Shown here one piece after another: positions 1-64,000 of a stretch of DNA of 64,000 nucleotides. Both the position numbers and the translations under genes were made by a program. Source of the stretch: Pseudomonadales bacterium (GTDB lineage: Bacteria; Pseudomonadota; Gammaproteobacteria; Pseudomonadales; Azotimanducaceae); NCBI GenBank assembly GCA_028285415.1, contig JANQPF010000026.1, positions 62,001 through 126,000 of the forward strand, written 5' to 3'. Position 1 is the first letter of the stretch. Each line of letters begins with the position of its first letter. The notes beneath the pieces are model-generated. The model saw only the letters and a list, made by a program, of their open reading frames with translations. It made no database searches and was not told where the DNA came from.

Positions 1-1436
1 GCCGCCTCGATCTCTGCAAGCACGTCCGGTTGCTGTGCCGCGACGTTGAATCGTTCGGACGGATCGTCAAGCAGATGATAGAGCTCCGGCACGTCGTGCT
101 CGGTGCGTTCCGGCGGCTGCCGGTAAGCACCTTCGGTAATGAAGTGCGCCTTCCACTGTCCCAGACGATAGGCGTACAGCGTGCCGTTGCGGTAGTACGG
201 CATTTCCCGTCGCGGGCTTTCGAGATTCTGCAGCAACACCGGCGAGAGATCGTAGCCGTCCACGCCCGCATTGCTGTCCACTCCCGCCAGCAGGGTCAGG
301 GTCACATAGAGGTCCAGCGTTGAACCGAGCTCGCTGACCACCCCCGGCGCAAGCCGCCCGGGCCAGGAAAAAATGGCGGGCACCCGCACGCCGCCCTCGA
401 AGGTTGTGCCTTTGCCGTGCCGCAGGAGTCCGGCGCGACCGCCTTCGGTACGCATGGTGAGCCAGGGTCCGTTGTCGCTTGTGAAGAGCACCAGCGTATT
501 GTCGAGCTTGCCCAGCTCGGTGAGCGCTTTGACAATTTCTCCCACGCTCCAGTCGAGCTCCTCGATGACGTCGCCGTAACGACCGCCGAGGCTTCTCTCC
601 GTGAACGCATCGCTACGGAACAGCGGCGTATGCGGCATGGTGTAGGGGAGGTAAACGAAAAACGGCGCATCGCCGGAGGCTTGCATGAATTCGATGGCGG
701 CCTCCGTGTAGCGCCGGGTCAGAGTTCGCTGATCGGCAGGACGCTCGATCGTCTCGTCGGCAAACCCGTCATCCGTACGTTTGCTGGCATACAGGGGAAC
801 GTTCCAATACTCGAGCTTCGGCGCGGCGTAGCGCTCGGCGCGCACGCTCATCGCCGCCGCCATCCCGTCGTTATCTCCGCTGAGGGAAATGGCCATCAGA
901 TCATCGAAATCTGGCTGGCCAACGTCGTCCATGTCGTTCGAATACGGCAGACCTAGCCACTCATCAAAACCGTGACGCGTCGGCCAGGCGGCGTTAGCGT
1001 CACCCAGATGCCACTTGCCGAAAATACCGGTGCGATACCCCTGCGCGCTGAGCGTTTCGGCAAGGGTGGTTTCGCGGTCCGGGAAACCGCCAGGATCGTT
1101 CGGGAAGTAAACGCCGATACGCTCTCCGTAGAGCCCTGTCCGAACCGGCAGGCGGCCGGTGAGAAGGGCCCCGCGACTCGGCGAGCACACGGGGGAAGCG
1201 ACGTAGAAGTCCGTCCAGCGCTGACCTGCCGCGGCAAGCGCGTCCAGGTGCGGCGTGCGATTGTAGGGATGACCATAGCTGCCGAGATCGCCGTAGCCGA
1301 GATCATCGGCAAAGAGAACAACAAAGTTCGGCCGCGGTTCGACCGCCGCCGCTGGGGCCGCAGCCTCTTCCGCTGTATTTCCCCCACAACCGGCAGCCGC
1401 CACCGCCAGCCAGACAAGAACCGTCCACGTACGCAT
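1..1436 (-). CDS. Sulfatase (arylsulfatase A-like), 3' end cut by window edge
   Basis: Type I sulfatase that would hydrolyse a sulfate ester in the cell envelope. The frame is open from an ATG at 1436 to the window edge, so the C-terminus is missing (478 codons present). Residues 1-17 look like a lipoprotein signal ending A-A-G-C. The metal-binding stretch FVVLFADDLGYGD lies near residues 39-51. The formylglycine signature CSPSR is at 84-88, with Cys84 the residue normally converted to formylglycine. KWHLG is near 140 and LFTSDNGPW near 322. It is divergent from the CoA-transferase gene starting at 1505, with a 68-bp shared upstream region. Family assignment is firm; the substrate (polysaccharide, steroid or aryl sulfate) is unknown. 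A formylglycine-generating or anaerobic maturase is not in the window. Confidence 0.93.
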   Translation of the reverse strand, partial: MRTWTVLVWLAVAAAGCGGNTAEEAAAPAAAVEPRPNFVVLFADDLGYGDLGSYGHPYNRTPHLDALAAAGQRWTDFYVASPVCSPSRGALLTGRLPVRTGLYGERIGVYFPNDPGGFPDRETTLAETLSAQGYRTGIFGKWHLGDANAAWPTRHGFDEWLGLPYSNDMDDVGQPDFDDLMAISLSGDNDGMAAAMSVRAERYAAPKLEYWNVPLYASKRTDDGFADETIERPADQRTLTRRYTEAAIEFMQASGDAPFFVYLPYTMPHTPLFRSDAFTERSLGGRYGDVIEELDWSVGEIVKALTELGKLDNTLVLFTSDNGPWLTMRTEGGRAGLLRHGKGTTFEGGVRVPAIFSWPGRLAPGVVSELGSTLDLYVTLTLLAGVDSNAGVDGYDLSPVLLQNLESPRREMPYYRNGTLYAYRLGQWKAHFITEGAYRQPPERTEHDVPELYHLLDDPSERFNVAAQQPDVLAEIEA

Positions 1437-1504
1437 ATCTACCCCTGCCCTCTGCCAGCGCTCAATATGGCTTAGAATGATCTCTTTTTACCAGGCAGGT
1501 CGCT

Positions 1505-2695
1505 ATGGTATTGGAAGGCATTACCGTGCTCGACTTCACCCGGGTGGTCGCGGGTCCTGCGTGTACGCGCACGTTGAGCGACTACGGCGCTGAGGTGCTG
1601 AAGATTGAACCCCCGGAAGGTGACCTCATGCGCCGCGGGGTGCCGAAAGCGAACGGCGTGGCGCTCGGCTACGCGCAGCAGAACGCCGGCAAGCATCATC
1701 TCTGCATCAACCTTGCGCTGCCTGCCGGGCAGGCGCTGGCACGCGACCTTGCCGCCACTGCTGACGTCATCGTGGAAAACTATCGGCCCGGTGTCGCCGC
1801 CAGACTAGGCATCGGTTTCGACGACATTGCCGCCGTCAATCCAGGAGTTGTCTACTGCTCCATTACGGGCTATGGACAGGATGGGCCTGCAGCGCACCGT
1901 CGTGCGTACGCGCCCGTGATTCATGCTGAACTCGGGCTGCTCCATCAGAACGCCATCGAGCGTGGAACCAATCCGATGCCCGAGGCGGTGTCACACGTGG
2001 ACTTCGCGGTGGGGGCGCAGGCAGCGTCTGCAATTCTCGCCGGCCTCCTGCACCGCGAACGGACCGGCGAAGGGCAACGTATTGACGTGTCCATGGCAGA
2101 GACCATGCTCGCCACGAACGAGTTCAGCGCCGTGGAGCTGAACGGCGGGTTTGGCGAGGAAATCAGCCCGTTCCGCCCCGGCAAAGCGGCGCTCCTGGAA
2201 CTCGGCGACGGCACCTGGGTGCAGGTTCCGGGGAATCCGACCACCTGGATATTCGGCGTTGCGCGCGCGCTCGGCAAAGAGGAGGCGCTGCACGCGCGCG
2301 GCTGGCACGAGCCGCGTGACACGCAGGGTCACGACGACGCCATACGCGAGCTCATGCAAAGCTGGGCGAGTGAATACCCCAATGTTGAGGCCTTCGAAAA
2401 CGCGCTGGACAGCGCCCGCATTCCGCTGGGCACGGTGCGCAGCGTCGCCGAAGTACGCAACGCCGAGTGGGCCTTGCACCGCCAGGCGCTCGTCGATCTG
2501 GACGTGAACGGGACGACGCGCAAGGTACCTCGCTCCCCTGCCCGTTTCAGCAGCGGCGAAACCGGGCCACAACGGGGCGCCTTTCCAAGAGGCGCTGACA
2601 ATCGACGGGTGCTGCGGGAGCGGCTCGGCTTAAGCGACGGCGAACTCGACGCGCTGGAGCACAATGGCGTGCTGCAATACGAGCTTGTGGACTAG
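1505..2695 (+). CDS. CaiB/BaiF (family III) CoA-transferase
   Basis: 396-residue family III CoA-transferase that would move CoA between carboxylic acids in the cytoplasm. The N-terminus reads LEGITVLDFTRVVAGPACTR, the usual CoA-binding beta-alpha unit of the family, followed by GAEVLKIEPPEGD. Asp166 in SHVDFAVG fits the catalytic aspartate that forms the aspartyl-CoA thioester; length matches the family norm (about 380-410). It starts at ATG 1505. It ends convergently on the DUF1501 gene, the two stop codons sharing the tetramer CTAG at 2692-2695. The acid used is not predictable; racemase activity is less likely because the His/Asp racemase motifs seen in the gene at 8479 are absent. Confidence 0.9.
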   Translation: MVLEGITVLDFTRVVAGPACTRTLSDYGAEVLKIEPPEGDLMRRGVPKANGVALGYAQQNAGKHHLCINLALPAGQALARDLAATADVIVENYRPGVAARLGIGFDDIAAVNPGVVYCSITGYGQDGPAAHRRAYAPVIHAELGLLHQNAIERGTNPMPEAVSHVDFAVGAQAASAILAGLLHRERTGEGQRIDVSMAETMLATNEFSAVELNGGFGEEISPFRPGKAALLELGDGTWVQVPGNPTTWIFGVARALGKEEALHARGWHEPRDTQGHDDAIRELMQSWASEYPNVEAFENALDSARIPLGTVRSVAEVRNAEWALHRQALVDLDVNGTTRKVPRSPARFSSGETGPQRGAFPRGADNRRVLRERLGLSDGELDALEHNGVLQYELVD

Positions 2696-3879
2696 CCCGT
2701 CAGGATAGGCAGCGGTGCATACCCGGCGCCAAACACCAACGCTGCATCAATGCCAAGCCAGTCCTGCACCGCGGTTGCGTAAACTCTGCGAAAGTCGGTG
2801 GTATGGGCCAGATTGTCGCCGTCAACAAGCTCCGTGAGGCTTGGCGTCTCGCCGTAGAAACCGCCGCGGACCGGTGCACCGGCCATAAACATGACGTTGG
2901 CGCTGCCGTGATCCGTGCCGAGATTCGCATTCTCCGGCACGCGGCGACCAAACTCCGAGTACACCAGCACAACCACGCGGTCAGCCTGGCCGAGACGTTC
3001 GAGATCCTGCAGAAACCCGTGGATGCCGTCGCACGCGTAGCTCAAAAGCCGTTGATGCAGTGCTGGCTGCTGGACGTGGGTGTCGAACGCATTGTTGCGA
3101 AACGCCACGTGGTAGAGCTGAGTATCGAGCCCCGCGTCGATACAGGCCGCCACCTTGGGCAGATCCATGGGTGCAATCCCGTAGTCCACCGGCGAGCGAT
3201 AGCTGCGCCAGGCGGTCTGTATGCGGTGCGCTGACACCTGTGCGCTGGCATTGACCGCTGTCAGGAAGTCCCGGGTGTCGTTGCCGGTCTCTGCAGCCAC
3301 CATCTCGGGCCGGTCCCGCAGCATCCACCGATGACGCTGAAATCGCTCCGGATCATCGAACACCGTCGGCGTATGGACCGCGCTTTTGACCGCCAGCGAC
3401 TGGCTGCCGGCAACGTTGATCAGCATATCGTCACGCCGGACCGGCGCCATCTGATCCGCCACACGGCCAAGCCACCCATACTCGCTGCCGCCGTGGGGTA
3501 CCCCGGTATGCCAATAAGCCATGGCGGTGAAGTGGGAGTACGACGGCCGGGCGTAACCGCAACCCTCGACGATGGCGAGATGACCTTCGTCCCACAGACG
3601 CTTGAACCCCAGCATGCCGGGATTCAGGCCGTAGTCGTCGTTCAACGGCAGCAGATCGGGCTGACGAATGCCTATGGTGGGACGCAGCCGGTAGTAGGCG
3701 TCATTCGTATGCGGCACCACGGAGTTGAGGCCGTCGTTGCCTCCGGAAAGCTCGACGACAACAAGAATCGGTGCACCGCGGTTGCTCGCGGCGGCAGCTG
3801 CCGACCTTCCCGCCAGCACCGGCAGGGTCACCAATCCCGCTACCCCGGCCCCGCCTTTGAGCAGAGTGCGTCTTTTCAT
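2692..3879 (-). CDS. DUF1501 Tat-exported protein
   Basis: 395-residue DUF1501 protein, a family related to the alkaline phosphatase/sulfatase fold. The N-terminus MKRRTLLKGGAGVAGLV is a plausible Tat-type signal (an RR-containing n-region followed by a Gly/Ala/Val-rich hydrophobic segment and AAAAA), so export in folded form is likely. Internal family features include VVVELSGGNDGLNSVVP near residue 41 and LVYSEFGRRVPENANLGTDHG near 305. It lies 4 bases downstream of the DUF1800 gene, with a GGGA Shine-Dalgarno-like sequence inside the end of that gene, so the two are almost certainly co-transcribed, the usual arrangement for this pair. The biochemical role of the pair is not established. Confidence 0.92.
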   Translation of the reverse strand: MKRRTLLKGGAGVAGLVTLPVLAGRSAAAAASNRGAPILVVVELSGGNDGLNSVVPHTNDAYYRLRPTIGIRQPDLLPLNDDYGLNPGMLGFKRLWDEGHLAIVEGCGYARPSYSHFTAMAYWHTGVPHGGSEYGWLGRVADQMAPVRRDDMLINVAGSQSLAVKSAVHTPTVFDDPERFQRHRWMLRDRPEMVAAETGNDTRDFLTAVNASAQVSAHRIQTAWRSYRSPVDYGIAPMDLPKVAACIDAGLDTQLYHVAFRNNAFDTHVQQPALHQRLLSYACDGIHGFLQDLERLGQADRVVVLVYSEFGRRVPENANLGTDHGSANVMFMAGAPVRGGFYGETPSLTELVDGDNLAHTTDFRRVYATAVQDWLGIDAALVFGAGYAPLPILTG

Positions 3880-3883
3880 CGTC

Positions 3884-5686
3884 TCATCCCAGCTGGTATT
3901 CAGGCAGGCTCAGCATCTGATGCAGGAGCTTACGCAGAGGTTCTTCTAGGTAGGTTGCGGCTGCGGCAACGTCATTGCCTCCAAGCTCGCCAACCAGGAG
4001 CTCAGCCATTGCACCCCGGCTCTCGAGGGAGAGTGGCACACTGAAGAAGCGCTCCGCGAAAAGCGTCACAACCTCTTCCGCGGTTGCGCACTCGGCGGTC
4101 AGCACCATGGTGGTCAGATCAATCCGCGCGGTATGCCGAGGAATGGGCTTGACGCGTTCGAGTGCCATTTGCCAGCCGCGCATGCTGCCGAGCCGTGTGT
4201 TGAATGCCTCGTCTCGATCCGCCAGCAGATTCGAAGCGGCCATGTCGCCTTCCCCACCGGCAACGCCCGACGGCTTGGTTGCTTCTGAAATGCTCATGCC
4301 CTGACGCAGCCGGTTCTGCACGTTGACAATTTCAGCCGTGTACGCGGGGTATCGGTCAGGCGGCACGAAGCCGATGTCCGGAAACAGCACGTCCAACACG
4401 AAGTTGCTGCGCTCGAACAGAAGACTGGGCGTAATCCAGCTCCGGCCCTCCGACCAGCCGGCCACGGTTGGCGGGTGCATCAGGCGCTGACCCAGCGCAC
4501 CGCTGACCACGTTGAAGTCCGGAACGCCCGGGATACGATCGAGCTCGAGCTGTCGGTAGGTCGATACCAGCAGCTCTACGGGACCTTTGACACGGGTACC
4601 GACGTTTTCTGAAGCGTAGAAATCTTTCGAGTTGAACAGCACGCGAAGGTAGGCGCTGACGTCGTAGTCGAGCTCGCGAAACACCTCCCCCAGCTGTGCG
4701 GCGTCCGCGGGATCAAGCGCTTCGTTGACAAAGTGCCGGTAAATCTTCGCGGCAACGAACTCCGCAGTGACGGGCTGCTCGAGAATCAGATCGATGATCT
4801 CAACGCCGTCGAAGCTGCCGGTCTGGCCAAGAAAAATTTTCTCCGTCTCGTCGTGCAGGTCCGCGTTGACGACGAACTCGAGGCCATCGAAGTTCCAGCC
4901 CGTGAATGCCCGCGCTGCCTCCTGCACGTCCGCCTCGCCGTAGTGCCCCACGCCCATCGTGAAGAGCTCCATGATCTCGCGCGCGAAGTTCTCATTCGGC
5001 GAATCCTTGGTGTTCACACCGGCATCGAGAAAGACCAGCATGGCAGGGTCCTGAGCGACCCCAATGAGAAGATCGCGAAAGTTGCCCAGCCCCTGCTCCT
5101 GAAAGAGCGCAAGCTGCTTAAGCATCTTGCGGTAGTCGCGCACTTTGTCTTCGTTGTTGGCAAAGTGCCCGTGCCAGAAGAGCGCCATCTTCTCCTGCAG
5201 CGGATGACCGCTCAGCAGCATGCGCTCCGCCCACCAGTACGCCACGCGATCGGTCTCCAGCCGGCTCGCACGGAGCCAGTAAAAGAACTTGTTGACGACG
5301 GGTTGGAGCGGACGATTGCCGCCTGCCTTCACTTTGACGCCCAGCGCTTCACCCTGGTCCCTGGCAAGCGCTGTGGCTGCCGGCCTGCTCGGCGGAAACG
5401 GGTCGAGACCGGGATCGAAGATGCCGGAGTGGTCGAATTCGGGAAGCTGCGGCGTCTGCAGGCCTAGCACAAAACGCTGCACTGCCTGGCGCGGCGACAG
5501 GCGTGACAAACCGTCCAACTCGGCTGGTGTTGCGCCGAAGCCCGCGCGGGACGCCAGATGCGCCGCATGCGCTCTGGTCCATTCAGCTTCCTCGAGGGGT
5601 TCGAGATCGAGCGCGGCAAGGGTTACAGCCGGGAGGAACAGCGCCGCGACGAGCACCGCCTGAACAGTCGACCTAATGAGCGTCAT
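3884..5686 (-). CDS. DUF1800 family protein
   Basis: About 600-residue DUF1800 protein, the standard partner of DUF1501. The hydrophobic segment STVQAVLVAALFLPAVTLA after the start is a Sec-type signal peptide, so the product is probably periplasmic. Family hallmarks are HAAHLASRAGFGATPAEL near residue 40, the PLQEKMALFWHGHFA segment, NENFAREIMELFTMGVGHY and HPPTVAGWSEGRSWI. I chose ATG 5686. A GTG at 5695 is in frame, but its GGGAG sits only 2 bases away, while the ATG has about 10. First gene of a two-gene operon with the DUF1501 gene. Function unknown; an assembly or extracellular processing role is only a guess from its partner. Confidence 0.9.
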   Translation of the reverse strand: MTLIRSTVQAVLVAALFLPAVTLAALDLEPLEEAEWTRAHAAHLASRAGFGATPAELDGLSRLSPRQAVQRFVLGLQTPQLPEFDHSGIFDPGLDPFPPSRPAATALARDQGEALGVKVKAGGNRPLQPVVNKFFYWLRASRLETDRVAYWWAERMLLSGHPLQEKMALFWHGHFANNEDKVRDYRKMLKQLALFQEQGLGNFRDLLIGVAQDPAMLVFLDAGVNTKDSPNENFAREIMELFTMGVGHYGEADVQEAARAFTGWNFDGLEFVVNADLHDETEKIFLGQTGSFDGVEIIDLILEQPVTAEFVAAKIYRHFVNEALDPADAAQLGEVFRELDYDVSAYLRVLFNSKDFYASENVGTRVKGPVELLVSTYRQLELDRIPGVPDFNVVSGALGQRLMHPPTVAGWSEGRSWITPSLLFERSNFVLDVLFPDIGFVPPDRYPAYTAEIVNVQNRLRQGMSISEATKPSGVAGGEGDMAASNLLADRDEAFNTRLGSMRGWQMALERVKPIPRHTARIDLTTMVLTAECATAEEVVTLFAERFFSVPLSLESRGAMAELLVGELGGNDVAAAATYLEEPLRKLLHQMLSLPEYQLG

Positions 5687-5797
5687 GAGCCACACATCTC
5701 CCGCAGGGTACGAGCGTGGCGCCTACCCTACCACTAATTGATCCCGCCCGGGACGGGAGCGTAGAATGCTGGACACTCAAATCCACGGAGTTTGCTC

Positions 5798-6847
5798 GTG
5801 ACCGATTCCATTCTCTCCAGCACCCGTCGGCGTTTCGTGCAGTATGGCACCATGCTCGGTGTCGGCGCCCAGGCCCTGATCAAGTCCGGTGACGTACGCG
5901 CATCAGTATTCGAAGGCAAGGAGGCTGCCGGTCTCAACGACCCGTGGCCCGATATGCAGTACCGGAAACTCGGTCGCACGGGACACAACTCTTCGCGGCT
6001 GGTGTTCGGCTGCGGCGCGACGCTGTCCGGGGATCGCCATGACGACCTCCTGTATGCGGCGTTCGACGCGGGTGTGAACACGTTCGACGTCGGCTTCAAG
6101 CACTACTACTCCGACGCGGAGAAAAATCTCGCGCCGTTTCTCAAAGAAAAGCGTGATGACATTTTTCTCATCTCCAAAGCGTACGTCCCCGTTGAGATCG
6201 ATTGGGACGAGACCGTGACGATGGACCAGGCCAAACAGGCGGCCAAAGGCTGGAGCGCGTTCCTGGACGAAAGTCTCCGAGAAATGGGCATTGATAACGT
6301 CGATGCCTACTACTATATGGCCGCCAACAACGTCTCGGTTGTCGGCAACGAAGAAATTCACCGCGCGTTCGAAGATGCCAAGGCGGCCGGCAAGGTCGAC
6401 TACCTGGGTCTTTCCACCCATCAGAACGCTGCCAACGTGCTGCGCACGGCAATCGACACCGGTTGGTTCGACCTCGCCATGATTGCGGTTACACCGGGCG
6501 GGTGGTACGACTGGGAGGACAAATCGATTCTCGAAGGCTCGCCCAAGATGACCGACCTGCGGCCGCTGCTCGACGAAGCGCGGGAGGCCGGCATTGGGCT
6601 CGTCGGCATGAAAGCCGGCCGTTTTCTGGCCGGTCGCCGCTGGCTCGGCTGGGGCAACCCGGAAGCGTTCGATGAGTTCTACGATCAGAAACTGCTGCAG
6701 GCGCGCCTGTCCGAGTTTCAGCGCAGCTACGCCTACGTGCTGGAACACGGTCTGGATGTCGTCAATGCCGACATGCAGTCCATGCTGCACCTGAAAGAGA
6801 ATTTCGTAGCAGCCGCAACTTCGGCGGACTACTTCGATATTGCCTAA
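5798..6847 (+). CDS. Aldo/keto reductase-like protein with Tat-type leader
   Basis: About 349-residue TIM-barrel aldo/keto reductase relative. A TTG at 5792 is possible, but GTG 5798 has GGAG seven bases upstream and is preferred. The N-terminus STRRRFVQYGTMLGVGAQALI resembles a Tat signal. The barrel begins at MQYRKLGRTGHNSSRLVFG. Counting from the GTG start, the tetrad Asp (VNTFDVG, D97), Tyr (HYYSDAEKN, about 104-105) and Lys (LISKAY, K127) are present. The position of the catalytic His (usual pattern D-x-Y-x-x-H) reads VDAYYYMAANN, so His is replaced by Met174. The stop overlaps the larC start by 8 bases, so the two are translationally coupled. It may be an altered-mechanism oxidoreductase or a non-catalytic binding protein. 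Confidence 0.87.
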   Translation: MTDSILSSTRRRFVQYGTMLGVGAQALIKSGDVRASVFEGKEAAGLNDPWPDMQYRKLGRTGHNSSRLVFGCGATLSGDRHDDLLYAAFDAGVNTFDVGFKHYYSDAEKNLAPFLKEKRDDIFLISKAYVPVEIDWDETVTMDQAKQAAKGWSAFLDESLREMGIDNVDAYYYMAANNVSVVGNEEIHRAFEDAKAAGKVDYLGLSTHQNAANVLRTAIDTGWFDLAMIAVTPGGWYDWEDKSILEGSPKMTDLRPLLDEAREAGIGLVGMKAGRFLAGRRWLGWGNPEAFDEFYDQKLLQARLSEFQRSYAYVLEHGLDVVNADMQSMLHLKENFVAAATSADYFDIA

Positions 6848-8030
6848 GGCGCTCTTCTACCAACCCAGCTGCGGGCTGTCAGGTGACATGCACCTGGCAG
6901 CCCTCATCGATCTCGGTGTACCGGAAGACTGGCTGCGCGAGCAGCTGAGCCGCCTGCCGGTCAGTGCTGAATACAGCCTGACGGTACAGCCAGGCAGCAA
7001 AATGGGAATCTCCGGCACCCAGGCCCGGGTGACCACCACCGATAGTCACGATCACCGCCACCACAGCACAATCGTGAAGATGATTCGCGAAGCCGGTTTT
7101 GCAGCCGGCGTCGAGCGGCGCGCGCTGGCGATTTTTGCCGCCATCGCCGAAGCGGAGGGGAAAATCCACGACGTGCCGCCGGAGGAGGTTCACTTTCACG
7201 AGGTTGGCGCCGTGGATTCCATCGTCGATATCGTCGCCGCGGCGTTATGCATCGAAAAACTCAATCCTGATATTGTGCTTTGCAACGCTGTCGAAGTCGG
7301 CAGCGGCTACGTCGACTGCGCCCACGGCCGGTTTCCGGTGCCGGCGCCGGCCACGCAGGAACTTCTGCGCGGCGCACCGTGCACGTTTGGTGGCGTTGAC
7401 GGAGAATCGACCACGCCGACGGGTGCGGCCATTCTCGCCGCGACGGTGGATGAATTTCTTCCCGCCGGGACGTTCACGCTGGACCGTGTGGGCTACGGCG
7501 TCGGACACAAAGATTTCAGCCGCCCCAACGTGCTGCGGGTTGCCTGGGGTGAGTATGCGGCAAGCGCACTCGCCGTCGAAACGCAGTACAAGATCGAAGC
7601 CAATATCGACGACATGACCGGCGAGGCTTTCACGCCGCTCATGGAGGCACTCTTTACCGCGGGCGCGGTTGATGTGTACCTGCAACCCATTGTGATGAAG
7701 AAAGGCCGACCTGCTCACTGTGTCGTCGCGCTTGCAGACGCGGACCATCGAGACGCTGTCGCGGATACGCTCTTCAATCAGTCGAGCACGATCGGTCTCA
7801 GAGTCATTCCGTTCGAAAAGCGCATGTTGCCGCGCGCGCGGGAAACCGTGGAGACGAGCCTCGGCTCAGTGACCGTGAAAAAAGTCACCCAACCCGACGG
7901 ACGGGAGCGCTGGAAAGTGGAGCATGATGACATCGTGCGGGCCGCTGCCGCGGCAGACACCGACTACGGCAGCGCGCGGCGCACCGTCGAGGCAGAGGTC
8001 CGCGCGGCACTCGGTGCAGGCAAGGACTAG
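6840..8030 (+). CDS. larC: LarC, nickel-pincer cofactor nickel-insertion protein
   Basis: 396-residue LarC (DUF111) protein. In the lactate-racemase system LarC is the CTP-dependent cyclometallase that inserts nickel into the pyridinium bis-thiocarboxylate made by LarB and LarE. Visible features are the N-terminal CGLSGDMHLAALIDLGVP, EEVHFHEVGAVDSIVDIVA near residue 115, the substrate loop FPVPAPATQELLRGAP, the TTPTGAA motif, and the C-terminal half TQYKIEANIDDMTGE with MKKGRPAHCV. The gene is a single uninterrupted frame. The start is TTG 6840, the only start that gives the family N-terminus; it overlaps the aldo/keto reductase stop. No larA, larB or larE is in the window. It ends on a CTAG shared with the convergent DUF4124 gene. 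Confidence 0.95.
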   Translation: MPKALFYQPSCGLSGDMHLAALIDLGVPEDWLREQLSRLPVSAEYSLTVQPGSKMGISGTQARVTTTDSHDHRHHSTIVKMIREAGFAAGVERRALAIFAAIAEAEGKIHDVPPEEVHFHEVGAVDSIVDIVAAALCIEKLNPDIVLCNAVEVGSGYVDCAHGRFPVPAPATQELLRGAPCTFGGVDGESTTPTGAAILAATVDEFLPAGTFTLDRVGYGVGHKDFSRPNVLRVAWGEYAASALAVETQYKIEANIDDMTGEAFTPLMEALFTAGAVDVYLQPIVMKKGRPAHCVVALADADHRDAVADTLFNQSSTIGLRVIPFEKRMLPRARETVETSLGSVTVKKVTQPDGRERWKVEHDDIVRAAAAADTDYGSARRTVEAEVRAALGAGKD

Positions 8031-8353
8031 ATTCTTCGATTCTTGCGCTTGTCGACCGAGCGTTTCCAATAGCCGCGCCAGCCGCGCGGATTTTTGACCT
8101 GGGCCCGTTCCACGACCACGCCGTTCATCTCACGATGTTCCGGCGCGCGGTCCAGGATATTCAGGTTCGGCGCGTCCATGCCGTTGGCGTTGTGGACCTC
8201 AACCCGCTCGCCCGCACCCTGCGGTGCAAACTGCGCATTGCCGAAGTGGGTGACGCCATTTTCATCGACCCACTTGACGATTTCGTCCGCGGCGACTGAA
8301 CCTGCGGAAGTTAGCGTAACAAAAGCCATAAAATACAATAGCTTACGCGACAT
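8027..8353 (-). CDS. Small exported DUF4124 protein
   Basis: 108-residue protein with a cleavable signal peptide (MSRKLLYFMAFVTLTSAGSVAA) and a DUF4124-type core, DEIVKWVDENGVTHFGN, at residues 23-39. The C-terminus is basic (RGWRGYWKRSVDKRKNRRI) and may bind nucleic acid, membrane or cell wall. DUF4124 modules are common in gammaproteobacterial envelope proteins and have no defined activity. It is a single-gene unit: convergent with larC, and separated by 125 bp from the racemase gene upstream. That gap shows no recognisable element to me. Confidence 0.8.
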   Translation of the reverse strand: MSRKLLYFMAFVTLTSAGSVAADEIVKWVDENGVTHFGNAQFAPQGAGERVEVHNANGMDAPNLNILDRAPEHREMNGVVVERAQVKNPRGWRGYWKRSVDKRKNRRI

Positions 8354-8478
8354 AGCTCATCCCCCAACGAACTTATGTGTGACGGTCGTCTCATTTCTAC
8401 AGGCCCATGCTATGCCGTCGGGGGAAGATGTGCTGCAAGCGACCTGCAATCAAATTGTAACGATTGTGCGTGTGACGC

Positions 8479-9615
8479 TCAGGCGACGGCACCAGCCTCC
8501 CTGAGCGCGGCGATGTCCGCATCGGTATGACCAAGATCGCGCAGCACCGCGTCCGTATCCGCGCCCGGTGCCGTGGCCGTTGTGGGCAGCTCAGGCGCCG
8601 TGCGCGAAAACCGTGGCGCGGGGGCTGCCTGCGTCACCCCGTCCTGCTCGACAAAAGTTTGCCGGGCCGCGTTGTGCGGATGCGCCACCGCTTCTTCAAA
8701 ATTCAAGACGGGTGCGTAGCAGATATCCGTGCCGAGCATGATCTCGTCCCACTGATCGCGGGTTTTCGTGGCGAAGATGGCCTCGAGCTTGCCGCGCAGG
8801 AGCGGCCAGTCGTCACGGCTCATCTGCGCGGGCAGGTCACCGTCCTGATCGAGGCCGGTCTTCTCGAGCAGGAGCGCATAAAACTGCGGTTCTATCGAGC
8901 CGATAGAGACGTGTTTGTTGTCGGCTGTGGTGTAGGTCCCGTAAAAGTGAGCGCCACCGTCGAGCAGGTTGGTGCCACGCTCGTAGGTCCAGCGGCCCGA
9001 ATTCATGATGCCGAAGATGGCGTTCATGAGCAGCGCGGAACCGTCTGTCATGGCAGCGTCGATCACCTGGCCTTTGCCGGATTTGGACGTTTCGAAGAGC
9101 GCCGCTGCAATCCCGAAAGCCAGCAGCATGCCGCCACCGCCAAAGTCGCCAACCAGATTGAGCGGCGGCACGGGGCGGCCGTCCTCTTCACCGATGGCGT
9201 GGAGCGCTCCGGACAAGGAGATATAGTTGATGTCGTGCCCCGCAACGTGCGCCATGTCGCCGGTCTGGCCCCAGCCGGTCATACGACCGTAGACGAGTCG
9301 AGGATTGCGCGCGAGACAGGCGTCCGGCCCCAACCCCAACCGCTCTGTGACACCCGGGCGGAAACCTTCAATCAGGACGTCGGCGGACTCGACCAGCTTC
9401 AGCACCGTCTCTACGCCAGCTTCGTTCTTGAGGTCCACGCCGATACTCTTGCGGCCGCGCGCGAGAATGTCGGTCTTGGCGGCAGGATTGCCGACGGAGC
9501 CGGCGCGATCCACGCGAATGATCTCCGCACCCATGTCCGCGAGCATCATGCCGCAATACGGCCCCGGTCCGATGCCCTGAAGCTCTACGACCCTTACGCC
9601 ACTCAACGGCCCCAT
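8479..9615 (-). CDS. Alpha-methylacyl-CoA racemase
   Basis: About 378-residue CaiB/BaiF-fold enzyme of the alpha-methylacyl-CoA racemase branch, which inverts the 2-methyl centre of branched acyl-CoAs before beta-oxidation. The N-terminus GPLSGVRVVELQGIGPGPYC is typical. The racemase pair is visible as the His of GHDINYISLSG and the Asp of VGDFGGGGMLLAFGI, equivalent to His126 and Asp156 of the mycobacterial enzyme. The start at ATG 9615 is preferred over 9621 because GGGGA is spaced 6 bases from it and abuts the other. It is divergent from the MaoC genes at 9746, with about 130 bp between, which fits joint use in branched-chain acyl-CoA degradation. Confidence 0.92.
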   Translation of the reverse strand: MGPLSGVRVVELQGIGPGPYCGMMLADMGAEIIRVDRAGSVGNPAAKTDILARGRKSIGVDLKNEAGVETVLKLVESADVLIEGFRPGVTERLGLGPDACLARNPRLVYGRMTGWGQTGDMAHVAGHDINYISLSGALHAIGEEDGRPVPPLNLVGDFGGGGMLLAFGIAAALFETSKSGKGQVIDAAMTDGSALLMNAIFGIMNSGRWTYERGTNLLDGGAHFYGTYTTADNKHVSIGSIEPQFYALLLEKTGLDQDGDLPAQMSRDDWPLLRGKLEAIFATKTRDQWDEIMLGTDICYAPVLNFEEAVAHPHNAARQTFVEQDGVTQAAPAPRFSRTAPELPTTATAPGADTDAVLRDLGHTDADIAALREAGAVA

Positions 9616-9745
9616 GTCCATCCCCTTCAGCTGTGTGAACGGCTAAGCATCGCCAGTTTGATCGGACGGCGCAAGCGCCCCAACCGCAGTTGCACATTCC
9701 TTTCGACCCCGTATGATCCGGTGGCTTTGAGCCCGGGGCCGCCGC

Positions 9746-10186
9746 ATGGTCGACATTGAAGATCTCAAATCGAAGTTTCTGAATCAGGATTTCGACGCCA
9801 AAGAGTTTGTGCTGGACGCGGAGAAAATTGTCACGGTTGCAAAGGCATCAGGAGAGACCCGGGCGGAGTTCACCGATCCGGAACACCCCGATTTCCACGC
9901 GCCGCCGGCATTTCTGTGCAGTCTTGCATCGGGTCGTCACCTGCCGATCGACTTCCCTTCGCTCGGCGGAATTCCGATGGACGGCGGCAAGGCAATCACC
10001 ATCCATGCGCCGGTTCGCGCCGGTCAGAAGCTCGTCGGCAGAACGCACCTGCACGATATCTACGACAAAAAGGGCCGCTCGGGGCGCATGATCCTGATCG
10101 TTGCACGCATGGAACTCTACGACGAGAACGATGCACATCTGGCCACTGCAGATTCGCGCATGGTCATCCGGGAGAAGTCCGATTAG
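9746..10186 (+). CDS. MaoC-like hot-dog subunit (FAS1-like dehydratase domain)
   Basis: 146-residue single hot-dog protein of the FAS1-like dehydratase/N-terminal MaoC type. Such proteins form the non-catalytic or substrate-binding half of heteromeric enoyl-CoA hydratases, as in steroid side-chain degradation. Visible features are FTDPEHPDFHAPPAFLCSL near residue 39, a GGIPMDGGKAI loop where single-chain members have a fused second domain, and the RAGQKLVGRTHLHDIYDKKGRSG strand pair. The next gene overlaps the TAG stop and encodes the other hot-dog half, so the two products probably form one enzyme. Divergent neighbour: alpha-methylacyl-CoA racemase. Confidence 0.85.
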   Translation: MVDIEDLKSKFLNQDFDAKEFVLDAEKIVTVAKASGETRAEFTDPEHPDFHAPPAFLCSLASGRHLPIDFPSLGGIPMDGGKAITIHAPVRAGQKLVGRTHLHDIYDKKGRSGRMILIVARMELYDENDAHLATADSRMVIREKSD

Positions 10187-10610
10187 CACGACAATCAACA
10201 CAATCCACGACGTTGAATTCGGCGCTGAGCTGCCAACGTTCGAACCGGACACGTCTCTGGCGCAAACCAGCGCGTTTGCACGTGCGGTCGGCTGGGGCGG
10301 CGGCCGCGGCGGTCGCTTTGAAGATCACGATCGGGCCCGTGAAGAAGGCCTGCCCGGCGCTCTGGTTCCGGGCATCATGGGCATGGGGTTTCTCACGACA
10401 ACCATTCACCAGTGGAGCCCCCATGCGGTGGTGGAAGTGATCGATACCGTATTCCGCGCCCCGATGCTCGCAGATGAGCCTTGTATCATCGGTGCAGTCG
10501 TGACCGACATCGATGAAGCCGAAGGCCTGGTCGAACTCGACATGACGCTGAAGAACAGCGCCGACGAGACGCGGGTTTTCGGAACTGCGCGGGTGCGCCT
10601 GCCGAAGTAG
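10182..10610 (+). CDS. MaoC-like hot-dog subunit, probable ATT start
   Basis: About 142-residue C-terminal-type MaoC hot-dog protein, partner of the preceding gene. The core runs from VEFGAELPTFEPDTSLAQT through a segment containing HDRAREEGLPGALVPGIMG to VVEVIDTVFRAPMLADEP. No ATG, GTG or TTG lies in frame at a sensible place: the nearest in-frame ATG (10131) is inside the previous gene and gives a nonsense leader. ATT at 10182 has GGAGAAG starting at 10171 (GGAG spacing 7) and overlaps the previous TAG, so ATT initiation with coupling is the best reading; ATC 10194 is an alternative. It probably completes a two-chain enoyl-CoA hydratase. Confidence 0.8.
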   Translation: MSTTINTIHDVEFGAELPTFEPDTSLAQTSAFARAVGWGGGRGGRFEDHDRAREEGLPGALVPGIMGMGFLTTTIHQWSPHAVVEVIDTVFRAPMLADEPCIIGAVVTDIDEAEGLVELDMTLKNSADETRVFGTARVRLPK

Positions 10611-10611
10611 T

Positions 10612-11397
10612 TCAGGCCAACGTGAGGTTCCTGACCGCAATCTCCGTACCCACCTTGCCCTCATTTTTAACAAGCGCAAGCACGCCGGGCGGCACGTCGT
10701 CCATGTAAACCTGAACCGTTTCGTCCCAGAAAATGGGGCGTCGAAAGTAGACGTCCATGCCAAACGACGTCGGACGGCTGACAGCCCAGAGCGCGGCTGT
10801 CAAAAAGTGGACTCCCATACCGCCGCCGATGATCGGGGCGCGAAAGCCCGCCGCTACCGCAGCCGCAGGTTCGTAATGAATGCTGTTGCCTTCACTGCTG
10901 TAGTTTTTCACGCCTTCAGGCGTCAGGTTGAAACGGCCGTGAGGCTCGAGTCCGGAAACTGCGTGGACCAGCGGCGCGGGCTTCACGCCGACGCCACGCG
11001 TGCCTACCTTTGTCGGATCGGGTCGCAGGGACGTGCGGTTGGCAGTAATGGCAAGCCCACCTCGAGCGTCGACAAACCGAACTTCCGTGCGCACGCTCTG
11101 ACCCCGCGGTACCTCATCCACCGCGACGATCTCACCGTCGACGGTGAGGGTTTCACCCAGCCTCACCGGACGGTGCTGGAGGATCGTATTCGACATGTTG
11201 ATGTTGCCTTCCGCGCTGATGCCGCTATTGATACCGGCATGTATTGCAAGACCGATGTAGAACGCCGGATCCACGTCCGCAGCAAAAACCCCGGCATCAA
11301 TGCCGCAGGCGCTGAGCTTCTCAGCCTGATGCGCCGCATCGACGGTCACCGTATCGGTGACGTAGCGGAAGCCGGCATGAGGATCCACCCATTCCAT
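10612..11397 (-). CDS. Double hot-dog MaoC-like acyl-CoA hydratase/thioesterase-type protein
   Basis: 261-residue protein with two hot-dog halves. The first spans about residues 20-110, including NINMSNTILQHRPVRLGETL. The second, about 140-260, contains GNSIHYEPAAAVAAGFRAPI and GGGMGVHFLTAAL, a variant of the hydratase-2 signature in which the usual Asp/His pair reads NSIHYEP. It is the last gene of a five-gene minus-strand operon (hydroxyacid oxidase, hot-dog, PPOX-like, SDR, this gene), 11 bases after the SDR. It ends one base from the end of the convergent MaoC gene. Likely acts on a CoA ester; hydratase versus thioesterase cannot be settled. Confidence 0.75.
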   Translation of the reverse strand: MEWVDPHAGFRYVTDTVTVDAAHQAEKLSACGIDAGVFAADVDPAFYIGLAIHAGINSGISAEGNINMSNTILQHRPVRLGETLTVDGEIVAVDEVPRGQSVRTEVRFVDARGGLAITANRTSLRPDPTKVGTRGVGVKPAPLVHAVSGLEPHGRFNLTPEGVKNYSSEGNSIHYEPAAAVAAGFRAPIIGGGMGVHFLTAALWAVSRPTSFGMDVYFRRPIFWDETVQVYMDDVPPGVLALVKNEGKVGTEIAVRNLTLA

Positions 11398-11408
11398 GTT
11401 GGCGGGGG

Positions 11409-12191
11409 CTAACGGTACATGTTGGTGCCGCCACAGAGCGTCACCGCCTGGCCGGTCATGAACGCGCTGGCATCGGAGGCCAGATAGACGACAACGCCTT
11501 TGAAGTCATCAGCTTCACCGAGCCTGCGCAGCGGCGTCTGCTCGTTGACCCGCTGTGCAGCCTCCGGATTGTCCCAGAGCGCCCGTGCGAACTCCGTACG
11601 CACGAGGCCGGGACAGATGGCGTTGACCCGCACCCCCTTCGGGCCCCACTCGAGCGCGAGGTTTCTGACGAGCGCAATGTCGGCAAGCTTGGATATGTTG
11701 TACGTCCCAAGCACTTCCGAGCCGGCAAACGCGCCGGTGCTCGATGTCACCATGATCGAGCCGCGCCCCTTGGCCAGCATGTCGGGGGCCACCATCTGAC
11801 ACAGCCAGTGATTGGAACGTACGTTGCTGCCCATGATCTTGTCGAACGCTTCGTCGGGAATATCGGACATCGAACCGTAGTAAGGATTCACGCCGGCGTT
11901 GGCAACCAGCGTATCGATTGGGCCCAGCCGCTCGCGGGTTTCATCGACCAGCGCCTGCAGCTGATCTTTGTAGCCGATGTTGCAGGCGATCGCGATGGCG
12001 CGCTCTTCACCCACCTGTTCGTTGATCTTCGCGGCGGTGATTTCACATTGGTCGAGCTTACGGCTCGACACGACGACCTTGCTGCCGTGTTCTGCAAGCC
12101 CCATGGCCATGGCTTCGCCCATACCTTTGGACGCACCGGTGAGCAAAGCGACCTGGCCGGTCAAATCGAATAGCGCTGTGGAAACTGCCAT
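11409..12191 (-). CDS. Short-chain dehydrogenase/reductase
   Basis: 260-residue classical SDR. It has the nucleotide-binding TGASKGMG near residue 18, NAGVNP near 98, catalytic SSTGAF with YNISK, and PGLVRTEFA after the active site. A GAGGAG Shine-Dalgarno sits five bases before ATG 12191. In the operon it lies between a PPOX-like flavoprotein gene and the double hot-dog gene. It probably oxidises or reduces a hydroxy/keto group on a pathway intermediate, possibly a 3-hydroxyacyl-CoA. NAD versus NADP preference is unclear; the SSRK segment after beta-2 (residues 42-45) places a basic residue that favours NADP. Confidence 0.88.
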   Translation of the reverse strand: MAVSTALFDLTGQVALLTGASKGMGEAMAMGLAEHGSKVVVSSRKLDQCEITAAKINEQVGEERAIAIACNIGYKDQLQALVDETRERLGPIDTLVANAGVNPYYGSMSDIPDEAFDKIMGSNVRSNHWLCQMVAPDMLAKGRGSIMVTSSTGAFAGSEVLGTYNISKLADIALVRNLALEWGPKGVRVNAICPGLVRTEFARALWDNPEAAQRVNEQTPLRRLGEADDFKGVVVYLASDASAFMTGQAVTLCGGTNMYR

Positions 12192-12207
12192 TGGTGCTCC
12201 TCTCCTA

Positions 12208-12684
12208 TCACTCTTTCCAGACTTTGATGCCTTCCCCGCTCAGCATCGCGGCCGCGGGCATCACTCGAATTCGCCACGGCTCGAGCTTCAATCCGGCGAA
12301 ACCGGGCGACTCCGAATTCTCCCATCCCGGAATCATTGCCGGATCGTATCCAACCGGTGCAGGGCCGTTAGCCAGCTTGTCCCAGACGGCTGCCTTACCG
12401 GCGCTGTCCGTGATCCAGCTTGCCCGGCATTCGGCCACACAGGTGTCCTGTTCCGGCGTCCAGTAATTGCACGAAACGAACGGACTTGCTTCCAGATGAG
12501 CAAGCTTTGTCGGCGTGGGCCCGGTAGCGATCCAGCCGACGAGGTTGGTACCGTCCCAGTCCCATATGGGATGGAGGACACGCGATCGGGGGCGCCCTTC
12601 TTTGTCCACGGTTGCGACGGTGCACCAGACAATCTTGTGCGCCATGGCAACGAAGTCCGACGCAATTTCGGCGAGTTGGGTCAT
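12208..12684 (-). CDS. Pyridoxamine 5'-phosphate oxidase-like (split-barrel FMN) protein
   Basis: 158-residue split-barrel flavin-binding protein. The N-terminal barrel strands read KIVWCTVATVDKEGRPRSRVLHPIWDW, followed by GWIATGPTPTKLAHLEASPFVSCNYW, the usual FMN (or F420) binding arrangement of the PPOX superfamily. A 4-base ATGA overlap with the upstream hot-dog gene indicates translational coupling. A role as a small flavin reductase or oxidase in the same pathway is inferred from context. True PdxH activity is unlikely because of its short length and the operon setting. Confidence 0.82.
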   Translation of the reverse strand: MTQLAEIASDFVAMAHKIVWCTVATVDKEGRPRSRVLHPIWDWDGTNLVGWIATGPTPTKLAHLEASPFVSCNYWTPEQDTCVAECRASWITDSAGKAAVWDKLANGPAPVGYDPAMIPGWENSESPGFAGLKLEPWRIRVMPAAAMLSGEGIKVWKE

Positions 12685-13532
12685 ACTGACTCCTGATACA
12701 GTTGTGACGAAGCTTTCATGAAACGCAGCTGCATACGCATGGAGGCGATCTCAACCCCGTCCTGCGAGGCCACCGTTTCATACCAGAGATATTCAGTTTT
12801 CGGGCTCTGGCCGACGCAGATTACCGTGCTTTCGAACTGATAAGTTCGCCCGAGCAGTAACGGACCACTGCGTTCGGCAATCTCGATGGCGCCAAAGAGG
12901 CCAACCGCGTCGGCAACGTAAGGTTGCAAACCCGTCATCGGCGGAGCCCACATAAACTCGATGAACGTCGCAGGGCACGCAAGCACGCCCCCGAAGGTTT
13001 CGTGCGGCTGACCGAAGGCATCGAGGGGATCGCTGAGAAGTCCCTGCGAGAATCGATGCAACTGTTTGGTCGGATCGGTGGTCATCTCATAGCTGCCGAG
13101 CACGAGGCCCGGCTCCACCCGGCTCAATATTTTCAGATCCGCGGGATCGCAGGGTCGCAGATCAATCGTGTGCAGATGAGCCCGGTCGAGACAGTCGAGC
13201 CCAGCCGTGCCTTCGCAGATCAGAAGTCCGTCCTCACGCTCCATCCACACCTTCGCAAACCCGTCGCCTGCGGGCTCAACAAACACCTGAACAGGTTCGA
13301 GATTCACCGTGGCGTTCTTGAAGTTGAGCGACAGATGGCCCGTTTCGAACCAGGCATCACCGAACACCTTGACCAGCGTTGCGGGGAACTGGTTCATGTG
13401 CACATCCCCCGGCACCGTGCCGCCGCGAAACCCCAGGCCCGCCGCCGTGTTGTCGTCGTGAATGCTGCCTTCACCGGCATGTGCGGCCCAGTTGCGGCCC
13501 TGCCAGACTGGTCCGGAGACGGTCTGTGCCAT
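12681..13532 (-). CDS. Hot-dog fold MaoC/thioesterase-like protein
   Basis: 283-residue protein whose first half has a MaoC-like turn, GSIHDDNTAAGLGFRGGTVPGDVHMNQF (residues 22-49), followed by GHLSLNFKNATVNLEPVQVF, a typical central hot-dog strand. The second half repeats the strand pattern more weakly (LLGRTYQFESTVICVG), so a double hot-dog is likely. Its ATG shares one base with the hydroxyacid oxidase stop (TGATG), and its own end overlaps the PPOX-like gene. It is one of two double hot-dog proteins in this operon. Hydratase or thioesterase activity on a CoA ester is inferred; the acid is unknown. Confidence 0.68.
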   Translation of the reverse strand: MAQTVSGPVWQGRNWAAHAGEGSIHDDNTAAGLGFRGGTVPGDVHMNQFPATLVKVFGDAWFETGHLSLNFKNATVNLEPVQVFVEPAGDGFAKVWMEREDGLLICEGTAGLDCLDRAHLHTIDLRPCDPADLKILSRVEPGLVLGSYEMTTDPTKQLHRFSQGLLSDPLDAFGQPHETFGGVLACPATFIEFMWAPPMTGLQPYVADAVGLFGAIEIAERSGPLLLGRTYQFESTVICVGQSPKTEYLWYETVASQDGVEIASMRMQLRFMKASSQLYQESV

Positions 13533-14680
13533 CAGCGGCTCCCCTTTTCCCAGAAGACGGAAGAATCTACCGCATTGATATCGGTATGCCCACAGAAGGC
13601 CATCGTGAGGTCAAGCTCGTTCCTGATGATCTCGAGCACCCGGGTCACGCCGTCGCGTCCCATGGCTCCGAGGCCGTTCAAGAACGCTTTACCGATGAAC
13701 GTACCCGCGGCGCCGAGCGCCATGGCTTTGAACACGTCCTGACCGCTGCGGATCCCGCCGTCGAACCAGACCTCAATGGCATCGTCCACCGCTGCGACAA
13801 TTTCGGGAAGCACGTCGAGGGTACCCGGCGCACCATCCAGCTGGCGACCGCCGTGGTTGGAGACGATCAGTGCGTCAGCGCCGGTATCCACGGCGCGCTT
13901 GGCGTCTTCGGTATCCATGATGCCTTTCAGGACCAGCTTGCCGCCCCACGCGTCTTTGATCCAGGCGACGTCGTCCCAGTTGAGCGTTGGATCGAGCTGC
14001 TCTGCCGACCACTGGGACAGCGAACCCATGTTTTCGACCCCTTTCGCGTGACCAATCACGTTGCCGAACGAACGACGGTGCGTGCCAAGCATGCCGAGAC
14101 ACCATCGCGGTTTGGTCGCCATGTTGAGCACGTTGGGCAGGGTAAGCCTGGGTGGCGCCGTCATGCCGTTTTTCAAGTCTTTGTGGCGCTGACCAATGAT
14201 CTGCAAATCGAGCGTCAGTACCAGCGCTGAGCAGCCCGCGCGGCGCGCACGCTCAATGAGCGCTTCGATGAACTCACGATCGCGCATGACGTACAGCTGG
14301 AACCAGAACGGGTCGCGGGTGCTGGCGGCAACGTCTTCCATCGAACAGATGCTCATCGTCGAGAGAATGAACGGCACGCCAAACGCTTCCGCTGCCTGCG
14401 CGCCAAGGATCTCTCCATCCGCGTGCTGCATACCCGCGAGCCCGGTCGGCGCTATCCCGACGGGCATCGTCCAGCGCCTGCCGAGCATATCGACGCCGAG
14501 GTTTCGCTCACTCAAATCAACCGCGACGCGCTGGCGCAACGTAAAATCTTCGAATGCGGACGCGTTGCGGCGGAAGGTCCATTCGCTCCACGATCCCGCC
14601 TCGGCGTAGTCGTAGAACATGCGCGGCACCCGGCGCTCGTGCAGACGCCGCAGATCTTCGACACAGGTGATGACGGTCAA
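13532..14680 (-). CDS. FMN-dependent alpha-hydroxyacid dehydrogenase (LldD-like)
   Basis: About 382-residue FMN TIM-barrel enzyme that oxidises L-2-hydroxyacids. The start is TTG 14680, giving (M)TVITCVEDLRRLHERRVPRMFYDY, the usual family N-terminus, with an AGGAGGGG Shine-Dalgarno about 8 bases upstream; the ATG at 14716 has neither. Motifs are MPVGIAPTGLAGMQHADGE, PFWFQLYVMRD, LVLTLDLQIIGQRHKD, and the catalytic His loop ALIVSNHGGRQLDGAPG, ending with VWFDGGIRSGQDVFKAMALGA. It heads a five-gene operon. It may oxidise a 2-hydroxy intermediate rather than free lactate; the operon context favours a catabolic substrate. Confidence 0.92.
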   Translation of the reverse strand: MTVITCVEDLRRLHERRVPRMFYDYAEAGSWSEWTFRRNASAFEDFTLRQRVAVDLSERNLGVDMLGRRWTMPVGIAPTGLAGMQHADGEILGAQAAEAFGVPFILSTMSICSMEDVAASTRDPFWFQLYVMRDREFIEALIERARRAGCSALVLTLDLQIIGQRHKDLKNGMTAPPRLTLPNVLNMATKPRWCLGMLGTHRRSFGNVIGHAKGVENMGSLSQWSAEQLDPTLNWDDVAWIKDAWGGKLVLKGIMDTEDAKRAVDTGADALIVSNHGGRQLDGAPGTLDVLPEIVAAVDDAIEVWFDGGIRSGQDVFKAMALGAAGTFIGKAFLNGLGAMGRDGVTRVLEIIRNELDLTMAFCGHTDINAVDSSVFWEKGSR

Positions 14681-14760
14681 CCCGATCCCCTCCTTCCAAA
14701 CCCAGCCATGGTACATTAAGCAACTGTCATGCCGTTATGGGAAGCGGCTTTGGGGGAACG

Positions 14761-16725
14761 ATGACAAGACCACGCATTGGCCTGGTACTCGGTATTTTCG
14801 CCGTCGGTAGCCTGAGCGCCTGTTCTCAGGAGGATGCGCCGACAGCGTCAGAACCGGAGGTGCCGGCAGCAATCACTGCCGAAGCAGCCGACGATGGCCG
14901 CTGCGAGAACTACAGCGAGACGGGAATGGCACTCTTCGGAGACCTGCACGTGCACACGAGTTTTTCGTTCGACGCTGCCGCGAACAGCACCGGCGCGACC
15001 CCGGTCGACGCGCGCAACTACGCCAAGGGCGGCACTATCCCCTTCTTCCCGCTCGATGCGGACGGCAATCCCGCCGGAACCGCACGGATCGATCGGCCCC
15101 TGGATTTCCTGGGTGTGACCGACCACGGCGAGTTTCTCGGCGAACGTGCGCTCTGTCGTACACCGGGATCACCCAGCTACGATACGCAGTTTTGTGCGGG
15201 AACCCGGGTCAGTGAAAGACAGGGGATGATGATGATGGCGTCCGTCATCACAACTGAAACCCCGGGTCGCATTCCCGAAGTTTGCGGCGAAGATGGAGCC
15301 AGGTGCCTCGAGTTTGCCAAACCGCCCTGGCAGGCCATTCAGCAGGCGGCCAACGACGCCTACGAGCCTTGCACCTTCACGAGTTTCATTGCCTACGAAT
15401 ACACTGGTACGCCGGGAACGTCGAACTACCATCGGAACGTCGTTTTCCGGAACCAGAACGTACCTGACTATCCGATCAGCTACATCGACGCCCCGATTGA
15501 CAGCAAACTGTGGGCGGGACTGGACGAAGTCTGTACCGAAGCTGGTGGCTGCGACTACCTCACCATTCCGCACAACACCAATCTCGCCAACGGCCGTATG
15601 GCGCCCTACATGCAGCTCGAAGACACGCTGGAAGCCAAGCGCGCATACGCGAGCAAACGTCTGGAACGCGAGCCCATCATGGAAATCTTCCAGCACAAGG
15701 GAGGCTCCGAGTGCATCAACGGTCTCACCAGCGTCCTGGGCGAGCCGGATGAGCTATGCAACGTCGAATCGGTGCGGCGCATGGGAGAGAACAAAACGTA
15801 CACCACGCGCACGTTGGAGAACGGTGAGCTGACGACCGGTACCGCCTCAGAGGTCACCCGCGAATGCGGCCCCGGCGAGACCGGCAGCAACGGCATGCTC
15901 GGTGCGGGTTGTGTGCACCCCACCGACTTTCAGCGCTCCGCCCTCGTCGTAGGCCTGCGGCAAGAGCAGGAAATTGGGCTCAATCCGATCAAGCTCGGCA
16001 TCATCGCTTCCACCGACACGCACAGCGCCAACCCGGGGGGCGTCGGGGAAGACAGCTGGGGCGGCGCCGTGTCCGGCGAGGCCACTCCGCTGGAGCGTGT
16101 GCAGCCGGGGCTTCTGACGAGTGGCATCGATGGTAATCCCGGCGGCCTTGCCGGCGTCTGGGCCAAAGAGAATACCCGCGACGCGGTATTTGACGCGATG
16201 CAGCGACGTGAAGTCTTCGGCACCTCCGGGCCAAGGATCGTGCCACGCCTGTTTGCCGGCTACGATCTGCCGCCTGATCTCTGTGCGGATCCCGATCGCG
16301 ACGCGAAGGGCTACGCCATGGGTGTACCGATGGGCGGAGATCTACCACCTGCGCCGTCCGACGCCAAGCTTCACCTGCTCGCGTACGCCGCCAAAGATCC
16401 CAACGGCGCGGACCTGCGCGCTCTGCACATCGTCAAAGGCTGGGTTGGCGAAAACGGTGCACTCAACACGTCCGTCACGCCAATTGCGGTGAGCGAGGAA
16501 GGTTCAGCCATGATCTGCGCCCCCTACGAAGACCCGGATTTCGATCCTGCCCAGTCTGCGTACTATTATCTGCGCGCGGTCGAGCCGGAAACCCCACGCT
16601 GGCATACCTACGACTGCGCGCACATCCCCGCAGCTGAACGGCCCGACGTGTGCTCCAGCGGGGACTATCCGGAGACGATCCAGGAAATGGCCTGGACTTC
16701 TCCCATCTGGTACCAGGGCAACTGA
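14761..16725 (+). CDS. DUF3604 lipoprotein (PHP-like metal site)
   Basis: About 654-residue DUF3604 protein. The start is placed at ATG 14761, which gives a clean lipoprotein signal (GLVLGIFAVGSLSAC); ATG 14737 is in frame but only adds a short leader. PHP-type metal ligands are visible in FGDLHVHTSFSFDA, LGVTDHGEF, YLTIPHNTNLANG and IASTDTHSANPGG, so a metal-dependent hydrolase (possibly phosphoesterase) active site in the periplasm is likely. DUF3604 genes are frequent in marine gammaproteobacteria beside catabolic genes. It is followed after 8 bases by the acyl-CoA dehydrogenase pair and a CoA-transferase, so it belongs to that operon. The substrate is unknown. Confidence 0.9.
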   Translation: MTRPRIGLVLGIFAVGSLSACSQEDAPTASEPEVPAAITAEAADDGRCENYSETGMALFGDLHVHTSFSFDAAANSTGATPVDARNYAKGGTIPFFPLDADGNPAGTARIDRPLDFLGVTDHGEFLGERALCRTPGSPSYDTQFCAGTRVSERQGMMMMASVITTETPGRIPEVCGEDGARCLEFAKPPWQAIQQAANDAYEPCTFTSFIAYEYTGTPGTSNYHRNVVFRNQNVPDYPISYIDAPIDSKLWAGLDEVCTEAGGCDYLTIPHNTNLANGRMAPYMQLEDTLEAKRAYASKRLEREPIMEIFQHKGGSECINGLTSVLGEPDELCNVESVRRMGENKTYTTRTLENGELTTGTASEVTRECGPGETGSNGMLGAGCVHPTDFQRSALVVGLRQEQEIGLNPIKLGIIASTDTHSANPGGVGEDSWGGAVSGEATPLERVQPGLLTSGIDGNPGGLAGVWAKENTRDAVFDAMQRREVFGTSGPRIVPRLFAGYDLPPDLCADPDRDAKGYAMGVPMGGDLPPAPSDAKLHLLAYAAKDPNGADLRALHIVKGWVGENGALNTSVTPIAVSEEGSAMICAPYEDPDFDPAQSAYYYLRAVEPETPRWHTYDCAHIPAAERPDVCSSGDYPETIQEMAWTSPIWYQGN

Positions 16726-16733
16726 GGCATTTC

Positions 16734-17843
16734 ATGGCATTCAAACTCACTGAGGACCAGGAGCAGTTTCGCGACATCGTCGCCCGCTTCTGTCGTGACA
16801 AGTCACCGACAACCGCTGTGCGGGAGCTGATGGCAACCGAAGCGGGCTACGACGCCGGCGTCTGGCAGCAGCTCTGCGCCGAGGTGGGCGCCGTAGGCAT
16901 TCATGTGCCGGAAGCAAAAGGCGGGGTGGGCTTTGGACCCGTCGAGCTCAGCATCGTGATGGAAGAGTTCGGTCGCTCGCTGCTCTGCAGCCCCTACTTC
17001 GCCAGCGGTGTCCTGGCGACAACCGCCATCGCGGAAGCGGCCACGGCCGAGCAGGCAAACGAGCTTCTCCCAGGAATCGTCAGCGGCGATGTGATCGGCG
17101 CGCTTGCCGTCTCTGAGGACGCGCGCAGTTTCGAACCCGAACGACTGCAGACCGTGGCCGCAGAGGATGGTGGCTCGGTTACCGGCAGCAAGCATTTTGT
17201 GGTCGACGGCCTGAATGCGAATCTGCTGATCGTCTCCGCCCGGCTGAACAATGAGCCGCGGCTCTTTGCCGTGGACGCCGAGGCGGCTGGCGTCACGAGA
17301 TCAGCACAGGCATCGATGGATCCGACCCGAAAGCTCGCTCGCGTCGAATTCGACAACGCGCCGGCCACCCTGCTCGGCAACAGCGCCGTCGACATCACGC
17401 CGATCTACAACACCGCCCTCGTCGCGCTTGCCAACGAGATGGTCGGAGGCGCACAGGCACTCCTCGACGCGGCAGTCGAGTATACGAAGCTGAGAGTTCA
17501 GTTCGGCCGCACCATCGGCTCTTTTCAGGCCATCAAACACCGCCTGGCGGACCTGCTGCTGCAGGTTGAGCTCGCCAAATCCACGGCCTACCAGGCCGCA
17601 CAGGTGCTTGCGGACGAAGGTGCAGCCGGGGCAAAGGCGTCTGAAGCCGCAAGCCTCGCCAAAGCGGCCTGCGCTGACGCCTACCTCGAAGCTGCCATCC
17701 AGTGCATACAGCTGCACGGCGGCATTGGTTTCACATGGGAGAACGACACGCACCTGTGGTTCAAACGGGCGAAAAGTTCTGAAGTTTTTCTGGGTTCCCC
17801 GAATCAGCACCGGGAACGCATGCTGCAGGCCATGGGAGTTTGA
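16734..17843 (+). CDS. Acyl-CoA dehydrogenase, subunit 1 of a pair
   Basis: 369-residue FAD-dependent acyl-CoA dehydrogenase. ATG 16734 has TGAGG seven bases upstream and gives MAFKLTEDQEQFRDIVARFC, a normal family start. Visible features include a central beta domain, YTKLRVQFGRTIGSFQAIKHRLADLL, and QLHGGIGFTWENDTHLWFKRA near the C-terminus. The Glu of TWEND is at the position used as catalytic base in FadE28/FadE29-type enzymes. Its partner starts 3 bases after its stop. Adjacent pairs of this kind form alpha2beta2 enzymes in steroid and bile-acid side-chain oxidation, so a heteromeric dehydrogenase is inferred. Confidence 0.92.
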   Translation: MAFKLTEDQEQFRDIVARFCRDKSPTTAVRELMATEAGYDAGVWQQLCAEVGAVGIHVPEAKGGVGFGPVELSIVMEEFGRSLLCSPYFASGVLATTAIAEAATAEQANELLPGIVSGDVIGALAVSEDARSFEPERLQTVAAEDGGSVTGSKHFVVDGLNANLLIVSARLNNEPRLFAVDAEAAGVTRSAQASMDPTRKLARVEFDNAPATLLGNSAVDITPIYNTALVALANEMVGGAQALLDAAVEYTKLRVQFGRTIGSFQAIKHRLADLLLQVELAKSTAYQAAQVLADEGAAGAKASEAASLAKAACADAYLEAAIQCIQLHGGIGFTWENDTHLWFKRAKSSEVFLGSPNQHRERMLQAMGV

Positions 17844-17845
17844 TT

Positions 17846-19096
17846 GTGGCAGAGATTGAGTCTTTGAAGTCGGAAGTCAGATCCTGGATCGAGTCGAACT
17901 GGGATCCCGGTTCGAGCCTGGTGGAATGGCGTACCAAACTTGCCGACACCGGCTGGGGCACGGCCCACTGGCCGGAAGAATACTTTGGCAAAGGGCTCTC
18001 TCCGGCTGAAGGCGCCGAAATCGATCAACTCTTTGCCGATATGGGCGTGCTCGGCGTCGCCACGTCCGGAGTGCGTATGCTGGCCGCGGCCACCATTCTC
18101 GAACACGGCAACGACGCACAGAAAAAACAGTACCTGCGCCGCATCATCACCGGCGAAGACAGCTGGTGTCAGCTCTTCAGCGAGCCCGGCAGCGGCTCGG
18201 ATCTGGCCGGGTCGACCACCCGTGCCGACCTCGACGGGGACAGCTGGGTAATCAACGGCCAGAAAGTCTGGAATACGAGTGCGCACCATGCGGACTACGG
18301 CCTGCTGCTCGCCCGTACCGACTGGGACGTACCCAAGCATCAGGGTTTGTCGTATTTCATCATCGACATGCGCCAGCCCGGCGTGGAGGTCCGTCAGCTC
18401 AAGCAGATGAACGGACACGCGTCTTTCAACGAAGTCTTCATGACCGACGCCATCGTCCCCCGGGAAAACATGCTCGACCAGCCGGGCAACGGCTGGCAGG
18501 TTGCCGTAACCACGCTTGCGCACGAACGGCGCGGTTTCGACCGCATACGCGGCGGCGGTGCGCTGGCCCAGCTTGAAGGCCCGATATTCGACGAGTATCG
18601 CCGCGAGGTGGAAATCGACAACGAGCCGTACAAGTGGTACCCGCAGCGCGCCGGACGTGTGGATCTCATCCTCGAACGCGCCCGGGAAACGGGTGCTATC
18701 GACGATCCCGTCATCCGCCAGGACATTGCCAGGTTGTTGACCATGAGCCAGGCGGCGCAGTGGACAGCCGGCCGCGCGCGCGCGGCGCAGCAGGCAGGCA
18801 AACCCCAGGGACCCGAGGGATCACTTGGCAAGCTCGCGGCAAGCAACATTGCGCGTCTGGCAAGTCGCGTGCATACCGACATCAGCGCCATGGATGCGAT
18901 GCTGACCGGTGCTGAAAGCCCGCATGACGGCGTGATTGCTGAGATTCTCGTCAGCGTCCCCGCGGTGTCGATTGCCGGCGGCACTGACGAGATTCAGAAG
19001 AACATCATCTCAGAGCGGGTGCTCGGCATGCCCAAGGAGCCGCGTTTCGATACGGGGCCATTCCGCGACGTGCCACGTAACGTCTCGGAAACTTAG
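17846..19096 (+). CDS. Acyl-CoA dehydrogenase, subunit 2 of a pair
   Basis: 416-residue acyl-CoA dehydrogenase. The start is GTG 17846, with GGGAG seven bases upstream inside the end of the previous gene; a TTG at 17840 is too close to that site. Visible features are the FAD/substrate segment WCQLFSEPGSGSDLAGSTTRA, VINGQKVWNTSAHHADYGLLLART, LAHERRGFDRIRGGG and the C-terminal IAGGTDEIQKNIISERVLGMPKEP. It probably assembles with the preceding product. The next gene, a CaiB/BaiF transferase, starts 19 bases after the stop, consistent with CoA activation and dehydrogenation of the same acid. Confidence 0.92.
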   Translation: MAEIESLKSEVRSWIESNWDPGSSLVEWRTKLADTGWGTAHWPEEYFGKGLSPAEGAEIDQLFADMGVLGVATSGVRMLAAATILEHGNDAQKKQYLRRIITGEDSWCQLFSEPGSGSDLAGSTTRADLDGDSWVINGQKVWNTSAHHADYGLLLARTDWDVPKHQGLSYFIIDMRQPGVEVRQLKQMNGHASFNEVFMTDAIVPRENMLDQPGNGWQVAVTTLAHERRGFDRIRGGGALAQLEGPIFDEYRREVEIDNEPYKWYPQRAGRVDLILERARETGAIDDPVIRQDIARLLTMSQAAQWTAGRARAAQQAGKPQGPEGSLGKLAASNIARLASRVHTDISAMDAMLTGAESPHDGVIAEILVSVPAVSIAGGTDEIQKNIISERVLGMPKEPRFDTGPFRDVPRNVSET

Positions 19097-19115
19097 ACCC
19101 AGCTACGGATTGAAT

Positions 19116-20312
19116 ATGTCAGATAGACCACTCGACGGCATCCGCGTCATAGAGGTGGGCCAGCTGCTTGCCGGACCGTTTGCCGGCACCATGCTCGCCT
19201 ACTTCGGCGCTGACGTCATCAAAGTTGAACCGCCCGGAGAGGGGGATCCCATCCGCGGCTGGCGTTTGCTCGATGACACGGGTACCGCCTACTGGTGGCG
19301 TTCGCTGGCGCGTAACAAGAAATCGGTGACGGCAAACCTGCGCACCGAAGCGGGACGCGGCGTCGTTCGCCGACTCATGGCCGACGCCGACGTGGTCATC
19401 GAGAATTTCAAGCCCGGGACCATGGAAAAATGGGGATTGGGCCCCGAGGATCTCCGGGAAGAGAATCCGGATCTGATATTCGCGCGCATATCAGGCTACG
19501 GACAAACCGGACCGAACAGCGCAAAACCCGGCTACGCATCCGTCACCGAAGCCTACAGCGGGTTTCGCTATGTCAACGGATTTCCCGGCGATGCGCCGGT
19601 GCGTCCGAACCTGAGCATCGGCGATACCGTCGCCGGCATTCACGCTGTTCTCGGGATTCTCCTGAGCCTAGTGGAACGCGGCAAAGGTCGCAAGACGCGC
19701 GGACAAGTGGTGGACGTTGCGCTCTACGAATCCATGTTCAACCTGATGGAGGGCATGGTACCGGAATATTCGGGTGCAGGCGCCGTCCGCGAACCTTCCG
19801 GATCCACGATCACCGGCATCGTGCCGACCAATACTTATCTCTGTGCGGACGGTAAGCACGTCGTCATCGGTGCCAACGGCGACTCCATTTACCGCCGCCT
19901 GATGCACGCGATGAAGCAACCGGAGATGGCTGAAGATCCGCGCTACGCTGACAATCCAGGGCGGGTCGAGCACGAGGCTGTCATTGACGCTGCCATCGCA
20001 GAATGGACCGGTGCGCTGACGAGTCAGGACGTGATTGCAACGCTGGAAGCGGCTGACGTCCCGGTCGGCCCCATCTATTCCGTTGCAGACATGATGGAAG
20101 ACCCCCACTACCAGGCGCGCGGGCTTTTCGAGAAGGTAGCAACGGACACCGGTGAACTCGACATCCCTGCCATTCTGCCGAAACTCACCGCAACGCCCGG
20201 CCGCACTGACTCGCCCGGCGGTGCCGTGGGCACTCACACCGACGAAATTCTCAGGGCAGCGGGTTTCAGCGCAGCGGAACTCGAAGCGCTGCGCACCAGT
20301 GGCGACATCTGA
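19116..20312 (+). CDS. CaiB/BaiF (family III) CoA-transferase
   Basis: 398-residue family III CoA-transferase. ATG 19116 gives MSDRPLDGIRVIEVGQLLAGPFAGTMLAYFGADVIKVEPPGEGDPIRGW, the complete family N-terminus; upstream in-frame starts would run back inside the dehydrogenase gene. The NLSIGDTVAGIHAVLGILL segment carries the Asp at the catalytic position. VDVALYESMFNLMEG is the usual dimer-interlocking region. It sits in the operon with the two acyl-CoA dehydrogenase genes and the DUF3604 gene, so it probably activates the acid that the dehydrogenase pair oxidises. Substrate unknown. Confidence 0.92.
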   Translation: MSDRPLDGIRVIEVGQLLAGPFAGTMLAYFGADVIKVEPPGEGDPIRGWRLLDDTGTAYWWRSLARNKKSVTANLRTEAGRGVVRRLMADADVVIENFKPGTMEKWGLGPEDLREENPDLIFARISGYGQTGPNSAKPGYASVTEAYSGFRYVNGFPGDAPVRPNLSIGDTVAGIHAVLGILLSLVERGKGRKTRGQVVDVALYESMFNLMEGMVPEYSGAGAVREPSGSTITGIVPTNTYLCADGKHVVIGANGDSIYRRLMHAMKQPEMAEDPRYADNPGRVEHEAVIDAAIAEWTGALTSQDVIATLEAADVPVGPIYSVADMMEDPHYQARGLFEKVATDTGELDIPAILPKLTATPGRTDSPGGAVGTHTDEILRAAGFSAAELEALRTSGDI

Positions 20313-20326
20313 GCGTTGACCTTGCC

Positions 20327-20839
20327 ATGATTGTCCTCATCACCGGGATGATGGCAGCGGGCAAATCCACCGTGGCGCAAGGCGTGGCAGAACGGCTGGA
20401 CAAAAGCGTGCATCTGCGAGGTGACGCGTTTCGACGCATGATCGTCAACGGCCGGCACGACATGTCAGCCGACGCCACTGACGCGGCGTACGATCAGCTC
20501 TTACTGCGTTACCGGCTGGCCAGCGCGGCGGCGCGAACCTACGCTGATGCCGGGTTTGACGTGATCTACCAGGACACCATCATCGGCCCGGTGCTGAATG
20601 ACGTTGCCGAGCTCTTTGGTGACAGCCTCTCTGCCATAGTGGTGCTGAATCCGTCGACGAGTGTCATACGGCAGAGAGAAATTGATCGAAACAAGACCGG
20701 CTACATACGATTCAGCGTGGAGGAGCTGCACCAGGCCTTCCGGACCACACCCGCGCTGGGTCATTGGTTCGACACATCTGACGACACGGCTCACGAATCG
20801 GTCGACCGAGTCCTCAAACTCATCAACAGCCTGCGCTAA
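20327..20839 (+). CDS. P-loop kinase/AAA-type ATPase, chloramphenicol phosphotransferase-like fold
   Basis: 170-residue P-loop protein with Walker A GMMAAGKST at residues 7-15 and a small-molecule-kinase layout: HLRGDAFRRMIVNGRHD near 30-46, DVIYQDTIIG, and VVLNPSTSVIRQREIDRNKTGY. This resembles CPT/zeta-toxin-like and adenylylsulfate-kinase-like small kinases. It is the last gene of the dehydrogenase operon, 14 bases after the transferase. Its stop overlaps that of the convergent CMD-like gene. The phosphate acceptor is unknown. A zeta-toxin role is unlikely, as no antitoxin gene is adjacent. Confidence 0.75.
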   Translation: MIVLITGMMAAGKSTVAQGVAERLDKSVHLRGDAFRRMIVNGRHDMSADATDAAYDQLLLRYRLASAAARTYADAGFDVIYQDTIIGPVLNDVAELFGDSLSAIVVLNPSTSVIRQREIDRNKTGYIRFSVEELHQAFRTTPALGHWFDTSDDTAHESVDRVLKLINSLR

Positions 20840-21477
20840 TCGTCGATATTGCGGAAAAAGTCGATATCCCGCTTTTCGCCTTCCGGCACGGGCACCTCGA
20901 CAATTCGCTCATCCACGTTGTCGAACTCGAGCTTGAGCGCCCGTGTCATGGTGGCGTGCATCTCGTACGTGCAGGTGATGTAGGTGAGCTCGATGATCTC
21001 AACCTCACTCAGGTGTTCCTTGAGCTTGGCGAACGTGCCATCCGCGACGCGCCCACCCTGCAGGACCAGGTCATCGGTGTAGGCGAGAACCGCACGCTCG
21101 AGCTCGTCAAACAGGTCTGACGACGCCCAGTGTGGTATCGCGGCAATTTGCTCTTCCGTAAAACCGCAGGCGCGCAGCGCTTTGCAGTGCTGAGAAAAGA
21201 CGAACTGACTGCCCCGTGCAAATCCGGCCCGAGCCTGGCCCAGCTCACGCAGGCGGGGCGAGATCTGACGCTTGTCGCCACGGTAGTACTGGAATCCGGC
21301 AACCATGTGATGCAGACATTCGGGCTCCTGTGCAAACACGGTCCACCAATCCCCGGGAGTGCCCGTGGCGGTACCCGGTTCACTGACAGGATCACGGTCC
21401 GGGCCAAACAAGGCATCGTACAACGGCAACACGCTGGGATCGGCTTCAGCGCGCGGTACTTCTTTCAATCGAGGCAT
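20836..21477 (-). CDS. Carboxymuconolactone decarboxylase-family (AhpD-like) protein lacking CxxC
   Basis: 213-residue all-helical CMD/AhpD-fold protein. The start at ATG 21477 is fixed by GGAGGAGGG seven bases upstream, removing six residues from the longest frame. The helix that in AhpD carries CxxC then His reads GFARGSQFVFSQHCKALRACGFTEEQI: the His is kept but the two redox Cys are Ser and Val, so disulfide reductase activity is not expected. A Glu-rich helix VEIIELTYITCTYEMH follows. It is divergent from the ALO-type oxidase gene. A decarboxylase/lactonase-like or binding function is more plausible than peroxide reduction. Confidence 0.82.
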   Translation of the reverse strand: MPRLKEVPRAEADPSVLPLYDALFGPDRDPVSEPGTATGTPGDWWTVFAQEPECLHHMVAGFQYYRGDKRQISPRLRELGQARAGFARGSQFVFSQHCKALRACGFTEEQIAAIPHWASSDLFDELERAVLAYTDDLVLQGGRVADGTFAKLKEHLSEVEIIELTYITCTYEMHATMTRALKLEFDNVDERIVEVPVPEGEKRDIDFFRNIDD

Positions 21478-21568
21478 TTTCCCTCCTCCGCTCATGACTC
21501 TTCCTTCGAGTATCTACTTTTCCCGCTGATCTCTCTATAGTGATCTGGCTTGAGAGAAGGAGGACGCA

Positions 21569-22738
21569 GTGCCGAGCTGGGCCAACTGGTCGGGAAAACT
21601 CACCGCTTATCCCGAGGCGGTCATTCACCTGCGAAGCGAGGCAGACGCCGCGGCCATAGCGCAAGAAGCAGCGTCAAACGGCAGGCGCATCAGGACGGCG
21701 GGTGCTGCACATTCTCACGCGCCGCTGGTACAGCATGATGGCATTATCGTCGATGCGTCGGGACTCAGCGGCGTCATCAGCGTCGATCAACCAAGCCGCA
21801 CGGCTTGGGTATGGGCCGGTACGCGCATCTATGCGCTCGGTCGCCCGCTGCACGATGCCGGTCTTGCCCTCGTCAACCAGGGGGACATCGATCAGCAGGC
21901 CATTGCCGGGGCAACCGCAACGGGTACCCATGGCACGGGAACTCAACTCAAGAACCTATCTTCAGCCGTTGTCGGCGCGGTTATTGCAACCGCGTCGGGA
22001 GAGCTTGTCGAGTGTTCGCCGGAACTCAATCCGGAACTCTGGCAGGCTGCGCGACTTCATCTCGGTGCACTGGGAATCGTCACGCGACTGAAGCTGCAGC
22101 TGACTGACGCCTACCGCCTGCGGGAACAATCCTGGCAGGCTGGACTAGTGCCTACGCTTGCGAACTTTCACGAAGAGGCGGAGCGGCATCGGCACCACGA
22201 ATTTTTCTGGTATCCACAGGCCGACGAAGCCAATGGCAAATCGATCGACCTGACCGACGACGAGGCTGCCTACCCGCTTGCAGAGGAAGGTCACCGCTGT
22301 GCGTGGAGCTATGAAGTATTGCCGAATTACCGGCCGCACAAACACACGGAAATGGAGTACAGCATCCCCGCTGCAAAAGGTCCGGACTGCATGGCGGCCA
22401 TCGGCGATCTTCTGAGATCCGAGTTCACGCATGTGCGCTGGCCGGTGGAATACCGGACCCTCGCTGCAGATGACGTATGGCTCTCAACCGCGTTTGAGCG
22501 CGATACCGTCACCATCTCCGTACACGAAGACATCCGAGAGGACGACGAACCCTATTTTCGCGCGTGCGAAGAGATTTTTCTCGCCCATGACGGCCGACCG
22601 CACTGGGGGAAGGTCAACTACCTCAACGGTCACGAGCTGGCCGCGTGTCATCCACGCTGGCATGACTGGTGGCAGGTGCGCAACGACGTCGACCCCAACG
22701 GCACCTTTCTCAACAACTATCTGGCAAGCCTCGTATGA
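21569..22738 (+). CDS. FAD-linked oxidoreductase, D-arabinono-1,4-lactone oxidase type
   Basis: 389-residue flavoprotein of the VAO/ALO superfamily, cytoplasmic. GTG 21569 follows AAGGAGG at good spacing. The FAD-binding domain shows the pyrophosphate loop RRIRTAGAAHSHAPLV, the GLSGVISVD strand and IAGATATGTHGTG. The C-terminal ALO domain ends with HWGKVNYL, the conserved HWGK motif. The next gene overlaps by ATGA. Members oxidise sugar lactones or alditols; here the neighbourhood of LLM flavoproteins and CoA enzymes leaves the substrate open. Confidence 0.88.
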   Translation: MPSWANWSGKLTAYPEAVIHLRSEADAAAIAQEAASNGRRIRTAGAAHSHAPLVQHDGIIVDASGLSGVISVDQPSRTAWVWAGTRIYALGRPLHDAGLALVNQGDIDQQAIAGATATGTHGTGTQLKNLSSAVVGAVIATASGELVECSPELNPELWQAARLHLGALGIVTRLKLQLTDAYRLREQSWQAGLVPTLANFHEEAERHRHHEFFWYPQADEANGKSIDLTDDEAAYPLAEEGHRCAWSYEVLPNYRPHKHTEMEYSIPAAKGPDCMAAIGDLLRSEFTHVRWPVEYRTLAADDVWLSTAFERDTVTISVHEDIREDDEPYFRACEEIFLAHDGRPHWGKVNYLNGHELAACHPRWHDWWQVRNDVDPNGTFLNNYLASLV

Positions 22739-23841
22739 CAGACCCGCACAACCACACCTCGAAGTTTCCCGAGCTCGGATTCTACGGCCTGCCCGGACAC
22801 ACGCGCTCACCCCGTGACGTTCTCAAGCAGGTCCAGGATGCCGAAGCGCTTGGTATCGGCAACGTCATGCTTTCCGAGCGGGTGGACTACAAAGAGATTG
22901 CGGCCATCTGTGGCGCCTGCGCGGCGGTTACCGAATCGATTTACATCGGCACCTCGGGCACCAATCTCAACACCCGTCACCCGGCTGTCACTGCATCAAT
23001 CGGCTCCACGTTAAACGCCTTGTCAAACGGACGGTTTGCGCTCGGACTCGCCAAAGGATTCAATCTACGCTGGAAGGCCTGGGGCGTGCCCATGCCGACG
23101 TTTGAGCGTGAGCGCGAGTTCATCGATCTCATGCGACGCCTGTGGCGGGGAGAGACCGTCGCCGGCCATGAGGGTGCACTCGGCCGTTATGGTGCCTTGA
23201 ATCTCGCTCCATACGTCAACGCCGATGTCCCGGTCCTGTACGTCGGGTTCGGCCCGAAATCGCTGCTCCACGCCGGTGAGATTTACGACGGCGCACACCT
23301 GCACACCTTCATGTCAGATCAAGCCCTCAAGAACGCCGTCGCCCAATACCGCGAGGGTGAAGCAAAAGCCGGCAAGCCTGCGGGTCACGGCAAGCTCTGG
23401 TCGGTGCTGGCGACAGCCTGCGACGTCAGCGAAGAGACTTATCTCAAATACATCATCGCGCGTCTTGCCACCTACCTGCAGATTCCCGGCTACGGCGATA
23501 TGCTGGTCGAGATAAACGGCTGGGATCCGCAAGTGCTCGCACGATTCAGAACCCACGATGCGGTGACGTCTGTGGGTGGCGCGATAGACAGCGTTGCCTC
23601 AACGGCGCAGATGGCTGCCGTTGCCGAGCTGATTCCGGAAGAATGGCGTCCCGCGGCAATTGGTGACGCGGCAACCTGCGCTCAGCGCTGGCTCGATCAG
23701 TTCAAAGCCGGGGCTGACGGCATCATCATCCACGCAAGCACCCCCGAAGAATTTGCGCCGGTGCTTGCGGAGTACGAGAAGATTCGTCCCGCCCATTTAT
23801 TCGAAGGGCGCACCAACCGGCCGGGCGGGGACAGGCTGTGA
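22735..23841 (+). CDS. LLM-class flavin/F420-dependent oxidoreductase
   Basis: 368-residue luciferase-like monooxygenase-fold enzyme. ATG 22735 overlaps the stop of the oxidase gene (ATGA) and gives MTDPHNHTSKFPELGFYGLPG. Family features are NVMLSERVDYKEIAAICGA, IYIGTSGTNLNTRHP, RFALGLAKGF and VPVLYVGFGPKSL, with the C-terminal ADGIIIHASTPEEF. The pattern is closest to F420-dependent LLM dehydrogenases, but FMN cannot be excluded. A second LLM gene lies at 36767. Likely an oxidation step on a cyclic or keto intermediate. Confidence 0.87.
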   Translation: MTDPHNHTSKFPELGFYGLPGHTRSPRDVLKQVQDAEALGIGNVMLSERVDYKEIAAICGACAAVTESIYIGTSGTNLNTRHPAVTASIGSTLNALSNGRFALGLAKGFNLRWKAWGVPMPTFEREREFIDLMRRLWRGETVAGHEGALGRYGALNLAPYVNADVPVLYVGFGPKSLLHAGEIYDGAHLHTFMSDQALKNAVAQYREGEAKAGKPAGHGKLWSVLATACDVSEETYLKYIIARLATYLQIPGYGDMLVEINGWDPQVLARFRTHDAVTSVGGAIDSVASTAQMAAVAELIPEEWRPAAIGDAATCAQRWLDQFKAGADGIIIHASTPEEFAPVLAEYEKIRPAHLFEGRTNRPGGDRL

Positions 23842-23893
23842 AGGCGTGCCGCAATGCAAACCTTCGTTAGACGGGCAAGCTGGAGCAAACACG

Positions 23894-24976
23894 ATGAATA
23901 AAATTCTGATCACCCTGGGCACACTTCTGCTTCTGATTGTCATTGGCGGTTTCATCTTCCGTCAGGAGATCTTCATCATGATGATGGCCAGCGGGATTTC
24001 TCCCGAACACAATTTTGACGAAAAACCCGCGCCCGAAGCGCCCGACTACAGCGATCCCGCCTGGTGGGCTGCGTCCCCGCAAGCCGCAGACCCCTCGGAT
24101 CAGATGCCCGCAGGCGTCACGGCCGCGCCGACGGGTGTCAGCGTGTTTTTTGTGCATCCCACGAGCTACTTCGGCAAAGAGCATTGGAATCAGCCGCTGG
24201 AAGACGAGAGCGCCAACTGGATTGTGGATGAGCGAATTCTGCGCCATCAGGCAAGCGTCTTTAACAGCTGCTGCGACGTCTATGCCCCCCGCTACCGCCA
24301 GGCGACGTTCTTTTCCTTCATGGATCAGAGTGAGAACGGAGAAAAGGCCCTGGATCTCGCTTACGCAGACGTCGTCGACGCGTTCAATCACTTCATCGGC
24401 GAGCTCAACCCCGATCAGCCTTTTCTGCTTGCGGGGCACTCGCAGGGATCGCGCCACGCCACGCAGCTTCTGCGGGAACACATTGACGGTACCCCACTCG
24501 AAGCACGGCTCGTCGCAGCGTACCTGATCGGCTTCAGCGTGACCGAAGACCAGATAGGCTCCGTGCCGGTTTGTGCAAACGCAACCCAGACCGGCTGCGC
24601 GCTCGGCTGGAATGCAATGGACGGTGAAGGCACCGGCGCGTTCGGCGGCAACGAAGGCCTGATCTGCACCAATCCGCTGAACTGGGCCGCTGACGAGAGT
24701 TACGCCGGGCACAATCTCAATCTTGGCGCCATCGGATACCCGGACTATACCGGGCCGGCACAAGGGGAAGACATCACTGCCATGAACGTCGAAGTTGGCG
24801 CAGCGGACGCGCAGTGCATGGCAGATGGCCAGCTGGCCGTGATGGAGCTGCGCTCAGAGGCTTTCCCGGGACGCATGTTCGGCAACAGCATGCACCCCTA
24901 CGATTACAGCCTGTATCACGCCAACGTCCGTGAGAATGTCGCGGCGCGCATTGCCGCGTTCGCCGCAGCACCGTAG
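23894..24976 (+). CDS. DUF3089 alpha/beta-hydrolase-like membrane-anchored protein
   Basis: 360-residue DUF3089 protein. ATG 23894 has GGAG eight bases upstream and gives an N-terminal membrane anchor (ILITLGTLLLLIVIGGFIF). The outer part shows VSVFFVHPTSYFGKEHWN, the nucleophile elbow LLAGHSQGSRHATQLL (Ser of GHSQG), and a Cys-rich stretch CANATQTGCALGWN typical of the family. It lies 52 bases after the LLM gene and may be in the same operon. Probably an envelope esterase or lipase; substrate unknown. It ends six bases before the end of the convergent HAD gene. Confidence 0.87.
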   Translation: MNKILITLGTLLLLIVIGGFIFRQEIFIMMMASGISPEHNFDEKPAPEAPDYSDPAWWAASPQAADPSDQMPAGVTAAPTGVSVFFVHPTSYFGKEHWNQPLEDESANWIVDERILRHQASVFNSCCDVYAPRYRQATFFSFMDQSENGEKALDLAYADVVDAFNHFIGELNPDQPFLLAGHSQGSRHATQLLREHIDGTPLEARLVAAYLIGFSVTEDQIGSVPVCANATQTGCALGWNAMDGEGTGAFGGNEGLICTNPLNWAADESYAGHNLNLGAIGYPDYTGPAQGEDITAMNVEVGAADAQCMADGQLAVMELRSEAFPGRMFGNSMHPYDYSLYHANVRENVAARIAAFAAAP

Positions 24977-24982
24977 CTGAGG

Positions 24983-25615
24983 TCAGATCAGGAGCGTCTG
25001 CAGCTCTTCGTGGGTGGTCGCGAGCCGCTGCGCACCCGCCGTCTTCAGCTCCTCACGATCACCGTAGCCGTAAAGGACACCGACAAACTCCAGGTTATTG
25101 CGCCTGGCGCCGATGGCGTCGTGCTCGCGGTCGCCGATCATGGTGCTGATCGTGACATCCACTCCCGTCATGGCCAGTGCATATTCGAGCAGCTCACTCT
25201 TGTCGGCTCGCGTGCCGTCTAACTCGGAGCCAAAAACCCCGTCGAAAAACGGTGCCAGCTCGTATCGTTCGAGAATACGCTCGACGAAGACGAGCGGCTT
25301 GCTGGACGCAACGTAGAGCGTGGCACCCTGCCCCGCCAGGTAGGCCAACGTATCGTGGATCCCTGCATAGGGTTCGTTTTCAAAGAGGCCCGTTTCGGCA
25401 AACCGCTCGCGATAGAGCTCAACCGCCGCTGACGAACGCTCGGGACCCACAAGCCGATCGAAACTCTCCTTCAGCGGCGGACCAATGCACCAGGTGAGCG
25501 CGTCCGTCGACTGATGGGGCTCTCCCAACCCCTCCAGGGCATATTGTATGCAGCGTGTGATCCCGAGCTTCGGGTCGGTCAGCGTGCCGTCCAGATCAAA
25601 GAATAGCTGTCGCAC
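24983..25615 (-). CDS. HAD-superfamily hydrolase (phosphoglycolate phosphatase-like)
   Basis: 210-residue HAD phosphatase with all four motifs: FFDLDGTLTD (residues 5-14), ASSKP near 105, Lys in ADKSELLEYAL, and IGDREHDAIGA. A C1-type helical cap lies between motifs 1 and 2. The start is GTG 25615, ten bases after the amidohydrolase stop, with no strong Shine-Dalgarno; the start cannot move downstream without losing motif 1. Last gene of a five-gene operon. The substrate may be a phosphoglycolate-like or nucleotide phosphate; no specificity is claimed. Confidence 0.87.
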   Translation of the reverse strand: MRQLFFDLDGTLTDPKLGITRCIQYALEGLGEPHQSTDALTWCIGPPLKESFDRLVGPERSSAAVELYRERFAETGLFENEPYAGIHDTLAYLAGQGATLYVASSKPLVFVERILERYELAPFFDGVFGSELDGTRADKSELLEYALAMTGVDVTISTMIGDREHDAIGARRNNLEFVGVLYGYGDREELKTAGAQRLATTHEELQTLLI

Positions 25616-25625
25616 CAGGCGCTAC

Positions 25626-26804
25626 TCAGCGTACGGATGGATGATCGTGCAGCGCCGGGTCGAGCGCCGGGCCCATCATGTCGATGAAGTTGTCGCGGAA
25701 GAACTTACGCTCAGCTTCCGGGCTGACGCCGGGCATATTCTCTGCAAAGCGCTTGAGCGGATTGCGACCGCCCTCGACATGGGGGAAATCCGAGGAAAAG
25801 AGCAGCATGTTTTCGCTGGAGTTCTCCATGATCCAGCCGGTGGGCTCATGCACGTAGGGCGTTACCCGGAACTGGCGATCGGCAATTTCACTGGGCCGCG
25901 CAGACAGGTTCTGCAAGCGCGCTTCGCCCTTGCGAAACGCATCGAATGCCGAATCCATGAACTTGAGCCAGCTCGGCAGCCACGAAGCGCCGAGCTCTAT
26001 GGCTCCAAATTTCAGATTCGGATAGCGATCGAAAACGCCGTCGAAAATGAGCGCAGCGCCGGTCTGCCACAGTGCCAGCGGTATGGTCATGAAGCTCAAG
26101 CCCGTGAAATTCTCATCGCCGCCGTGAAAGTCTTTGATCTTCGGGAGACCGTTGTTGAAATAACCGTCTGCCATCTTCTCTTCGCCGCCGACGTGAAAGA
26201 CGATGGGGACGCCGGCTTCTTCGGCCACAGCCCAGAGGGGCTCGAAGCCAATATGGCTCGGGCTGTGCCCGGGCGGGCACTTGGACGGAATCATCAGCGC
26301 TTTGCAGCCGAGCTCGAGCGCCTCCCGGGCGATATCCGGCGCGCTTTCTATGTCGATGAGCGGCACGTAGCCGGTGGCGAGCAGACGCTCATCGACGCTG
26401 CAGAAATCCGAGTTCATGCGGTTGTGGGCACGTGCCGCGGCCAGCGCCAGCTCAGCGTCGTCACCCTCTTCCAGTCCGTAGTTGCTGAGCGCCGCGGTGG
26501 TGAAGACAAGCTGACTGGCAAAGCCGAGCAGGTCCAGCGTGCGCGGGCGATCGGCGTTGCGGAAGGCGCCGAGCGCAAGATGGTTCTTGCGCAACATGAT
26601 TTCGCTCTCGTCGCCCGCACGATAGTCGGGATCATCCTGCCGACGCACCGCCTCTTCCAGGTCGCCCGGAACGTTCACACGATCCCCCACAAACGCTTTG
26701 AACGCATCGTGGTAGCGCTGCTCCAGGTACTCGAGAATCGTATCCGGCATTTCCATGACGTGGGCGTCCGCGTCGTGGATGGTGACATTTTCTGCATAAG
26801 CCAT
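25626..26804 (-). CDS. Amidohydrolase family 2 (ACMSD-like) metal-dependent hydrolase
   Basis: 392-residue TIM-barrel amidohydrolase 2. Metal-site residues are visible in IHDADAHVMEMPD, VPIVFHVGG and LLFSSDFPHVEGG. AGGA precedes ATG 26804. It is 13 bases downstream of a paralogous amidohydrolase. The family includes decarboxylases and C-C or ring hydrolases acting on aromatic or cyclic acids; members in actinobacteria and gammaproteobacteria often sit beside enoyl-CoA hydratases, as here. Whether the two paralogues form a heteromer or act in sequence is unknown. Confidence 0.9.
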   Translation of the reverse strand: MAYAENVTIHDADAHVMEMPDTILEYLEQRYHDAFKAFVGDRVNVPGDLEEAVRRQDDPDYRAGDESEIMLRKNHLALGAFRNADRPRTLDLLGFASQLVFTTAALSNYGLEEGDDAELALAAARAHNRMNSDFCSVDERLLATGYVPLIDIESAPDIAREALELGCKALMIPSKCPPGHSPSHIGFEPLWAVAEEAGVPIVFHVGGEEKMADGYFNNGLPKIKDFHGGDENFTGLSFMTIPLALWQTGAALIFDGVFDRYPNLKFGAIELGASWLPSWLKFMDSAFDAFRKGEARLQNLSARPSEIADRQFRVTPYVHEPTGWIMENSSENMLLFSSDFPHVEGGRNPLKRFAENMPGVSPEAERKFFRDNFIDMMGPALDPALHDHPSVR

Positions 26805-26817
26805 GGCGCGTCCTCTT

Positions 26818-27957
26818 TCAGATAGCCAGATTATAGATTCGCTTCACGTTACCACCGAGCACTTTGCTGCGCGTCGGCTCCTCGAGCGCATCAGCATAGC
26901 GGCAGAGATCATCAACCCAGGTGTGCGGGTGATCCGGATGGGGATAGTCCGTTGCCCACATGAAGCAGTCCGCCCCCACATGGTCAATCACGTGCGGTGC
27001 CGCGGTCTCATCCGGGTCACCCGAGATGAAACACTGGCGGCGGAAAATCTCTGTCGCCGCCGGGCGATTGATATTGAGACTTTCCGTGTAAGCATCCAGC
27101 CGGTCGAGCAGCGCACCAATCCAGCCTGAACCCGCTTCCAGCACGCCGAGCTTCAATGTGGGAAACCGCTCCAGCGTCCCGAGGCTGAAGAAGGAGATGA
27201 GCGCCTGCTGGACAATCGAGCGCAGCCAGATCGCCTCGCCCCACGCGCGCCCCTCCCGCGGCCAGTCGAAAATCCCGTCCGCGGCCGCATGCGGCGTAAA
27301 CGTCGGGTGGATCGCCAGCGGCACGTCGAGTTCAACGCACTTCGCAAACAACCGATCATGCGCAGCATCACCGTGGATGATCCGTTTGTGGTTGAACGGA
27401 TTCACCCACGCGCCTTTGCAGCCGTCTTTGACCGCCCGTTCGAGCTCAGCAACGGAGCCTTCGACATCGAGCAGCGTCAGCTGCGCGATCGGCACCAACC
27501 GGCCGTTGCTGTCACGGCAGAAGTCGGCAATCCAGCGATTGTACGCCCGGCAGTAGGCAAGGCTCAGCGACGGATCGGTCAGCTCTACCTCCCACAAGAG
27601 TCCAAGGGTCGGGTACAGGAGCGTCGCGGCCAGATTCTCCTGATCCAGGAGCGCGACGCGTTCCTCCGGATCCGCGGAGCCGAAAGGCATGTTGTCGGCG
27701 TAACGGCGATCCGGACGCGGACGCATGTCTTCGTCACCCATGGCACCGAGAAGCCCGAGCGAGCCGCGGCGAGAGCGCTTCGACGGCTGCTGATCGATCT
27801 CGAGGTATTCGTAACCTTCATCGTCCACGCCAATGCGCAGCGCACGCGGCTTGTATTCCTCCTCGAGATAAGTTTCCCAGAGGTCTGGCGGTTCGAGGAT
27901 GTGGCCATCGGCGTCGATGGTGCCGTCGTGAGGAAACCGTTTGATCTCGTACGCCAC
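26818..27957 (-). CDS. Amidohydrolase family 2 metal-dependent hydrolase (paralogue)
   Basis: 379-residue amidohydrolase 2. The start is GTG 27957, with a G-rich Shine-Dalgarno (AGGGGGT) three bases upstream, giving (M)AYEIKRFPHDGTIDADGHILEPPDLWE. The longer frame reaching back to 28185 lies inside the enoyl-CoA hydratase gene and is rejected. Metal ligands appear in DADGHILEP, VPLAIHPTF and FMWATDYPHPDHPH. Starts 8 bases after the hydratase stop. It is clearly related to the next gene but has a different acidic insertion (YEYLEIDQQPSKRSRRG). Confidence 0.9.
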   Translation of the reverse strand: MAYEIKRFPHDGTIDADGHILEPPDLWETYLEEEYKPRALRIGVDDEGYEYLEIDQQPSKRSRRGSLGLLGAMGDEDMRPRPDRRYADNMPFGSADPEERVALLDQENLAATLLYPTLGLLWEVELTDPSLSLAYCRAYNRWIADFCRDSNGRLVPIAQLTLLDVEGSVAELERAVKDGCKGAWVNPFNHKRIIHGDAAHDRLFAKCVELDVPLAIHPTFTPHAAADGIFDWPREGRAWGEAIWLRSIVQQALISFFSLGTLERFPTLKLGVLEAGSGWIGALLDRLDAYTESLNINRPAATEIFRRQCFISGDPDETAAPHVIDHVGADCFMWATDYPHPDHPHTWVDDLCRYADALEEPTRSKVLGGNVKRIYNLAI

Positions 27958-27965
27958 GATACCCC

Positions 27966-28757
27966 CTAGCCGCGTCGCGCCGCTTTGAAGTCGGGTTCCC
28001 GTTTTTCCATGAACGCTGCGATGGCCTCTTTGTGCTCCGGGGACTGGTAAGCTTCGTTCAGCGCTTCGATTTCGCGTTGCTGGACAGTCACGTAATCGGT
28101 CTCGGCGGAGTTCGCGGTGATGAGATCTTTGATGTGGCGCACCGCAGCCTGCGGATTTTCTCCCATGCTGCCGGCAATCTCGCAAGCCGTGTCCAGGAGC
28201 GCGTCACTCGCCACGACTTTGTCGACCAGGCCAATTTCCAGCGCCTCCCGGGCTTCCACCGTCTTGCCGGTGAGCATGAGCTCGCTGGCGTTGCCGAATC
28301 CGGCGCGGGCGAAGAGAAATCGGGAGCTGGCAAGCTCGGGGACCAGCCCCATCTTGACGAACCGCACCGAGAGCTTGGCGCCTTCAGCGGCGATGAGGTA
28401 GTCCATCGGCAGCACCTGGGTCAGGCCAACCCCGATCGCAGCACCATTGATCGCCGCCACCATGGGCTTCGATTCGCGCACGAGCTGCACCCAGTTGCCG
28501 GCGCCGCCGCCTGCGGAGACGTCTTCGCCCTCCGATTGGGCTTTGAAGACGGCTTCGATATCCGCACCGGCACAGAAACCGCGGCCGGCGCCGGTTAACA
28601 CCATGGCGTTGATGTCGTCATCCGCGTTCGCCGCCTTGACCGCAGCGTTGAGTTCCCCGCCCATCTGGTACGTCCACGCGTTCAAACGCTCGGGACGGTT
28701 TAAGGTGATCACCAGCACATCACCTCTGATATCAGTGAGAATTGTTTCGTAACTCAT
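27966..28757 (-). CDS. Enoyl-CoA hydratase/isomerase family protein
   Basis: 263-residue crotonase-fold protein. VITLNRPERLNAW is the N-terminal CoA-binding strand. The oxyanion-hole motif GRGFCAGADIEAVF is near residues 59-72, and KPMVAAINGAAIGVGL gives the second oxyanion turn. The usual catalytic Glu region reads FVKMGLVPELASSRFLFARAGFGNASELMLTGK; Glu in VPELASS fits the isomerase position. 14 bases after the VOC gene and 8 before the amidohydrolase pair, so it is one step of the same pathway. Hydratase versus isomerase cannot be decided. Confidence 0.9.
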   Translation of the reverse strand: MSYETILTDIRGDVLVITLNRPERLNAWTYQMGGELNAAVKAANADDDINAMVLTGAGRGFCAGADIEAVFKAQSEGEDVSAGGGAGNWVQLVRESKPMVAAINGAAIGVGLTQVLPMDYLIAAEGAKLSVRFVKMGLVPELASSRFLFARAGFGNASELMLTGKTVEAREALEIGLVDKVVASDALLDTACEIAGSMGENPQAAVRHIKDLITANSAETDYVTVQQREIEALNEAYQSPEHKEAIAAFMEKREPDFKAARRG

Positions 28758-28771
28758 TGTATTTATTCCAT

Positions 28772-29527
28772 TTACATCAGATTAATTCGCAGACCACACA
28801 GCTGGATCTGTTGCTCGCCGAAGCGTGCGCCGTGGGCGTCGGCAGCGTTTAGGACCGCAGCGGGGTCGGTTGCGACGACATCAATGCCGCCGAGGCCTTC
28901 GGGTCGGCCATCGTTGCAGGGCACAAACCGCAGCGTGGCATTGTCGAGATTTATCGTATTGTCGACCACAGGCAGCTCGGCAATCTCCGACCATCGTGCC
29001 GCGACTGCGGCGGGGTCGTCACACTGCAGTTCCGCCGCGGCGATGCCGCTCACCCGCTCCGTATGCTTCTCGCGCTGCCAGTCCGGACCCGCAGGTTCCC
29101 ACGGACCGTCAGGTGCGTGTGCGCCCGGACCGTATTGCTCATCGATCTCGAAAAAGCTGCCGCCGGTATCCTTCGGATGCAGCTGCATGTTGCGGAACTC
29201 GTGGGTTTCGAACTGATTGACGATCCGCACGCCAAGGGCTTCAACCCGTGCCCGGCGCGGCGCATGATCGTCACACTGCGTGATGACCATGTATCCGCCG
29301 TTGCCGCCGCGGCGTTCCAGATAACGGCCGCCAGCGGTGTTGGCCTGCACCGGCGCCACGACCTCGAGCAGCTGGTTACCAATGGGAAACAGGGCGTTTT
29401 CCAGACCAAAGTGGGCAACACCCGGGTCGCGGTAGCAGACGGCAACGCCCAGCACATCGATGAGCTCGCGCTCCACCGGCGCGAGCGTTTCGGCCACCAG
29501 TGCAATCTGTCGCAGTCTAAGCCACAT
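28772..29527 (-). CDS. VOC-superfamily (glyoxalase/dioxygenase-like) protein
   Basis: 251-residue protein with two vicinal-oxygen-chelate modules. The start at ATG 29527 has GGGGAG upstream and gives MWLRLRQIALVAETLAPVERELIDVLG; the longer frame to 29638 adds unrelated residues. Module one (about 1-115) has GVAVCYRDPGVAHFGLENALFPIG and HPKDTGGSFFEIDE. Module two begins near ERVSGIAAAELQCDDPAAVAARWSE. First gene of the five-gene operon with the hydratase, two amidohydrolases and the HAD phosphatase. Activity may be dioxygenase, epimerase or lyase; metal ligands are only partly preserved. Confidence 0.8.
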   Translation of the reverse strand: MWLRLRQIALVAETLAPVERELIDVLGVAVCYRDPGVAHFGLENALFPIGNQLLEVVAPVQANTAGGRYLERRGGNGGYMVITQCDDHAPRRARVEALGVRIVNQFETHEFRNMQLHPKDTGGSFFEIDEQYGPGAHAPDGPWEPAGPDWQREKHTERVSGIAAAELQCDDPAAVAARWSEIAELPVVDNTINLDNATLRFVPCNDGRPEGLGGIDVVATDPAAVLNAADAHGARFGEQQIQLCGLRINLM

Positions 29528-29659
29528 CAGCCGCTCCCCTTCAGCTGTGTCAAAGGAGTCAAAGCTTACTCGAATAGAGGGGGATTGGCAGCGCTCTTCG
29601 CTGCTGGTGCGGGACGGGGTATGCTTGCCGGCAATCACTTCATTAGACGGTTCGTACCA

Positions 29660-30628
29660 ATGACAAGCAGCTCAGCCTTTCCCAACGTCACCAACCGCCG
29701 GGTCGCAACCAACGGGATTGAGCTCAATATCGCTGAACAGGGTGACGGGCCGCTCGTGCTCATGTGTCACGGCTTCCCCGAATCCTGGTATTCCTGGCGT
29801 CACCAGTTTCAGATGCTTGCCGATGCCGGCTACCACGCGGTGGCGCCGGACATGCGGGGTTACGGTGACTCCGACAAACCGACAGACATCAGCGCGTACA
29901 ATCAGGTTGAAGTGGTCAACGACATCATTGGTCTCATACCGGCGCTTGGCTACGAGACCGCTATTGTGCTCGGGCATGACTGGGGCGGCCCAACCGCCTG
30001 GAGCTGCGCGCTCAACCACCCTGACAAGGTCACCGCAGTGGGCGTATTGTCCGTGCCGTTCAGCCCGCGGGGGGACGTCCCTCCGCTCGACGCCATGCAA
30101 GCCTTCTTCAAAGATCAGTTTTTCTACCAGCTCTACTTTCAGGAGCCCGGCGTTGCCGAAGCAGAGTTCGAAGCTGACGTGCGTAAGGCGCTCAGAAAGT
30201 TCTATCACATGGGCAGTGCACAGATGGAGTTGAGCCAGCTGCAGCCCAAACCGGCCGACGCGGACCTGCTGTCAGACCTGCCCGATCCCGAGTCGTTGGG
30301 CACCTGGCTTGCGGCCGATGATCTCGACTTTTACGTCAACGAGTTCACCAGGAGCGGGTTTCGTGGTCCGCTCAACTACTACCGCAATCACAACCTGACC
30401 TGGGAACTCACCGCAGGCGCACCGGCAAGCATTGCCCAACCGGCGCTCTTTGTCGCAGGCGACAAGGATGGTGTGATCATGATGGCTGCTGAAGCGCTCA
30501 AAAACATGCCGCAGCATGTGACCGATCTCCGGGTCAACGAGCTGATCCCCGACATCGGCCACTGGACCCAGCAGGAAGCACCGGAAGCCGTCAACGAGTT
30601 GCTGCTCGGCTTCCTGCAGACCCTCTAG
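29660..30628 (+). CDS. Epoxide hydrolase-like alpha/beta hydrolase
   Basis: 322-residue alpha/beta hydrolase of the epoxide hydrolase branch. ATG 29660 is used; frame sequence before it is antisense to the VOC gene. Visible features are the oxyanion motif MCHGFPESWYSWRHQF, DMRGYGDSDKP, the nucleophile elbow LGHDWGGPTAW (Asp nucleophile, as in epoxide hydrolases and not Ser), cap-domain tyrosines (FYQLYF, LNYYRNHN), an acid in AGDKDGVI and the final His in IPDIGHWTQQEAPEAVN. It shares a 132-bp divergent region with the VOC gene. Its stop directly abuts the convergent SDR stop, giving CTAGCTAG. Confidence 0.92.
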   Translation: MTSSSAFPNVTNRRVATNGIELNIAEQGDGPLVLMCHGFPESWYSWRHQFQMLADAGYHAVAPDMRGYGDSDKPTDISAYNQVEVVNDIIGLIPALGYETAIVLGHDWGGPTAWSCALNHPDKVTAVGVLSVPFSPRGDVPPLDAMQAFFKDQFFYQLYFQEPGVAEAEFEADVRKALRKFYHMGSAQMELSQLQPKPADADLLSDLPDPESLGTWLAADDLDFYVNEFTRSGFRGPLNYYRNHNLTWELTAGAPASIAQPALFVAGDKDGVIMMAAEALKNMPQHVTDLRVNELIPDIGHWTQQEAPEAVNELLLGFLQTL

Positions 30629-31393
30629 CTAGCGCGGCGCGAAGCGCTGACCGCCGTCAACGCGCAGCGTCGAGCCGTTCATCATTGGACATTCGAATAT
30701 TGCAATTGCCATGGTTGCGTATTCGTGTGGCTGCCCCATGCGACGCGGAAACGCGGCATCCTTGGTGAGCTGCAGCGCGCCTTCGTCCGGAATGCCGGCA
30801 GTCAGGCCGGTGTCGAACAAGCTCGGCGCGATGGTCATGCAGCGTATGCCCAGGGTGCCAAGGTCCCGGGCCATCGTCAGGGTCATCCCGGCAATACCCG
30901 CCTTCGCGGCGGTATACGCGACCTGACCAATCTGGCCTTCGAACGCTGCAATTGAGGCGGTGTTGATCATCACGCCACGCTCGCCGTCCGCGTTCGGTTC
31001 GTTCTTGGCCATGTGTTCAGCCGCAACGGTATTGATGTTGAACGACGCGATGAGGTTGAGATCGACAATTCGGCGGAAATCGTCGAGGGAATGCCGCTCA
31101 CCGCCTTTCTTCAACGTCCGCTGCGCAACCGCTCCGCCCGCCGTATTCACCAGAAAGTGTAAACCGCCGAGATCTTCGACTGCCTGGCCGATGACGTCGA
31201 CCATACCGTCGAAGTCCATCACGTTGCATGGATAGAACTTCGCCCCCAACGCTTCGGCAACGCTTGCACCATCCGACCGCTCCAGGTCGAGAATGGCAAG
31301 CTGCCCGCCCTTTTCCGCAAACTGGGTCGCCGTCGCCCGGCACATCCCTGATGCGCCACCGACAAAAATGCCTTTGCTACCCGCAATCTCCAT
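30629..31393 (-). CDS. SDR of the 3-hydroxyacyl-CoA dehydrogenase type 2 (HSD10-like) group
   Basis: 254-residue SDR resembling HSD10-type 3-hydroxyacyl-CoA/hydroxysteroid dehydrogenases. The long loop GAVAQRTLKKGGERHSLDDF, NTASIAAFEGQIGQVAYTAAKAG (catalytic Ser, Tyr, Lys) and IAPSLFDTGL are typical. The nucleotide-binding motif reads GGASGMCRAT: the third Gly of the usual GxxxGxG is Cys. The acidic ILDLERSD after beta-2 suggests NAD(H). It is the last gene of the minus-strand run from the photolyase (34890 downwards), 54 bases after the RidA gene. It fits beta-oxidation of an acyl-CoA or a hydroxysteroid-like step. Confidence 0.88.
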   Translation of the reverse strand: MEIAGSKGIFVGGASGMCRATATQFAEKGGQLAILDLERSDGASVAEALGAKFYPCNVMDFDGMVDVIGQAVEDLGGLHFLVNTAGGAVAQRTLKKGGERHSLDDFRRIVDLNLIASFNINTVAAEHMAKNEPNADGERGVMINTASIAAFEGQIGQVAYTAAKAGIAGMTLTMARDLGTLGIRCMTIAPSLFDTGLTAGIPDEGALQLTKDAAFPRRMGQPHEYATMAIAIFECPMMNGSTLRVDGGQRFAPR

Positions 31394-31447
31394 GTCTAGC
31401 CCCCTGATTCATTGGCTGTTGTTATCGTCGCGGCGCATTATGTCGGT

Positions 31448-31912
31448 TCAGTTGGCCAAGGCAAAGCACTCGATTTCGACGGCCCCGTCGAGAGCAAGTC
31501 CAGACGCACCGAGCGCGCTCCGCGCCGGCCGATGGCCGTCGAACATCTCGACGTAAACCTCGTTCATCGCCGGCCAGTCCGACATGTCTCTGAGGAAAAC
31601 CGTGCACTTGAATACGCGATCCATGGATGAGCCGTAACGCTCCAGGCTCTCCTTGATGTTCTCAAGGGTCTGCCGCGTTTCAGCCTGAATCCCGCCGGGC
31701 ACGAGCGCCATGGAGCCGGGTTCCGCGCCGATCTGACCGGACAGCGCGATCACGTCACCGATCCGCACACCCTCGGCGAACGGCAGATTGAGCGCGTCCT
31801 GCTCCGGGGTTGAAAGAATCTCGAGCTCAAGCGGCTGCGGTGCCGGAGTGAATAAATAGGCGCCGCCGAAACCGGCAGCGAGGCCCACGACAATTGCGAG
31901 AACGTAAGGCAT
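31448..31912 (-). CDS. RidA-family protein with N-terminal membrane segment
   Basis: 154-residue RidA/YjgF-fold protein. ATG 31912 shares one base with the preceding stop (TGATG). Residues 2-22 (PYVLAIVVGLAAGFGGAYLF) form a hydrophobic signal anchor or signal peptide, which is unusual for RidA, normally cytosolic. The core has VIALSGQIG, TRQTLENIKESLERYG, CTVFLRDMSDWPAMNEVY and PARSALGASGLALDGAVEIECFA, keeping the Arg and Glu used for imine/enamine deamination. A periplasmic or membrane-attached hydrolase of reactive enamines or a related small molecule is inferred. Confidence 0.85.
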   Translation of the reverse strand: MPYVLAIVVGLAAGFGGAYLFTPAPQPLELEILSTPEQDALNLPFAEGVRIGDVIALSGQIGAEPGSMALVPGGIQAETRQTLENIKESLERYGSSMDRVFKCTVFLRDMSDWPAMNEVYVEMFDGHRPARSALGASGLALDGAVEIECFALAN

Positions 31913-32277
31913 CAGCCGGCCATCTGGCTGGTGAACGTCGCGAGATCGAAGTAGTCCCGCCACACTTTGATTTTGTCGCCCTCTATTTCCATGGTGCCCA
32001 TGACAGGGAGACTTACCTCTTTGCCGTCGGCCATGACAAAATTGTCGACGCGCTCCGTCAGAACGACGTTGCCGTTCTCGGCAATGTTGAGCACCTCCCA
32101 GTTCACGGCTTTGACGTCCATGCCCCGGATGAAGGCAACCGCCGCCGCCTTTCCTTCCGCCGGCGGCATGGGAATGTTGTGATAGAACACGTCTTCCGCA
32201 AGTGCGTCTTCAACGGCATCCCAGTCCATCTGATTCCATGCGTTGATGAAGTCCATGACAACGTCTGAGTGACTCAT
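31912..32277 (-). CDS. Limonene-1,2-epoxide hydrolase-family protein
   Basis: 121-residue SnoaL-like alpha+beta cone protein of the limonene-1,2-epoxide hydrolase group. The full active site of the Rhodococcus enzyme appears preserved: Tyr32 and Asn34 in FYHNIPM, Arg76 and Asp78 in LTERVDNF, and Asp108 in KVWRDYFD, matching Tyr53, Asn55, Arg99, Asp101 and Asp132. A one-step epoxide opening on a terpenoid or steroid epoxide is therefore likely. It is coupled to the RidA gene (shared base) and is 25 bases after the DUF7064-like gene. LEH relatives that hydrolyse steroid epoxides are known, so limonene itself is not implied. Confidence 0.88.
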   Translation of the reverse strand: MSHSDVVMDFINAWNQMDWDAVEDALAEDVFYHNIPMPPAEGKAAAVAFIRGMDVKAVNWEVLNIAENGNVVLTERVDNFVMADGKEVSLPVMGTMEIEGDKIKVWRDYFDLATFTSQMAG

Positions 32278-32302
32278 TGCTATCTCCGATAATTGAAAAC
32301 TG

Positions 32303-33400
32303 TTACTTCGCCATATCCATCATGCCCTCGAAGCCAGAGGGCTCGTGTCGACCGACGATCAGCTGCTCCAGCACGCCGCGGCCGTGCCGTTCCCCGAGAT
32401 CACCCGACATGGACACGTCGCAGATTGCCTGTATGTGAAGATTGGCGGCATCGTCCACGTCCGCCAGCGCATATTCCTCGTAGGTCTGCTCGAACTCCCC
32501 GTGATAAGAACCATGATTGAACTCGGGATGGCCGTAGCCGACGCCTTTCATATACCAGTGAAAGCGCGGGGTCATGACAATTTCCGAATGACCGCCACGG
32601 CGGCCTTCGAAATGCAGAACTGCTTTTGCGGCATGACGGGTTCCGGGGATATAGGTCAGATCCGAAGCAACCGCACCCATGGCGTCACCTTCTTCACCGA
32701 GCGGCACGAACACGCCGTGGGTATTCCAGGGTCGTCCGAGCTCGTCGTCATTGAGATGATAGAACGTTGCTGCATCCGGCCAGTTGATCGGCGCCCACAG
32801 CCAGAAGAACTGAGGCTCCGTCGGCGCCATGGGATTCGGCTGCTGATCGGCAAGGCCGACGCTCCGCACGCCCCAGGAGCGATCCCGCGTACCGAGCCAC
32901 CGCTCGGCGCCGACTTCGATACGCCTGCCTTTGTGCTCAATCCAACCCACCCAGCTGCCGTTCTGCGTCAGCCGCGTCGAGTCCATCACGAGCTGCGTAC
33001 CCACGCGACGTGTAAAGCGGGGCTCTTCCTGGGCCGGAACGCGCCCGGTGAAGGTGAGATCCGCCGTAATCCCCTGCTCCGGCGCGTTCACTTCCAGACG
33101 CAGCACTTTGAGCGGCTCGAGCACCGTCACTTTGACGGGACCCACTTCAGTATCCATGCGCTCCATGTTCAGCGCGCGCGACGCCAGCACGTTGTGCTGC
33201 ACGCCCTCGATGATGAGGTTGAAGGCTGCATCCATGACGTTGACGTAGGGATACACACCCAGCGCTGCCGCGAAGAAGATGTCCTCTTCCAGGTGATATC
33301 CGTTGAAAAAGTACCGGTCGTAGAAGTTGCGCGCAGCGCCGGTGTAGGCAATCGGCTCCGGCGTCTGGTGAATAGGGAAATCGTCCCCTTTCGTCAGCAT
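32303..33400 (-). CDS. Uncharacterised protein, DUF7064/DUF7065-like beta-barrel
   Basis: 365-residue cytoplasmic-looking protein without a signal. ATG 33400 gives MLTKGDDFPIHQTPEPIAYT. Features that stand out are ERWLGTRDRSWGVRSVG near residue 185, FFWLWAPINWPDAATFYHLN near 220, and many aromatic beta strands. I recall this RDRSWGVR pattern from the DUF7064/7065 group, a lipocalin-like fold related to tocopherol-cyclase/AttH-type proteins, but that is from memory. It sits between the photolyase and the limonene-epoxide-hydrolase gene, so binding or transforming a hydrophobic (terpenoid) molecule is a reasonable guess. No catalytic residue can be named. Confidence 0.62.
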   Translation of the reverse strand: MLTKGDDFPIHQTPEPIAYTGAARNFYDRYFFNGYHLEEDIFFAAALGVYPYVNVMDAAFNLIIEGVQHNVLASRALNMERMDTEVGPVKVTVLEPLKVLRLEVNAPEQGITADLTFTGRVPAQEEPRFTRRVGTQLVMDSTRLTQNGSWVGWIEHKGRRIEVGAERWLGTRDRSWGVRSVGLADQQPNPMAPTEPQFFWLWAPINWPDAATFYHLNDDELGRPWNTHGVFVPLGEEGDAMGAVASDLTYIPGTRHAAKAVLHFEGRRGGHSEIVMTPRFHWYMKGVGYGHPEFNHGSYHGEFEQTYEEYALADVDDAANLHIQAICDVSMSGDLGERHGRGVLEQLIVGRHEPSGFEGMMDMAK

Positions 33401-33441
33401 GTCAGCATGTCCCCTCTGCCCTCCCAAGCGAGGGAGAAAAA

Positions 33442-34890
33442 TTACATGTTTGCCTTGAAGAATGCCAACGCACGCTCGCGCGCAAACTTGTGCTCGACGA
33501 TGGGTGTGGGGTATCCCTGGACGCCAGCCTGGCTTGGCTCGAACAAGTACTTTGGCGGTACGTCGCGAAGCTCCGGCAGCCAGTGCCGGGTAAACACACC
33601 CGCAGCGTCGAAGCGACTGCCCTGCGAGGCGGGATTGAAAATGCGGAAATAAGGTGCAGCATCAGTGCCGGTGGACGCGCTCCACTGCCAGCCGCCGTTG
33701 TTCGAGGCAAAATCCCCGTCAACCAGACGCGACATGAAATAGCGTTCCCCTTCCCGCCAGTCGATGAGCAGATGCTTCGTGAGGAACATGGCTGCCACCA
33801 TGCGGAGGCGATTATGCATCCAGCCGGTCGCGTTGAGCTGGCGCATCGCTGCATCGACAAAAGGATAACCGGTGCTGCCGGCCTGCCAGGCGGCCAGCTC
33901 CTCCTGTGCCTGACGCCACGGCAGCTGGTCCATCTCTCGTCGAAAGGCATAGCCGAAGCTCACATGGTCGAAGGCGGCTGCGATGTGCCGGTAAAAATCC
34001 CGCCAGGCCAGTTCGCTGATCCACTTCTGCGCGCCCTCTGCAAAGTCCGGTTCGTGTATCGCCTGGCGCTGCGCGGCTTGCATGCATTGACGCGGGGACA
34101 CGCTGCCAACCGCAAGATGAGCTGACAGTCTGCTGGTTCCCGGAAGACTCGGGACATCACGTGCTTCGCCGTAGTGATCCAGCCGTGAGCTGACAAACTC
34201 ATCGAGGAGTTCCGCGGCAGCCGCTTCTCCGGCCGGCCACAGATCTGCACCAAGCGTCATGTGCACCCCGTCAACCGCCTCAGGCAGCGGGCGCTGTTCG
34301 ACGCTGGCGAGAGTCTGTACCTGCGGCGCGTCGCAGGTCGAACGACAGTGCGCTTCGGCCGGCGCCAGCCATTTGCGATAGAACGGCGTAAACACGGTCA
34401 GCGGTGTGCGCTGCCCGCTCAACACATCACCCGGTTTCACCAGAACGTCAGCCGTGTGGCGCACGACGCTGATGCCGTCGGCAGCCAGCGTCGCCGCCAC
34501 GGCATCGTCGCGACGGCGCTCGTCCAGCGGGTATTCGTCCACAAAATGAAGCTGGTCGACCGCAAGCTTTCCGGCAAGGTCAGCGAGCGCAGCCGGCACT
34601 TCGGCGAACGTGGGAGCATCGACGAGCAGAAGCGGAATGTTCAGGGTCTGCAGAGATTTCTGTAGCGCATGCACGGAGCGCAGGAGAAAGGCAAGGCGCC
34701 AGTCGCCCATCCCATGGCTACGCCATTGCTGCACCGATACGCAGAAGCATGCCACAACCTCTGCGCCGCCCTGGCCACCGGCCTTGCCGCCGCCGGCGGC
34801 TGCGCTGAGAGCCGGGTGATCTGTCACCCGCAGGTCGTTCTTGAACCAAACCAGATTGCGCAAGTTGGATGTCTCCGTCATTCCTGACAC
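33442..34890 (-). CDS. phrB: Deoxyribodipyrimidine photolyase (cryptochrome/photolyase family)
   Basis: 482-residue class I CPD photolyase with an MTHF-type antenna domain (residues 1-140, LVWFKNDLRVTDHPAL) and the FAD-binding helical domain. FAD and substrate motifs are TSRLSAHLAVGSVSPRQC, WISELAWRDFYRHI, STGYPFVDAAMRQLNATGWMHNR, MVAAMFLTKHLLIDWREGE and DFASNNGGWQWSASTGTDA. The three-Trp electron chain region is present. GTG 34890 with GGGA upstream is preferred over ATG 34881, whose AGGA is directly adjacent. It repairs UV dimers using blue light. It is divergent from the DUF6265 gene with only 34 bases between starts. Confidence 0.95.
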   Translation of the reverse strand: MSGMTETSNLRNLVWFKNDLRVTDHPALSAAAGGGKAGGQGGAEVVACFCVSVQQWRSHGMGDWRLAFLLRSVHALQKSLQTLNIPLLLVDAPTFAEVPAALADLAGKLAVDQLHFVDEYPLDERRRDDAVAATLAADGISVVRHTADVLVKPGDVLSGQRTPLTVFTPFYRKWLAPAEAHCRSTCDAPQVQTLASVEQRPLPEAVDGVHMTLGADLWPAGEAAAAELLDEFVSSRLDHYGEARDVPSLPGTSRLSAHLAVGSVSPRQCMQAAQRQAIHEPDFAEGAQKWISELAWRDFYRHIAAAFDHVSFGYAFRREMDQLPWRQAQEELAAWQAGSTGYPFVDAAMRQLNATGWMHNRLRMVAAMFLTKHLLIDWREGERYFMSRLVDGDFASNNGGWQWSASTGTDAAPYFRIFNPASQGSRFDAAGVFTRHWLPELRDVPPKYLFEPSQAGVQGYPTPIVEHKFARERALAFFKANM

Positions 34891-34924
34891 ACTCTATCCC
34901 GACGCTCATCATGGGAACGTGAAT

Positions 34925-35386
34925 ATGCGACTGTTGGTTGCACTGCTGCTTGCCCTTGGCACAACGCCGGGCCTGGCAGCCAGCGGCAAAGTATCGGAAC
35001 TCAGCTGGCTCACGGGAAGCTGGGCCGGACCGGTTGGAGATCAGCTGCTGGAGGAAATCTGGAACGCGCCGCGGGCGGGCACCGTTGCTGCTCTGGTGCG
35101 GATGGGCGGCGACGCGGGAACCTCGATGATGGAGATGATTGTAATCAACGAAGAACACGGATCCCTGACGCTGCGCATTCAACAATTCAGCCCCACGTAC
35201 GAGCCGCGCTTCCCGGCACCAGGCGTCCTGGCGCTGACCGCCCTCGATGAAAACACCGCAACCTTCAAAGCAGATCAGCCCGGCGGCCTGCAACAAATTG
35301 TGTACGTTCGTGAAGGAGATACGCTGACAATCACGGTCACGTTACCGGACGGCAACCTCTTCGAAGCTGAACTCTCCGCACGCTGA
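34925..35386 (+). CDS. Exported DUF6265 protein
   Basis: 153-residue protein with a Sec signal (MRLLVALLLALGTTPGLAA) and a DUF6265 core, ELSWLTGSWAGPVGDQLLEEIWNAPRAG, a lipocalin-like small beta-barrel. ATG 34925 has GGGA eight bases upstream; an upstream in-frame ATG at 34841 lies inside the photolyase gene. Followed by another small exported beta protein (DUF1579-like), so the pair may be envelope proteins that bind a small ligand. Function unknown. Confidence 0.82.
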   Translation: MRLLVALLLALGTTPGLAASGKVSELSWLTGSWAGPVGDQLLEEIWNAPRAGTVAALVRMGGDAGTSMMEMIVINEEHGSLTLRIQQFSPTYEPRFPAPGVLALTALDENTATFKADQPGGLQQIVYVREGDTLTITVTLPDGNLFEAELSAR

Positions 35387-35408
35387 TCACTCGACCATGG
35401 GGGTAAAC

Positions 35409-35909
35409 ATGATCACGCTACGCTGTCTCATTGTTCTACTGGCAGGCTGGGCCGGCACCGCTGCAGCAGCACCATGCGAAAGTCCCGAGTACCGCCAGTT
35501 CGATTTCTGGATGGGAGAATGGGAGGTGCACACGCCGGACGGCCAGGCAGCGGGAGAGAATCACATCTCGCGCGAAGAAGGGCTGTGCGTGCTCGTGGAA
35601 CGCTGGCGCAGCGTCCAGGGTGGCACCGGCCAGTCGTACAACTTTCTCGAGCCGGATACCGGCAAATGGCGCCAACTGTGGGTAAGCCAGGGTGCCATCA
35701 TCGACATCAGCGGCGGCTTGACGGACACCGGCGCGATGCGCCTGGAAGGCAGCATTCACTATCACTCGAATGGACGCAAAACAGCGTTCGTTGGTGAATG
35801 GACGCCCAACGAAGACGGCACTGTCACGCAGGCGTTCACGGAGTTCGATGAAACCACCGACACCTGGAAACCCTGGTTCACTGGAATCTACAGCCGTAAA
35901 GGGGGCTGA
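35409..35909 (+). CDS. Exported DUF1579-like protein
   Basis: 166-residue exported protein. ATG 35409 is preferred over 35397 because GGGGG lies five bases before it; the signal peptide is MITLRCLIVLLAGWAGTAAA. The core FDFWMGEWEVHTPDGQAAGENHIS, LEPDTGKWRQLWVSQG and HYHSNGRKTAFVGEWTPNEDGTV is typical of DUF1579-type barrels. The preceding gene ends 22 bases upstream, so they are probably co-transcribed. No enzymatic residues are evident. Confidence 0.8.
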   Translation: MITLRCLIVLLAGWAGTAAAAPCESPEYRQFDFWMGEWEVHTPDGQAAGENHISREEGLCVLVERWRSVQGGTGQSYNFLEPDTGKWRQLWVSQGAIIDISGGLTDTGAMRLEGSIHYHSNGRKTAFVGEWTPNEDGTVTQAFTEFDETTDTWKPWFTGIYSRKGG

Positions 35910-35989
35910 CCCGAGCTTTGCCGACTTGCCTGGCTGATGCATTCAAGGCACCGTACCTTCTCTAACTTCAACAGGGAACGCGGACAGTC

Positions 35990-36763
35990 ATGGCAATTCT
36001 CGATGGTCAACATGCACTCATTACCGGCGGTGGCAGCGGCATCGGTCTTGCCTGTGCAGCGGCGTTCGTCGCAGACGGCGCTCGAGTGACGCTGGTGGGA
36101 CGGACTGAGGACAAGCTCAAATCTGCCGCTGCAAGCCTGGGTCCGCTTGCCGAGATTGCCGTTGCCGATACCAGCAGTGAAACACAGATTGCCGACGCCG
36201 TGGCGGCAGCAGAGCGGAGGGCACCGCTGACGATTGCGGTTGCCAACGCAGGCACAGGAGGCGCTTCACCCTTTTTCGATACGGACGCGGAGGACTGGCG
36301 GCGGGTCATGGCAACCAATCTGGATGGCGTATTTTTCACCTTCAAGCATGCGGGTTCCGCGATCGCCGCCAACGGCGGTGGCGCCATGTGCGCAATCTCC
36401 TCCATCGCCGGCCTCAGGACGCACAAGCTGATGAGCGCCTACTGCACGAGCAAGGCAGCCGTCGACATGCTGGTTCGCAATACGGCCGATGAGCTGGGCG
36501 CCAGTAACATCCGGGTCAACAGTGTCTGCCCGGGGTTGGTCGTGACAGAGTTGTCCACCGCGCTGCATGAAACGCCGGCCATGCGCGAGGACTACCTTTC
36601 CTGCATGCCCATTGCCCGCGTTGGCGAGCCCGCAGACATCGGTCAGGCAGTGCGTTTTTTGTGCGGGCCGGAGTCGAGCTGGATCACGGGACTCGTGATG
36701 CCCGTCGACGGTGGCCACCACCTGCGACGGGGTCCCAACCTGGAAGTCATGCTCGGAGGCTGA
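35990..36763 (+). CDS. Short-chain dehydrogenase/reductase
   Basis: 257-residue classical SDR with TGGGSGIGLACAAAF near residue 12, VANAGTGG near 85, SSIAGLRTHKLMSAYCTSKAA (catalytic Ser, Tyr, Lys) and PGLVVTELSTALHETP. The basic VGRTEDK after beta-2 suggests NADP(H). The next gene, an LLM oxidoreductase, starts 4 bases after its stop, so the two act together. The substrate is unknown; a keto-acyl or cyclic alcohol is likely from context. Confidence 0.9.
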   Translation: MAILDGQHALITGGGSGIGLACAAAFVADGARVTLVGRTEDKLKSAAASLGPLAEIAVADTSSETQIADAVAAAERRAPLTIAVANAGTGGASPFFDTDAEDWRRVMATNLDGVFFTFKHAGSAIAANGGGAMCAISSIAGLRTHKLMSAYCTSKAAVDMLVRNTADELGASNIRVNSVCPGLVVTELSTALHETPAMREDYLSCMPIARVGEPADIGQAVRFLCGPESSWITGLVMPVDGGHHLRRGPNLEVMLGG

Positions 36764-36766
36764 TAC

Positions 36767-37660
36767 GTGGAGTACTTCGTCAACTATTCGCCATCGAGCT
36801 ACGACAACCCGGGCCGGTGGGCGGCAGACAAAGAAACCGAAGGCTGGCACGGCGTATGCGCCAGCGACCACTTCTGGGTTGGTGACACCCTCTACCCCCA
36901 CGTCTTCGTTGCCGCCACCGAAATGGCCTGCGCTACCGAGCGCCTGCAGATCACCACATCGTTCTGCAATAACCTCTTCCGTTCACCCGTCGAATTTGCC
37001 CAGGCTGCCCTTTCCCTGCAGGTGGCAGCGGGCGGGCGGTTCGAAGCCGGACTCGGCGCAGGTTGGCTCGAGGACGAAATGGTGGCCGCCGGCCAGGCCT
37101 ACCCGGATGGTCCCACACGCGTGTCGATGTACGTCGAAGCGCTGCAGATCGTGCGGGAACTGCTGACGACACAGCAGTGCAAATTCAACGGCGAGCACTA
37201 CCAGATTGACGTGACAGGTCCGCGCCGCCTCGCCGCGGCGTGGGATACACCGCCACCGCTCATCGCCGCCGCCGGCGGTCCGCGCTCGATACGCGAATCG
37301 GCGCCGCTGGTTGATCGGCTCGAGATCAAAGCCAGCGCCCGGGCAACGCGTCCCGGCAGCCTCGACTTCTCCATTATGGCTTCAGTGACGGAGGAAGAGC
37401 TCGCAACCAACGCCGCGCGTGCTCGCGCGGCCAACCCCGAAGTGCCCCTGGGCGTGTTCATCCTGGTTGCAGCCGGTGACAGCCCGGCGGTGCAGGGCTT
37501 GAAAGCCTCGCTCGGCGACGGCTTTTTGAGCCGCTTCATGGGTGCCCCCGCTGACGTGGCCGAGGCGCTCGAGCGTTTGAGCGTGCACGGCATTGATCGG
37601 GTGCAGCTGACGGAGCTTGCACCCGATTCGCACAGTCACCTGGCAGAGGTGCTGCTTTAG
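36767..37660 (+). CDS. LLM-class flavin/F420-dependent oxidoreductase
   Basis: 297-residue luciferase-like enzyme. GTG 36767 follows GGAGG at seven bases and gives (M)EYFVNYSPSSYDNPGRWAAD. Family features are GVCASDHFWVGDTLYPHVF, LQITTSFCNNLFRSPVEFAQ, GGRFEAGLGAGWLEDE and RVSMYVEALQIVRELL. It resembles the F420-dependent LLM group. A PPOX-like protein (37670) that could bind the same cofactor lies convergent and adjacent. Cofactor identity needs biochemical or genome-wide evidence. Confidence 0.86.
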   Translation: MEYFVNYSPSSYDNPGRWAADKETEGWHGVCASDHFWVGDTLYPHVFVAATEMACATERLQITTSFCNNLFRSPVEFAQAALSLQVAAGGRFEAGLGAGWLEDEMVAAGQAYPDGPTRVSMYVEALQIVRELLTTQQCKFNGEHYQIDVTGPRRLAAAWDTPPPLIAAAGGPRSIRESAPLVDRLEIKASARATRPGSLDFSIMASVTEEELATNAARARAANPEVPLGVFILVAAGDSPAVQGLKASLGDGFLSRFMGAPADVAEALERLSVHGIDRVQLTELAPDSHSHLAEVLL

Positions 37661-37669
37661 GGGCTCCGG

Positions 37670-38080
37670 CTAACGGATCACCCCGTATACCCGTGCGGGT
37701 CTCAGCCGCAGAATGACCCGGTCCTGAGATTCGAGCCACCCCGGCATATCCTCCGGCTCGCTGTAGCCCGTGTCGGCGATGTTGGCGAAGACCTTCTTCG
37801 TATCTGCCAGCAGGTTTTCCTTGGTAACCACCGCGTCCGCCTCTATCGCCACGAAGTTGAAAGGTTCGGCGTTGCTGATGATGCAGAGGTTGACGCGGGC
37901 ATCAGCCTCGATGGAGCTCCGTTTGAACGTGCCGCCCGGCGTGCTGATTACTAACTCATCCCCGTCGCGGGCATAGGCAACGACCGAGCTGGACGGCTGC
38001 CCGTTGCCGCGCAGCGTCGTCAATACCGCCCAGCGATGCACGCTGACGAATTCGTCCCACTGTGGATTGCCACCAATCAT
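37670..38080 (-). CDS. PPOX-class split-barrel flavin/F420-binding protein
   Basis: 136-residue split-barrel protein. ATG 38080 lies 4 bases after GGAGG and overlaps the epoxide hydrolase stop (ATGA). The core reads VSVHRWAVLTTLRGNGQPSSSVVAYARDGDELVISTPGGTFKRSSIEADARVNLCI, the PPOX-class pattern with a Lys/Arg pair for cofactor phosphate. Members of this group are F420- or FMN-dependent reductases. Co-translation with an epoxide hydrolase suggests a role in reducing or handling an oxygenated ring product. Confidence 0.83.
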   Translation of the reverse strand: MIGGNPQWDEFVSVHRWAVLTTLRGNGQPSSSVVAYARDGDELVISTPGGTFKRSSIEADARVNLCIISNAEPFNFVAIEADAVVTKENLLADTKKVFANIADTGYSEPEDMPGWLESQDRVILRLRPARVYGVIR

Positions 38081-39030
38081 GCCGCCTCCACGGGATCGTG
38101 TAGCTCGGCATGCCAGCGGAACTCCGGCACGGGCCGACCCTGGAGAAATGCGCTCATCATGGCGTTGACCGCCTCCGGCTGCTCCTGCTGCACCCAGTGG
38201 GAGACTTTGGGAAGGTAACGAATGGTCAGATCGCGAACGAAGTTCTCCGTGCCATACGTCGTCTCTTTGGTGAGCGCCACGTCGTCCTCGCCCCACACCA
38301 TGAGCGTCGGCGTTTCGATGATCGGAAAGCCGAGGTCACGCTGGCGCTTCGCGCCGCCGCCGCGGACCAGCGCTCGGTAATAGTTGACCATTGCGGTAAG
38401 CGCTCCGGGTTGCGCGGCGTTGCGCCGATAGACTTCACACACCTCATCAGGGAACTGACCCGGATCTGAAGAAGAATTGCGCATCACGTCCCGCATGGCC
38501 GCAGCCTCATTGCGCCCGAAAAGCTTTTCCGGCAGAGATGGGATCTGGAAGAAAAAAATGTACCAGGACTTCTTCAGCTGCTCGAGGTTGAATCCCTGGC
38601 TCATCGACTGCGGATGCGGCACGTTGCAGATGACAAGATGTTCGAGCGGACGTATCTGGCGCATTGCGAAGTACCACGCAATGACCGCGCCCCAATCGTG
38701 TGCCAGCATGATGGTCTCACTGCAGCCGCTGGCGTCGATGAGCTGAGCGACATCTTCCATCAACGTTTCGATCGCATATGCGCCCACGCCGTCCGGCTTG
38801 GAAGAGTTACCGTAACCCCGCAGGTTCGGGGCCCAGACCTGGTAGCCGAGATCGGCAAGTACCGGCAGCTGATAACGCCAGGAATAGCTGTGCTCGGGAA
38901 AACCGTGCAGACAGATAGCCAGGCGATCTCCTTCGCCACACTTATCGACCTCAAACCGCAACCCGTTGGCGTCGACAAACTCTGTGCGGATCCGCGGATC
39001 ACGTTCTGATGCGGGAACAATATCGGCCAC
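38077..39030 (-). CDS. Epoxide hydrolase-like alpha/beta hydrolase
   Basis: 317-residue alpha/beta hydrolase. Features are the oxyanion motif CLHGFPEHSYSWRYQL, LRGYGNSSKP, the Asp nucleophile in MLAHDWGAVIAWYFA, cap tyrosines (SWYIFFF, VNYYRALV), an acid in VWGEDDVAL and the final His in LPKVSHWVQQEQPEAVN. All match microbial soluble epoxide hydrolases (or the related haloalkane dehalogenases, less likely because of HGFPE). Transcribed away from the LLM gene and coupled to the PPOX-like gene. Third epoxide-opening enzyme in a 10-kb stretch. Confidence 0.92.
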   Translation of the reverse strand: MADIVPASERDPRIRTEFVDANGLRFEVDKCGEGDRLAICLHGFPEHSYSWRYQLPVLADLGYQVWAPNLRGYGNSSKPDGVGAYAIETLMEDVAQLIDASGCSETIMLAHDWGAVIAWYFAMRQIRPLEHLVICNVPHPQSMSQGFNLEQLKKSWYIFFFQIPSLPEKLFGRNEAAAMRDVMRNSSSDPGQFPDEVCEVYRRNAAQPGALTAMVNYYRALVRGGGAKRQRDLGFPIIETPTLMVWGEDDVALTKETTYGTENFVRDLTIRYLPKVSHWVQQEQPEAVNAMMSAFLQGRPVPEFRWHAELHDPVEAA

Positions 39031-39132
39031 GGGGTCAGCTTCCTTGATGGAAAAAGGGCCTGCTACTCTATACCGCGGAGATAGGGACAGCCAGGGCTGT
39101 CGGGCAATACGCGAGATTGGCCGCCGCCAACG

Positions 39133-40098
39133 TCAGGCCGCCGACGAACGGCGCCAGCTGGCGCCTTTGAAATGACGCCAGGCACTCCACATGTCCCAGA
39201 CACAGAAGCCTGAGATCACCAGGAGGCTGATGCGCAGGGTGCGATCTACCAGGTTGGTAAGAAACTCGGATTGATCACCTGCCGTCTCATTGGCAACCAC
39301 AACAATCTCCGGGCTGGTCACGAGCACAATGAGCACGGCCACCAGCGCCGTGTTGCAAGCAATCTCGAGAACCAGCGATGGCCTCTGCCAGACGCCTTTC
39401 ATGAGCACGTAAAGATGTAGCACAAAGCAGGCGCCGACGAGCACGTTGAACGGCCAGAAGTAAGCTGCCCACACCTGACCCAGATTGAATACAAAACTGC
39501 CGGAGTCACCGTTGATCACGTTTGGTAGAACGAGCACGTTGTTCCACCAGAGCAGAAATACGCCTTCCGTCACCAGATTGGTCATCACGTCACCACGATC
39601 GATAATGCCGAGGCTGCCCGAAGCAAGGCGCCGAGGCTGCCAGCTTTCATACCAGCCGAGCCTTTCGCCGGAGTATTCAATTGCTACAAAGACGCCGGTG
39701 GTCACAACAAGAATCCAGAACAAGAGTGAAACGCCCACATCAATCAGTGACCAGACGCCAACCTGCCAGCCTTCTGCGAAAGCGGCCACCAGGCTGACCA
39801 CAACAACCCCAACCGCCGCGATCGTCAGCAACACTCGCAGCGTGTGCAGAAACGCGGGATAGAGATCGGGCCCGATGAGATAGCGAACCGGACGATACTC
39901 ACTGGCCACCTTCAGCGGATGGCCGAACCGCTGCAGCACAGCCTGGGCATGCTGCACATCGGGTTCAACACCGGCTTGTGCGGCGCGATCACCAATTTCT
40001 TCTTCCAGGGTGACTTTGAGTTCCGCAAGGATGTCCTGACGGGAATCCTCCGGAAGATGTTGGCCTATTTCGATTAGGTAGCTGTCGACGATTTCCAT
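39133..40098 (-). CDS. HAAS-domain multi-pass membrane protein (PadR partner)
   Basis: 321-residue protein. The N-terminal 75 residues are a soluble HAAS-type domain (VDSYLIEIGQHLPEDSRQDILAELKVTLEEEIGDR) of the kind found next to PadR regulators. About six hydrophobic segments follow (for example LLTIAAVGVVVVSLVAAFA and LLVISGFCVWDMWSAW). ATG 40098 shares one base with the PadR stop and has AGGAG six bases upstream; an in-frame GTG at 40101 is less likely. The pair is a standard envelope-sensing regulator/membrane-effector module whose signal here is unknown. Confidence 0.83.
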   Translation of the reverse strand: MEIVDSYLIEIGQHLPEDSRQDILAELKVTLEEEIGDRAAQAGVEPDVQHAQAVLQRFGHPLKVASEYRPVRYLIGPDLYPAFLHTLRVLLTIAAVGVVVVSLVAAFAEGWQVGVWSLIDVGVSLLFWILVVTTGVFVAIEYSGERLGWYESWQPRRLASGSLGIIDRGDVMTNLVTEGVFLLWWNNVLVLPNVINGDSGSFVFNLGQVWAAYFWPFNVLVGACFVLHLYVLMKGVWQRPSLVLEIACNTALVAVLIVLVTSPEIVVVANETAGDQSEFLTNLVDRTLRISLLVISGFCVWDMWSAWRHFKGASWRRSSAA

Positions 40099-40439
40099 CA
40101 CTCGCTCCTGCCTGTGGTTTTCTGAATGCTCGTGTTCAACAGCTGCCAGTCGTGCATGAGCTGCGCGTAGATCTCACGACCGTCTGTCGACAGGCGGTAG
40201 AACCGCTTCCTGCGCTTGTCCTCCTCTCGCCACTCGCTGGTGAGCAGCCCCTGTTTTTCCAGACGCCGGATCAATGGGTACAGCGTGCCCTCCTCGACGT
40301 GCAAACCCCGATCCACGAGGTTCTTACGCAGGGAGTACCCGTAGTGCTCCCGCTGCAGCTGGCCGAGTACGGCCAGCACAATCGCACCCCGACGCATTTC
40401 GGAAAGTAACTTTTCGGCGATCTGCGGATCCAGGCTCAT
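40098..40439 (-). CDS. PadR-family transcriptional regulator
   Basis: 113-residue winged-helix repressor of the PadR group. EMRRGAIVLAVLGQLQREHYGYSLRKNL is the recognition core, GLHVEEGTLYPLIRRLEKQGLLTSEW the wing, and the C-terminal helix is the dimer arm. It probably represses its own operon with the HAAS membrane gene; an AT-rich palindromic region at 40448-40494, directly upstream of its ATG, is the likely operator. The ligand or signal is unknown. Confidence 0.93.
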   Translation of the reverse strand: MSLDPQIAEKLLSEMRRGAIVLAVLGQLQREHYGYSLRKNLVDRGLHVEEGTLYPLIRRLEKQGLLTSEWREEDKRRKRFYRLSTDGREIYAQLMHDWQLLNTSIQKTTGRSE

Positions 40440-40447
40440 GCGGTCTA

Positions 40448-40494
40448 TACTGTTTGTGATACATTGTGTGTCACATACTATGTATTACACAGTA
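40448..40494 (-). promoter_or_regulatory. Candidate PadR operator overlapping the promoter
   Basis: A strikingly AT-rich block in a GC-rich genome contains nested inverted repeats. TACTGT (40448-40453) pairs with ACAGTA (40489-40494), and ATACAT (40459-40464) pairs with ATGTAT (40480-40485). The ATGT/ACAT halves resemble known PadR sites. It starts 9 bases upstream of the regulator ATG, so binding would block the promoter. Repression is inferred, not shown. Confidence 0.6.
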
Positions 40495-40529
40495 AAAAAG
40501 CAAGCTCTACCACGCAACGAAAAAAGGAT

Positions 40530-41048
40530 TCAGGTTCGAATGGGTTGACTGCCGTCCCAGCCCTCGGACGCAGCGGCTATTTCGCGGAAACGCTCGACCA
40601 CACCCGCCCGGCGGGAAACCACCTCGAGCATGCAGCCCATGAGCGGGCGCGTATCGTAGTAGGCGAATGACACATCACCGACAACGCCCCGATTGGCTGT
40701 CGGGTAACCGAGCTTTTCGAAGTAGCTGGTGTCCGCCTCGATGTCCTCTGTCCATACGCACATATGATGGAAACCCATTTTCCCAGCCGGCACGCTGTCG
40801 CGGTACGCGCAGCGGTCAACCAGCGGCTGGATCAGCTCAATCTGGACCGGACCCGCCTGACCAAGCGCCACAATCATGTCGAGCCTGGCGGGTACACCCC
40901 GGTAGGTCACCTGGGTGAACGCATCCCGATACTCGGTCACGAAAAACGGACCGACGCCCATCTCATTGACCCACTTCAGACACGCCGCCTCGACGTCGTC
41001 CACGACCCAGGCGTTTTGAAAGATGGTGCGATCAGTCGGCTTGTCCAC
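40530..41048 (-). CDS. VOC-superfamily (glyoxalase-like) protein
   Basis: 172-residue single VOC-type protein. GTG 41048 follows a run of six G residues and gives (M)DKPTDRTIFQNAWVVDDVEAAC; the longer frame to 41108 adds no conserved residues. FFVTEYRDAFTQVTYRG, QIELIQPLVDRCAYRD and GFHHMCVWTEDIEADTSYFEKLGYPTANRG match a glyoxalase_4-like module with His and Glu metal candidates. It is a single gene divergent from the HD-GYP gene. Specific reaction not assigned. Confidence 0.8.
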   Translation of the reverse strand: MDKPTDRTIFQNAWVVDDVEAACLKWVNEMGVGPFFVTEYRDAFTQVTYRGVPARLDMIVALGQAGPVQIELIQPLVDRCAYRDSVPAGKMGFHHMCVWTEDIEADTSYFEKLGYPTANRGVVGDVSFAYYDTRPLMGCMLEVVSRRAGVVERFREIAAASEGWDGSQPIRT

Positions 41049-41202
41049 GATTCCCCCCGGGAAATGTACGCAAAAACCAATAGCACCGGGCTCTCGCGTG
41101 AAAGTCAATTCTTTGGCACACCCCGGGAAGAGTGAACCAGTTCACACAGGAAACTCGTCGCCTGTCCTATTATGCGAGCACCTGTATATCCCAGCGATAT
41201 CA

Positions 41203-42483
41203 ATGGAACCTCAGGCGAAATACAAAGGACTGCTGCGCACCAATCCCACCGATTTGACCGTCGGCATGTATGTCGCTCAGCTCGACCGCGACTGGGCGGA
41301 AACCAATTTCCCCCTGCAGGGTTTCTACGTGCGCAACCAGCGCATGATCGAGCGCATCGACAAAGCCTGTGCCTACGTTTTCGTGGATCCCAGGCGCTAC
41401 GACTCCAAGCTCGGTGAGGTCAAACTTCACGCCGTCCCTAACAAGATCACGAAGCACGAGGCCGCGAAGGTAAAACTGTCCGCGCGTGAGCGCCTTGTGC
41501 CCAAGCAGCCGAAAGTCTACCGCGATACGGTTGCGATCAATGAGGAGCTGCCGGTTGCCACGACGTCGCTGGCAGAGGCTGAGGAAATTCTGCAGACCTG
41601 CGTCGTGAAGCTGCAGTCCAACGGTGGATTCGACGTCAACGCCATCGAAAATGCCATCACCCCCCTGGTCCACAGCGTAATGCGCAATGGCACTGCACTC
41701 GCCGCTCTGACGCGCATGCGGCGTATGGACGACTACATTTTCAGCCACGCGATCTCGTGTTCTGTGTGGGGTGCGGTGCTGGCGCGTGAGCTCGGGTTGC
41801 CGCCACGGGACGTCAACGACGTTGCCCTCGCCTGCACGCTCATGGACATGGGAAAAACCACGCTGCCGCTCGAACTCCTGCGCTCACCCGACGAGCCGAC
41901 GGAAGAGGAATGGGCGCTCCTGCGCAGCCACGTACAGCGCGGCGCTGACCTCCTCGACGAAAACGGCGTGGCTGACGCACGGGTTCTGTCCGCTATCCAG
42001 ACACACCACGAGCGTCACGACGGCAGCGGCTACCCACACGGTCTTGCCGGTAACAAAATCCCCGCCTTCGGCCGCATTGCCGGCATCGTCGATTCTTACG
42101 ACGCAATGATTACCGAGCGGCCGTACGCAAAGGCAAAGTCTTCTTATCAGGCAATTCAGGAAATTCAGAAAAACGCCGACGTGCTCTTCCAGAAGGAACT
42201 CGTCGATTATTTCATCCGCGCAATTGGCGTATTCCCGGTAGGCTCGATCGTAGAGCTGAATACCGGCGAAGTTGGCGTCGTGACGTCGCAATCCATGGAC
42301 CACCGGCTGAAGCCCAAAGTCATGCTGATTCTCGAAGCCGACAAACAACCGCGTAAACATCTCGTCATCATCGACCTTTCAGCGCAACAGACGGATCCAA
42401 ACACGCCGCTCATGTGGTGGATCACGAAAGAACTGCCTGGCAACGCCTACGGCATCGATCCGCAGAAGTATTTCCTAGACTGA
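41203..42483 (+). CDS. HD-GYP domain protein with N-terminal DUF3391, degenerate HD pair
   Basis: 426-residue protein: DUF3391-type N-terminus (LTVGMYVAQLDRDWAETNFPLQGFYV), linker, then an HD-GYP domain of the c-di-GMP phosphodiesterase class. His182 (FSHAIS), the HHERHDGSGYPHG motif (His268-His269, GYP near 274-276) and DSYDAMITERPYAKA are present. The canonical HD is LMDMGK: the His is Met214 while Asp215 stays, so the metal site is probably altered. ATG 41203 was chosen over the long upstream frame. The EAL gene starts 5 bases after the stop. It may be a degraded sensor or an atypical phosphodiesterase. Confidence 0.92.
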   Translation: MEPQAKYKGLLRTNPTDLTVGMYVAQLDRDWAETNFPLQGFYVRNQRMIERIDKACAYVFVDPRRYDSKLGEVKLHAVPNKITKHEAAKVKLSARERLVPKQPKVYRDTVAINEELPVATTSLAEAEEILQTCVVKLQSNGGFDVNAIENAITPLVHSVMRNGTALAALTRMRRMDDYIFSHAISCSVWGAVLARELGLPPRDVNDVALACTLMDMGKTTLPLELLRSPDEPTEEEWALLRSHVQRGADLLDENGVADARVLSAIQTHHERHDGSGYPHGLAGNKIPAFGRIAGIVDSYDAMITERPYAKAKSSYQAIQEIQKNADVLFQKELVDYFIRAIGVFPVGSIVELNTGEVGVVTSQSMDHRLKPKVMLILEADKQPRKHLVIIDLSAQQTDPNTPLMWWITKELPGNAYGIDPQKYFLD

Positions 42484-42488
42484 ATAAC

Positions 42489-43751
42489 ATGCAACCCCCG
42501 ACACCCAGCTCAGCAAGGAACGGCAACAGCTCGGTAGCCCAACGCATCAACAGCGCGGTCGAGGAATCCCATGGCAAGTTTGCGCTGGGCATCATTGCTC
42601 TGACCAATCTGGATGATCTCATCAGCCGCTACGGCGAAGGCGCACGGTCCCTCATCGCCGAGAGCTTTCGCGGACGCATAGGCGCGATGCTCCGTCCGGA
42701 AGACCACATGATTGTCATTGCTGAAGATCAGATCTGCATCATCGTTGATGAGCTCCTGGACAATCATCACCTGCAGCTCGCCGGGATCAAGCTCGCACGG
42801 GTATTCGACATTCCAACCGACGTTGCCGGCCAGTCTATCGACATGCAGGTATCGGCCGGCCTCGTCTACGCCGGGCGCCGCACGAAAATGAGCAAGTCAC
42901 CCGAAGCGCTCTATCAGCTTGCGGAAGAAACGTGCGTCTGCGCCGTCACCGACCGTCATACGTATCTGCTGGTGAACGCGGCAGAAGACAAACCCGAAGA
43001 TCACGACTGGCAGCTGAATCAACGCATTGTCAGCGCGATGGAGAACCATCACATCAGCCTCGACTATCAGCCGAAGATTGTCCTCGCGGACGGCTCTCTT
43101 GCGGGGGGTGAGGCGCTGGTGAGGTGGCGTGACAACGGCGCAATCGTACCGCCCGATGAATACATTGCCGCCCTCGACGACGATCTGCTGTGGCAGTTGA
43201 CCATCTATATCTACCGTCGCGTGCTGCGGGAAATACTCGACTTCGAACTGGAAAAGCCCATCTCGGTGAATATCGACCCCAGCTCGCTGACCCGATCTGA
43301 TTTCGTCGATTTCATCTGTCGCGAAACCAACCTCTGGGGTGTGCCTCCCGAGCAGCTGGTGTTCGAGATCACCGAAAGCCGCGCGATTTTCGACATCTCA
43401 CAGTCACGTGCGATCCTCGAGCGCATGCGTAACGCCGGGTTCGGCGTATCGCTGGATGATTTCGGCGCGGGGCACTCCAACATGCGCCGCATTCGCGATC
43501 TGCCACTCAGCGAGCTCAAGCTGGATCGCTCGATCTGCGGGAACATCCTGACAAACCAGGATTCCGCACACATCACTCAGACCGTGCTGAGCCTTGCCAA
43601 TACGCTCAATATCGACTGCGTTGGAGAAGGTATCGAAGATGCCGAAACGCTCGAACAGCTGCGCCAGTGGGAGTGCACGTTCGGTCAGGGTTTCTATCTC
43701 AGCTCGCCCCTTGCCATCGAAGATTTCGCTGAGCTTCATCACAACACGTAG
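42489..43751 (+). CDS. EAL-domain protein with degenerate GGDEF domain
   Basis: 420-residue protein. The first 180 residues resemble a GGDEF fold whose signature region reads VIAEDQICIIVDEL, so cyclase activity is not expected. The EAL domain keeps Glu208 in GGEALVRW, Asn in SVNIDPSSL, Glu in VFEITES, the DDFGAGHSN loop, Lys in LKLDRS, EGIED and the final QGFY. It is therefore probably an active c-di-GMP phosphodiesterase. ATG 42489 is 5 bases after the HD-GYP stop, so the two are co-transcribed. The 3' end overlaps the convergent steroid-reductase gene by 13 bases. Confidence 0.92.
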   Translation: MQPPTPSSARNGNSSVAQRINSAVEESHGKFALGIIALTNLDDLISRYGEGARSLIAESFRGRIGAMLRPEDHMIVIAEDQICIIVDELLDNHHLQLAGIKLARVFDIPTDVAGQSIDMQVSAGLVYAGRRTKMSKSPEALYQLAEETCVCAVTDRHTYLLVNAAEDKPEDHDWQLNQRIVSAMENHHISLDYQPKIVLADGSLAGGEALVRWRDNGAIVPPDEYIAALDDDLLWQLTIYIYRRVLREILDFELEKPISVNIDPSSLTRSDFVDFICRETNLWGVPPEQLVFEITESRAIFDISQSRAILERMRNAGFGVSLDDFGAGHSNMRRIRDLPLSELKLDRSICGNILTNQDSAHITQTVLSLANTLNIDCVGEGIEDAETLEQLRQWECTFGQGFYLSSPLAIEDFAELHHNT

Positions 43752-44464
43752 GGAATCACCGCTCGGCGTTCGGGCGGATAGTCGCTGAACGTTGCGCGGT
43801 ACCAACGATGATGCGCAACGCTGCGCGGCAGGAGATTGGACACAGTCCAGATCCAGAACGCCAATGCCGGCAGGTTCCAGCACACCAGCGCAAAGCCACC
43901 CCACTGCAGAGTTTCTCCCGCGTGATTCGGACAGCTTATCCACTTGAACAAACTACCTCGCGGAATCAGGTAACCCGCTCCCAACCGTTTGAGCGCAATG
44001 AGCTGACTATCTGCAACGATGTTCATGGTCATACCGGCAAAGAACAGCGCGTTGCCCGCAACCAGCTGCCAACTCCCTTCTCCGCCCGCCATTCCCAGCC
44101 CGACATACCAACCGTTGGCGCCACCGTTGACCGCGTTGAACAAGACCGCAAACATGATGATCACGAGCGGCATCTGCCGACCAGCGGAGCGGGCGCGAAA
44201 CGGATAGACGAACGACCGATGAACGTAGTGCAGCGTAAAAAGCAGGGCCGGCCACCAGTCCACCGCTGACTTGTTCCACAGCACCCCGATCCAGAATGCA
44301 GCGAGCGCGACTGTCTCCATCACGAACCAACCGGTGGTTGCATCAAGCAGCGGTCCCCATCGGGAGCTGACGTGACGTCCATAAGGCGCCACGATGAAAA
44401 GCTGAAGCGGCAGCAGCAGCAACGCGAGTGCAATCCATGGCCATAACAAGTGATCAAGCGTCAT
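43739..44464 (-). CDS. Steroid 5-alpha-reductase (3-oxo-5-alpha-steroid 4-dehydrogenase) family membrane enzyme
   Basis: 241-residue integral membrane protein of the SRD5A family, which uses NADPH to saturate the delta-4 bond of 3-ketosteroids or a similar enone. Alignment to human SRD5A by eye: APYGRH (26-31), FTLHYVHRSFVYP (76-88), VLFNAVNG (107-114), GMTMNIVADS, LIPRGSLFKWISCPNHAGETLQW with Asn180 and Glu184, HHRWY (218-222) and the terminal RRAVIPYVL, all at matching places. Its ATG shares one base with the btuD stop (TAATG), so it is co-translated with the B12 transporter, an unexpected neighbour. Related enoyl-type reductases cannot be excluded. Confidence 0.9.
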   Translation of the reverse strand: MTLDHLLWPWIALALLLLPLQLFIVAPYGRHVSSRWGPLLDATTGWFVMETVALAAFWIGVLWNKSAVDWWPALLFTLHYVHRSFVYPFRARSAGRQMPLVIIMFAVLFNAVNGGANGWYVGLGMAGGEGSWQLVAGNALFFAGMTMNIVADSQLIALKRLGAGYLIPRGSLFKWISCPNHAGETLQWGGFALVCWNLPALAFWIWTVSNLLPRSVAHHRWYRATFSDYPPERRAVIPYVL

Positions 44465-45225
44465 TAGCGGGTGCGCCGCCGCCAGGGTAGAACAAATTCC
44501 TGGCCATCATGCCGCTGCCGGATGACGTCGATACCGTAAACGGCCTGTAGCGCGTCGCCGTGGAGCACCTCATGCGGCAGACCGGTTGCGGCAATGCGGC
44601 CGTGGTCGAGCAACACCAGCCAGTCGCAGAAACGCGCCGCAAGCAGCAGATCGTGCAGGACGACAACAACGCCGGTACCCGCTTGCGCTTCTCTGCGCAG
44701 CAGCTCCATGCATTCGAGTTGATGATACGGGTCGAGTGCTGCCACCGGCTCGTCGGCCAGAAGATAAGGCGCTTCAACCGCAAGCGCGCGGGCAATATGC
44801 ACCCGCATCTGCTCGCCCGCGGACAACGTCGACATGGGTTGGTCGCGCAATGCGAGCACCTCAACGCGTTTCATCGCCGATTGCACTCTTTCATCGTCAG
44901 ATCCCGCGCCACCATGCGGGTATCTTCCAAGCGCGGCAACCTGTCCGGCAGCCAGCGGCCAATGCACCCGTGTATTTTGTCGAAGGAATGCGATGGTTCG
45001 TGCGCGTTCTCGAATGCGCATGGTGAGCAGCGTGTTTCCGTCCACGGACACAGAGGCAAGCGTCGCTGGATGGAGGCCCGCAAGCGCCTGCAGGAGCGTG
45101 GACTTTCCCGCGCCGTTGGGTCCGATGAGCCCAACAACTTCCCCGCGGGAAACGGCGAAGTCGACGCCGCTGAGGACTGCCTGCAAGCCGAACTCGACGT
45201 TGATGTTCGCGGCGACGAGCGTCAC
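44464..45225 (-). CDS. btuD: ABC transporter ATP-binding protein, cobalamin import
   Basis: 253-residue ABC ATPase: Walker A GPNGAGKST (35-43), Q-loop FLRQNTR, signature LSAGEQMRVHIARAL, Walker B YLLADEPVAALDP, and H-loop VLHDL. GTG 45225 overlaps the btuC stop (GTGA). With btuC and btuF and the B12 riboswitch upstream, it is the cobalamin-specific ATPase and not an iron-siderophore one. The next gene is the steroid reductase homologue. Confidence 0.92.
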   Translation of the reverse strand: MTLVAANINVEFGLQAVLSGVDFAVSRGEVVGLIGPNGAGKSTLLQALAGLHPATLASVSVDGNTLLTMRIRERARTIAFLRQNTRVHWPLAAGQVAALGRYPHGGAGSDDERVQSAMKRVEVLALRDQPMSTLSAGEQMRVHIARALAVEAPYLLADEPVAALDPYHQLECMELLRREAQAGTGVVVVLHDLLLAARFCDWLVLLDHGRIAATGLPHEVLHGDALQAVYGIDVIRQRHDGQEFVLPWRRRTR

Positions 45226-46223
45226 GTGAGCTCCCGCCGCAGTCGGAAAATCAGATAAAGGAAAAACGGCGCACCGATGAGCGCAGTCAGCACACCCAGT
45301 TTGAGCTCCACCCCGGTTGGCACCAGCCGCACCGCCACGTCGGCGAAAAGCACGAGCACCGCTCCGGCCAGCGCGCTTGCCGGCAGCAGCCTGCCCGGGT
45401 CGTAGCCTACCAGTGGACGCAGCAGGTGCGGTACAACCAGCCCGACAAATCCAATGACCCCGCTGACCGCAACGGCGCTCCCCACGGCCGCCGCAGATCC
45501 CGCGATCACGGCAAAGCGAACCCAGCTGAGATTGACGCCCAGGCTTGCTGCCGTTTCTTCACCCAGGCTGAGCGCAGCAAGATCTCGCCTCACGCTCAGG
45601 ATGAGTACCCAACCCAGGAGCATAAAAGGCAGCGCCACGCCAACGTGGGCCCAGCTCCGGTCGGCGAGAGAGCCCATCTGCCAGAAGATGATCTCGAGAA
45701 ACGCGAACGGACTCTCTGCGAGATTCAGCACCAGCGCCGTCATGGCTCCTGCCGCGGCATTGAGCGCAACGCCGGCGAGAATGATGGCAAGCGTGCTGGC
45801 CTGGCGGCCTGCCAGCGCGTACACGAGCGCAACGGCAATAAAAGCACCCAGAACGCCTGCAGCTGGCAGCGCTAGCGGGATTGCCGCGGCCATGCCGGTG
45901 TAGAAGGCCAGCACCGCCCCCAGCGCCGCGCACCCGGAAACGCCGATAATGCCGGGCTCTGCAAGCGGGTTATGCAACAGCCCCTGTAGTGCAGCGCCGC
46001 AGAGCCCCAGACTCGCACCCACCAGCAATCCCAGGAGCGCACGGGGTAGCCTGAGCTCCGTGAGAACAAGCGTCGCCACGTTGTCTTCACCGCCAATCGC
46101 AGCCTGCAGGGTATCGAGCAACGCAAGCGGCGCGCGGCCTACCGCAACGGCGAGATACAGCGCCACAACCAGCAGACTGCCAAGTAAGGTGTACAGCAAC
46201 CAGGGTGGGACGGCGATTCTCAC
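45222..46223 (-). CDS. btuC: FecCD-type ABC permease, cobalamin import
   Basis: 333-residue inner-membrane permease with about ten hydrophobic segments. Family motifs are LVGASLGLCGAALQGLLHNPLAEPGIIGVSGCAALGAV near residue 67, VISGVIGFVGLVVPHLLRPLVGYD near 252 (SGVIGFVG), and VPTGVELKLGVLTALIGAPFFL at the end. GTG 46223 overlaps the btuF stop (GTGA), so the three genes are coupled. Pairs with BtuD. Confidence 0.92.
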   Translation of the reverse strand: MRIAVPPWLLYTLLGSLLVVALYLAVAVGRAPLALLDTLQAAIGGEDNVATLVLTELRLPRALLGLLVGASLGLCGAALQGLLHNPLAEPGIIGVSGCAALGAVLAFYTGMAAAIPLALPAAGVLGAFIAVALVYALAGRQASTLAIILAGVALNAAAGAMTALVLNLAESPFAFLEIIFWQMGSLADRSWAHVGVALPFMLLGWVLILSVRRDLAALSLGEETAASLGVNLSWVRFAVIAGSAAAVGSAVAVSGVIGFVGLVVPHLLRPLVGYDPGRLLPASALAGAVLVLFADVAVRLVPTGVELKLGVLTALIGAPFFLYLIFRLRRELT

Positions 46224-47059
46224 GTTTCCGGTCTGCCTTCACGCGCCGCGCCGTGCAGTATTTCGACCGCGCGCACCGTGTTGATGGTGCCACAGGTCCA
46301 GGCTTGAGCCGGGATCTCTATTCGATCCAGGCGCCCGCGCAGCACCGGGTGCTCGAGTAGCTCGGTCGCAAGCGACACGTGGGCCCCGTGCCGGCTCAGC
46401 ACCAGCAGCTGCGGCTCACGATAGACCAGCGTTTCCAGCGGCAGCGGGGCAAACTGCGGCCAGTCTGCAGCGAGATTGTGCAGACCCGCTCGCGTCATGA
46501 CCTCATGCAGGAGACTGCCGGTTGTCGCCGTTTGACCATTCGGCTGAAAGAGTGCAGCCGTGATCGTGCCGCCACCATCACCCAACGCGTCGAGCCGCAA
46601 CCGCATATCGGCGAGCATCTCCCGCCCGCGGGCGCCCTGCCCCAGCGCGTCGGCAACCTGGTGGATCTGATCTGCGATCTCCGAGAAAGAGCGAGCCAGC
46701 GGCAGGCGCAGCAGCGGTATCTCGAGGCGCTCGAGCAGCGCAACCGTCGCCGGCGTCGTGAACTCGCCAGCGAGGACCAGATCCGGCTCGAGACGAATGA
46801 TTTCTTCCGCAACGCCGCGGACGGCCGGAAACAGCATCGCTTCAGCGCTGTGCCAGGTCAGGTTGGCGTCACGCGCCAGCCAGCTCAGCCCGGCGATCTG
46901 CTTGTGATCGCCCAGCTGGAGCAACAGTTCGTCGGTGCAGAGGTTCAGGGACACAACGCGTTCGGGTGCTGCCGCTGCGTGACAGCTGACCAGCAGGCAC
47001 AGACCCAAGCGGCAAAGCCACGCCGCCAGACAGCGCAATCGGAGATCAGAGAAGAACAT
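46220..47059 (-). CDS. btuF: Cobalamin ABC transporter periplasmic binding protein
   Basis: 279-residue periplasmic binding protein. ATG 47059 with GGGGAGG just upstream gives the signal MFFSDLRLRCLAAWLCRLGLCLLVSCHAAAAP. The mature part begins RVVSLNLCTDELLLQLGD, typical of class III binding proteins, and contains EIIRLEPDLVLAGEFTTPATVALLERLEIP. A longer frame to 47173 is rejected because it would translate the riboswitch. Delivers B12 to BtuCD. No btuB outer-membrane receptor is in the window. Confidence 0.9.
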   Translation of the reverse strand: MFFSDLRLRCLAAWLCRLGLCLLVSCHAAAAPERVVSLNLCTDELLLQLGDHKQIAGLSWLARDANLTWHSAEAMLFPAVRGVAEEIIRLEPDLVLAGEFTTPATVALLERLEIPLLRLPLARSFSEIADQIHQVADALGQGARGREMLADMRLRLDALGDGGGTITAALFQPNGQTATTGSLLHEVMTRAGLHNLAADWPQFAPLPLETLVYREPQLLVLSRHGAHVSLATELLEHPVLRGRLDRIEIPAQAWTCGTINTVRAVEILHGAAREGRPET

Positions 47060-47110
47060 GGCCTCCCCACAATCCGTCAATCCCCGGACGGTTGTCGTGC
47101 ATGCACGAGC
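47060..47110 (-). promoter_or_regulatory. Riboswitch expression platform before btuF
   Basis: Between the B12 box and the btuF ATG are a perfect 14-base palindrome, TCGTGCATGCACGA (47095-47108), and a five-bp hairpin CCGTC/GACGG (47074-47091) ending just before the Shine-Dalgarno GGGGAGG (47062-47068). No T-tract follows, so control is more likely by translation (Shine-Dalgarno access) than by transcription termination. The exact alternative pairing is inferred. Confidence 0.5.
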
Positions 47111-47327
47111 GGCAGATCGGTCTACGGACTGGAGGACCCAGATAGTGACGACGCCGCCGCCTTCCCATGGCATCCACCACAGTGGCTCGAGGCGGGTCGC
47201 TGGCCGATGTCAGCCAGATCCTGTTACCGTTGCGAGGTCAGTACTGGAGTTCCACCAGTTTCCCGGACATCTGCCCCCTGCCCGCGCCAATCGCGAGCCC
47301 TGCGATAGTAGAAGATGGTCATCTGCC
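47111..47327 (-). promoter_or_regulatory. Cobalamin (B12, adenosylcobalamin-type) riboswitch
   Basis: On the minus strand the class-defining core is easy to read: GGGAAACTGGTGGAACTCC (47264-47246), then ACTG, CGCAACGGTAA (47234-47224), GAGCCACTGTG, and CATGGGAAGGCGG. At the 3' end the B12 box reads CAGTCCGTAGACCGATCTGCC in two parts (47131-47111). The closing arm ATCTGCC (47117-47111) can pair with GGCAGAT (47327-47321). The btuF ATG lies 51 bases downstream. When B12 binds, the btuFCD operon and the steroid reductase homologue should be turned down. Other than this element and the LysR box, the 411 bp between btuF and the LysR gene show no gene. Confidence 0.95.
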
Positions 47328-47377
47328 CGGCAAGGCGCGGCGGCGCGCGTCATCGCGGGGATTTTTGGACACTCTGG

Positions 47378-47391
47378 GTGCATATTTGCAC
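47378..47391. promoter_or_regulatory. Candidate LysR-type operator
   Basis: GTGCA-N4-TGCAC is a perfect inverted repeat 80 bases upstream of the LysR ATG; a further half-site GTGCA lies at 47461-47465 just before the start. This spacing suits autoregulation by the LysR product. It also lies within 60 bp upstream of the 5' end of the B12 riboswitch, so the regulator could touch the btuF promoter. The site is a guess from symmetry alone. Confidence 0.4.
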
Positions 47392-47470
47392 AACGGGTTG
47401 CGAACGCCGCACTGGCGGGGTGAATATCTGTGCGCTTAAATGGGCGGAATCGGAAAAAAGGTGCATAAAC

Positions 47471-48394
47471 ATGCTCGATTGGAACGATCTTCAGCATCTT
47501 CTCGCCCTGGCCCAGCACAGCTCTCTGCCTCAGGCTGCCGACGCCCTCGGCGTCAACCGAACCACGGTGGCACGCCGAATCCAGCATCTCGAGGACGCCC
47601 TTGGCGCCAAGCTCGTCGAGCGCATTGGTCGGGATCTCGTGCTGACCGACGCGGGCCGCGAGGCCGCCGCAAGCGCCGAGATCATTGAGGGTGAGTGCCA
47701 GAACCTGCAGCGGCGCGTGTTCGGTCGCGACCAGCAGCTTGCCGGCGCCATTCGCCTCACGCTGACACCCGCCATTGGCGTCATGCTGGCGCCACAGCTT
47801 GCCAGATTCGGCGCTCAGCATCCGGAGCTCGTGCTGGAGGTGAGCTCAACCAATGCCACTGAAGACCTGGAAATGATGGAGTCGGACGTGGCCCTGCGCC
47901 TGACGAACAAGCCACCCGAAAACCTCGTCGGCCGACGACTCGCCAAACCGATGATGGGCGTTTATGCCAGCCACGCGACCGCGGCGAAACTGCCGCAGAT
48001 GGAAGAGGTGGAATCGGCAGCCCTCTTCGTCGGGCGCGGCTCCGGCGCATTTCGCGGCGACAGCCTGCGCAGGTGGATCAACGAGGCAACCGACGCCGAA
48101 GTGAAGCTTGCGATGCAGAGCAACAGCACCGATCTCATCAAAGAGTTCGTTGTCGCCGGCAACGGCGTCGCCGTTCTCCCCTGCTACGTCGGCGAAGCCG
48201 ACTCGAGGCTCGAGCGTATCGGTGGTACCCGACCCGAGGGATTCGGGGAACTGTGGCTGCTGTATCACCCGCGGCTGCGCCGCCTGCACCGTTTCCGAGC
48301 GTTCACGGAATACCTGGTCGAAGAGTTTGAGCGCCTGCGGCCGTTGTTCGAAGGCAACGCCGTTGAGCCCCGGATCGACTCCACCGCTGCATGA
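47471..48394 (+). CDS. LysR-family transcriptional regulator
   Basis: 307-residue LysR regulator. ATG 47471 gives MLDWNDLQHLLALAQHSSLPQAADALGVNRTTVARRIQHLEDALGAKLVER, the complete winged helix-turn-helix. The effector domain starts near residue 88 (GAIRLTLTPAIGVMLAPQLARFGAQHPELVLEV). The frame extends upstream to 47315, but that part is not family-like. Its usual target would be the divergent or downstream gene; here the next genes (thioesterase, selenoprotein-like peroxiredoxin) are co-directional. Confidence 0.92.
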   Translation: MLDWNDLQHLLALAQHSSLPQAADALGVNRTTVARRIQHLEDALGAKLVERIGRDLVLTDAGREAAASAEIIEGECQNLQRRVFGRDQQLAGAIRLTLTPAIGVMLAPQLARFGAQHPELVLEVSSTNATEDLEMMESDVALRLTNKPPENLVGRRLAKPMMGVYASHATAAKLPQMEEVESAALFVGRGSGAFRGDSLRRWINEATDAEVKLAMQSNSTDLIKEFVVAGNGVAVLPCYVGEADSRLERIGGTRPEGFGELWLLYHPRLRRLHRFRAFTEYLVEEFERLRPLFEGNAVEPRIDSTAA

Positions 48395-48421
48395 CCCGCA
48401 CCACAGCAACAGGAGCGTAAG

Positions 48422-48808
48422 ATGAGCCACGTGCCTTTCAGCCTGCCGTTCGCCGACGAACTTGGCATCAAAATCGTGAGTGCCAGCGCCACCGAGGTGG
48501 TTGGAGAACTGCAAGTACGCGAAGCGTTGTGTACGACCGGCGCGCGTATGCACGGTGGCGCCCTCATGAGCCTCGCGGACACGCTGGGCGCTGTCGGTGC
48601 CTTTCTTGCGCTTCCCGAGGGGAGCACGGGTACGACCACTATCGAGTCCAAAACCAATTTCGTCGGTGCAGCGAACGTCGACACCACGGTGACCGGCACC
48701 ACTACGCCGGTCCACGTCGGCCGGCGCACGTCGATCTGGCAGACACGGGTCACATCCGAGGAAGGCAAACTCGTCGCCGTTGTGACCCAGACGCAGCTGG
48801 TGCTTTGA
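48422..48808 (+). CDS. PaaI-type acyl-CoA thioesterase (hot-dog)
   Basis: 128-residue single hot-dog thioesterase. AGGAG lies about seven bases before ATG 48422. The catalytic turn MHGGALMSLADTLGAVGAF (residues 43-61) has the His-Gly-Gly and Asp of the PaaI/ YdiI group; STGTTTIESKTNFVGAA and RRTSIWQTRVTSEEGKLVAVVTQTQ are the following strands. Likely hydrolyses an aryl- or medium-chain acyl-CoA. It is 27 bases after the LysR gene and 38 before the Sec-peroxiredoxin gene. Confidence 0.9.
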   Translation: MSHVPFSLPFADELGIKIVSASATEVVGELQVREALCTTGARMHGGALMSLADTLGAVGAFLALPEGSTGTTTIESKTNFVGAANVDTTVTGTTTPVHVGRRTSIWQTRVTSEEGKLVAVVTQTQLVL

Positions 48809-48846
48809 ACCCAAACTTTTCGAGCGTCCGCTTGTCTCATCTTCCT

Positions 48847-50022
48847 ATGCAGACGACCACGCAACTCAGCGAACGCACATCCCGGCAACGCTTGCTTGCC
48901 GCGCTTGTGGTTTGCCTCGCCTGTGCCCCGCTAACCGCCATCAGTGACACCTTTCCCGCGTACAAACCCTCGTCGCGCAGCCCCGCTCCGTTAGATATTC
49001 GCAGCAACGCTTACGGCGCCAGTCGCGACGCCCCCGACGCGCTCAAAATTGGCGAGGTTGCGCCGGATTTTGCCGCACCCCGGGCGGGCGGTGGCATCGT
49101 CAACAGCCGGATTCTGCGCCGTGAGGGACCGCTGGTCCTGATTTTTTACCGCGGTCACTGGTGACCCGCATGCAACGTGCAGCTCGGTGAGCTGCAGCAT
49201 CAGATGGCACGGTTCGAGCGGCGCAACGCCACCGTCGTTGCGCTGTCTGTAGACGCGCCGGACGATTCGCTCGCGATGATCGAGCGCCTCGGCATGACCT
49301 ATCCAGTTGCCAGCGATCCGAATCAGCGCGTGGTACAGCTCTTTGGCGTCCAGAATCCGCAAACGCGGGAGCTTGCGCTGCACGCGGTGTATATCGTCGC
49401 CACTGATGGCACCATCTTCTACCGTAAAGTCGGTCGGCGCCGACCGGTGTCCGTGGAGCTGATCGACGCCATCGACGCCCACCGCGGCGAGTATCCACAA
49501 ACGGACGTTGTCGAAGGCGCCAGGCGAACCGCCGTGGCGTACCCGACAAACAACTTTCAGGCCTTACTGGAGGTCAGCCAGGCAACGCCTCCGGCTGCAT
49601 CCGTGCACCCAGAAGCGCTCAGCAACGTGCTGGCGCTCGTCCGTTCTGGACGCGGCGACGACGCCGTGTTTGCGTACCGAAAACTCATCCGCATGAGCCC
49701 TGCGGCAGACCGCGAAGCGCTCTACAACACGGCAGCATGGATGGCACGAGAGCTATTCTTTGCACCGTCCGCAGACGCCCTCGCCGTTGGCACGGAACTG
49801 GGGCAGCGCATTGCCCGCGTACGTGAGCTGGAAACGCAGCTTGCTGCTGCCGGAGACGAGCGTGATACCGTCGAGGCGCAACTCGCCGCCGCCCGCGCGG
49901 GGCTCAGCGGTGTGCGCGCCAGGATCAATCAGAACGCGGATGACTGGCGCCTGCGTTCGGTAAAAACCACCATTCGCGCATACCGTGAGCTGTCCCGCGC
50001 CGGGACGCTCAACGATTCCTGA
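48847..50022 (+). CDS. Exported peroxiredoxin-like selenoprotein (in-frame TGA as Sec106, UxxC)
   Basis: 391 codons in one frame from ATG 48847 to the TGA/TAA region at 50022, broken only by TGA at 49162-49164 (residue 106). Just before it is the AhpC/TSA strand GPLVLIFYRGHW, just after it PACNVQLGELQHQMARFERRNATVVALSVDAP, so the TGA replaces the first Cys of the family WCPxC motif, giving U-P-A-C (Sec106, Cys109). A SECIS-like stem-loop lies 21 bases downstream. A signal peptide (RQRLLAALVVCLACAPLTA) predicts periplasmic location. After the thioredoxin-like domain (to about residue 210), an Ala/Glu-rich coiled coil ends the protein. The alternative, a nonsense-mutated Cys codon, is less likely. 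ATG has no clear Shine-Dalgarno. Confidence 0.82.
49170..49200 (+). promoter_or_regulatory. Bacterial SECIS-like element for Sec insertion
   Basis: An mRNA hairpin starts 5 bases after the in-frame TGA. The upper stem is a perfect 8 bp, TGCAGCTC (49178-49185) with GAGCTGCA (49189-49196), closed by the loop GGT. A four-base bulge (AACG) separates it from a lower stem ATGC (49170-49173) with GCAT (49197-49200). The loop is 21 bases from the TGA, within the 16-37 spacing known for bacterial SECIS, and begins with G, as the E. coli fdhF loop does. SelB binding is inferred. Confidence 0.72.
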
Positions 50023-50173
50023 TCCGCTAATCCACGACGACAACGCCACGCGTCATTTACAGCAGATCCGACTGTAGCAGTAGCGGCGGCGTCCACCGAT
50101 GAGGCACTTACGACGCTGGGCGTTCCCCGCAACATCGCGGATAATAGCGCCCGTACAAACAATGGATAGTTAA

Positions 50174-51196
50174 ATGGCGGCGGTCAAAGTAGTTCTCATT
50201 CCCGGCGATGGCATTGGCCCCGAAATCACTGACGCGGTCCTGAAGGTTCTCGACGCGGCAGGTGCCGAGATTGAGTGGCAGCGCTGCCTGGCCGGCCTGA
50301 CCGCCCTGGAGGAAGAAGGTGAGGTGCTGCCGGATTCTACACGCGAGGCCATCGAGCACTGCGGTATTGCTTTGAAGGGACCCTGCACGACACCCGTCGG
50401 CGAAGGTTTTTCTTCGGTAAACGTGCAGCTCAGAAAAACCTTCAACCTCTACGCAGCGGTACGACCCGTACGTAATCTTCCCGGCGTGGACACCCGCTAC
50501 GAAGACGTAGATCTCGTCATCATCCGGGAAAACACCGAAGGGCTTTACAGCGGTGTCGAAAACGAGGTGACACCCGGCGTTGTCATGAGCATGAAGGTTG
50601 CCACGGAAGCAGGCTGCGAGCGGATCAGTCACTGGGCGTTTCGCTATGCAACCCAACGCCAGCGCAACAAGATCACCGTGTTTCACAAAGCCAATATCAT
50701 GAAGATGACGGACGGTTTGTTTCTGCGCTCTGCTGCCGCGGCCCACAAACGGGATTATCCGAACATCGACTATGACAGCGCCATTATCGACGCTGGCTGC
50801 ATGCGCCTCGTCCAGGATCCCACTCAGTTCGATATTCTGTTACTCGAGAATCTCTATGGCGACGTCGTCAGTGATCTGTGTGCCGGCCTGGTCGGCGGGC
50901 TAGGCGTCGTACCGGGCGCTAATTTTGGTGACAAGGAAGCCATATTCGAGGCGGTGCATGGCTCTGCCCCCGACATCGCGGGTCAGAACAAAGCCAATCC
51001 GCTGGCGCTCCTCATGTCGGCGGTGATGATGCTGAACCATCTGGCGGAGGAACACGAGGACGAGCGCTTCGGCGAAGCGGCAGCACGGATTCGGGATGCT
51101 TACGACGCCTGCCTGACCGCCGGAGAGATGACTGCGGATCTGGGAGGAAAGCTCGGCACCGCCGAATTTGCACAGGCGGTCATCGCCCGACTTTGA
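50174..51196 (+). CDS. NAD-type isocitrate dehydrogenase (isocitrate/isopropylmalate dehydrogenase family)
   Basis: 340-residue beta-decarboxylating dehydrogenase. LIPGDGIGPEITDAVLKVL is the N-terminus, SVNVQLRKTFNLYAAVRPVRN the substrate-binding segment with Ser/Asn/Arg/Arg, IIRENTEGLYSGVE the catalytic Tyr region, FHKANIMKMTDGLF the Lys, and VHGSAPDIAGQNKANP the cofactor loop; this pattern fits NAD-isocitrate dehydrogenase (IDH3-like) and not isopropylmalate dehydrogenase. The 151-bp gap from the peroxiredoxin gene suggests its own promoter. Converges on the diguanylate cyclase gene with 4 bases between the ends. Confidence 0.9.
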   Translation: MAAVKVVLIPGDGIGPEITDAVLKVLDAAGAEIEWQRCLAGLTALEEEGEVLPDSTREAIEHCGIALKGPCTTPVGEGFSSVNVQLRKTFNLYAAVRPVRNLPGVDTRYEDVDLVIIRENTEGLYSGVENEVTPGVVMSMKVATEAGCERISHWAFRYATQRQRNKITVFHKANIMKMTDGLFLRSAAAAHKRDYPNIDYDSAIIDAGCMRLVQDPTQFDILLLENLYGDVVSDLCAGLVGGLGVVPGANFGDKEAIFEAVHGSAPDIAGQNKANPLALLMSAVMMLNHLAEEHEDERFGEAAARIRDAYDACLTAGEMTADLGGKLGTAEFAQAVIARL

Positions 51197-51200
51197 GCAC

Positions 51201-54200
51201 TCATCGGCCGGTGGCCGCGACGCGGTCGTCCTCCCAGTCGAGTTTCAACTGTCCGGGGATAGAGCTGTCGACGATCAGCTTGCCGCTTTCGATGAGCGTG
51301 CCGAAGTCCTGCGTCATCGAGCTGAAGTCCGAAACTTCCAAAGTATCCGAACCGTCGATGCTGACCCAGGCGTTACGACCGTTTGCTTTCGCAATGTAAG
51401 CTGCTTTGTCTGCGATCGCCGCCACCTGCTCCCAGCGCACGCTGGCGAGACGCGATTGACCCATGGGAAACGGTGACACACCAATAGATCCACTGACACG
51501 GCCTTCTTCATCGGGTAGCCCAACGTCATACGCAATCGCCGCTAGAGATTCGCGAATTCGTTCAGCAAGTACCTTCACGCCATTAAAGCTCGAGGCATGG
51601 CCGATGATCATGAATTCGTCCCCACCCCAGCGGACAATCACGTCCGATTCACGGCAGCAGGTCTCCAGGCGTTCTTTGACCTGTACCAGGACGTTGTCGC
51701 CCGCCTGGTGTCCAAAGGTATCGTTGATGTACTTGAAACCGTCCAGATCGATCATCATGAAAAACAGGAGCTTGGAAGAGTCCTGAGCTTCGACGTTGTT
51801 GATTTCGGCGGTGTCGCCTTCAATCAAACGCCGACGAACCATCGCAGTCTCCGCGCCGATGAACTGATCGACATATCGACGGTTTCGCAGTCCCGTGAGT
51901 GAGTCTGTTACGCTGGCTTCGGCAAGACGTTCGTTCAGGCGCTCCAGCTGGGCATAGCGAGCTGCGAGTTCCGAGGTACGCTCCCTGACCTCCTGCTCGA
52001 GTTTTGCCCGCTGCTCCGCTTCACGTCGGTGGGCCACGCGTTGCGCCCGGAGATACCAGAGCAGCAAACTCATGCCGATGAACGCGTATGCCATGTATGC
52101 CCACCACTGACGCCACGGCGGCGGTATCACCGTAACGGCAATAGACGCAGGCTCTTCGCTCCAGACACCATCGTTGTTGGCACCCAGCACCTCGAACACA
52201 TAGTCGCCGGATGGCAGATTGGAGTAGACCGCGCGCCGAAAGCGAGTCTCTTCTACCCACGCCTCGTCAAACCCCCGAAGCCGGTAGCGAAACTGATTCT
52301 TGTCAGCCGAGACGAAGTCGAGAGCAACGAAATCGAACGCAATGAACGGGTCCAGATACGCAAGCTCTACCCGCGGCGTCACGCCATCGTTTGCAGCTTT
52401 CGATAGCAAGGCATCACGAGATCGGGCGCTGGCGTGAACCTGAGGGGCCCGGCCATTGCGGGGAATTTCTGCCGGAAAGAAGCCGACGACGCCTTTATTA
52501 CTCCCGAACAGGAGGCGCCCGCTGCGGCTGCGCAGCGCCGCTCCCTGATTGAAGTCCGAGGTTTGCAAACCGTTTTCCACGTCAAAATGCGCCACGTTCT
52601 GACTCTCGGGATCAAATCGATAGAGCCCCCGGCTCGTGCTTGCCCAGATTTCACCCATGGCGCCGGGAACCGCGCCGTACACGGTCGACGCCAACCCCTG
52701 CGCGGTGCCGTAGCGTTGCAGCTCGAGCTGGCCGTTGGCCCGCGCATTCGCGTTCCAGCGCACCAGCCCTTCGTTCATCGTGCTGATCCAGAACGTACCG
52801 TCTGACGATTCGGAAAGATCCCACGCGGTCCCCTTGTCTGCGTCGTGGTTGTTGACATCGTCTGTCAGTGGATAGTGCTTGAACGTGCCGGCTTCGCGAT
52901 CGACGAGCACGTTGAGGCCACCGGCTTCTGTACCGATCCAGAGCCTGCCGTCATCGTCCCCATGCAAAGTCAGAACGCGATCGCTGCTCAGCGATCTCGA
53001 ATCGTCGGGATCTTTCCGATAGTGGAAAAACAGGCCGGATTCGACGTCCGCCAGGTAGTTGAGACCACCATCGAACACGCCAACCCACACGCCACCGTCG
53101 TCGTCGACGTGAATGCTCGTAATGGCGTCACCACTCAGCGAATCCGGGTCCTCCGGATTGTGACGGAACGTCCTGAAACGCCCATCTTTGCCGAGCATGT
53201 TGAGACCGTGATAGCGCGTGCCAACCCAGACGCGGTCCTGCGCGTCTACCTGCACGGCCATGACCCGATCATCGGAGATTGTCCCGGCCGCGTCTGCATC
53301 ATGTCGGTAGTGGCGGGCCTCACCGATGGCCAGATCGAGGCGGGTCAGGCCGCCGCCGTAGGTGCCCACCCAGAGAACTCCTTCACTGTTCTCGGCAATA
53401 GACGAGACGCGGTTGTCAGCAAGAAAATCCTGGGCAACCTGATAGTGCGCGAACGTGTCGCTGAAGTAGTTCCAGCTGCTTACCCCGCCGCTCGTCGCAA
53501 GCCACAGGACGCCGGAATTGTCCTGGTAGATCGCGTTGATGGTGTCATTCACGAGGCTCGACGGTAGCGCCTCGTTGTTTCGGTAGCGAACGAATCCCTG
53601 CACTCCCGGACGCCATTCCGACAAGCCCTCTTCCGTCCCCACCCAGAGCGAACCCTTGTTGTCCTCGAAAATTGCCGGTACCTGACCGGCCCCAAGGCTG
53701 TTGGGATCCGCCGCGTCATGTATGAACCGCCGAAAAGTGCCTGACGTGTCGTCGAGCAGATTCAATCCCCCTTTGGCGGTACCCACCCAGACGTTGCCCG
53801 AGCGGTCTTCGTAGATCGAACGTATTGCGTCATCGGCGATGCTGGCCGCGTTGTCGGCATCGTACCGAAACGTATGAAATCCGTTGCTGGCGCGGTCGAG
53901 CCGCGCAAGCCCGCCGCCATCCGTACCCACCCAGAGGCGGTCGCGCCGATCACGCATCAACGCGATGACGTGATTGCTGGGCAAGCTGTCGGCGCGTTGC
54001 GCATCGTGCTCATAGTGGCCTATCTCTCCGCTCCCCGTATCAACGGCAAAAAGCCCCGCGTCCACGGTACCCAGCCACATGGTGTTACCGTCTTTGACAG
54101 ACGTGCGCACACGCAGACTCCTGAGATCGGAGGGCAGGTTCAGCGGATTGCGGTCAAACGCATCTTCTTCGTAGTTGTACCGGTTGACGCCATTGTTCGT

Positions 54201-54521
54201 AGACACCCATAACGTACCGTCCTCGTCGACGTACAGCGACCAGACGAAGTTGTTGCTCAACGAACGTGGGTTCTTTGCATCGTGCTCATACACAATCAGC
54301 TCATGGCCGTCGAAGCGGTTCAAACCGTTCTGGGTGCCGAACCACATGTAGCCGTATGAGTCTTGTACAACGGCAAACACATACTCACCCGACAAGCCGT
54401 CGGTGGCCGTGATGTTCGAGAACTGCAGGTTGCGGGCAATGCGCGAGCTGGCTTGCAGCGGATCCGCGGCAAGCAGCAATGAGACCAGAATCAGGGAGCC
54501 CGCAACGGCGCGTCTGATCAC
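51201..54521 (-). CDS. Membrane diguanylate cyclase with periplasmic beta-propeller sensor
   Basis: 1106-residue c-di-GMP synthase. Signal peptide (GSLILVSLLLAADPLQA); about residues 30-690 form a two-component-regulator propeller (repeated GxLWVGTxxGGLxxLD units); Y_Y_Y domain near 730-795; one membrane segment near 804-824 (AYMAYAFIGMSLLLWYL); coiled coil 830-870; GGDEF domain 875-1060. The GGDEF motif is intact (RWGGDEFMIIG, residues about 964-968), with the RESD inhibitory site five residues before it. Its ATG overlaps the sigma54-activator stop by 4 bases, so it is the third gene of that operon. A diffusible or polymeric ligand in the periplasm is probably sensed. Confidence 0.93.
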   Translation of the reverse strand: MIRRAVAGSLILVSLLLAADPLQASSRIARNLQFSNITATDGLSGEYVFAVVQDSYGYMWFGTQNGLNRFDGHELIVYEHDAKNPRSLSNNFVWSLYVDEDGTLWVSTNNGVNRYNYEEDAFDRNPLNLPSDLRSLRVRTSVKDGNTMWLGTVDAGLFAVDTGSGEIGHYEHDAQRADSLPSNHVIALMRDRRDRLWVGTDGGGLARLDRASNGFHTFRYDADNAASIADDAIRSIYEDRSGNVWVGTAKGGLNLLDDTSGTFRRFIHDAADPNSLGAGQVPAIFEDNKGSLWVGTEEGLSEWRPGVQGFVRYRNNEALPSSLVNDTINAIYQDNSGVLWLATSGGVSSWNYFSDTFAHYQVAQDFLADNRVSSIAENSEGVLWVGTYGGGLTRLDLAIGEARHYRHDADAAGTISDDRVMAVQVDAQDRVWVGTRYHGLNMLGKDGRFRTFRHNPEDPDSLSGDAITSIHVDDDGGVWVGVFDGGLNYLADVESGLFFHYRKDPDDSRSLSSDRVLTLHGDDDGRLWIGTEAGGLNVLVDREAGTFKHYPLTDDVNNHDADKGTAWDLSESSDGTFWISTMNEGLVRWNANARANGQLELQRYGTAQGLASTVYGAVPGAMGEIWASTSRGLYRFDPESQNVAHFDVENGLQTSDFNQGAALRSRSGRLLFGSNKGVVGFFPAEIPRNGRAPQVHASARSRDALLSKAANDGVTPRVELAYLDPFIAFDFVALDFVSADKNQFRYRLRGFDEAWVEETRFRRAVYSNLPSGDYVFEVLGANNDGVWSEEPASIAVTVIPPPWRQWWAYMAYAFIGMSLLLWYLRAQRVAHRREAEQRAKLEQEVRERTSELAARYAQLERLNERLAEASVTDSLTGLRNRRYVDQFIGAETAMVRRRLIEGDTAEINNVEAQDSSKLLFFMMIDLDGFKYINDTFGHQAGDNVLVQVKERLETCCRESDVIVRWGGDEFMIIGHASSFNGVKVLAERIRESLAAIAYDVGLPDEEGRVSGSIGVSPFPMGQSRLASVRWEQVAAIADKAAYIAKANGRNAWVSIDGSDTLEVSDFSSMTQDFGTLIESGKLIVDSSIPGQLKLDWEDDRVAATGR

Positions 54522-57500
54522 GCCTCGTCCCTCGCTCGCAGCCAGCGCTTGTAAGTCGGGGATGTCACACCCATCAACGCAGCACCTACCGAAATCTTTT
54601 CCGGGAGACGCGTCTGCACGTCATCGAGCAGGACCAGACGCGCTTCGTCGAGGAGATCCATGTCAGCCTGCTCGTCACCGGCCTGTTCTCTTGCCATGGA
54701 TACGAGCTTGTCGATGAGCGGCTGCACGCGACCCCAATTCTCCGTGCGGTTGTTGAGGCCCGCCTGCAGTTCTGCCGTCGCCTTTTCGAAATGGCGGCGG
54801 AACGTAGATTCCGGAACGCCAACCAGACGGGCTGCGCGACGGGACACGTTGTCGCTTGCTTTGGCAGCCGCGATGACAAGATCTTCGGTAAGCCAACGAC
54901 CCAGTGGCACGGGCCGGCTCTTATTCTGCGTCAGCGCCGCATCAATCTGCTCCAGCAGCTCATCCCGCAGCGGCTGCCAGGGATCCGTCGAGGCCGCAGG
55001 CGGATCATGCTCTACGACGGGCGGAGGCACTGCCGGGGCAGCACTGTGCATGCTTGGCCGGACGTCACTTGCGCCATCGATCTCTTCCCCGCGATTGTGC
55101 TCGCTCGTCTCAGGCAACAGGACAATGTCCTCTTCCGCTATGGCAACACCCTGGGCCGTCAGCGCTGCGCGCACCATGGTGTGCTGCAGCTCGCGCACGT
55201 TACCCGGCCAGCTGTGATCGCGCAGCTTCTCCTCAGCTGCGCTGGAGAGCGCTTTCTGCTGCAAACCGTTCTGCACGCAGAACTGGCCGATGAAGTGCTC
55301 TGCAAGCGGCAACACGTCGGCAACGCGATGGCGTAGCGGAATCGCCTGCAGAGAGATCACCTGCAGACGGTAGTAAAGATCCGCGCGGAAGTTGCCTGTG
55401 GCTACTTCATCCTGAAGCCGGCGGTTGGTGGCTGCGACTATGCGGACATCCACCTTTCGCGAGGTGCCGCTGCCTACCGGAGAAAACTCTTTCTCCTGCA
55501 CAAAGCGTAAAAGCTTGGCTTGCACCTGCAACGGTAGCTCGCCTATTTCGTCCAGAAACAGCGTACCGCCGTCAGCCTGGGCAATCCGACCTTCGGAGGC
55601 GCTCTCCGCACCTGTGAACGCACCTTTGACATGACCAAAAAGCTCAGCCTCGAGGAGGCTGTGCGCCACCGCGCCACAATCCACGACGACATAAGACGCC
55701 TCTGCCCGATTACTGTGGGTGTGTATCGCCTGCGCCAGATGTTCTTTACCCGTGCCGCTCTCCCCCGTGATCAGAACGGTGGCGTTCGATGGCGCAACCC
55801 GCTTCAGCGTATCCATCAGCGCCTCCATTTCCTCTGAGCGGTAGATCATCTCCTTGTCGTTGAACGTCTGTTTGAGCTCGTCGAGCTCCTCGCGAAGCTG
55901 TCTGCTTTCGCGATCCTTTTCCCGGATCCATCCGGCCGCAAGCTGAGCCCGGTCCAGGGCAACGGCCATTTGACTGGCGAGCGCGTTGAGAAAGATGACG
56001 TCAGAAGAATCCAGCTGCAGCCGGCGACCGCGGCCGTCGAGGTACATGCAGGCGATGGCCTCATCACGCGCAATCAGCGGCACGGCATAAGCCGTGAAAT
56101 TCTCTGAATCATCCGCCGTGGCATTGTCGCCATCGGCGGCATGACCTGGACGCAACCGCTCGGCTTTCTGACTGGCCAGCGCTTCGTGAACCAGCGCGCG
56201 GTGCCGGGCATCCAGGTTGATCCGACGCCCACTGGCTCGACCTTCCGGTGAGGCATCTTCACGCACGTTCGAAGCCATCGGCTCGAGCGCATCATCACCG
56301 TCGAGCCTGAAGAGTGCCAGCCGGTCCGGCTGAAAGCCGATGGCCAGGCGGTCAATCATGGCGGCAGCCATGTCACTCGGATCCGGGTGCGAGGAGATCA
56401 GCGCAACGGTTTCCCACAGAAGCAGCATGTTGCGATAGTCTTTTTCCGTATCTGCGGTAAACATACCGCTCAACGGGCTGCTCGTAAGGTTGGGTTCCTC
56501 TTCGTCCTTCAAACTGTGCACCACAACCCGGGCGCCACCGGTCAGCTTGGCCCGGTTGAGTGCAAGATCGGCGCGGTGCAGAAGCACCGGCGCTTCTACC
56601 ATGCCTGACTCAAAGTCCTCGGGACTGGCGACTGCACCCCCCATGCTGAACGTCAAGCGCTCGTGATTGCCGACATATTCCTGTGCGATCAGATGGCGGC
56701 GTATTTTCTCCGCAGCCGCGCGACACTGCTGCAGGTCCGTCGCCGGAAGCACCACGGCAAACACCGCGCCACCGTAGCGAAACACGCCGTCGGTCTGGCG
56801 TAGGCATTGAGCGAGCGCGTCGGCGACTTCGCGAATGGCAAGGTCGCCGTGAATGCGTCCGTAGCGGTGATTGATCATGCTGAAATCGTCCGGGTTGATC
56901 AGCATGAGACTGATGGAGTTGCCGTGCTGCTTTGCTGCGGCAATAGCGCGCTTGAAGAAAACCTGCAGCTCCATGCGGCCCGGAAGCTGGCTGATTGGAT
57001 CCGACAGCGCCCCGGACAGCTGATAGACGCTCCACGCCATCTTGCTGCAAAGTGCAAGCGTGCTCCGGAGCTGGTCTGCAACCGTGCCCGGCGCCAGATT
57101 GTCTGTCTGCAGAGCGCGCACCAGGCTCTGCACGTCTCGGCAGTCTCGCAGGCCAAACCAGATGGTGCCGTCTATGCGCGGCGCAGCATCGACGACAGGA
57201 TTGGAGCGCCGCTCGTCAACTTCTCTCGCCTGTGCCTCGGGACGAACCAGAATGCTGTCCACTGACATACGGATGAGCACGCAGGCCGCATCCTCGCTTG
57301 CCTGGAGCTGCACCAGCTCCATACCTTCCTGAAAAGCGTCCTGAGCATCGAGGAGCTGAGCCGCCGCGTTGTCATCAACCAGCTCCGGCACCGGATGTTC
57401 TCCGATGTGAGCAAGCAAGGTCGGCTGGCTCTCAGCCGGCTCCATGGAAAGATACATCGAGGCGCTGGAAGCGCCGCTGATATGGCTGAGGAGACGCAGC

Positions 57501-57529
57501 AGACGATCGATGAGTTCTGGCGTACGCAT
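54518..57529 (-). CDS. Sigma54-dependent activator with degenerate GGDEF and GAF domains
   Basis: 1003-residue regulator. ATG 57529 starts one base after the HDOD stop. Domains: N-terminal helices (1-60), a degenerate GGDEF domain about 180-370 (DGVFRYGGAVFAVVLP in place of GGDEF), a GAF-type domain about 395-560, then an AAA+ sigma54 domain with Walker A GESGTGKE near 588, the GAFTGA loop (635-640), Walker B LFLDEIGELP and NVRELQH. The C-terminal 230 residues carry a Fis-like helix-turn-helix (DNVSRRAARLVGVPESTFRRHFEK near 890) and a second HTH-like end (ISVGAALMGVTSPTYKRWL). GAFTGA indicates sigma54 contact; ligand control by a nucleotide is inferred from the GGDEF relic. Confidence 0.9.
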   Translation of the reverse strand: MRTPELIDRLLRLLSHISGASSASMYLSMEPAESQPTLLAHIGEHPVPELVDDNAAAQLLDAQDAFQEGMELVQLQASEDAACVLIRMSVDSILVRPEAQAREVDERRSNPVVDAAPRIDGTIWFGLRDCRDVQSLVRALQTDNLAPGTVADQLRSTLALCSKMAWSVYQLSGALSDPISQLPGRMELQVFFKRAIAAAKQHGNSISLMLINPDDFSMINHRYGRIHGDLAIREVADALAQCLRQTDGVFRYGGAVFAVVLPATDLQQCRAAAEKIRRHLIAQEYVGNHERLTFSMGGAVASPEDFESGMVEAPVLLHRADLALNRAKLTGGARVVVHSLKDEEEPNLTSSPLSGMFTADTEKDYRNMLLLWETVALISSHPDPSDMAAAMIDRLAIGFQPDRLALFRLDGDDALEPMASNVREDASPEGRASGRRINLDARHRALVHEALASQKAERLRPGHAADGDNATADDSENFTAYAVPLIARDEAIACMYLDGRGRRLQLDSSDVIFLNALASQMAVALDRAQLAAGWIREKDRESRQLREELDELKQTFNDKEMIYRSEEMEALMDTLKRVAPSNATVLITGESGTGKEHLAQAIHTHSNRAEASYVVVDCGAVAHSLLEAELFGHVKGAFTGAESASEGRIAQADGGTLFLDEIGELPLQVQAKLLRFVQEKEFSPVGSGTSRKVDVRIVAATNRRLQDEVATGNFRADLYYRLQVISLQAIPLRHRVADVLPLAEHFIGQFCVQNGLQQKALSSAAEEKLRDHSWPGNVRELQHTMVRAALTAQGVAIAEEDIVLLPETSEHNRGEEIDGASDVRPSMHSAAPAVPPPVVEHDPPAASTDPWQPLRDELLEQIDAALTQNKSRPVPLGRWLTEDLVIAAAKASDNVSRRAARLVGVPESTFRRHFEKATAELQAGLNNRTENWGRVQPLIDKLVSMAREQAGDEQADMDLLDEARLVLLDDVQTRLPEKISVGAALMGVTSPTYKRWLRARDEA

Positions 57530-57530
57530 A

Positions 57531-58700
57531 TCAGAACGCCAGACTCTGCGTAGCAACTTCGTCACGCGCGACGTGCCAGCGCGCCAACGTGTCTTCAGGG
57601 ACCGCCGCAAGGTTACCCGGAACGACAACCTCGGATGCCTGATCGAGAAGCCATTCGGCCGCCATGACCGCGCGGCTGGCCAACGGCAGATCTTCAGAAG
57701 CCGTGCACGCATGGCTGTCCGCCACCGCCTGCACCACGCCTTCGGGCAGGCTCCACAACATGAGAATCAACGCCCCCAGCTCACCGTGGGTGACTCCAAA
57801 GGTTTCCACTTCCAGCCTGGCGAGCGTCTGCTCGTTTCCGGCGCTCTCGCGCCAGAGCGGCTGGTAGCGGGCAGGTTCGTTCTCCAACAGAATCAGCACG
57901 CCGATGTCGTGCAGCAGACCGGCAACCGCGCTGACGCTCTGCAGACTCATGTCGCCACCTTCGAGGCGCGCAATTTGACGTGCCAGCGAAGAAACCCGCA
58001 GCGTGTGCTGCCACAACACCTCGAGCTTGAGCCCGGGCGGAGGCAGTCCAGCGTATAGATGAGCGGCTAGCACCATGCCGAGGAGCGCATCCGTCCCGAT
58101 CAATCCAAGTGCCTCAGATAGATCGCTGACTGAACGTGGCAATCCATAAAAACCCGAGTTGGCAATACGCAGAATACGAGCGACCAGACCCGGATCTTTG
58201 GCGGTGATCTCTGCCATGCGCTGCAGATCACCCGACATGTTCTCGATCTGCTCGCGAATCTCAAAATAGAGCGTCGGAGGAGACGGCACGTCGTGCAGGT
58301 CTGAAACAACCCGCTGCAAACGGCTATTTTGAGCCGCGCGGGCAGCAACGACAAGAGCCGCCTCGATGATGGGAACCAGATATCCGATGTCATCACGGGC
58401 CGCCAGCACCTGATGGGCAAAAGCTATTTTCTCCGGGGGTGGTTCATCCGGATTGGCCAGCGCGATGCGTATGGCATGCGCTACGTTCTCGCTGGCGTTA
58501 CGCATGAGCGTTTCTGTCTCGGTGGTGTCAGCACCAGTGAAGGCGAGAATGACGTCCGCGGCACGATGCTGCAGGTGCTCCACCGCCGCCGTTGCATCAC
58601 CGATCCGCCTGACCGAGAGCGCTGGACATTCACGGACGATACAAGCGCCAAGCTTGTCGGCCAGGCCATACGTATCGCCAACCAGAAGCACCTCAGACAT
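57531..58700 (-). CDS. HDOD-domain protein with receiver-like N-terminus
   Basis: 389-residue signalling protein. The first 120 residues look like a diverged receiver (VLLVGDTYGLADKLGACI, VILAFTGAD), lacking a clear phosphoacceptor layout. The HDOD domain (about 135-340) shows LPSPPTLYFEIREQI-type entry (DVPSPPTLYFEI), DPGLVARILRIANSGFYGLPRSVSDLSEALGLIG, and GLLHDIGVLILLEN. HDOD proteins often modulate c-di-GMP or motility pathways without enzymatic activity. First gene of the three-gene operon with the activator and cyclase. ATG 58700. Confidence 0.87.
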   Translation of the reverse strand: MSEVLLVGDTYGLADKLGACIVRECPALSVRRIGDATAAVEHLQHRAADVILAFTGADTTETETLMRNASENVAHAIRIALANPDEPPPEKIAFAHQVLAARDDIGYLVPIIEAALVVAARAAQNSRLQRVVSDLHDVPSPPTLYFEIREQIENMSGDLQRMAEITAKDPGLVARILRIANSGFYGLPRSVSDLSEALGLIGTDALLGMVLAAHLYAGLPPPGLKLEVLWQHTLRVSSLARQIARLEGGDMSLQSVSAVAGLLHDIGVLILLENEPARYQPLWRESAGNEQTLARLEVETFGVTHGELGALILMLWSLPEGVVQAVADSHACTASEDLPLASRAVMAAEWLLDQASEVVVPGNLAAVPEDTLARWHVARDEVATQSLAF

Positions 58701-58988
58701 TTCTTTCTCTTTCTCTATTTGTCGTCAATATCGGCGCAATGAGCCGAATCTTTAGCCAGCTGCGCAAATTTTTGCCGCCTGAGCGAAGCGCTCTCAGAAA
58801 ATTTCCACGTGTGCCGTCATTTTTTACAGCGCGTTTTCTAGTTGAGTAACGACGGCCAATCCGCACCAACACGTGTCCCTGCTGCATTCAGAAAGATGAG
58901 TCGCTTCAGATAACGGGACAAATTGGGAAGCGGCACACACCAGCCGGACGCTGACAGCCGGAGATCCGCGCCTGGCTGTCTAAACTGA
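58701..58988. other. Intergenic region between divergent signalling operons
   Basis: 288 bp. It holds the promoters for the HDOD operon (left) and the hybrid kinase (right). A hairpin CTGAGCG-AAG-CGCTCTCAG (58779-58797) followed by AAAATTT is visible, but it lies upstream of both genes, so a leader or attenuator role is more likely than termination. No sigma54 -24/-12 site (TGGC-N8-TGC) was found by eye. Confidence 0.6.
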
Positions 58989-61900
58989 ATGAATATGTTG
59001 AGCTCACCCTTTCATCACGGTCTCCCCGCGACAAAATTCTGGCGCTATTGCTGCGCCATGTTGCTGCTGGTTCCGCTGTCCGTGCAGGCCGATTCGAGAC
59101 CTATGGCGTTTCAGCATCTGAGTGTCACTGAAGGTCTCAGCCAGGCGACGGTCATGGACGTTCTCCAGGACTCCGTCGGATACATGTGGTTTGCGACTGA
59201 AAACGGTGTCGACCGCTACGACGGCCACTCAATCACCAGCTATCGGCGCGGCAGCGCCCGCGAAGGCAAGCTCGTCAACGACTACGTTTGGGCCCTGGCC
59301 GAGGATGCCCAACGGAATCTGTGGCTGGCTACAAACGGCGGCGGTCTGGCTCGCTGGGACCGCAACACCGACACGTTCCACCACTACCGACACAACGCGG
59401 AAGACCCGTTGAGCATGTCGAGTGATCGCGTGCGTAACCTGCTTGTCGGCGCAGATGGTATCTGGGCGGCTACGACCAATGCGGGGCTGAATCTGCTCGA
59501 TCCGCAAAGCGGAAAGGTGATGCGCTTCCGCCACGATCCCCAGGACCCGACCAGCTTGCCGAGCGACGGCGTTTTTGCGCTGCTGGAAGACAGCCGCGGC
59601 AGGCTGTGGGTTGGAACAGACGAGGGCCTCGCCTGGCTGCAACCCGGTACGAAGCGATTTACCCGTTTGCGACACGATCCCGATAAGCCGTTCAGCTTGT
59701 CGAACAACCGCATTCGATCTCTCTTTCAGGATCGTCACGGCGGGATCTGGATCGGGACGTTCGGCGGCGGGTTGAACCTGCTGGACCGGCGTACGGGACG
59801 CATGACACGTTTTCGTTCGCTGCCGGAATCACCCGGCAGCATCAGTAACGATCACATCCGCGATATTCTCGAAGACGATACCGGTCGGATCTGGGTCGCA
59901 ACTGCCGACGGCTTGAACATGCTGAAACCTTACTCCGACGAGTTCGCCAGCTACAGGTCACAGCCGGAAGCCAGCACCCTGCGCGACAACTACATCATGT
60001 CGCTCTACCAGGACAGCACCGGAGTATTGTGGGTTGGCACCCGCACAGGTGGTGTCAGCCGCTGGAACTCCAACAGCTGGTACTTTGGTCACACCCGGCC
60101 GCGGGGCGCTGAAGGGTATAACGTCACCGCCTTCGCAACCAACTCACGCCACCGGTGGGTCGGTACTTTCGGCGGGGGTGTGGTCGAGTTCGACCGACTG
60201 ACAAACACCCATACGCTCCTGAGAAAGTCCAATCCGGCAACGAACCTCCACGATGATCGCGTCATGTCGCTCCTTGCCGATAGTCAGGGCGGCCTCTGGA
60301 TCGGGACGATGAACGAAGGCGTGAGCTGGCGCCCCGCAGGGGAAACGCGGTTCCGAAAATTGCGTCTACATTCGGATTCGTCGCAGAGCCTCAGCGCTCC
60401 CGGCGCCATGTCACTCTTCGAAGACAGTCGCGGAGACATCTGGATTGGCACGTTCGGCGGCGGCATGACACGCTATTCCCCGACAAACGATGCGTACCGG
60501 CAATTTCTACCCGGCGAAGGAGGTGCTGCTTTCTGCGGTGAGCAGGGACGCGCCGTCATCGAGGATCACAACGGCATTCTGTGGATGGGCACCGAAAACG
60601 GACTGTGCGCCTACGATCCCGCAGCTGAGACCTTCGCTGCGCTGCGTCATCGTGAGGATGACCCTTCGAGTCTCGGCGCAGACTCCGTCTACGGTCTGCA
60701 CGCGGATGCACAAGGCGTGCTCTGGGTGGGTACGGGCGGAGGCGGTTTGAGTCGTCTCGAGCATCGAGGCGCGCCCCTGTCGCGAACAACCTTCACGACG
60801 TTGACCCGTGAGCACGGGCTATCCAGCGCCAACGTGTTCGGCATTTTGAGCGATCACGAAGGGCAACTCTGGATGAGCGGAAACAACGGGCTGATGCGCT
60901 ACAACCCGACTGAGCAAACCGTACGTACTTACCACCTGACACACGGTCTGCAAGGCGAAGAATTTCACTTCGGCGCGACACACAAAGGCAGCGACGGGCG
61001 GCTCTATTTTGGCGGAGCAAACGGCTACAACGAGTTCGATCCACAGCAAATGCACGTCGGTGAGCCTTTGCCACGCATCGTGCTCTCGCGACTGCTCGTG
61101 CTCAATCAGGATTTCGATCCCGGGATGCCGCTCTCCAGCCTCGACAATCTGGATCTAACCTATCGCGACAACGCCTTTACGTTCGAATTTGCCGCACTTG
61201 CCTTCACGGAAACGCAGACCAACCGATTCCGATACCGGCTCGAAGGGTTCGAGGAGGATTGGGTTGATAGCGGAACGCGTCGCACCGCCACCTATACCAA
61301 CCTACCCGCAGGTCGCTACGTTCTTCGCGCGCAGGCGGCAACCAGCGCGGGGCGATGGAATCCCGAAGCGCTCAGCATTGTCGTCAACGTGGCGCCCCCA
61401 CCGTGGGCATCCGTCTGGGCCTACGCTTTCTACACGGCTGCCGTCATAGGGCTCCTGCTCGTTTTCAGGCAGCGCCAGCAGGCTGAGCGGCAGCGGGCGA
61501 TAGCCTACCAGGCAGCGCTCGAAGAAGAGGTCCAGAGGCGGACTGAAGAACTGAACGACAGCAACCTCAAGCTCAAACACCTCAGTGATGCGAAAGGTGA
61601 GTTTCTGGCCCGCATGAGCCATGAGATCCGCTCTCCGATCAACGGCGTTCTGGGCATGGCCGAGCTGATGGGGCGCACGGATCTGAACAGCAAGCAGCGT
61701 CGCTTCAACGACACCATACGTACCTCGACGCTGTCATTGCTCGACATCGTCAACGACGTGCTCGACTACTCCAAGCTCGATTCGGCGAAGATGACGCTCG
61801 ACCCCGTCTCGATGGATCTTGAATCTCTTGCCGACGAGGTTGTCGGCCTGATGGCACCCCAGGCCCAGAGCAAAGGCCTGGAACTCCTCGTCCGGGTACC

Positions 61901-63440
61901 CGCACAAGGATTGCCGGAGCTGTGTTGTGACCAGATGCGTCTCCGCCAGGTGTTGGTTAACTTGTTGAACAACGCCGTCAAGTTTACCGAGTCTGGTCAC
62001 GTGGAGCTGGTGATAGAAGCGCTTGATTCCGATTTGTATCGTTTTGCAGTCAATGACAGCGGCATTGGCATTGCGCCCGCGAATCAAAAACACATATTCG
62101 ACTCGTTTGCGCAGGAAGACGGCTCGACCAGCCGCCGTTTCGGAGGCACCGGCCTCGGGCTGTCGATCTGCAAACAGATCGTTGAGCTCATGGGCGGAAA
62201 GCTTGAGCTCGAGTCCGAACCGGACGCGGGCACCTCCTTCCACTTTGAAGTTCACCTGCCCGCAGTTGCGAGCGTCCGCCACGCGGACTTGTCCATCGAT
62301 TCTGGCGACGTTTTCCTCGTCGCAGACTGTCCGAAACTGCACGATCAAATCGCCAGCTACTGTGGCGAATGGGGCACGACGTTGCACGCCTGCACGTCCG
62401 ACGAGCTGGCAACACGAATCCAACAACAGGGCGAGGGTCGGTGGGTTGCCATCATCGACCAGCGCGTCACGGCCCTCAGCAGCCTGCCTGACGAGCTTGC
62501 CGCAAGCCGCTGCATCTGGCTGTACGAACTCGACGCGTCTACTTCTACCCTGCCTGATGTGGCTCATCGTCTGCCATTACCGCTGGCCCGCCGTGATCTA
62601 TTCGAACGTCTGGAACTCGCCATGCTGGCGCAGGCGCCAACCTTAGTCAGCGCAACGCCCCCTGCAACTTCTAGCGTAGGTGGCAACGTGTTGCTGGTCG
62701 AGGATAACGAAGTCAATCAGGAAGTGTTCGCGGGCATGCTGGCGGAACTCGGCTGCAGCAGCACCATTGCCGCGGATGGCTACAGCGCCCTGCGCGCCGT
62801 CGAGGAGAGCAGCTTCGACGTCATTCTGATGGATTACCGCCTGCCCGACATAGATGGTCTCGAAACGACCCGGCGGATCCGGAGATCTGAAACGGATGCC
62901 GCTTCAACCCCGATCGTAGCGCTGACGGCGAACACGTCAGACGACGATCGAAACCGCTGCCTCGATGCGGGGATGGACGGTTTCCTCGCCAAACCGTGCA
63001 CCATGGAGGCGCTGGCGACGACGCTCGGCAACTGGATCGCGTTACGGGACGTCGGTACAGACCCCGTTACGCAGGTGAAGAATGACGCCCGATTCAACGA
63101 GGCAGCGCTGGCACCGATTCGGCGCCTGAAAACGGCGGGCGGAGAGCCCATGCTGGCTCACGCCACCAAGATGTTTGAACGCACGGCCGCTGATACCGTT
63201 GCCGCAATGGCTGAAGCCATCTCCCGCGCCGATCAAGACACGCTCGGCTTCAACGCTCACAAGCTCAAATCTGCCTGCGCCAACCTGGGCGCCGTGCGCA
63301 TGGCAACGCTCTGCAAGCAGATCGAACAATGCGCGGCAACCGGCACGACCGAAGACGCAGAAGGTCTCTTCGCGGATCTAGAGATCGAACGTAATCACGC
63401 ACAAGCATGGCTCTTACGACAGGTAAGCGGAAATGAATGA
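58989..63440 (+). CDS. Hybrid sensor histidine kinase with beta-propeller sensor, REC and Hpt
   Basis: 1483-residue membrane kinase. Signal peptide MNMLSSPFHHGLPATKFWRYCCAMLLLVPLSVQA; propeller repeats about 40-700 (GGLWIGTMNEG, IWIGTFGGGMT); Y_Y_Y near 745-800; one membrane segment near 810-828; HisKA with His878 in MSHEIRSPINGV; HATPase with N-box LNNAVKF, DSGIGI and GGTGLGLSI near 1054; a degenerate receiver near 1100-1210; a second receiver with Asp1282 (ILMDYRLPD) and FLAKPCT; and an Hpt domain with His1424 (NAHKLKSACANLG). Full phosphorelay on one chain. The next gene overlaps by 8 bases and encodes its probable response regulator. Confidence 0.93.
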   Translation: MNMLSSPFHHGLPATKFWRYCCAMLLLVPLSVQADSRPMAFQHLSVTEGLSQATVMDVLQDSVGYMWFATENGVDRYDGHSITSYRRGSAREGKLVNDYVWALAEDAQRNLWLATNGGGLARWDRNTDTFHHYRHNAEDPLSMSSDRVRNLLVGADGIWAATTNAGLNLLDPQSGKVMRFRHDPQDPTSLPSDGVFALLEDSRGRLWVGTDEGLAWLQPGTKRFTRLRHDPDKPFSLSNNRIRSLFQDRHGGIWIGTFGGGLNLLDRRTGRMTRFRSLPESPGSISNDHIRDILEDDTGRIWVATADGLNMLKPYSDEFASYRSQPEASTLRDNYIMSLYQDSTGVLWVGTRTGGVSRWNSNSWYFGHTRPRGAEGYNVTAFATNSRHRWVGTFGGGVVEFDRLTNTHTLLRKSNPATNLHDDRVMSLLADSQGGLWIGTMNEGVSWRPAGETRFRKLRLHSDSSQSLSAPGAMSLFEDSRGDIWIGTFGGGMTRYSPTNDAYRQFLPGEGGAAFCGEQGRAVIEDHNGILWMGTENGLCAYDPAAETFAALRHREDDPSSLGADSVYGLHADAQGVLWVGTGGGGLSRLEHRGAPLSRTTFTTLTREHGLSSANVFGILSDHEGQLWMSGNNGLMRYNPTEQTVRTYHLTHGLQGEEFHFGATHKGSDGRLYFGGANGYNEFDPQQMHVGEPLPRIVLSRLLVLNQDFDPGMPLSSLDNLDLTYRDNAFTFEFAALAFTETQTNRFRYRLEGFEEDWVDSGTRRTATYTNLPAGRYVLRAQAATSAGRWNPEALSIVVNVAPPPWASVWAYAFYTAAVIGLLLVFRQRQQAERQRAIAYQAALEEEVQRRTEELNDSNLKLKHLSDAKGEFLARMSHEIRSPINGVLGMAELMGRTDLNSKQRRFNDTIRTSTLSLLDIVNDVLDYSKLDSAKMTLDPVSMDLESLADEVVGLMAPQAQSKGLELLVRVPAQGLPELCCDQMRLRQVLVNLLNNAVKFTESGHVELVIEALDSDLYRFAVNDSGIGIAPANQKHIFDSFAQEDGSTSRRFGGTGLGLSICKQIVELMGGKLELESEPDAGTSFHFEVHLPAVASVRHADLSIDSGDVFLVADCPKLHDQIASYCGEWGTTLHACTSDELATRIQQQGEGRWVAIIDQRVTALSSLPDELAASRCIWLYELDASTSTLPDVAHRLPLPLARRDLFERLELAMLAQAPTLVSATPPATSSVGGNVLLVEDNEVNQEVFAGMLAELGCSSTIAADGYSALRAVEESSFDVILMDYRLPDIDGLETTRRIRRSETDAASTPIVALTANTSDDDRNRCLDAGMDGFLAKPCTMEALATTLGNWIALRDVGTDPVTQVKNDARFNEAALAPIRRLKTAGGEPMLAHATKMFERTAADTVAAMAEAISRADQDTLGFNAHKLKSACANLGAVRMATLCKQIEQCAATGTTEDAEGLFADLEIERNHAQAWLLRQVSGNE

Positions 63441-64000
63441 CACAAGCATCCAACCCCTCGTTTTGATCGCGGACGATGACGATATGACCCGTTCCCTGAT
63501 GTCGGCTGCCTTGGCAGAACACGACTTCGAGACCATCGAAGTGGGCAACGGTAAGGACGCCGTCAAACTGATTCCCCGTCTCAATCCGGATCTGGTCATT
63601 CTCGACGTCCAGATGCCGGAGATGGACGGCTTTTCCGCCTGCGAAGCGATACGCGCGACCGCGTCAGAACCAGCCCCGCCAATTGTCATCGTCACCGGAT
63701 CCGACGACACCGTATCGGTCGAAAGAGCCTTCGACGTCGGCGCAACAGACTTCATAAGCAAGCCCGTTAACTGGTCGCTGCTCGGTCACCGGATGCGCTA
63801 CATCCTGCGCGGGGCGCAGACTCGTGACACGCTGGCACGCAGGGAAGCCGAAAACAACGCGCTGCTCGAGGCACTGCCCGACCGCCTGGCGGTGGTGGAC
63901 CGGGCGGGCAACATTCTGAACTATCTGACTCGAGACGAGCAGGAGATCGAACGCTACAGCCACGGCAGCCTGGATGATCTGCTGCCGCGAACTAACCTGA
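63433..64000 (+). CDS. Response regulator, 3' end cut by window edge (REC then PAS-like)
   Basis: ATG 63433 overlaps the kinase gene end by 8 bases and is preferred over the out-of-frame ATG 63437. Receiver domain residues 1-125: acidic cluster IADDDDMTRS, phosphoacceptor Asp in LVILDVQMPEMDG, Thr/Ser in VIVTGSD and Lys in ISKPVNW. From about 140 a PAS-like start (NALLEALPDRLAVVDRAGNILNYL) follows. The frame is open to the window end (189 codons), so a GGDEF, EAL or other output domain could follow. Partner of the hybrid kinase by position. Confidence 0.87.
   Translation, partial: MNDTSIQPLVLIADDDDMTRSLMSAALAEHDFETIEVGNGKDAVKLIPRLNPDLVILDVQMPEMDGFSACEAIRATASEPAPPIVIVTGSDDTVSVERAFDVGATDFISKPVNWSLLGHRMRYILRGAQTRDTLARREAENNALLEALPDRLAVVDRAGNILNYLTRDEQEIERYSHGSLDDLLPRTNL

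What the first reader, a model, noticed from the sequence alone, without database searches (positions are those of the whole stretch)
48847..50022. Probable selenoprotein: peroxiredoxin-like gene with TGA at the catalytic Cys
The frame runs uninterrupted for 391 codons except for one TGA (49162-49164). It falls exactly where the first Cys of the AhpC/TSA WCPxC motif should be: ...FYRGHW[TGA]PACNVQL.... Both halves keep normal family sequence, codon use and length. An 8-bp perfect stem with a GGT loop lies 21 bases downstream, with a lower ATGC/GCAT stem and a four-base bulge, resembling a bacterial SECIS. A Sec-Pro-Ala-Cys redox centre in an exported peroxiredoxin carrying a long C-terminal coiled coil is unusual. 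Standard gene callers would split or truncate it.
Basis: partly seen in the sequence, partly recalled or inferred. Interest (0 to 1): 0.92.

Follow-up and report, generated by a model that had tools for sequence, protein, structure and literature searches.

The report
Selenocysteine Prx-like redox protein gene
A bacterial gene that looks broken by an internal stop codon is very probably an intact gene for a selenium-containing redox protein of an already recognised type, with an unusual extra helical tail and several predicted selenoprotein companions in the same genome.

Summary
The frame 48847-50022 is open except for TGA at 49162-49164, inside FYRGHW[U]PACNVQL. The genome carries selA-selB-selC side by side and selD elsewhere. 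The codons just after TGA are the most synonymously conserved stretch of the gene, and an 8-bp GGU/GGC-loop hairpin fits the published bacterial SECIS model. So it is very probably a selenoprotein; there are no experimental data.

The 'peroxiredoxin' label needs a correction. Sec106 aligns with the Thr/Ser of the Prx motif; Cys109 takes the peroxidatic place, and the Prx Pro and Arg align with Arg102 and His179. This is the known 'Prx-like, UxxC' type (PMC2398784, PMC13188914). What looks new is a conserved C-terminal helical domain without Pfam or PDB relatives found, an invariant His where 28 of 29 Cys homologues have Pro, and a genome with nine TGA-bearing redox genes in two Pfam families.

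The parts
48847..50022 (+). selenoprotein gene, 391 residues with Sec at 106; stop codon TGA 50020-50022
48847..48942 (+). N-terminal hydrophobic stretch, probable export signal
   Evidence: read by eye in the window protein and the orthologues; no signal-peptide program was run
49048..49422 (+). AhpC-TSA (PF00578) domain, residues 68-192
   Evidence: E 3.1e-26; fold matches to Bcp, AhpE and ResA
49162..49164 (+). in-frame TGA read as selenocysteine 106 (UxxC motif)
   Evidence: TGA in 8 of 8 orthologues
49171..49173 (+). Cys109, partner of Sec106; aligns with the peroxidatic Cys of Prx
49178..49196 (+). bacterial SECIS hairpin, 8 bp with GGT loop
49381..49383 (+). His179, at the place of the Prx Arg and of Pro in the Cys homologues
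49552..50019 (+). C-terminal all-helical domain, no Pfam or PDB relative found, no Cys in the window protein
48422..48808 (+). upstream 4HBT thioesterase gene, also upstream in 4 of 7 other orthologue loci

Best explanation
The gene encodes an exported thioredoxin-fold oxidoreductase in which UGA is decoded as selenocysteine by SelA, SelB, SelD and tRNA-Sec, directed by the hairpin just after the UGA. Sec106 and Cys109 form a UxxC redox pair: the selenolate attacks a disulfide, or a peroxide or other oxidised thiol, in the cell envelope, a Se-S bond forms with Cys109, and a thioredoxin-type partner reduces it again. The C-terminal helical domain probably serves docking or oligomerisation. Supported by sequence here: machinery, TGA conservation, hairpin constraint, domain, UxxC site. 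Inferred: Sec incorporation itself, export, chemistry, substrate, reductant, role of the tail.
For: selB 408.8 bits and tRNA-Sec 73.6 bits, both over cut-off, adjacent on G000:C4; selA 523.7 bits directly upstream of selB; selD 271 bits. TGA in 8 of 8 orthologues, downstream part conserved to the end in 7 of 8. Synonymous identity 0.60 in codons 107-119 against 0.39 (37-105) and 0.38 (120-390); of 302 windows with enough comparable pairs the top one is codons 109-121, 0.62. Upper stem 98.4% paired; the pair between Gln112 third base and Leu116 first base is A-U in 5 and G-C in 3, silent on both sides. The published SECIS limits (loop 3-9 nt, upper stem 4-16 bp, a G in the first two loop bases, spacing 16-37 nt, energy -7.5 or lower; PMC13188914 section 5) are met: 3 nt, 8 bp, G, 21 nt, -15.8. 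4 of 8 orthologues use TGA as their own terminator, so TGA is not reassigned throughout. Six further AhpC-TSA genes of the genome have TGA in an active-site motif.
Against: No protein or RNA data. Energy z-score only -0.51. In 2 of 8 orthologues (L021, L049) the lowest-energy fold is not the proposed hairpin, and L021 has a mismatch at the top pair. Covariation shuffles: the five measures were reached by 119, 327, 44, 491 and 92 of 500. Two loops are GGC, not GGT. Of the six orthologue-bearing relatives searched, tRNA-Sec was found in 4; G009 gave neither selB (E 1e-60) nor tRNA-Sec (E 1e-10), G026 only part of selB and no tRNA-Sec; both are drafts of 240-520 contigs. Sec machinery of the named MAG was not looked for. 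L025 has a further TAA in its tail. Export and chemistry are untested.
Confidence: 0.86

Rival explanations
1. Sub-case that shares the Sec reading: the selenoprotein works mainly as a peroxidase, with Cys109 (or Sec106) attacking hydroperoxides as in peroxiredoxins.
For: AhpC-TSA 92.2 bits; Cys109 aligns with the peroxidatic Cys of 2cx3; best fold matches include Bcp, BcpB, a 1-Cys Prx and AhpE.
Against: The Pro, Ser/Thr and Arg of the Prx active site align with Arg102, Sec106 and His179; ResA and DsbE structures also match the domain.
Confidence: 0.3
2. A decayed gene: the TGA is a real stop and the rest is a pseudogene.
For: One of 8 orthologues (L025) has a further TAA in the tail.
Against: TGA at the same codon in 8 of 8 orthologues with downstream protein conserved, and the strongest synonymous constraint of the gene right after TGA.
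Confidence: 0.02
3. A sequencing or assembly error in a Cys codon.
For: None found; reads were not available.
Against: The same TGA in seven other genomes or records.
Confidence: 0.01
4. TGA is reassigned or read through without SECIS, giving Trp, Cys or another residue.
For: In-frame TGA occurs in several genes of this genome.
Against: TGA is the terminator of 4 of 8 orthologues; the inner TGAs of the seven AhpC-TSA and two CMD genes lie in redox motifs; complete Sec machinery.
Confidence: 0.02

Closest known systems
Prx-like 1 selenoproteins (pfam00578, UxxC)
   Same: Same Pfam family and Sec first in UxxC; 225 in the GOS table (PMC2398784), 21 UxxC and 1 UxC of 22 Prx-like in the Sargasso Sea set (PMC1088965), 'Prx-like thiol:disulfide oxidoreductase' in PMC13188914 table 1. 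Passages seen, not whole papers.
   Different: C-terminal helical domain without relatives found; His179.
Cys 'FYRGxWCP[YF]C' AhpC-TSA proteins of the same class
   Same: Same active-site frame; Cys at both places in 29 of 29 loci examined.
   Different: Cys instead of Sec; CP[YF]C instead of UPAC; Pro in 28 of 29 where this clade has His; matches stop short of the tail.
Sec-containing peroxiredoxin (TxxU; PrxU NF040737)
   Same: AhpC-TSA fold.
   Different: Here Sec lies three residues earlier, at the T position; NF040737 25.1 bits against a cut-off of 270.
SelL-related redox protein (NF040769)
   Same: Best NCBIfam score, 46.8 bits, over residues 91-186.
   Different: Below the cut-off of 120.
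ResA-type thiol-disulfide oxidoreductases
   Same: CxxC/UxxC position and fold.
   Different: His179 where the Cys homologues have Pro (a Pro there in ResA is recalled); extra tail.

Membership tests
bacterial selenoprotein | in-frame UGA where homologues have Cys | tested here: met
   8 of 8 orthologues TGA; 29 of 29 class loci examined have Cys there
bacterial selenoprotein | SECIS hairpin after UGA within the published limits | tested here: met
   the window meets the limits in PMC13188914 section 5; 6 of 8 orthologues do so in the lowest-energy fold, L021 and L049 do not; looser forms of the model are common by chance (17%)
bacterial selenoprotein | selA, selB, selC, selD in the genome | tested here: met
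   own genome. In orthologue-bearing drafts G009 and G026 not complete
bacterial selenoprotein | selenium actually incorporated | not testable with these tools
   needs 75Se labelling or mass spectrometry
Prx-like selenoprotein, UxxC (PF00578) | AhpC-TSA domain with UxxC | tested here: met
   definition from PMC13188914 table 1 and PMC2398784
peroxiredoxin | Pro, Thr/Ser and Arg around the peroxidatic Cys | tested here: not met
   printed alignment with 2cx3: Arg102, Sec106, His179 instead. PxxxTxxU is in PMC13188914; the role of the Arg is recalled
peroxiredoxin | peroxidase activity | not testable with these tools
   needs the enzyme
SelL-related redox protein NF040769 | score over the curated cut-off of 120 bits | tested here: not met
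   46.8 bits

The most novel reading that the evidence does not exclude
The clade is a distinct envelope selenoenzyme: UxxC with His in place of the active-site Pro, joined to a new helical domain that brings a specific partner or substrate. It belongs to a genus, probably gammaproteobacterial, that has expanded Sec use across AhpC-TSA, ResA-like and AhpD-like paralogues, which would make it a selenoprotein-rich lineage outside the three groups to which most rich organisms belonged in the 2016 survey.
Probability: 0.4. Interest if true: 0.6.

Novelty: new variant of a known kind. Interest (0 to 1): 0.42.

Why it matters
A standard ORF listing splits this gene at the TGA, and the other TGA-bearing genes would be split in the same way, so the redox system of this genus is probably misread in databases. 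A selenocysteine enzyme with a clade-specific His and an unclassified helical tail is a concrete target for asking what Sec adds over Cys in thiol chemistry. In the 2016 survey most selenoprotein-rich organisms (six or more genes) were Deltaproteobacteria, Clostridia and Synergistetes (PMC5029168, passages); this genome passes that number by prediction within two Pfam families.

Tried and rejected
Folding energy as proof: rejected, z -0.51. The lower stem as part of the SECIS: rejected, not conserved. Covariation as strong statistical proof: rejected, one silent compensatory pair in 8 sequences, shuffles not extreme. Cys orthologue inside the clade: none among 40 genus genomes at E 1e-40 (7 have the gene, all TGA); a partial orthologue in G031 ends at the contig edge before codon 106, and a G008 fragment is another Cys homologue with WCPYC. 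C-terminal domain identity: no Pfam hit at E 0.01, no PDB fold match at E 0.001. The scan of named genomes gave one more orthologue from 30 candidate stretches. Four paper searches showed no title or abstract about such a tail; the genus has no name here, so it could not be searched for by name. Of papers I saw the listings, passages of five (PMC13188914; PMC1088965; PMC5029168; PMC12013277; PMC2398784) and section 5 of PMC13188914. This is no proof of absence from print.

Full report
Observation. The frame at 48847-50022 gives 391 residues with one inner TGA at codon 106, in FYRGHW[U]PACNVQL. The downstream hairpin is real: 8 bp with a GGT loop, the loop 21 nt after TGA. Its energy is no better than that of shuffles (z -0.51). 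Of 4000 coding positions sampled from 23 long open frames of the window, 35 carry a hairpin of 8 or more contiguous pairs within the loop, spacing and energy limits, and 17% one of 4 or more pairs.

Machinery. The window lies in a 34-contig, 5.97-Mb genome estimated 99% complete and 3.2% contaminated. selB (408.8 bits) and tRNA-Sec (73.6 bits) are over their cut-offs and adjacent on contig C4. selA (523.7 bits) overlaps the start of selB by four bases, and selD (271 bits) is on C21. C4 also carries genes that look like citrate synthase and succinate dehydrogenase (names recalled); that C4 is not contamination is an inference. Across 58 genomes, selB matches at E 1e-60 in 27 of 37 of the same genus, own included, and in 4 of 21 of the rest of the order.

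Orthologues. Among the 58, six besides the own genome give near full-length matches of 51-57% identity, each with one TGA inside; one (G018) also has a TAA. A named record, JALZVT010000012.1 (Pseudomonadales bacterium MAG), gives another. In all 8, own included, the TGA sits at the same codon and PACNVQLGELQ after it is invariant. Among 40 genomes of the genus searched with the profile at E 1e-40, 7 have the gene, all with TGA (the TAG also counted in G006 lies just before the start codon). Among 369 genomes drawn from the class, 32 besides the own genome match at E 1e-22; in that search at most five first-look candidates a genome were scored. All 34 of their matches lack stops; 33 end by profile position 180 and one at 213, so none covers the tail. 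In the 29 loci fetched of those 34 the motif is W-C-P-[YF]-C every time.

Selection on the RNA. Synonymous identity among orthologue pairs that share the amino acid is 0.60 for codons 107-119, 0.39 for codons 37-105 and 0.38 for codons 120-390; the best of 302 sliding windows begins at codon 109. The upper stem pairs in 98.4% of cells. One pair changes on both sides (A-U in 5, G-C in 3) and is silent in both codons. Shuffle controls are not extreme (44 of 500 at best), so the covariation is supportive only. In L021 and L049 another fold has lower energy. The window's stem-loop meets the model in section 5 of PMC13188914.

The protein. The AhpC-TSA domain spans residues 68-192. In the printed alignment with 2cx3, Sec106 pairs with the Ser of the Prx motif, Cys109 with its Cys, Arg102 with the Pro and His179 with an Arg (that this Arg is the catalytic one of Prx is recalled). 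His179 is invariant in 8 of 8 orthologues; 28 of 29 Cys homologues have Pro there (the alignment has a gap nearby). The AlphaFold2 model has mean pLDDT 81; its best fold matches are Bcp, AhpE, a 1-Cys Prx, AhpC2 and ResA. The tail alone (residues 231-391) models at pLDDT 92 as seven helices, with no Pfam hit and no PDB match at E 0.001. The window's tail holds no Cys, unlike the fused domains described in PMC2398784 (passages). The N-termini of the orthologues look like export signals by eye.

Context in the genome. Of 19 AhpC-TSA matches in the own genome, 7 contain a TGA, all in active-site motifs: TSGUT once, W-U-P-x-C four times (this gene included), W-U-G-C twice. The two UGC proteins match NF041054 (ResA-like WAxxUGC) at 253 and 269 bits, under its cut-off of 300. 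Of 18 CMD matches, 2 have a TGA in a C-x-x-U motif, one of them under the family cut-off; of 14 DsbA matches none has a TGA. That is nine predicted selenoproteins in the three families searched, against the threshold of six for 'selenoprotein-rich' in PMC5029168 (passages). No other family was counted.

What is known. UxxC Prx-like selenoproteins are in print: 22 Prx-like, 21 of them UxxC, in the Sargasso Sea set of 2005 (PMC1088965 passages), 225 'Prx-like 1' in GOS (PMC2398784 passages), and 'predicted with high confidence' in the 2026 review (PMC13188914 passages). Fusions of Trx-fold selenoproteins with unknown domains are also in print (PMC2398784). The kind is therefore known. For the tailed, His-bearing clade I found no description in four paper searches, of which I saw listings and passages only.

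Against the reading. No experimental data. Of the six orthologue-bearing relatives, tRNA-Sec was found in 4 (G006, G008, G018, G030); G009 has neither selB at E 1e-60 nor tRNA-Sec at E 1e-10, and G026 only part of selB and no tRNA-Sec; both are draft assemblies. L025 carries a TAA in the tail. The chemistry (disulfide reductase rather than peroxidase) rests on residue alignment and is about two to one in my judgement.

Noticed in passing
L017 (G000:C4) 2229-3488, minus strand: An ORF that looks like a tyrosine integrase (by eye, no family search) lies directly downstream of tRNA-Sec (3571-3659), so selC may be an integration site here.
   Followed up: no
L083-L088 (own genome): Six further AhpC-TSA genes with TGA in the active-site motif: TSGUT, DWUPFC twice, SWUGC twice, LWUPPC.
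   Followed up: partly
L154 and L155 (own genome): Two AhpD/CMD-like genes with C-x-x-U through an in-frame TGA, each followed by a predicted stem-loop.
   Followed up: partly
L027, L029, L040, L074, L078, L079, L082 (same genus): A second group with frames of 384-414 residues and VWUPPC (VWUPAC in L079) through TGA, only distantly like the window protein.
   Followed up: no
L129 (G026:C110), about 1-300, against L069-L072: A Cys form (TRGCT) in the genus of the Prx paralogue that has TSGUT or TKGUT in other members: a Cys/Sec alternation.
   Followed up: no
window 48422-48808: A 4HBT thioesterase gene precedes the selenoprotein gene here and lies upstream in 4 of 7 other orthologue loci.
   Followed up: partly
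window 51201-54521, minus strand: Reg_prop/Y_Y_Y sensor protein with a GGDEF domain.
   Followed up: no
L025 (G018), tail of the orthologue: In-frame TAA 243 residues after the Sec codon; the frame beyond it still reads like the family.
   Followed up: no
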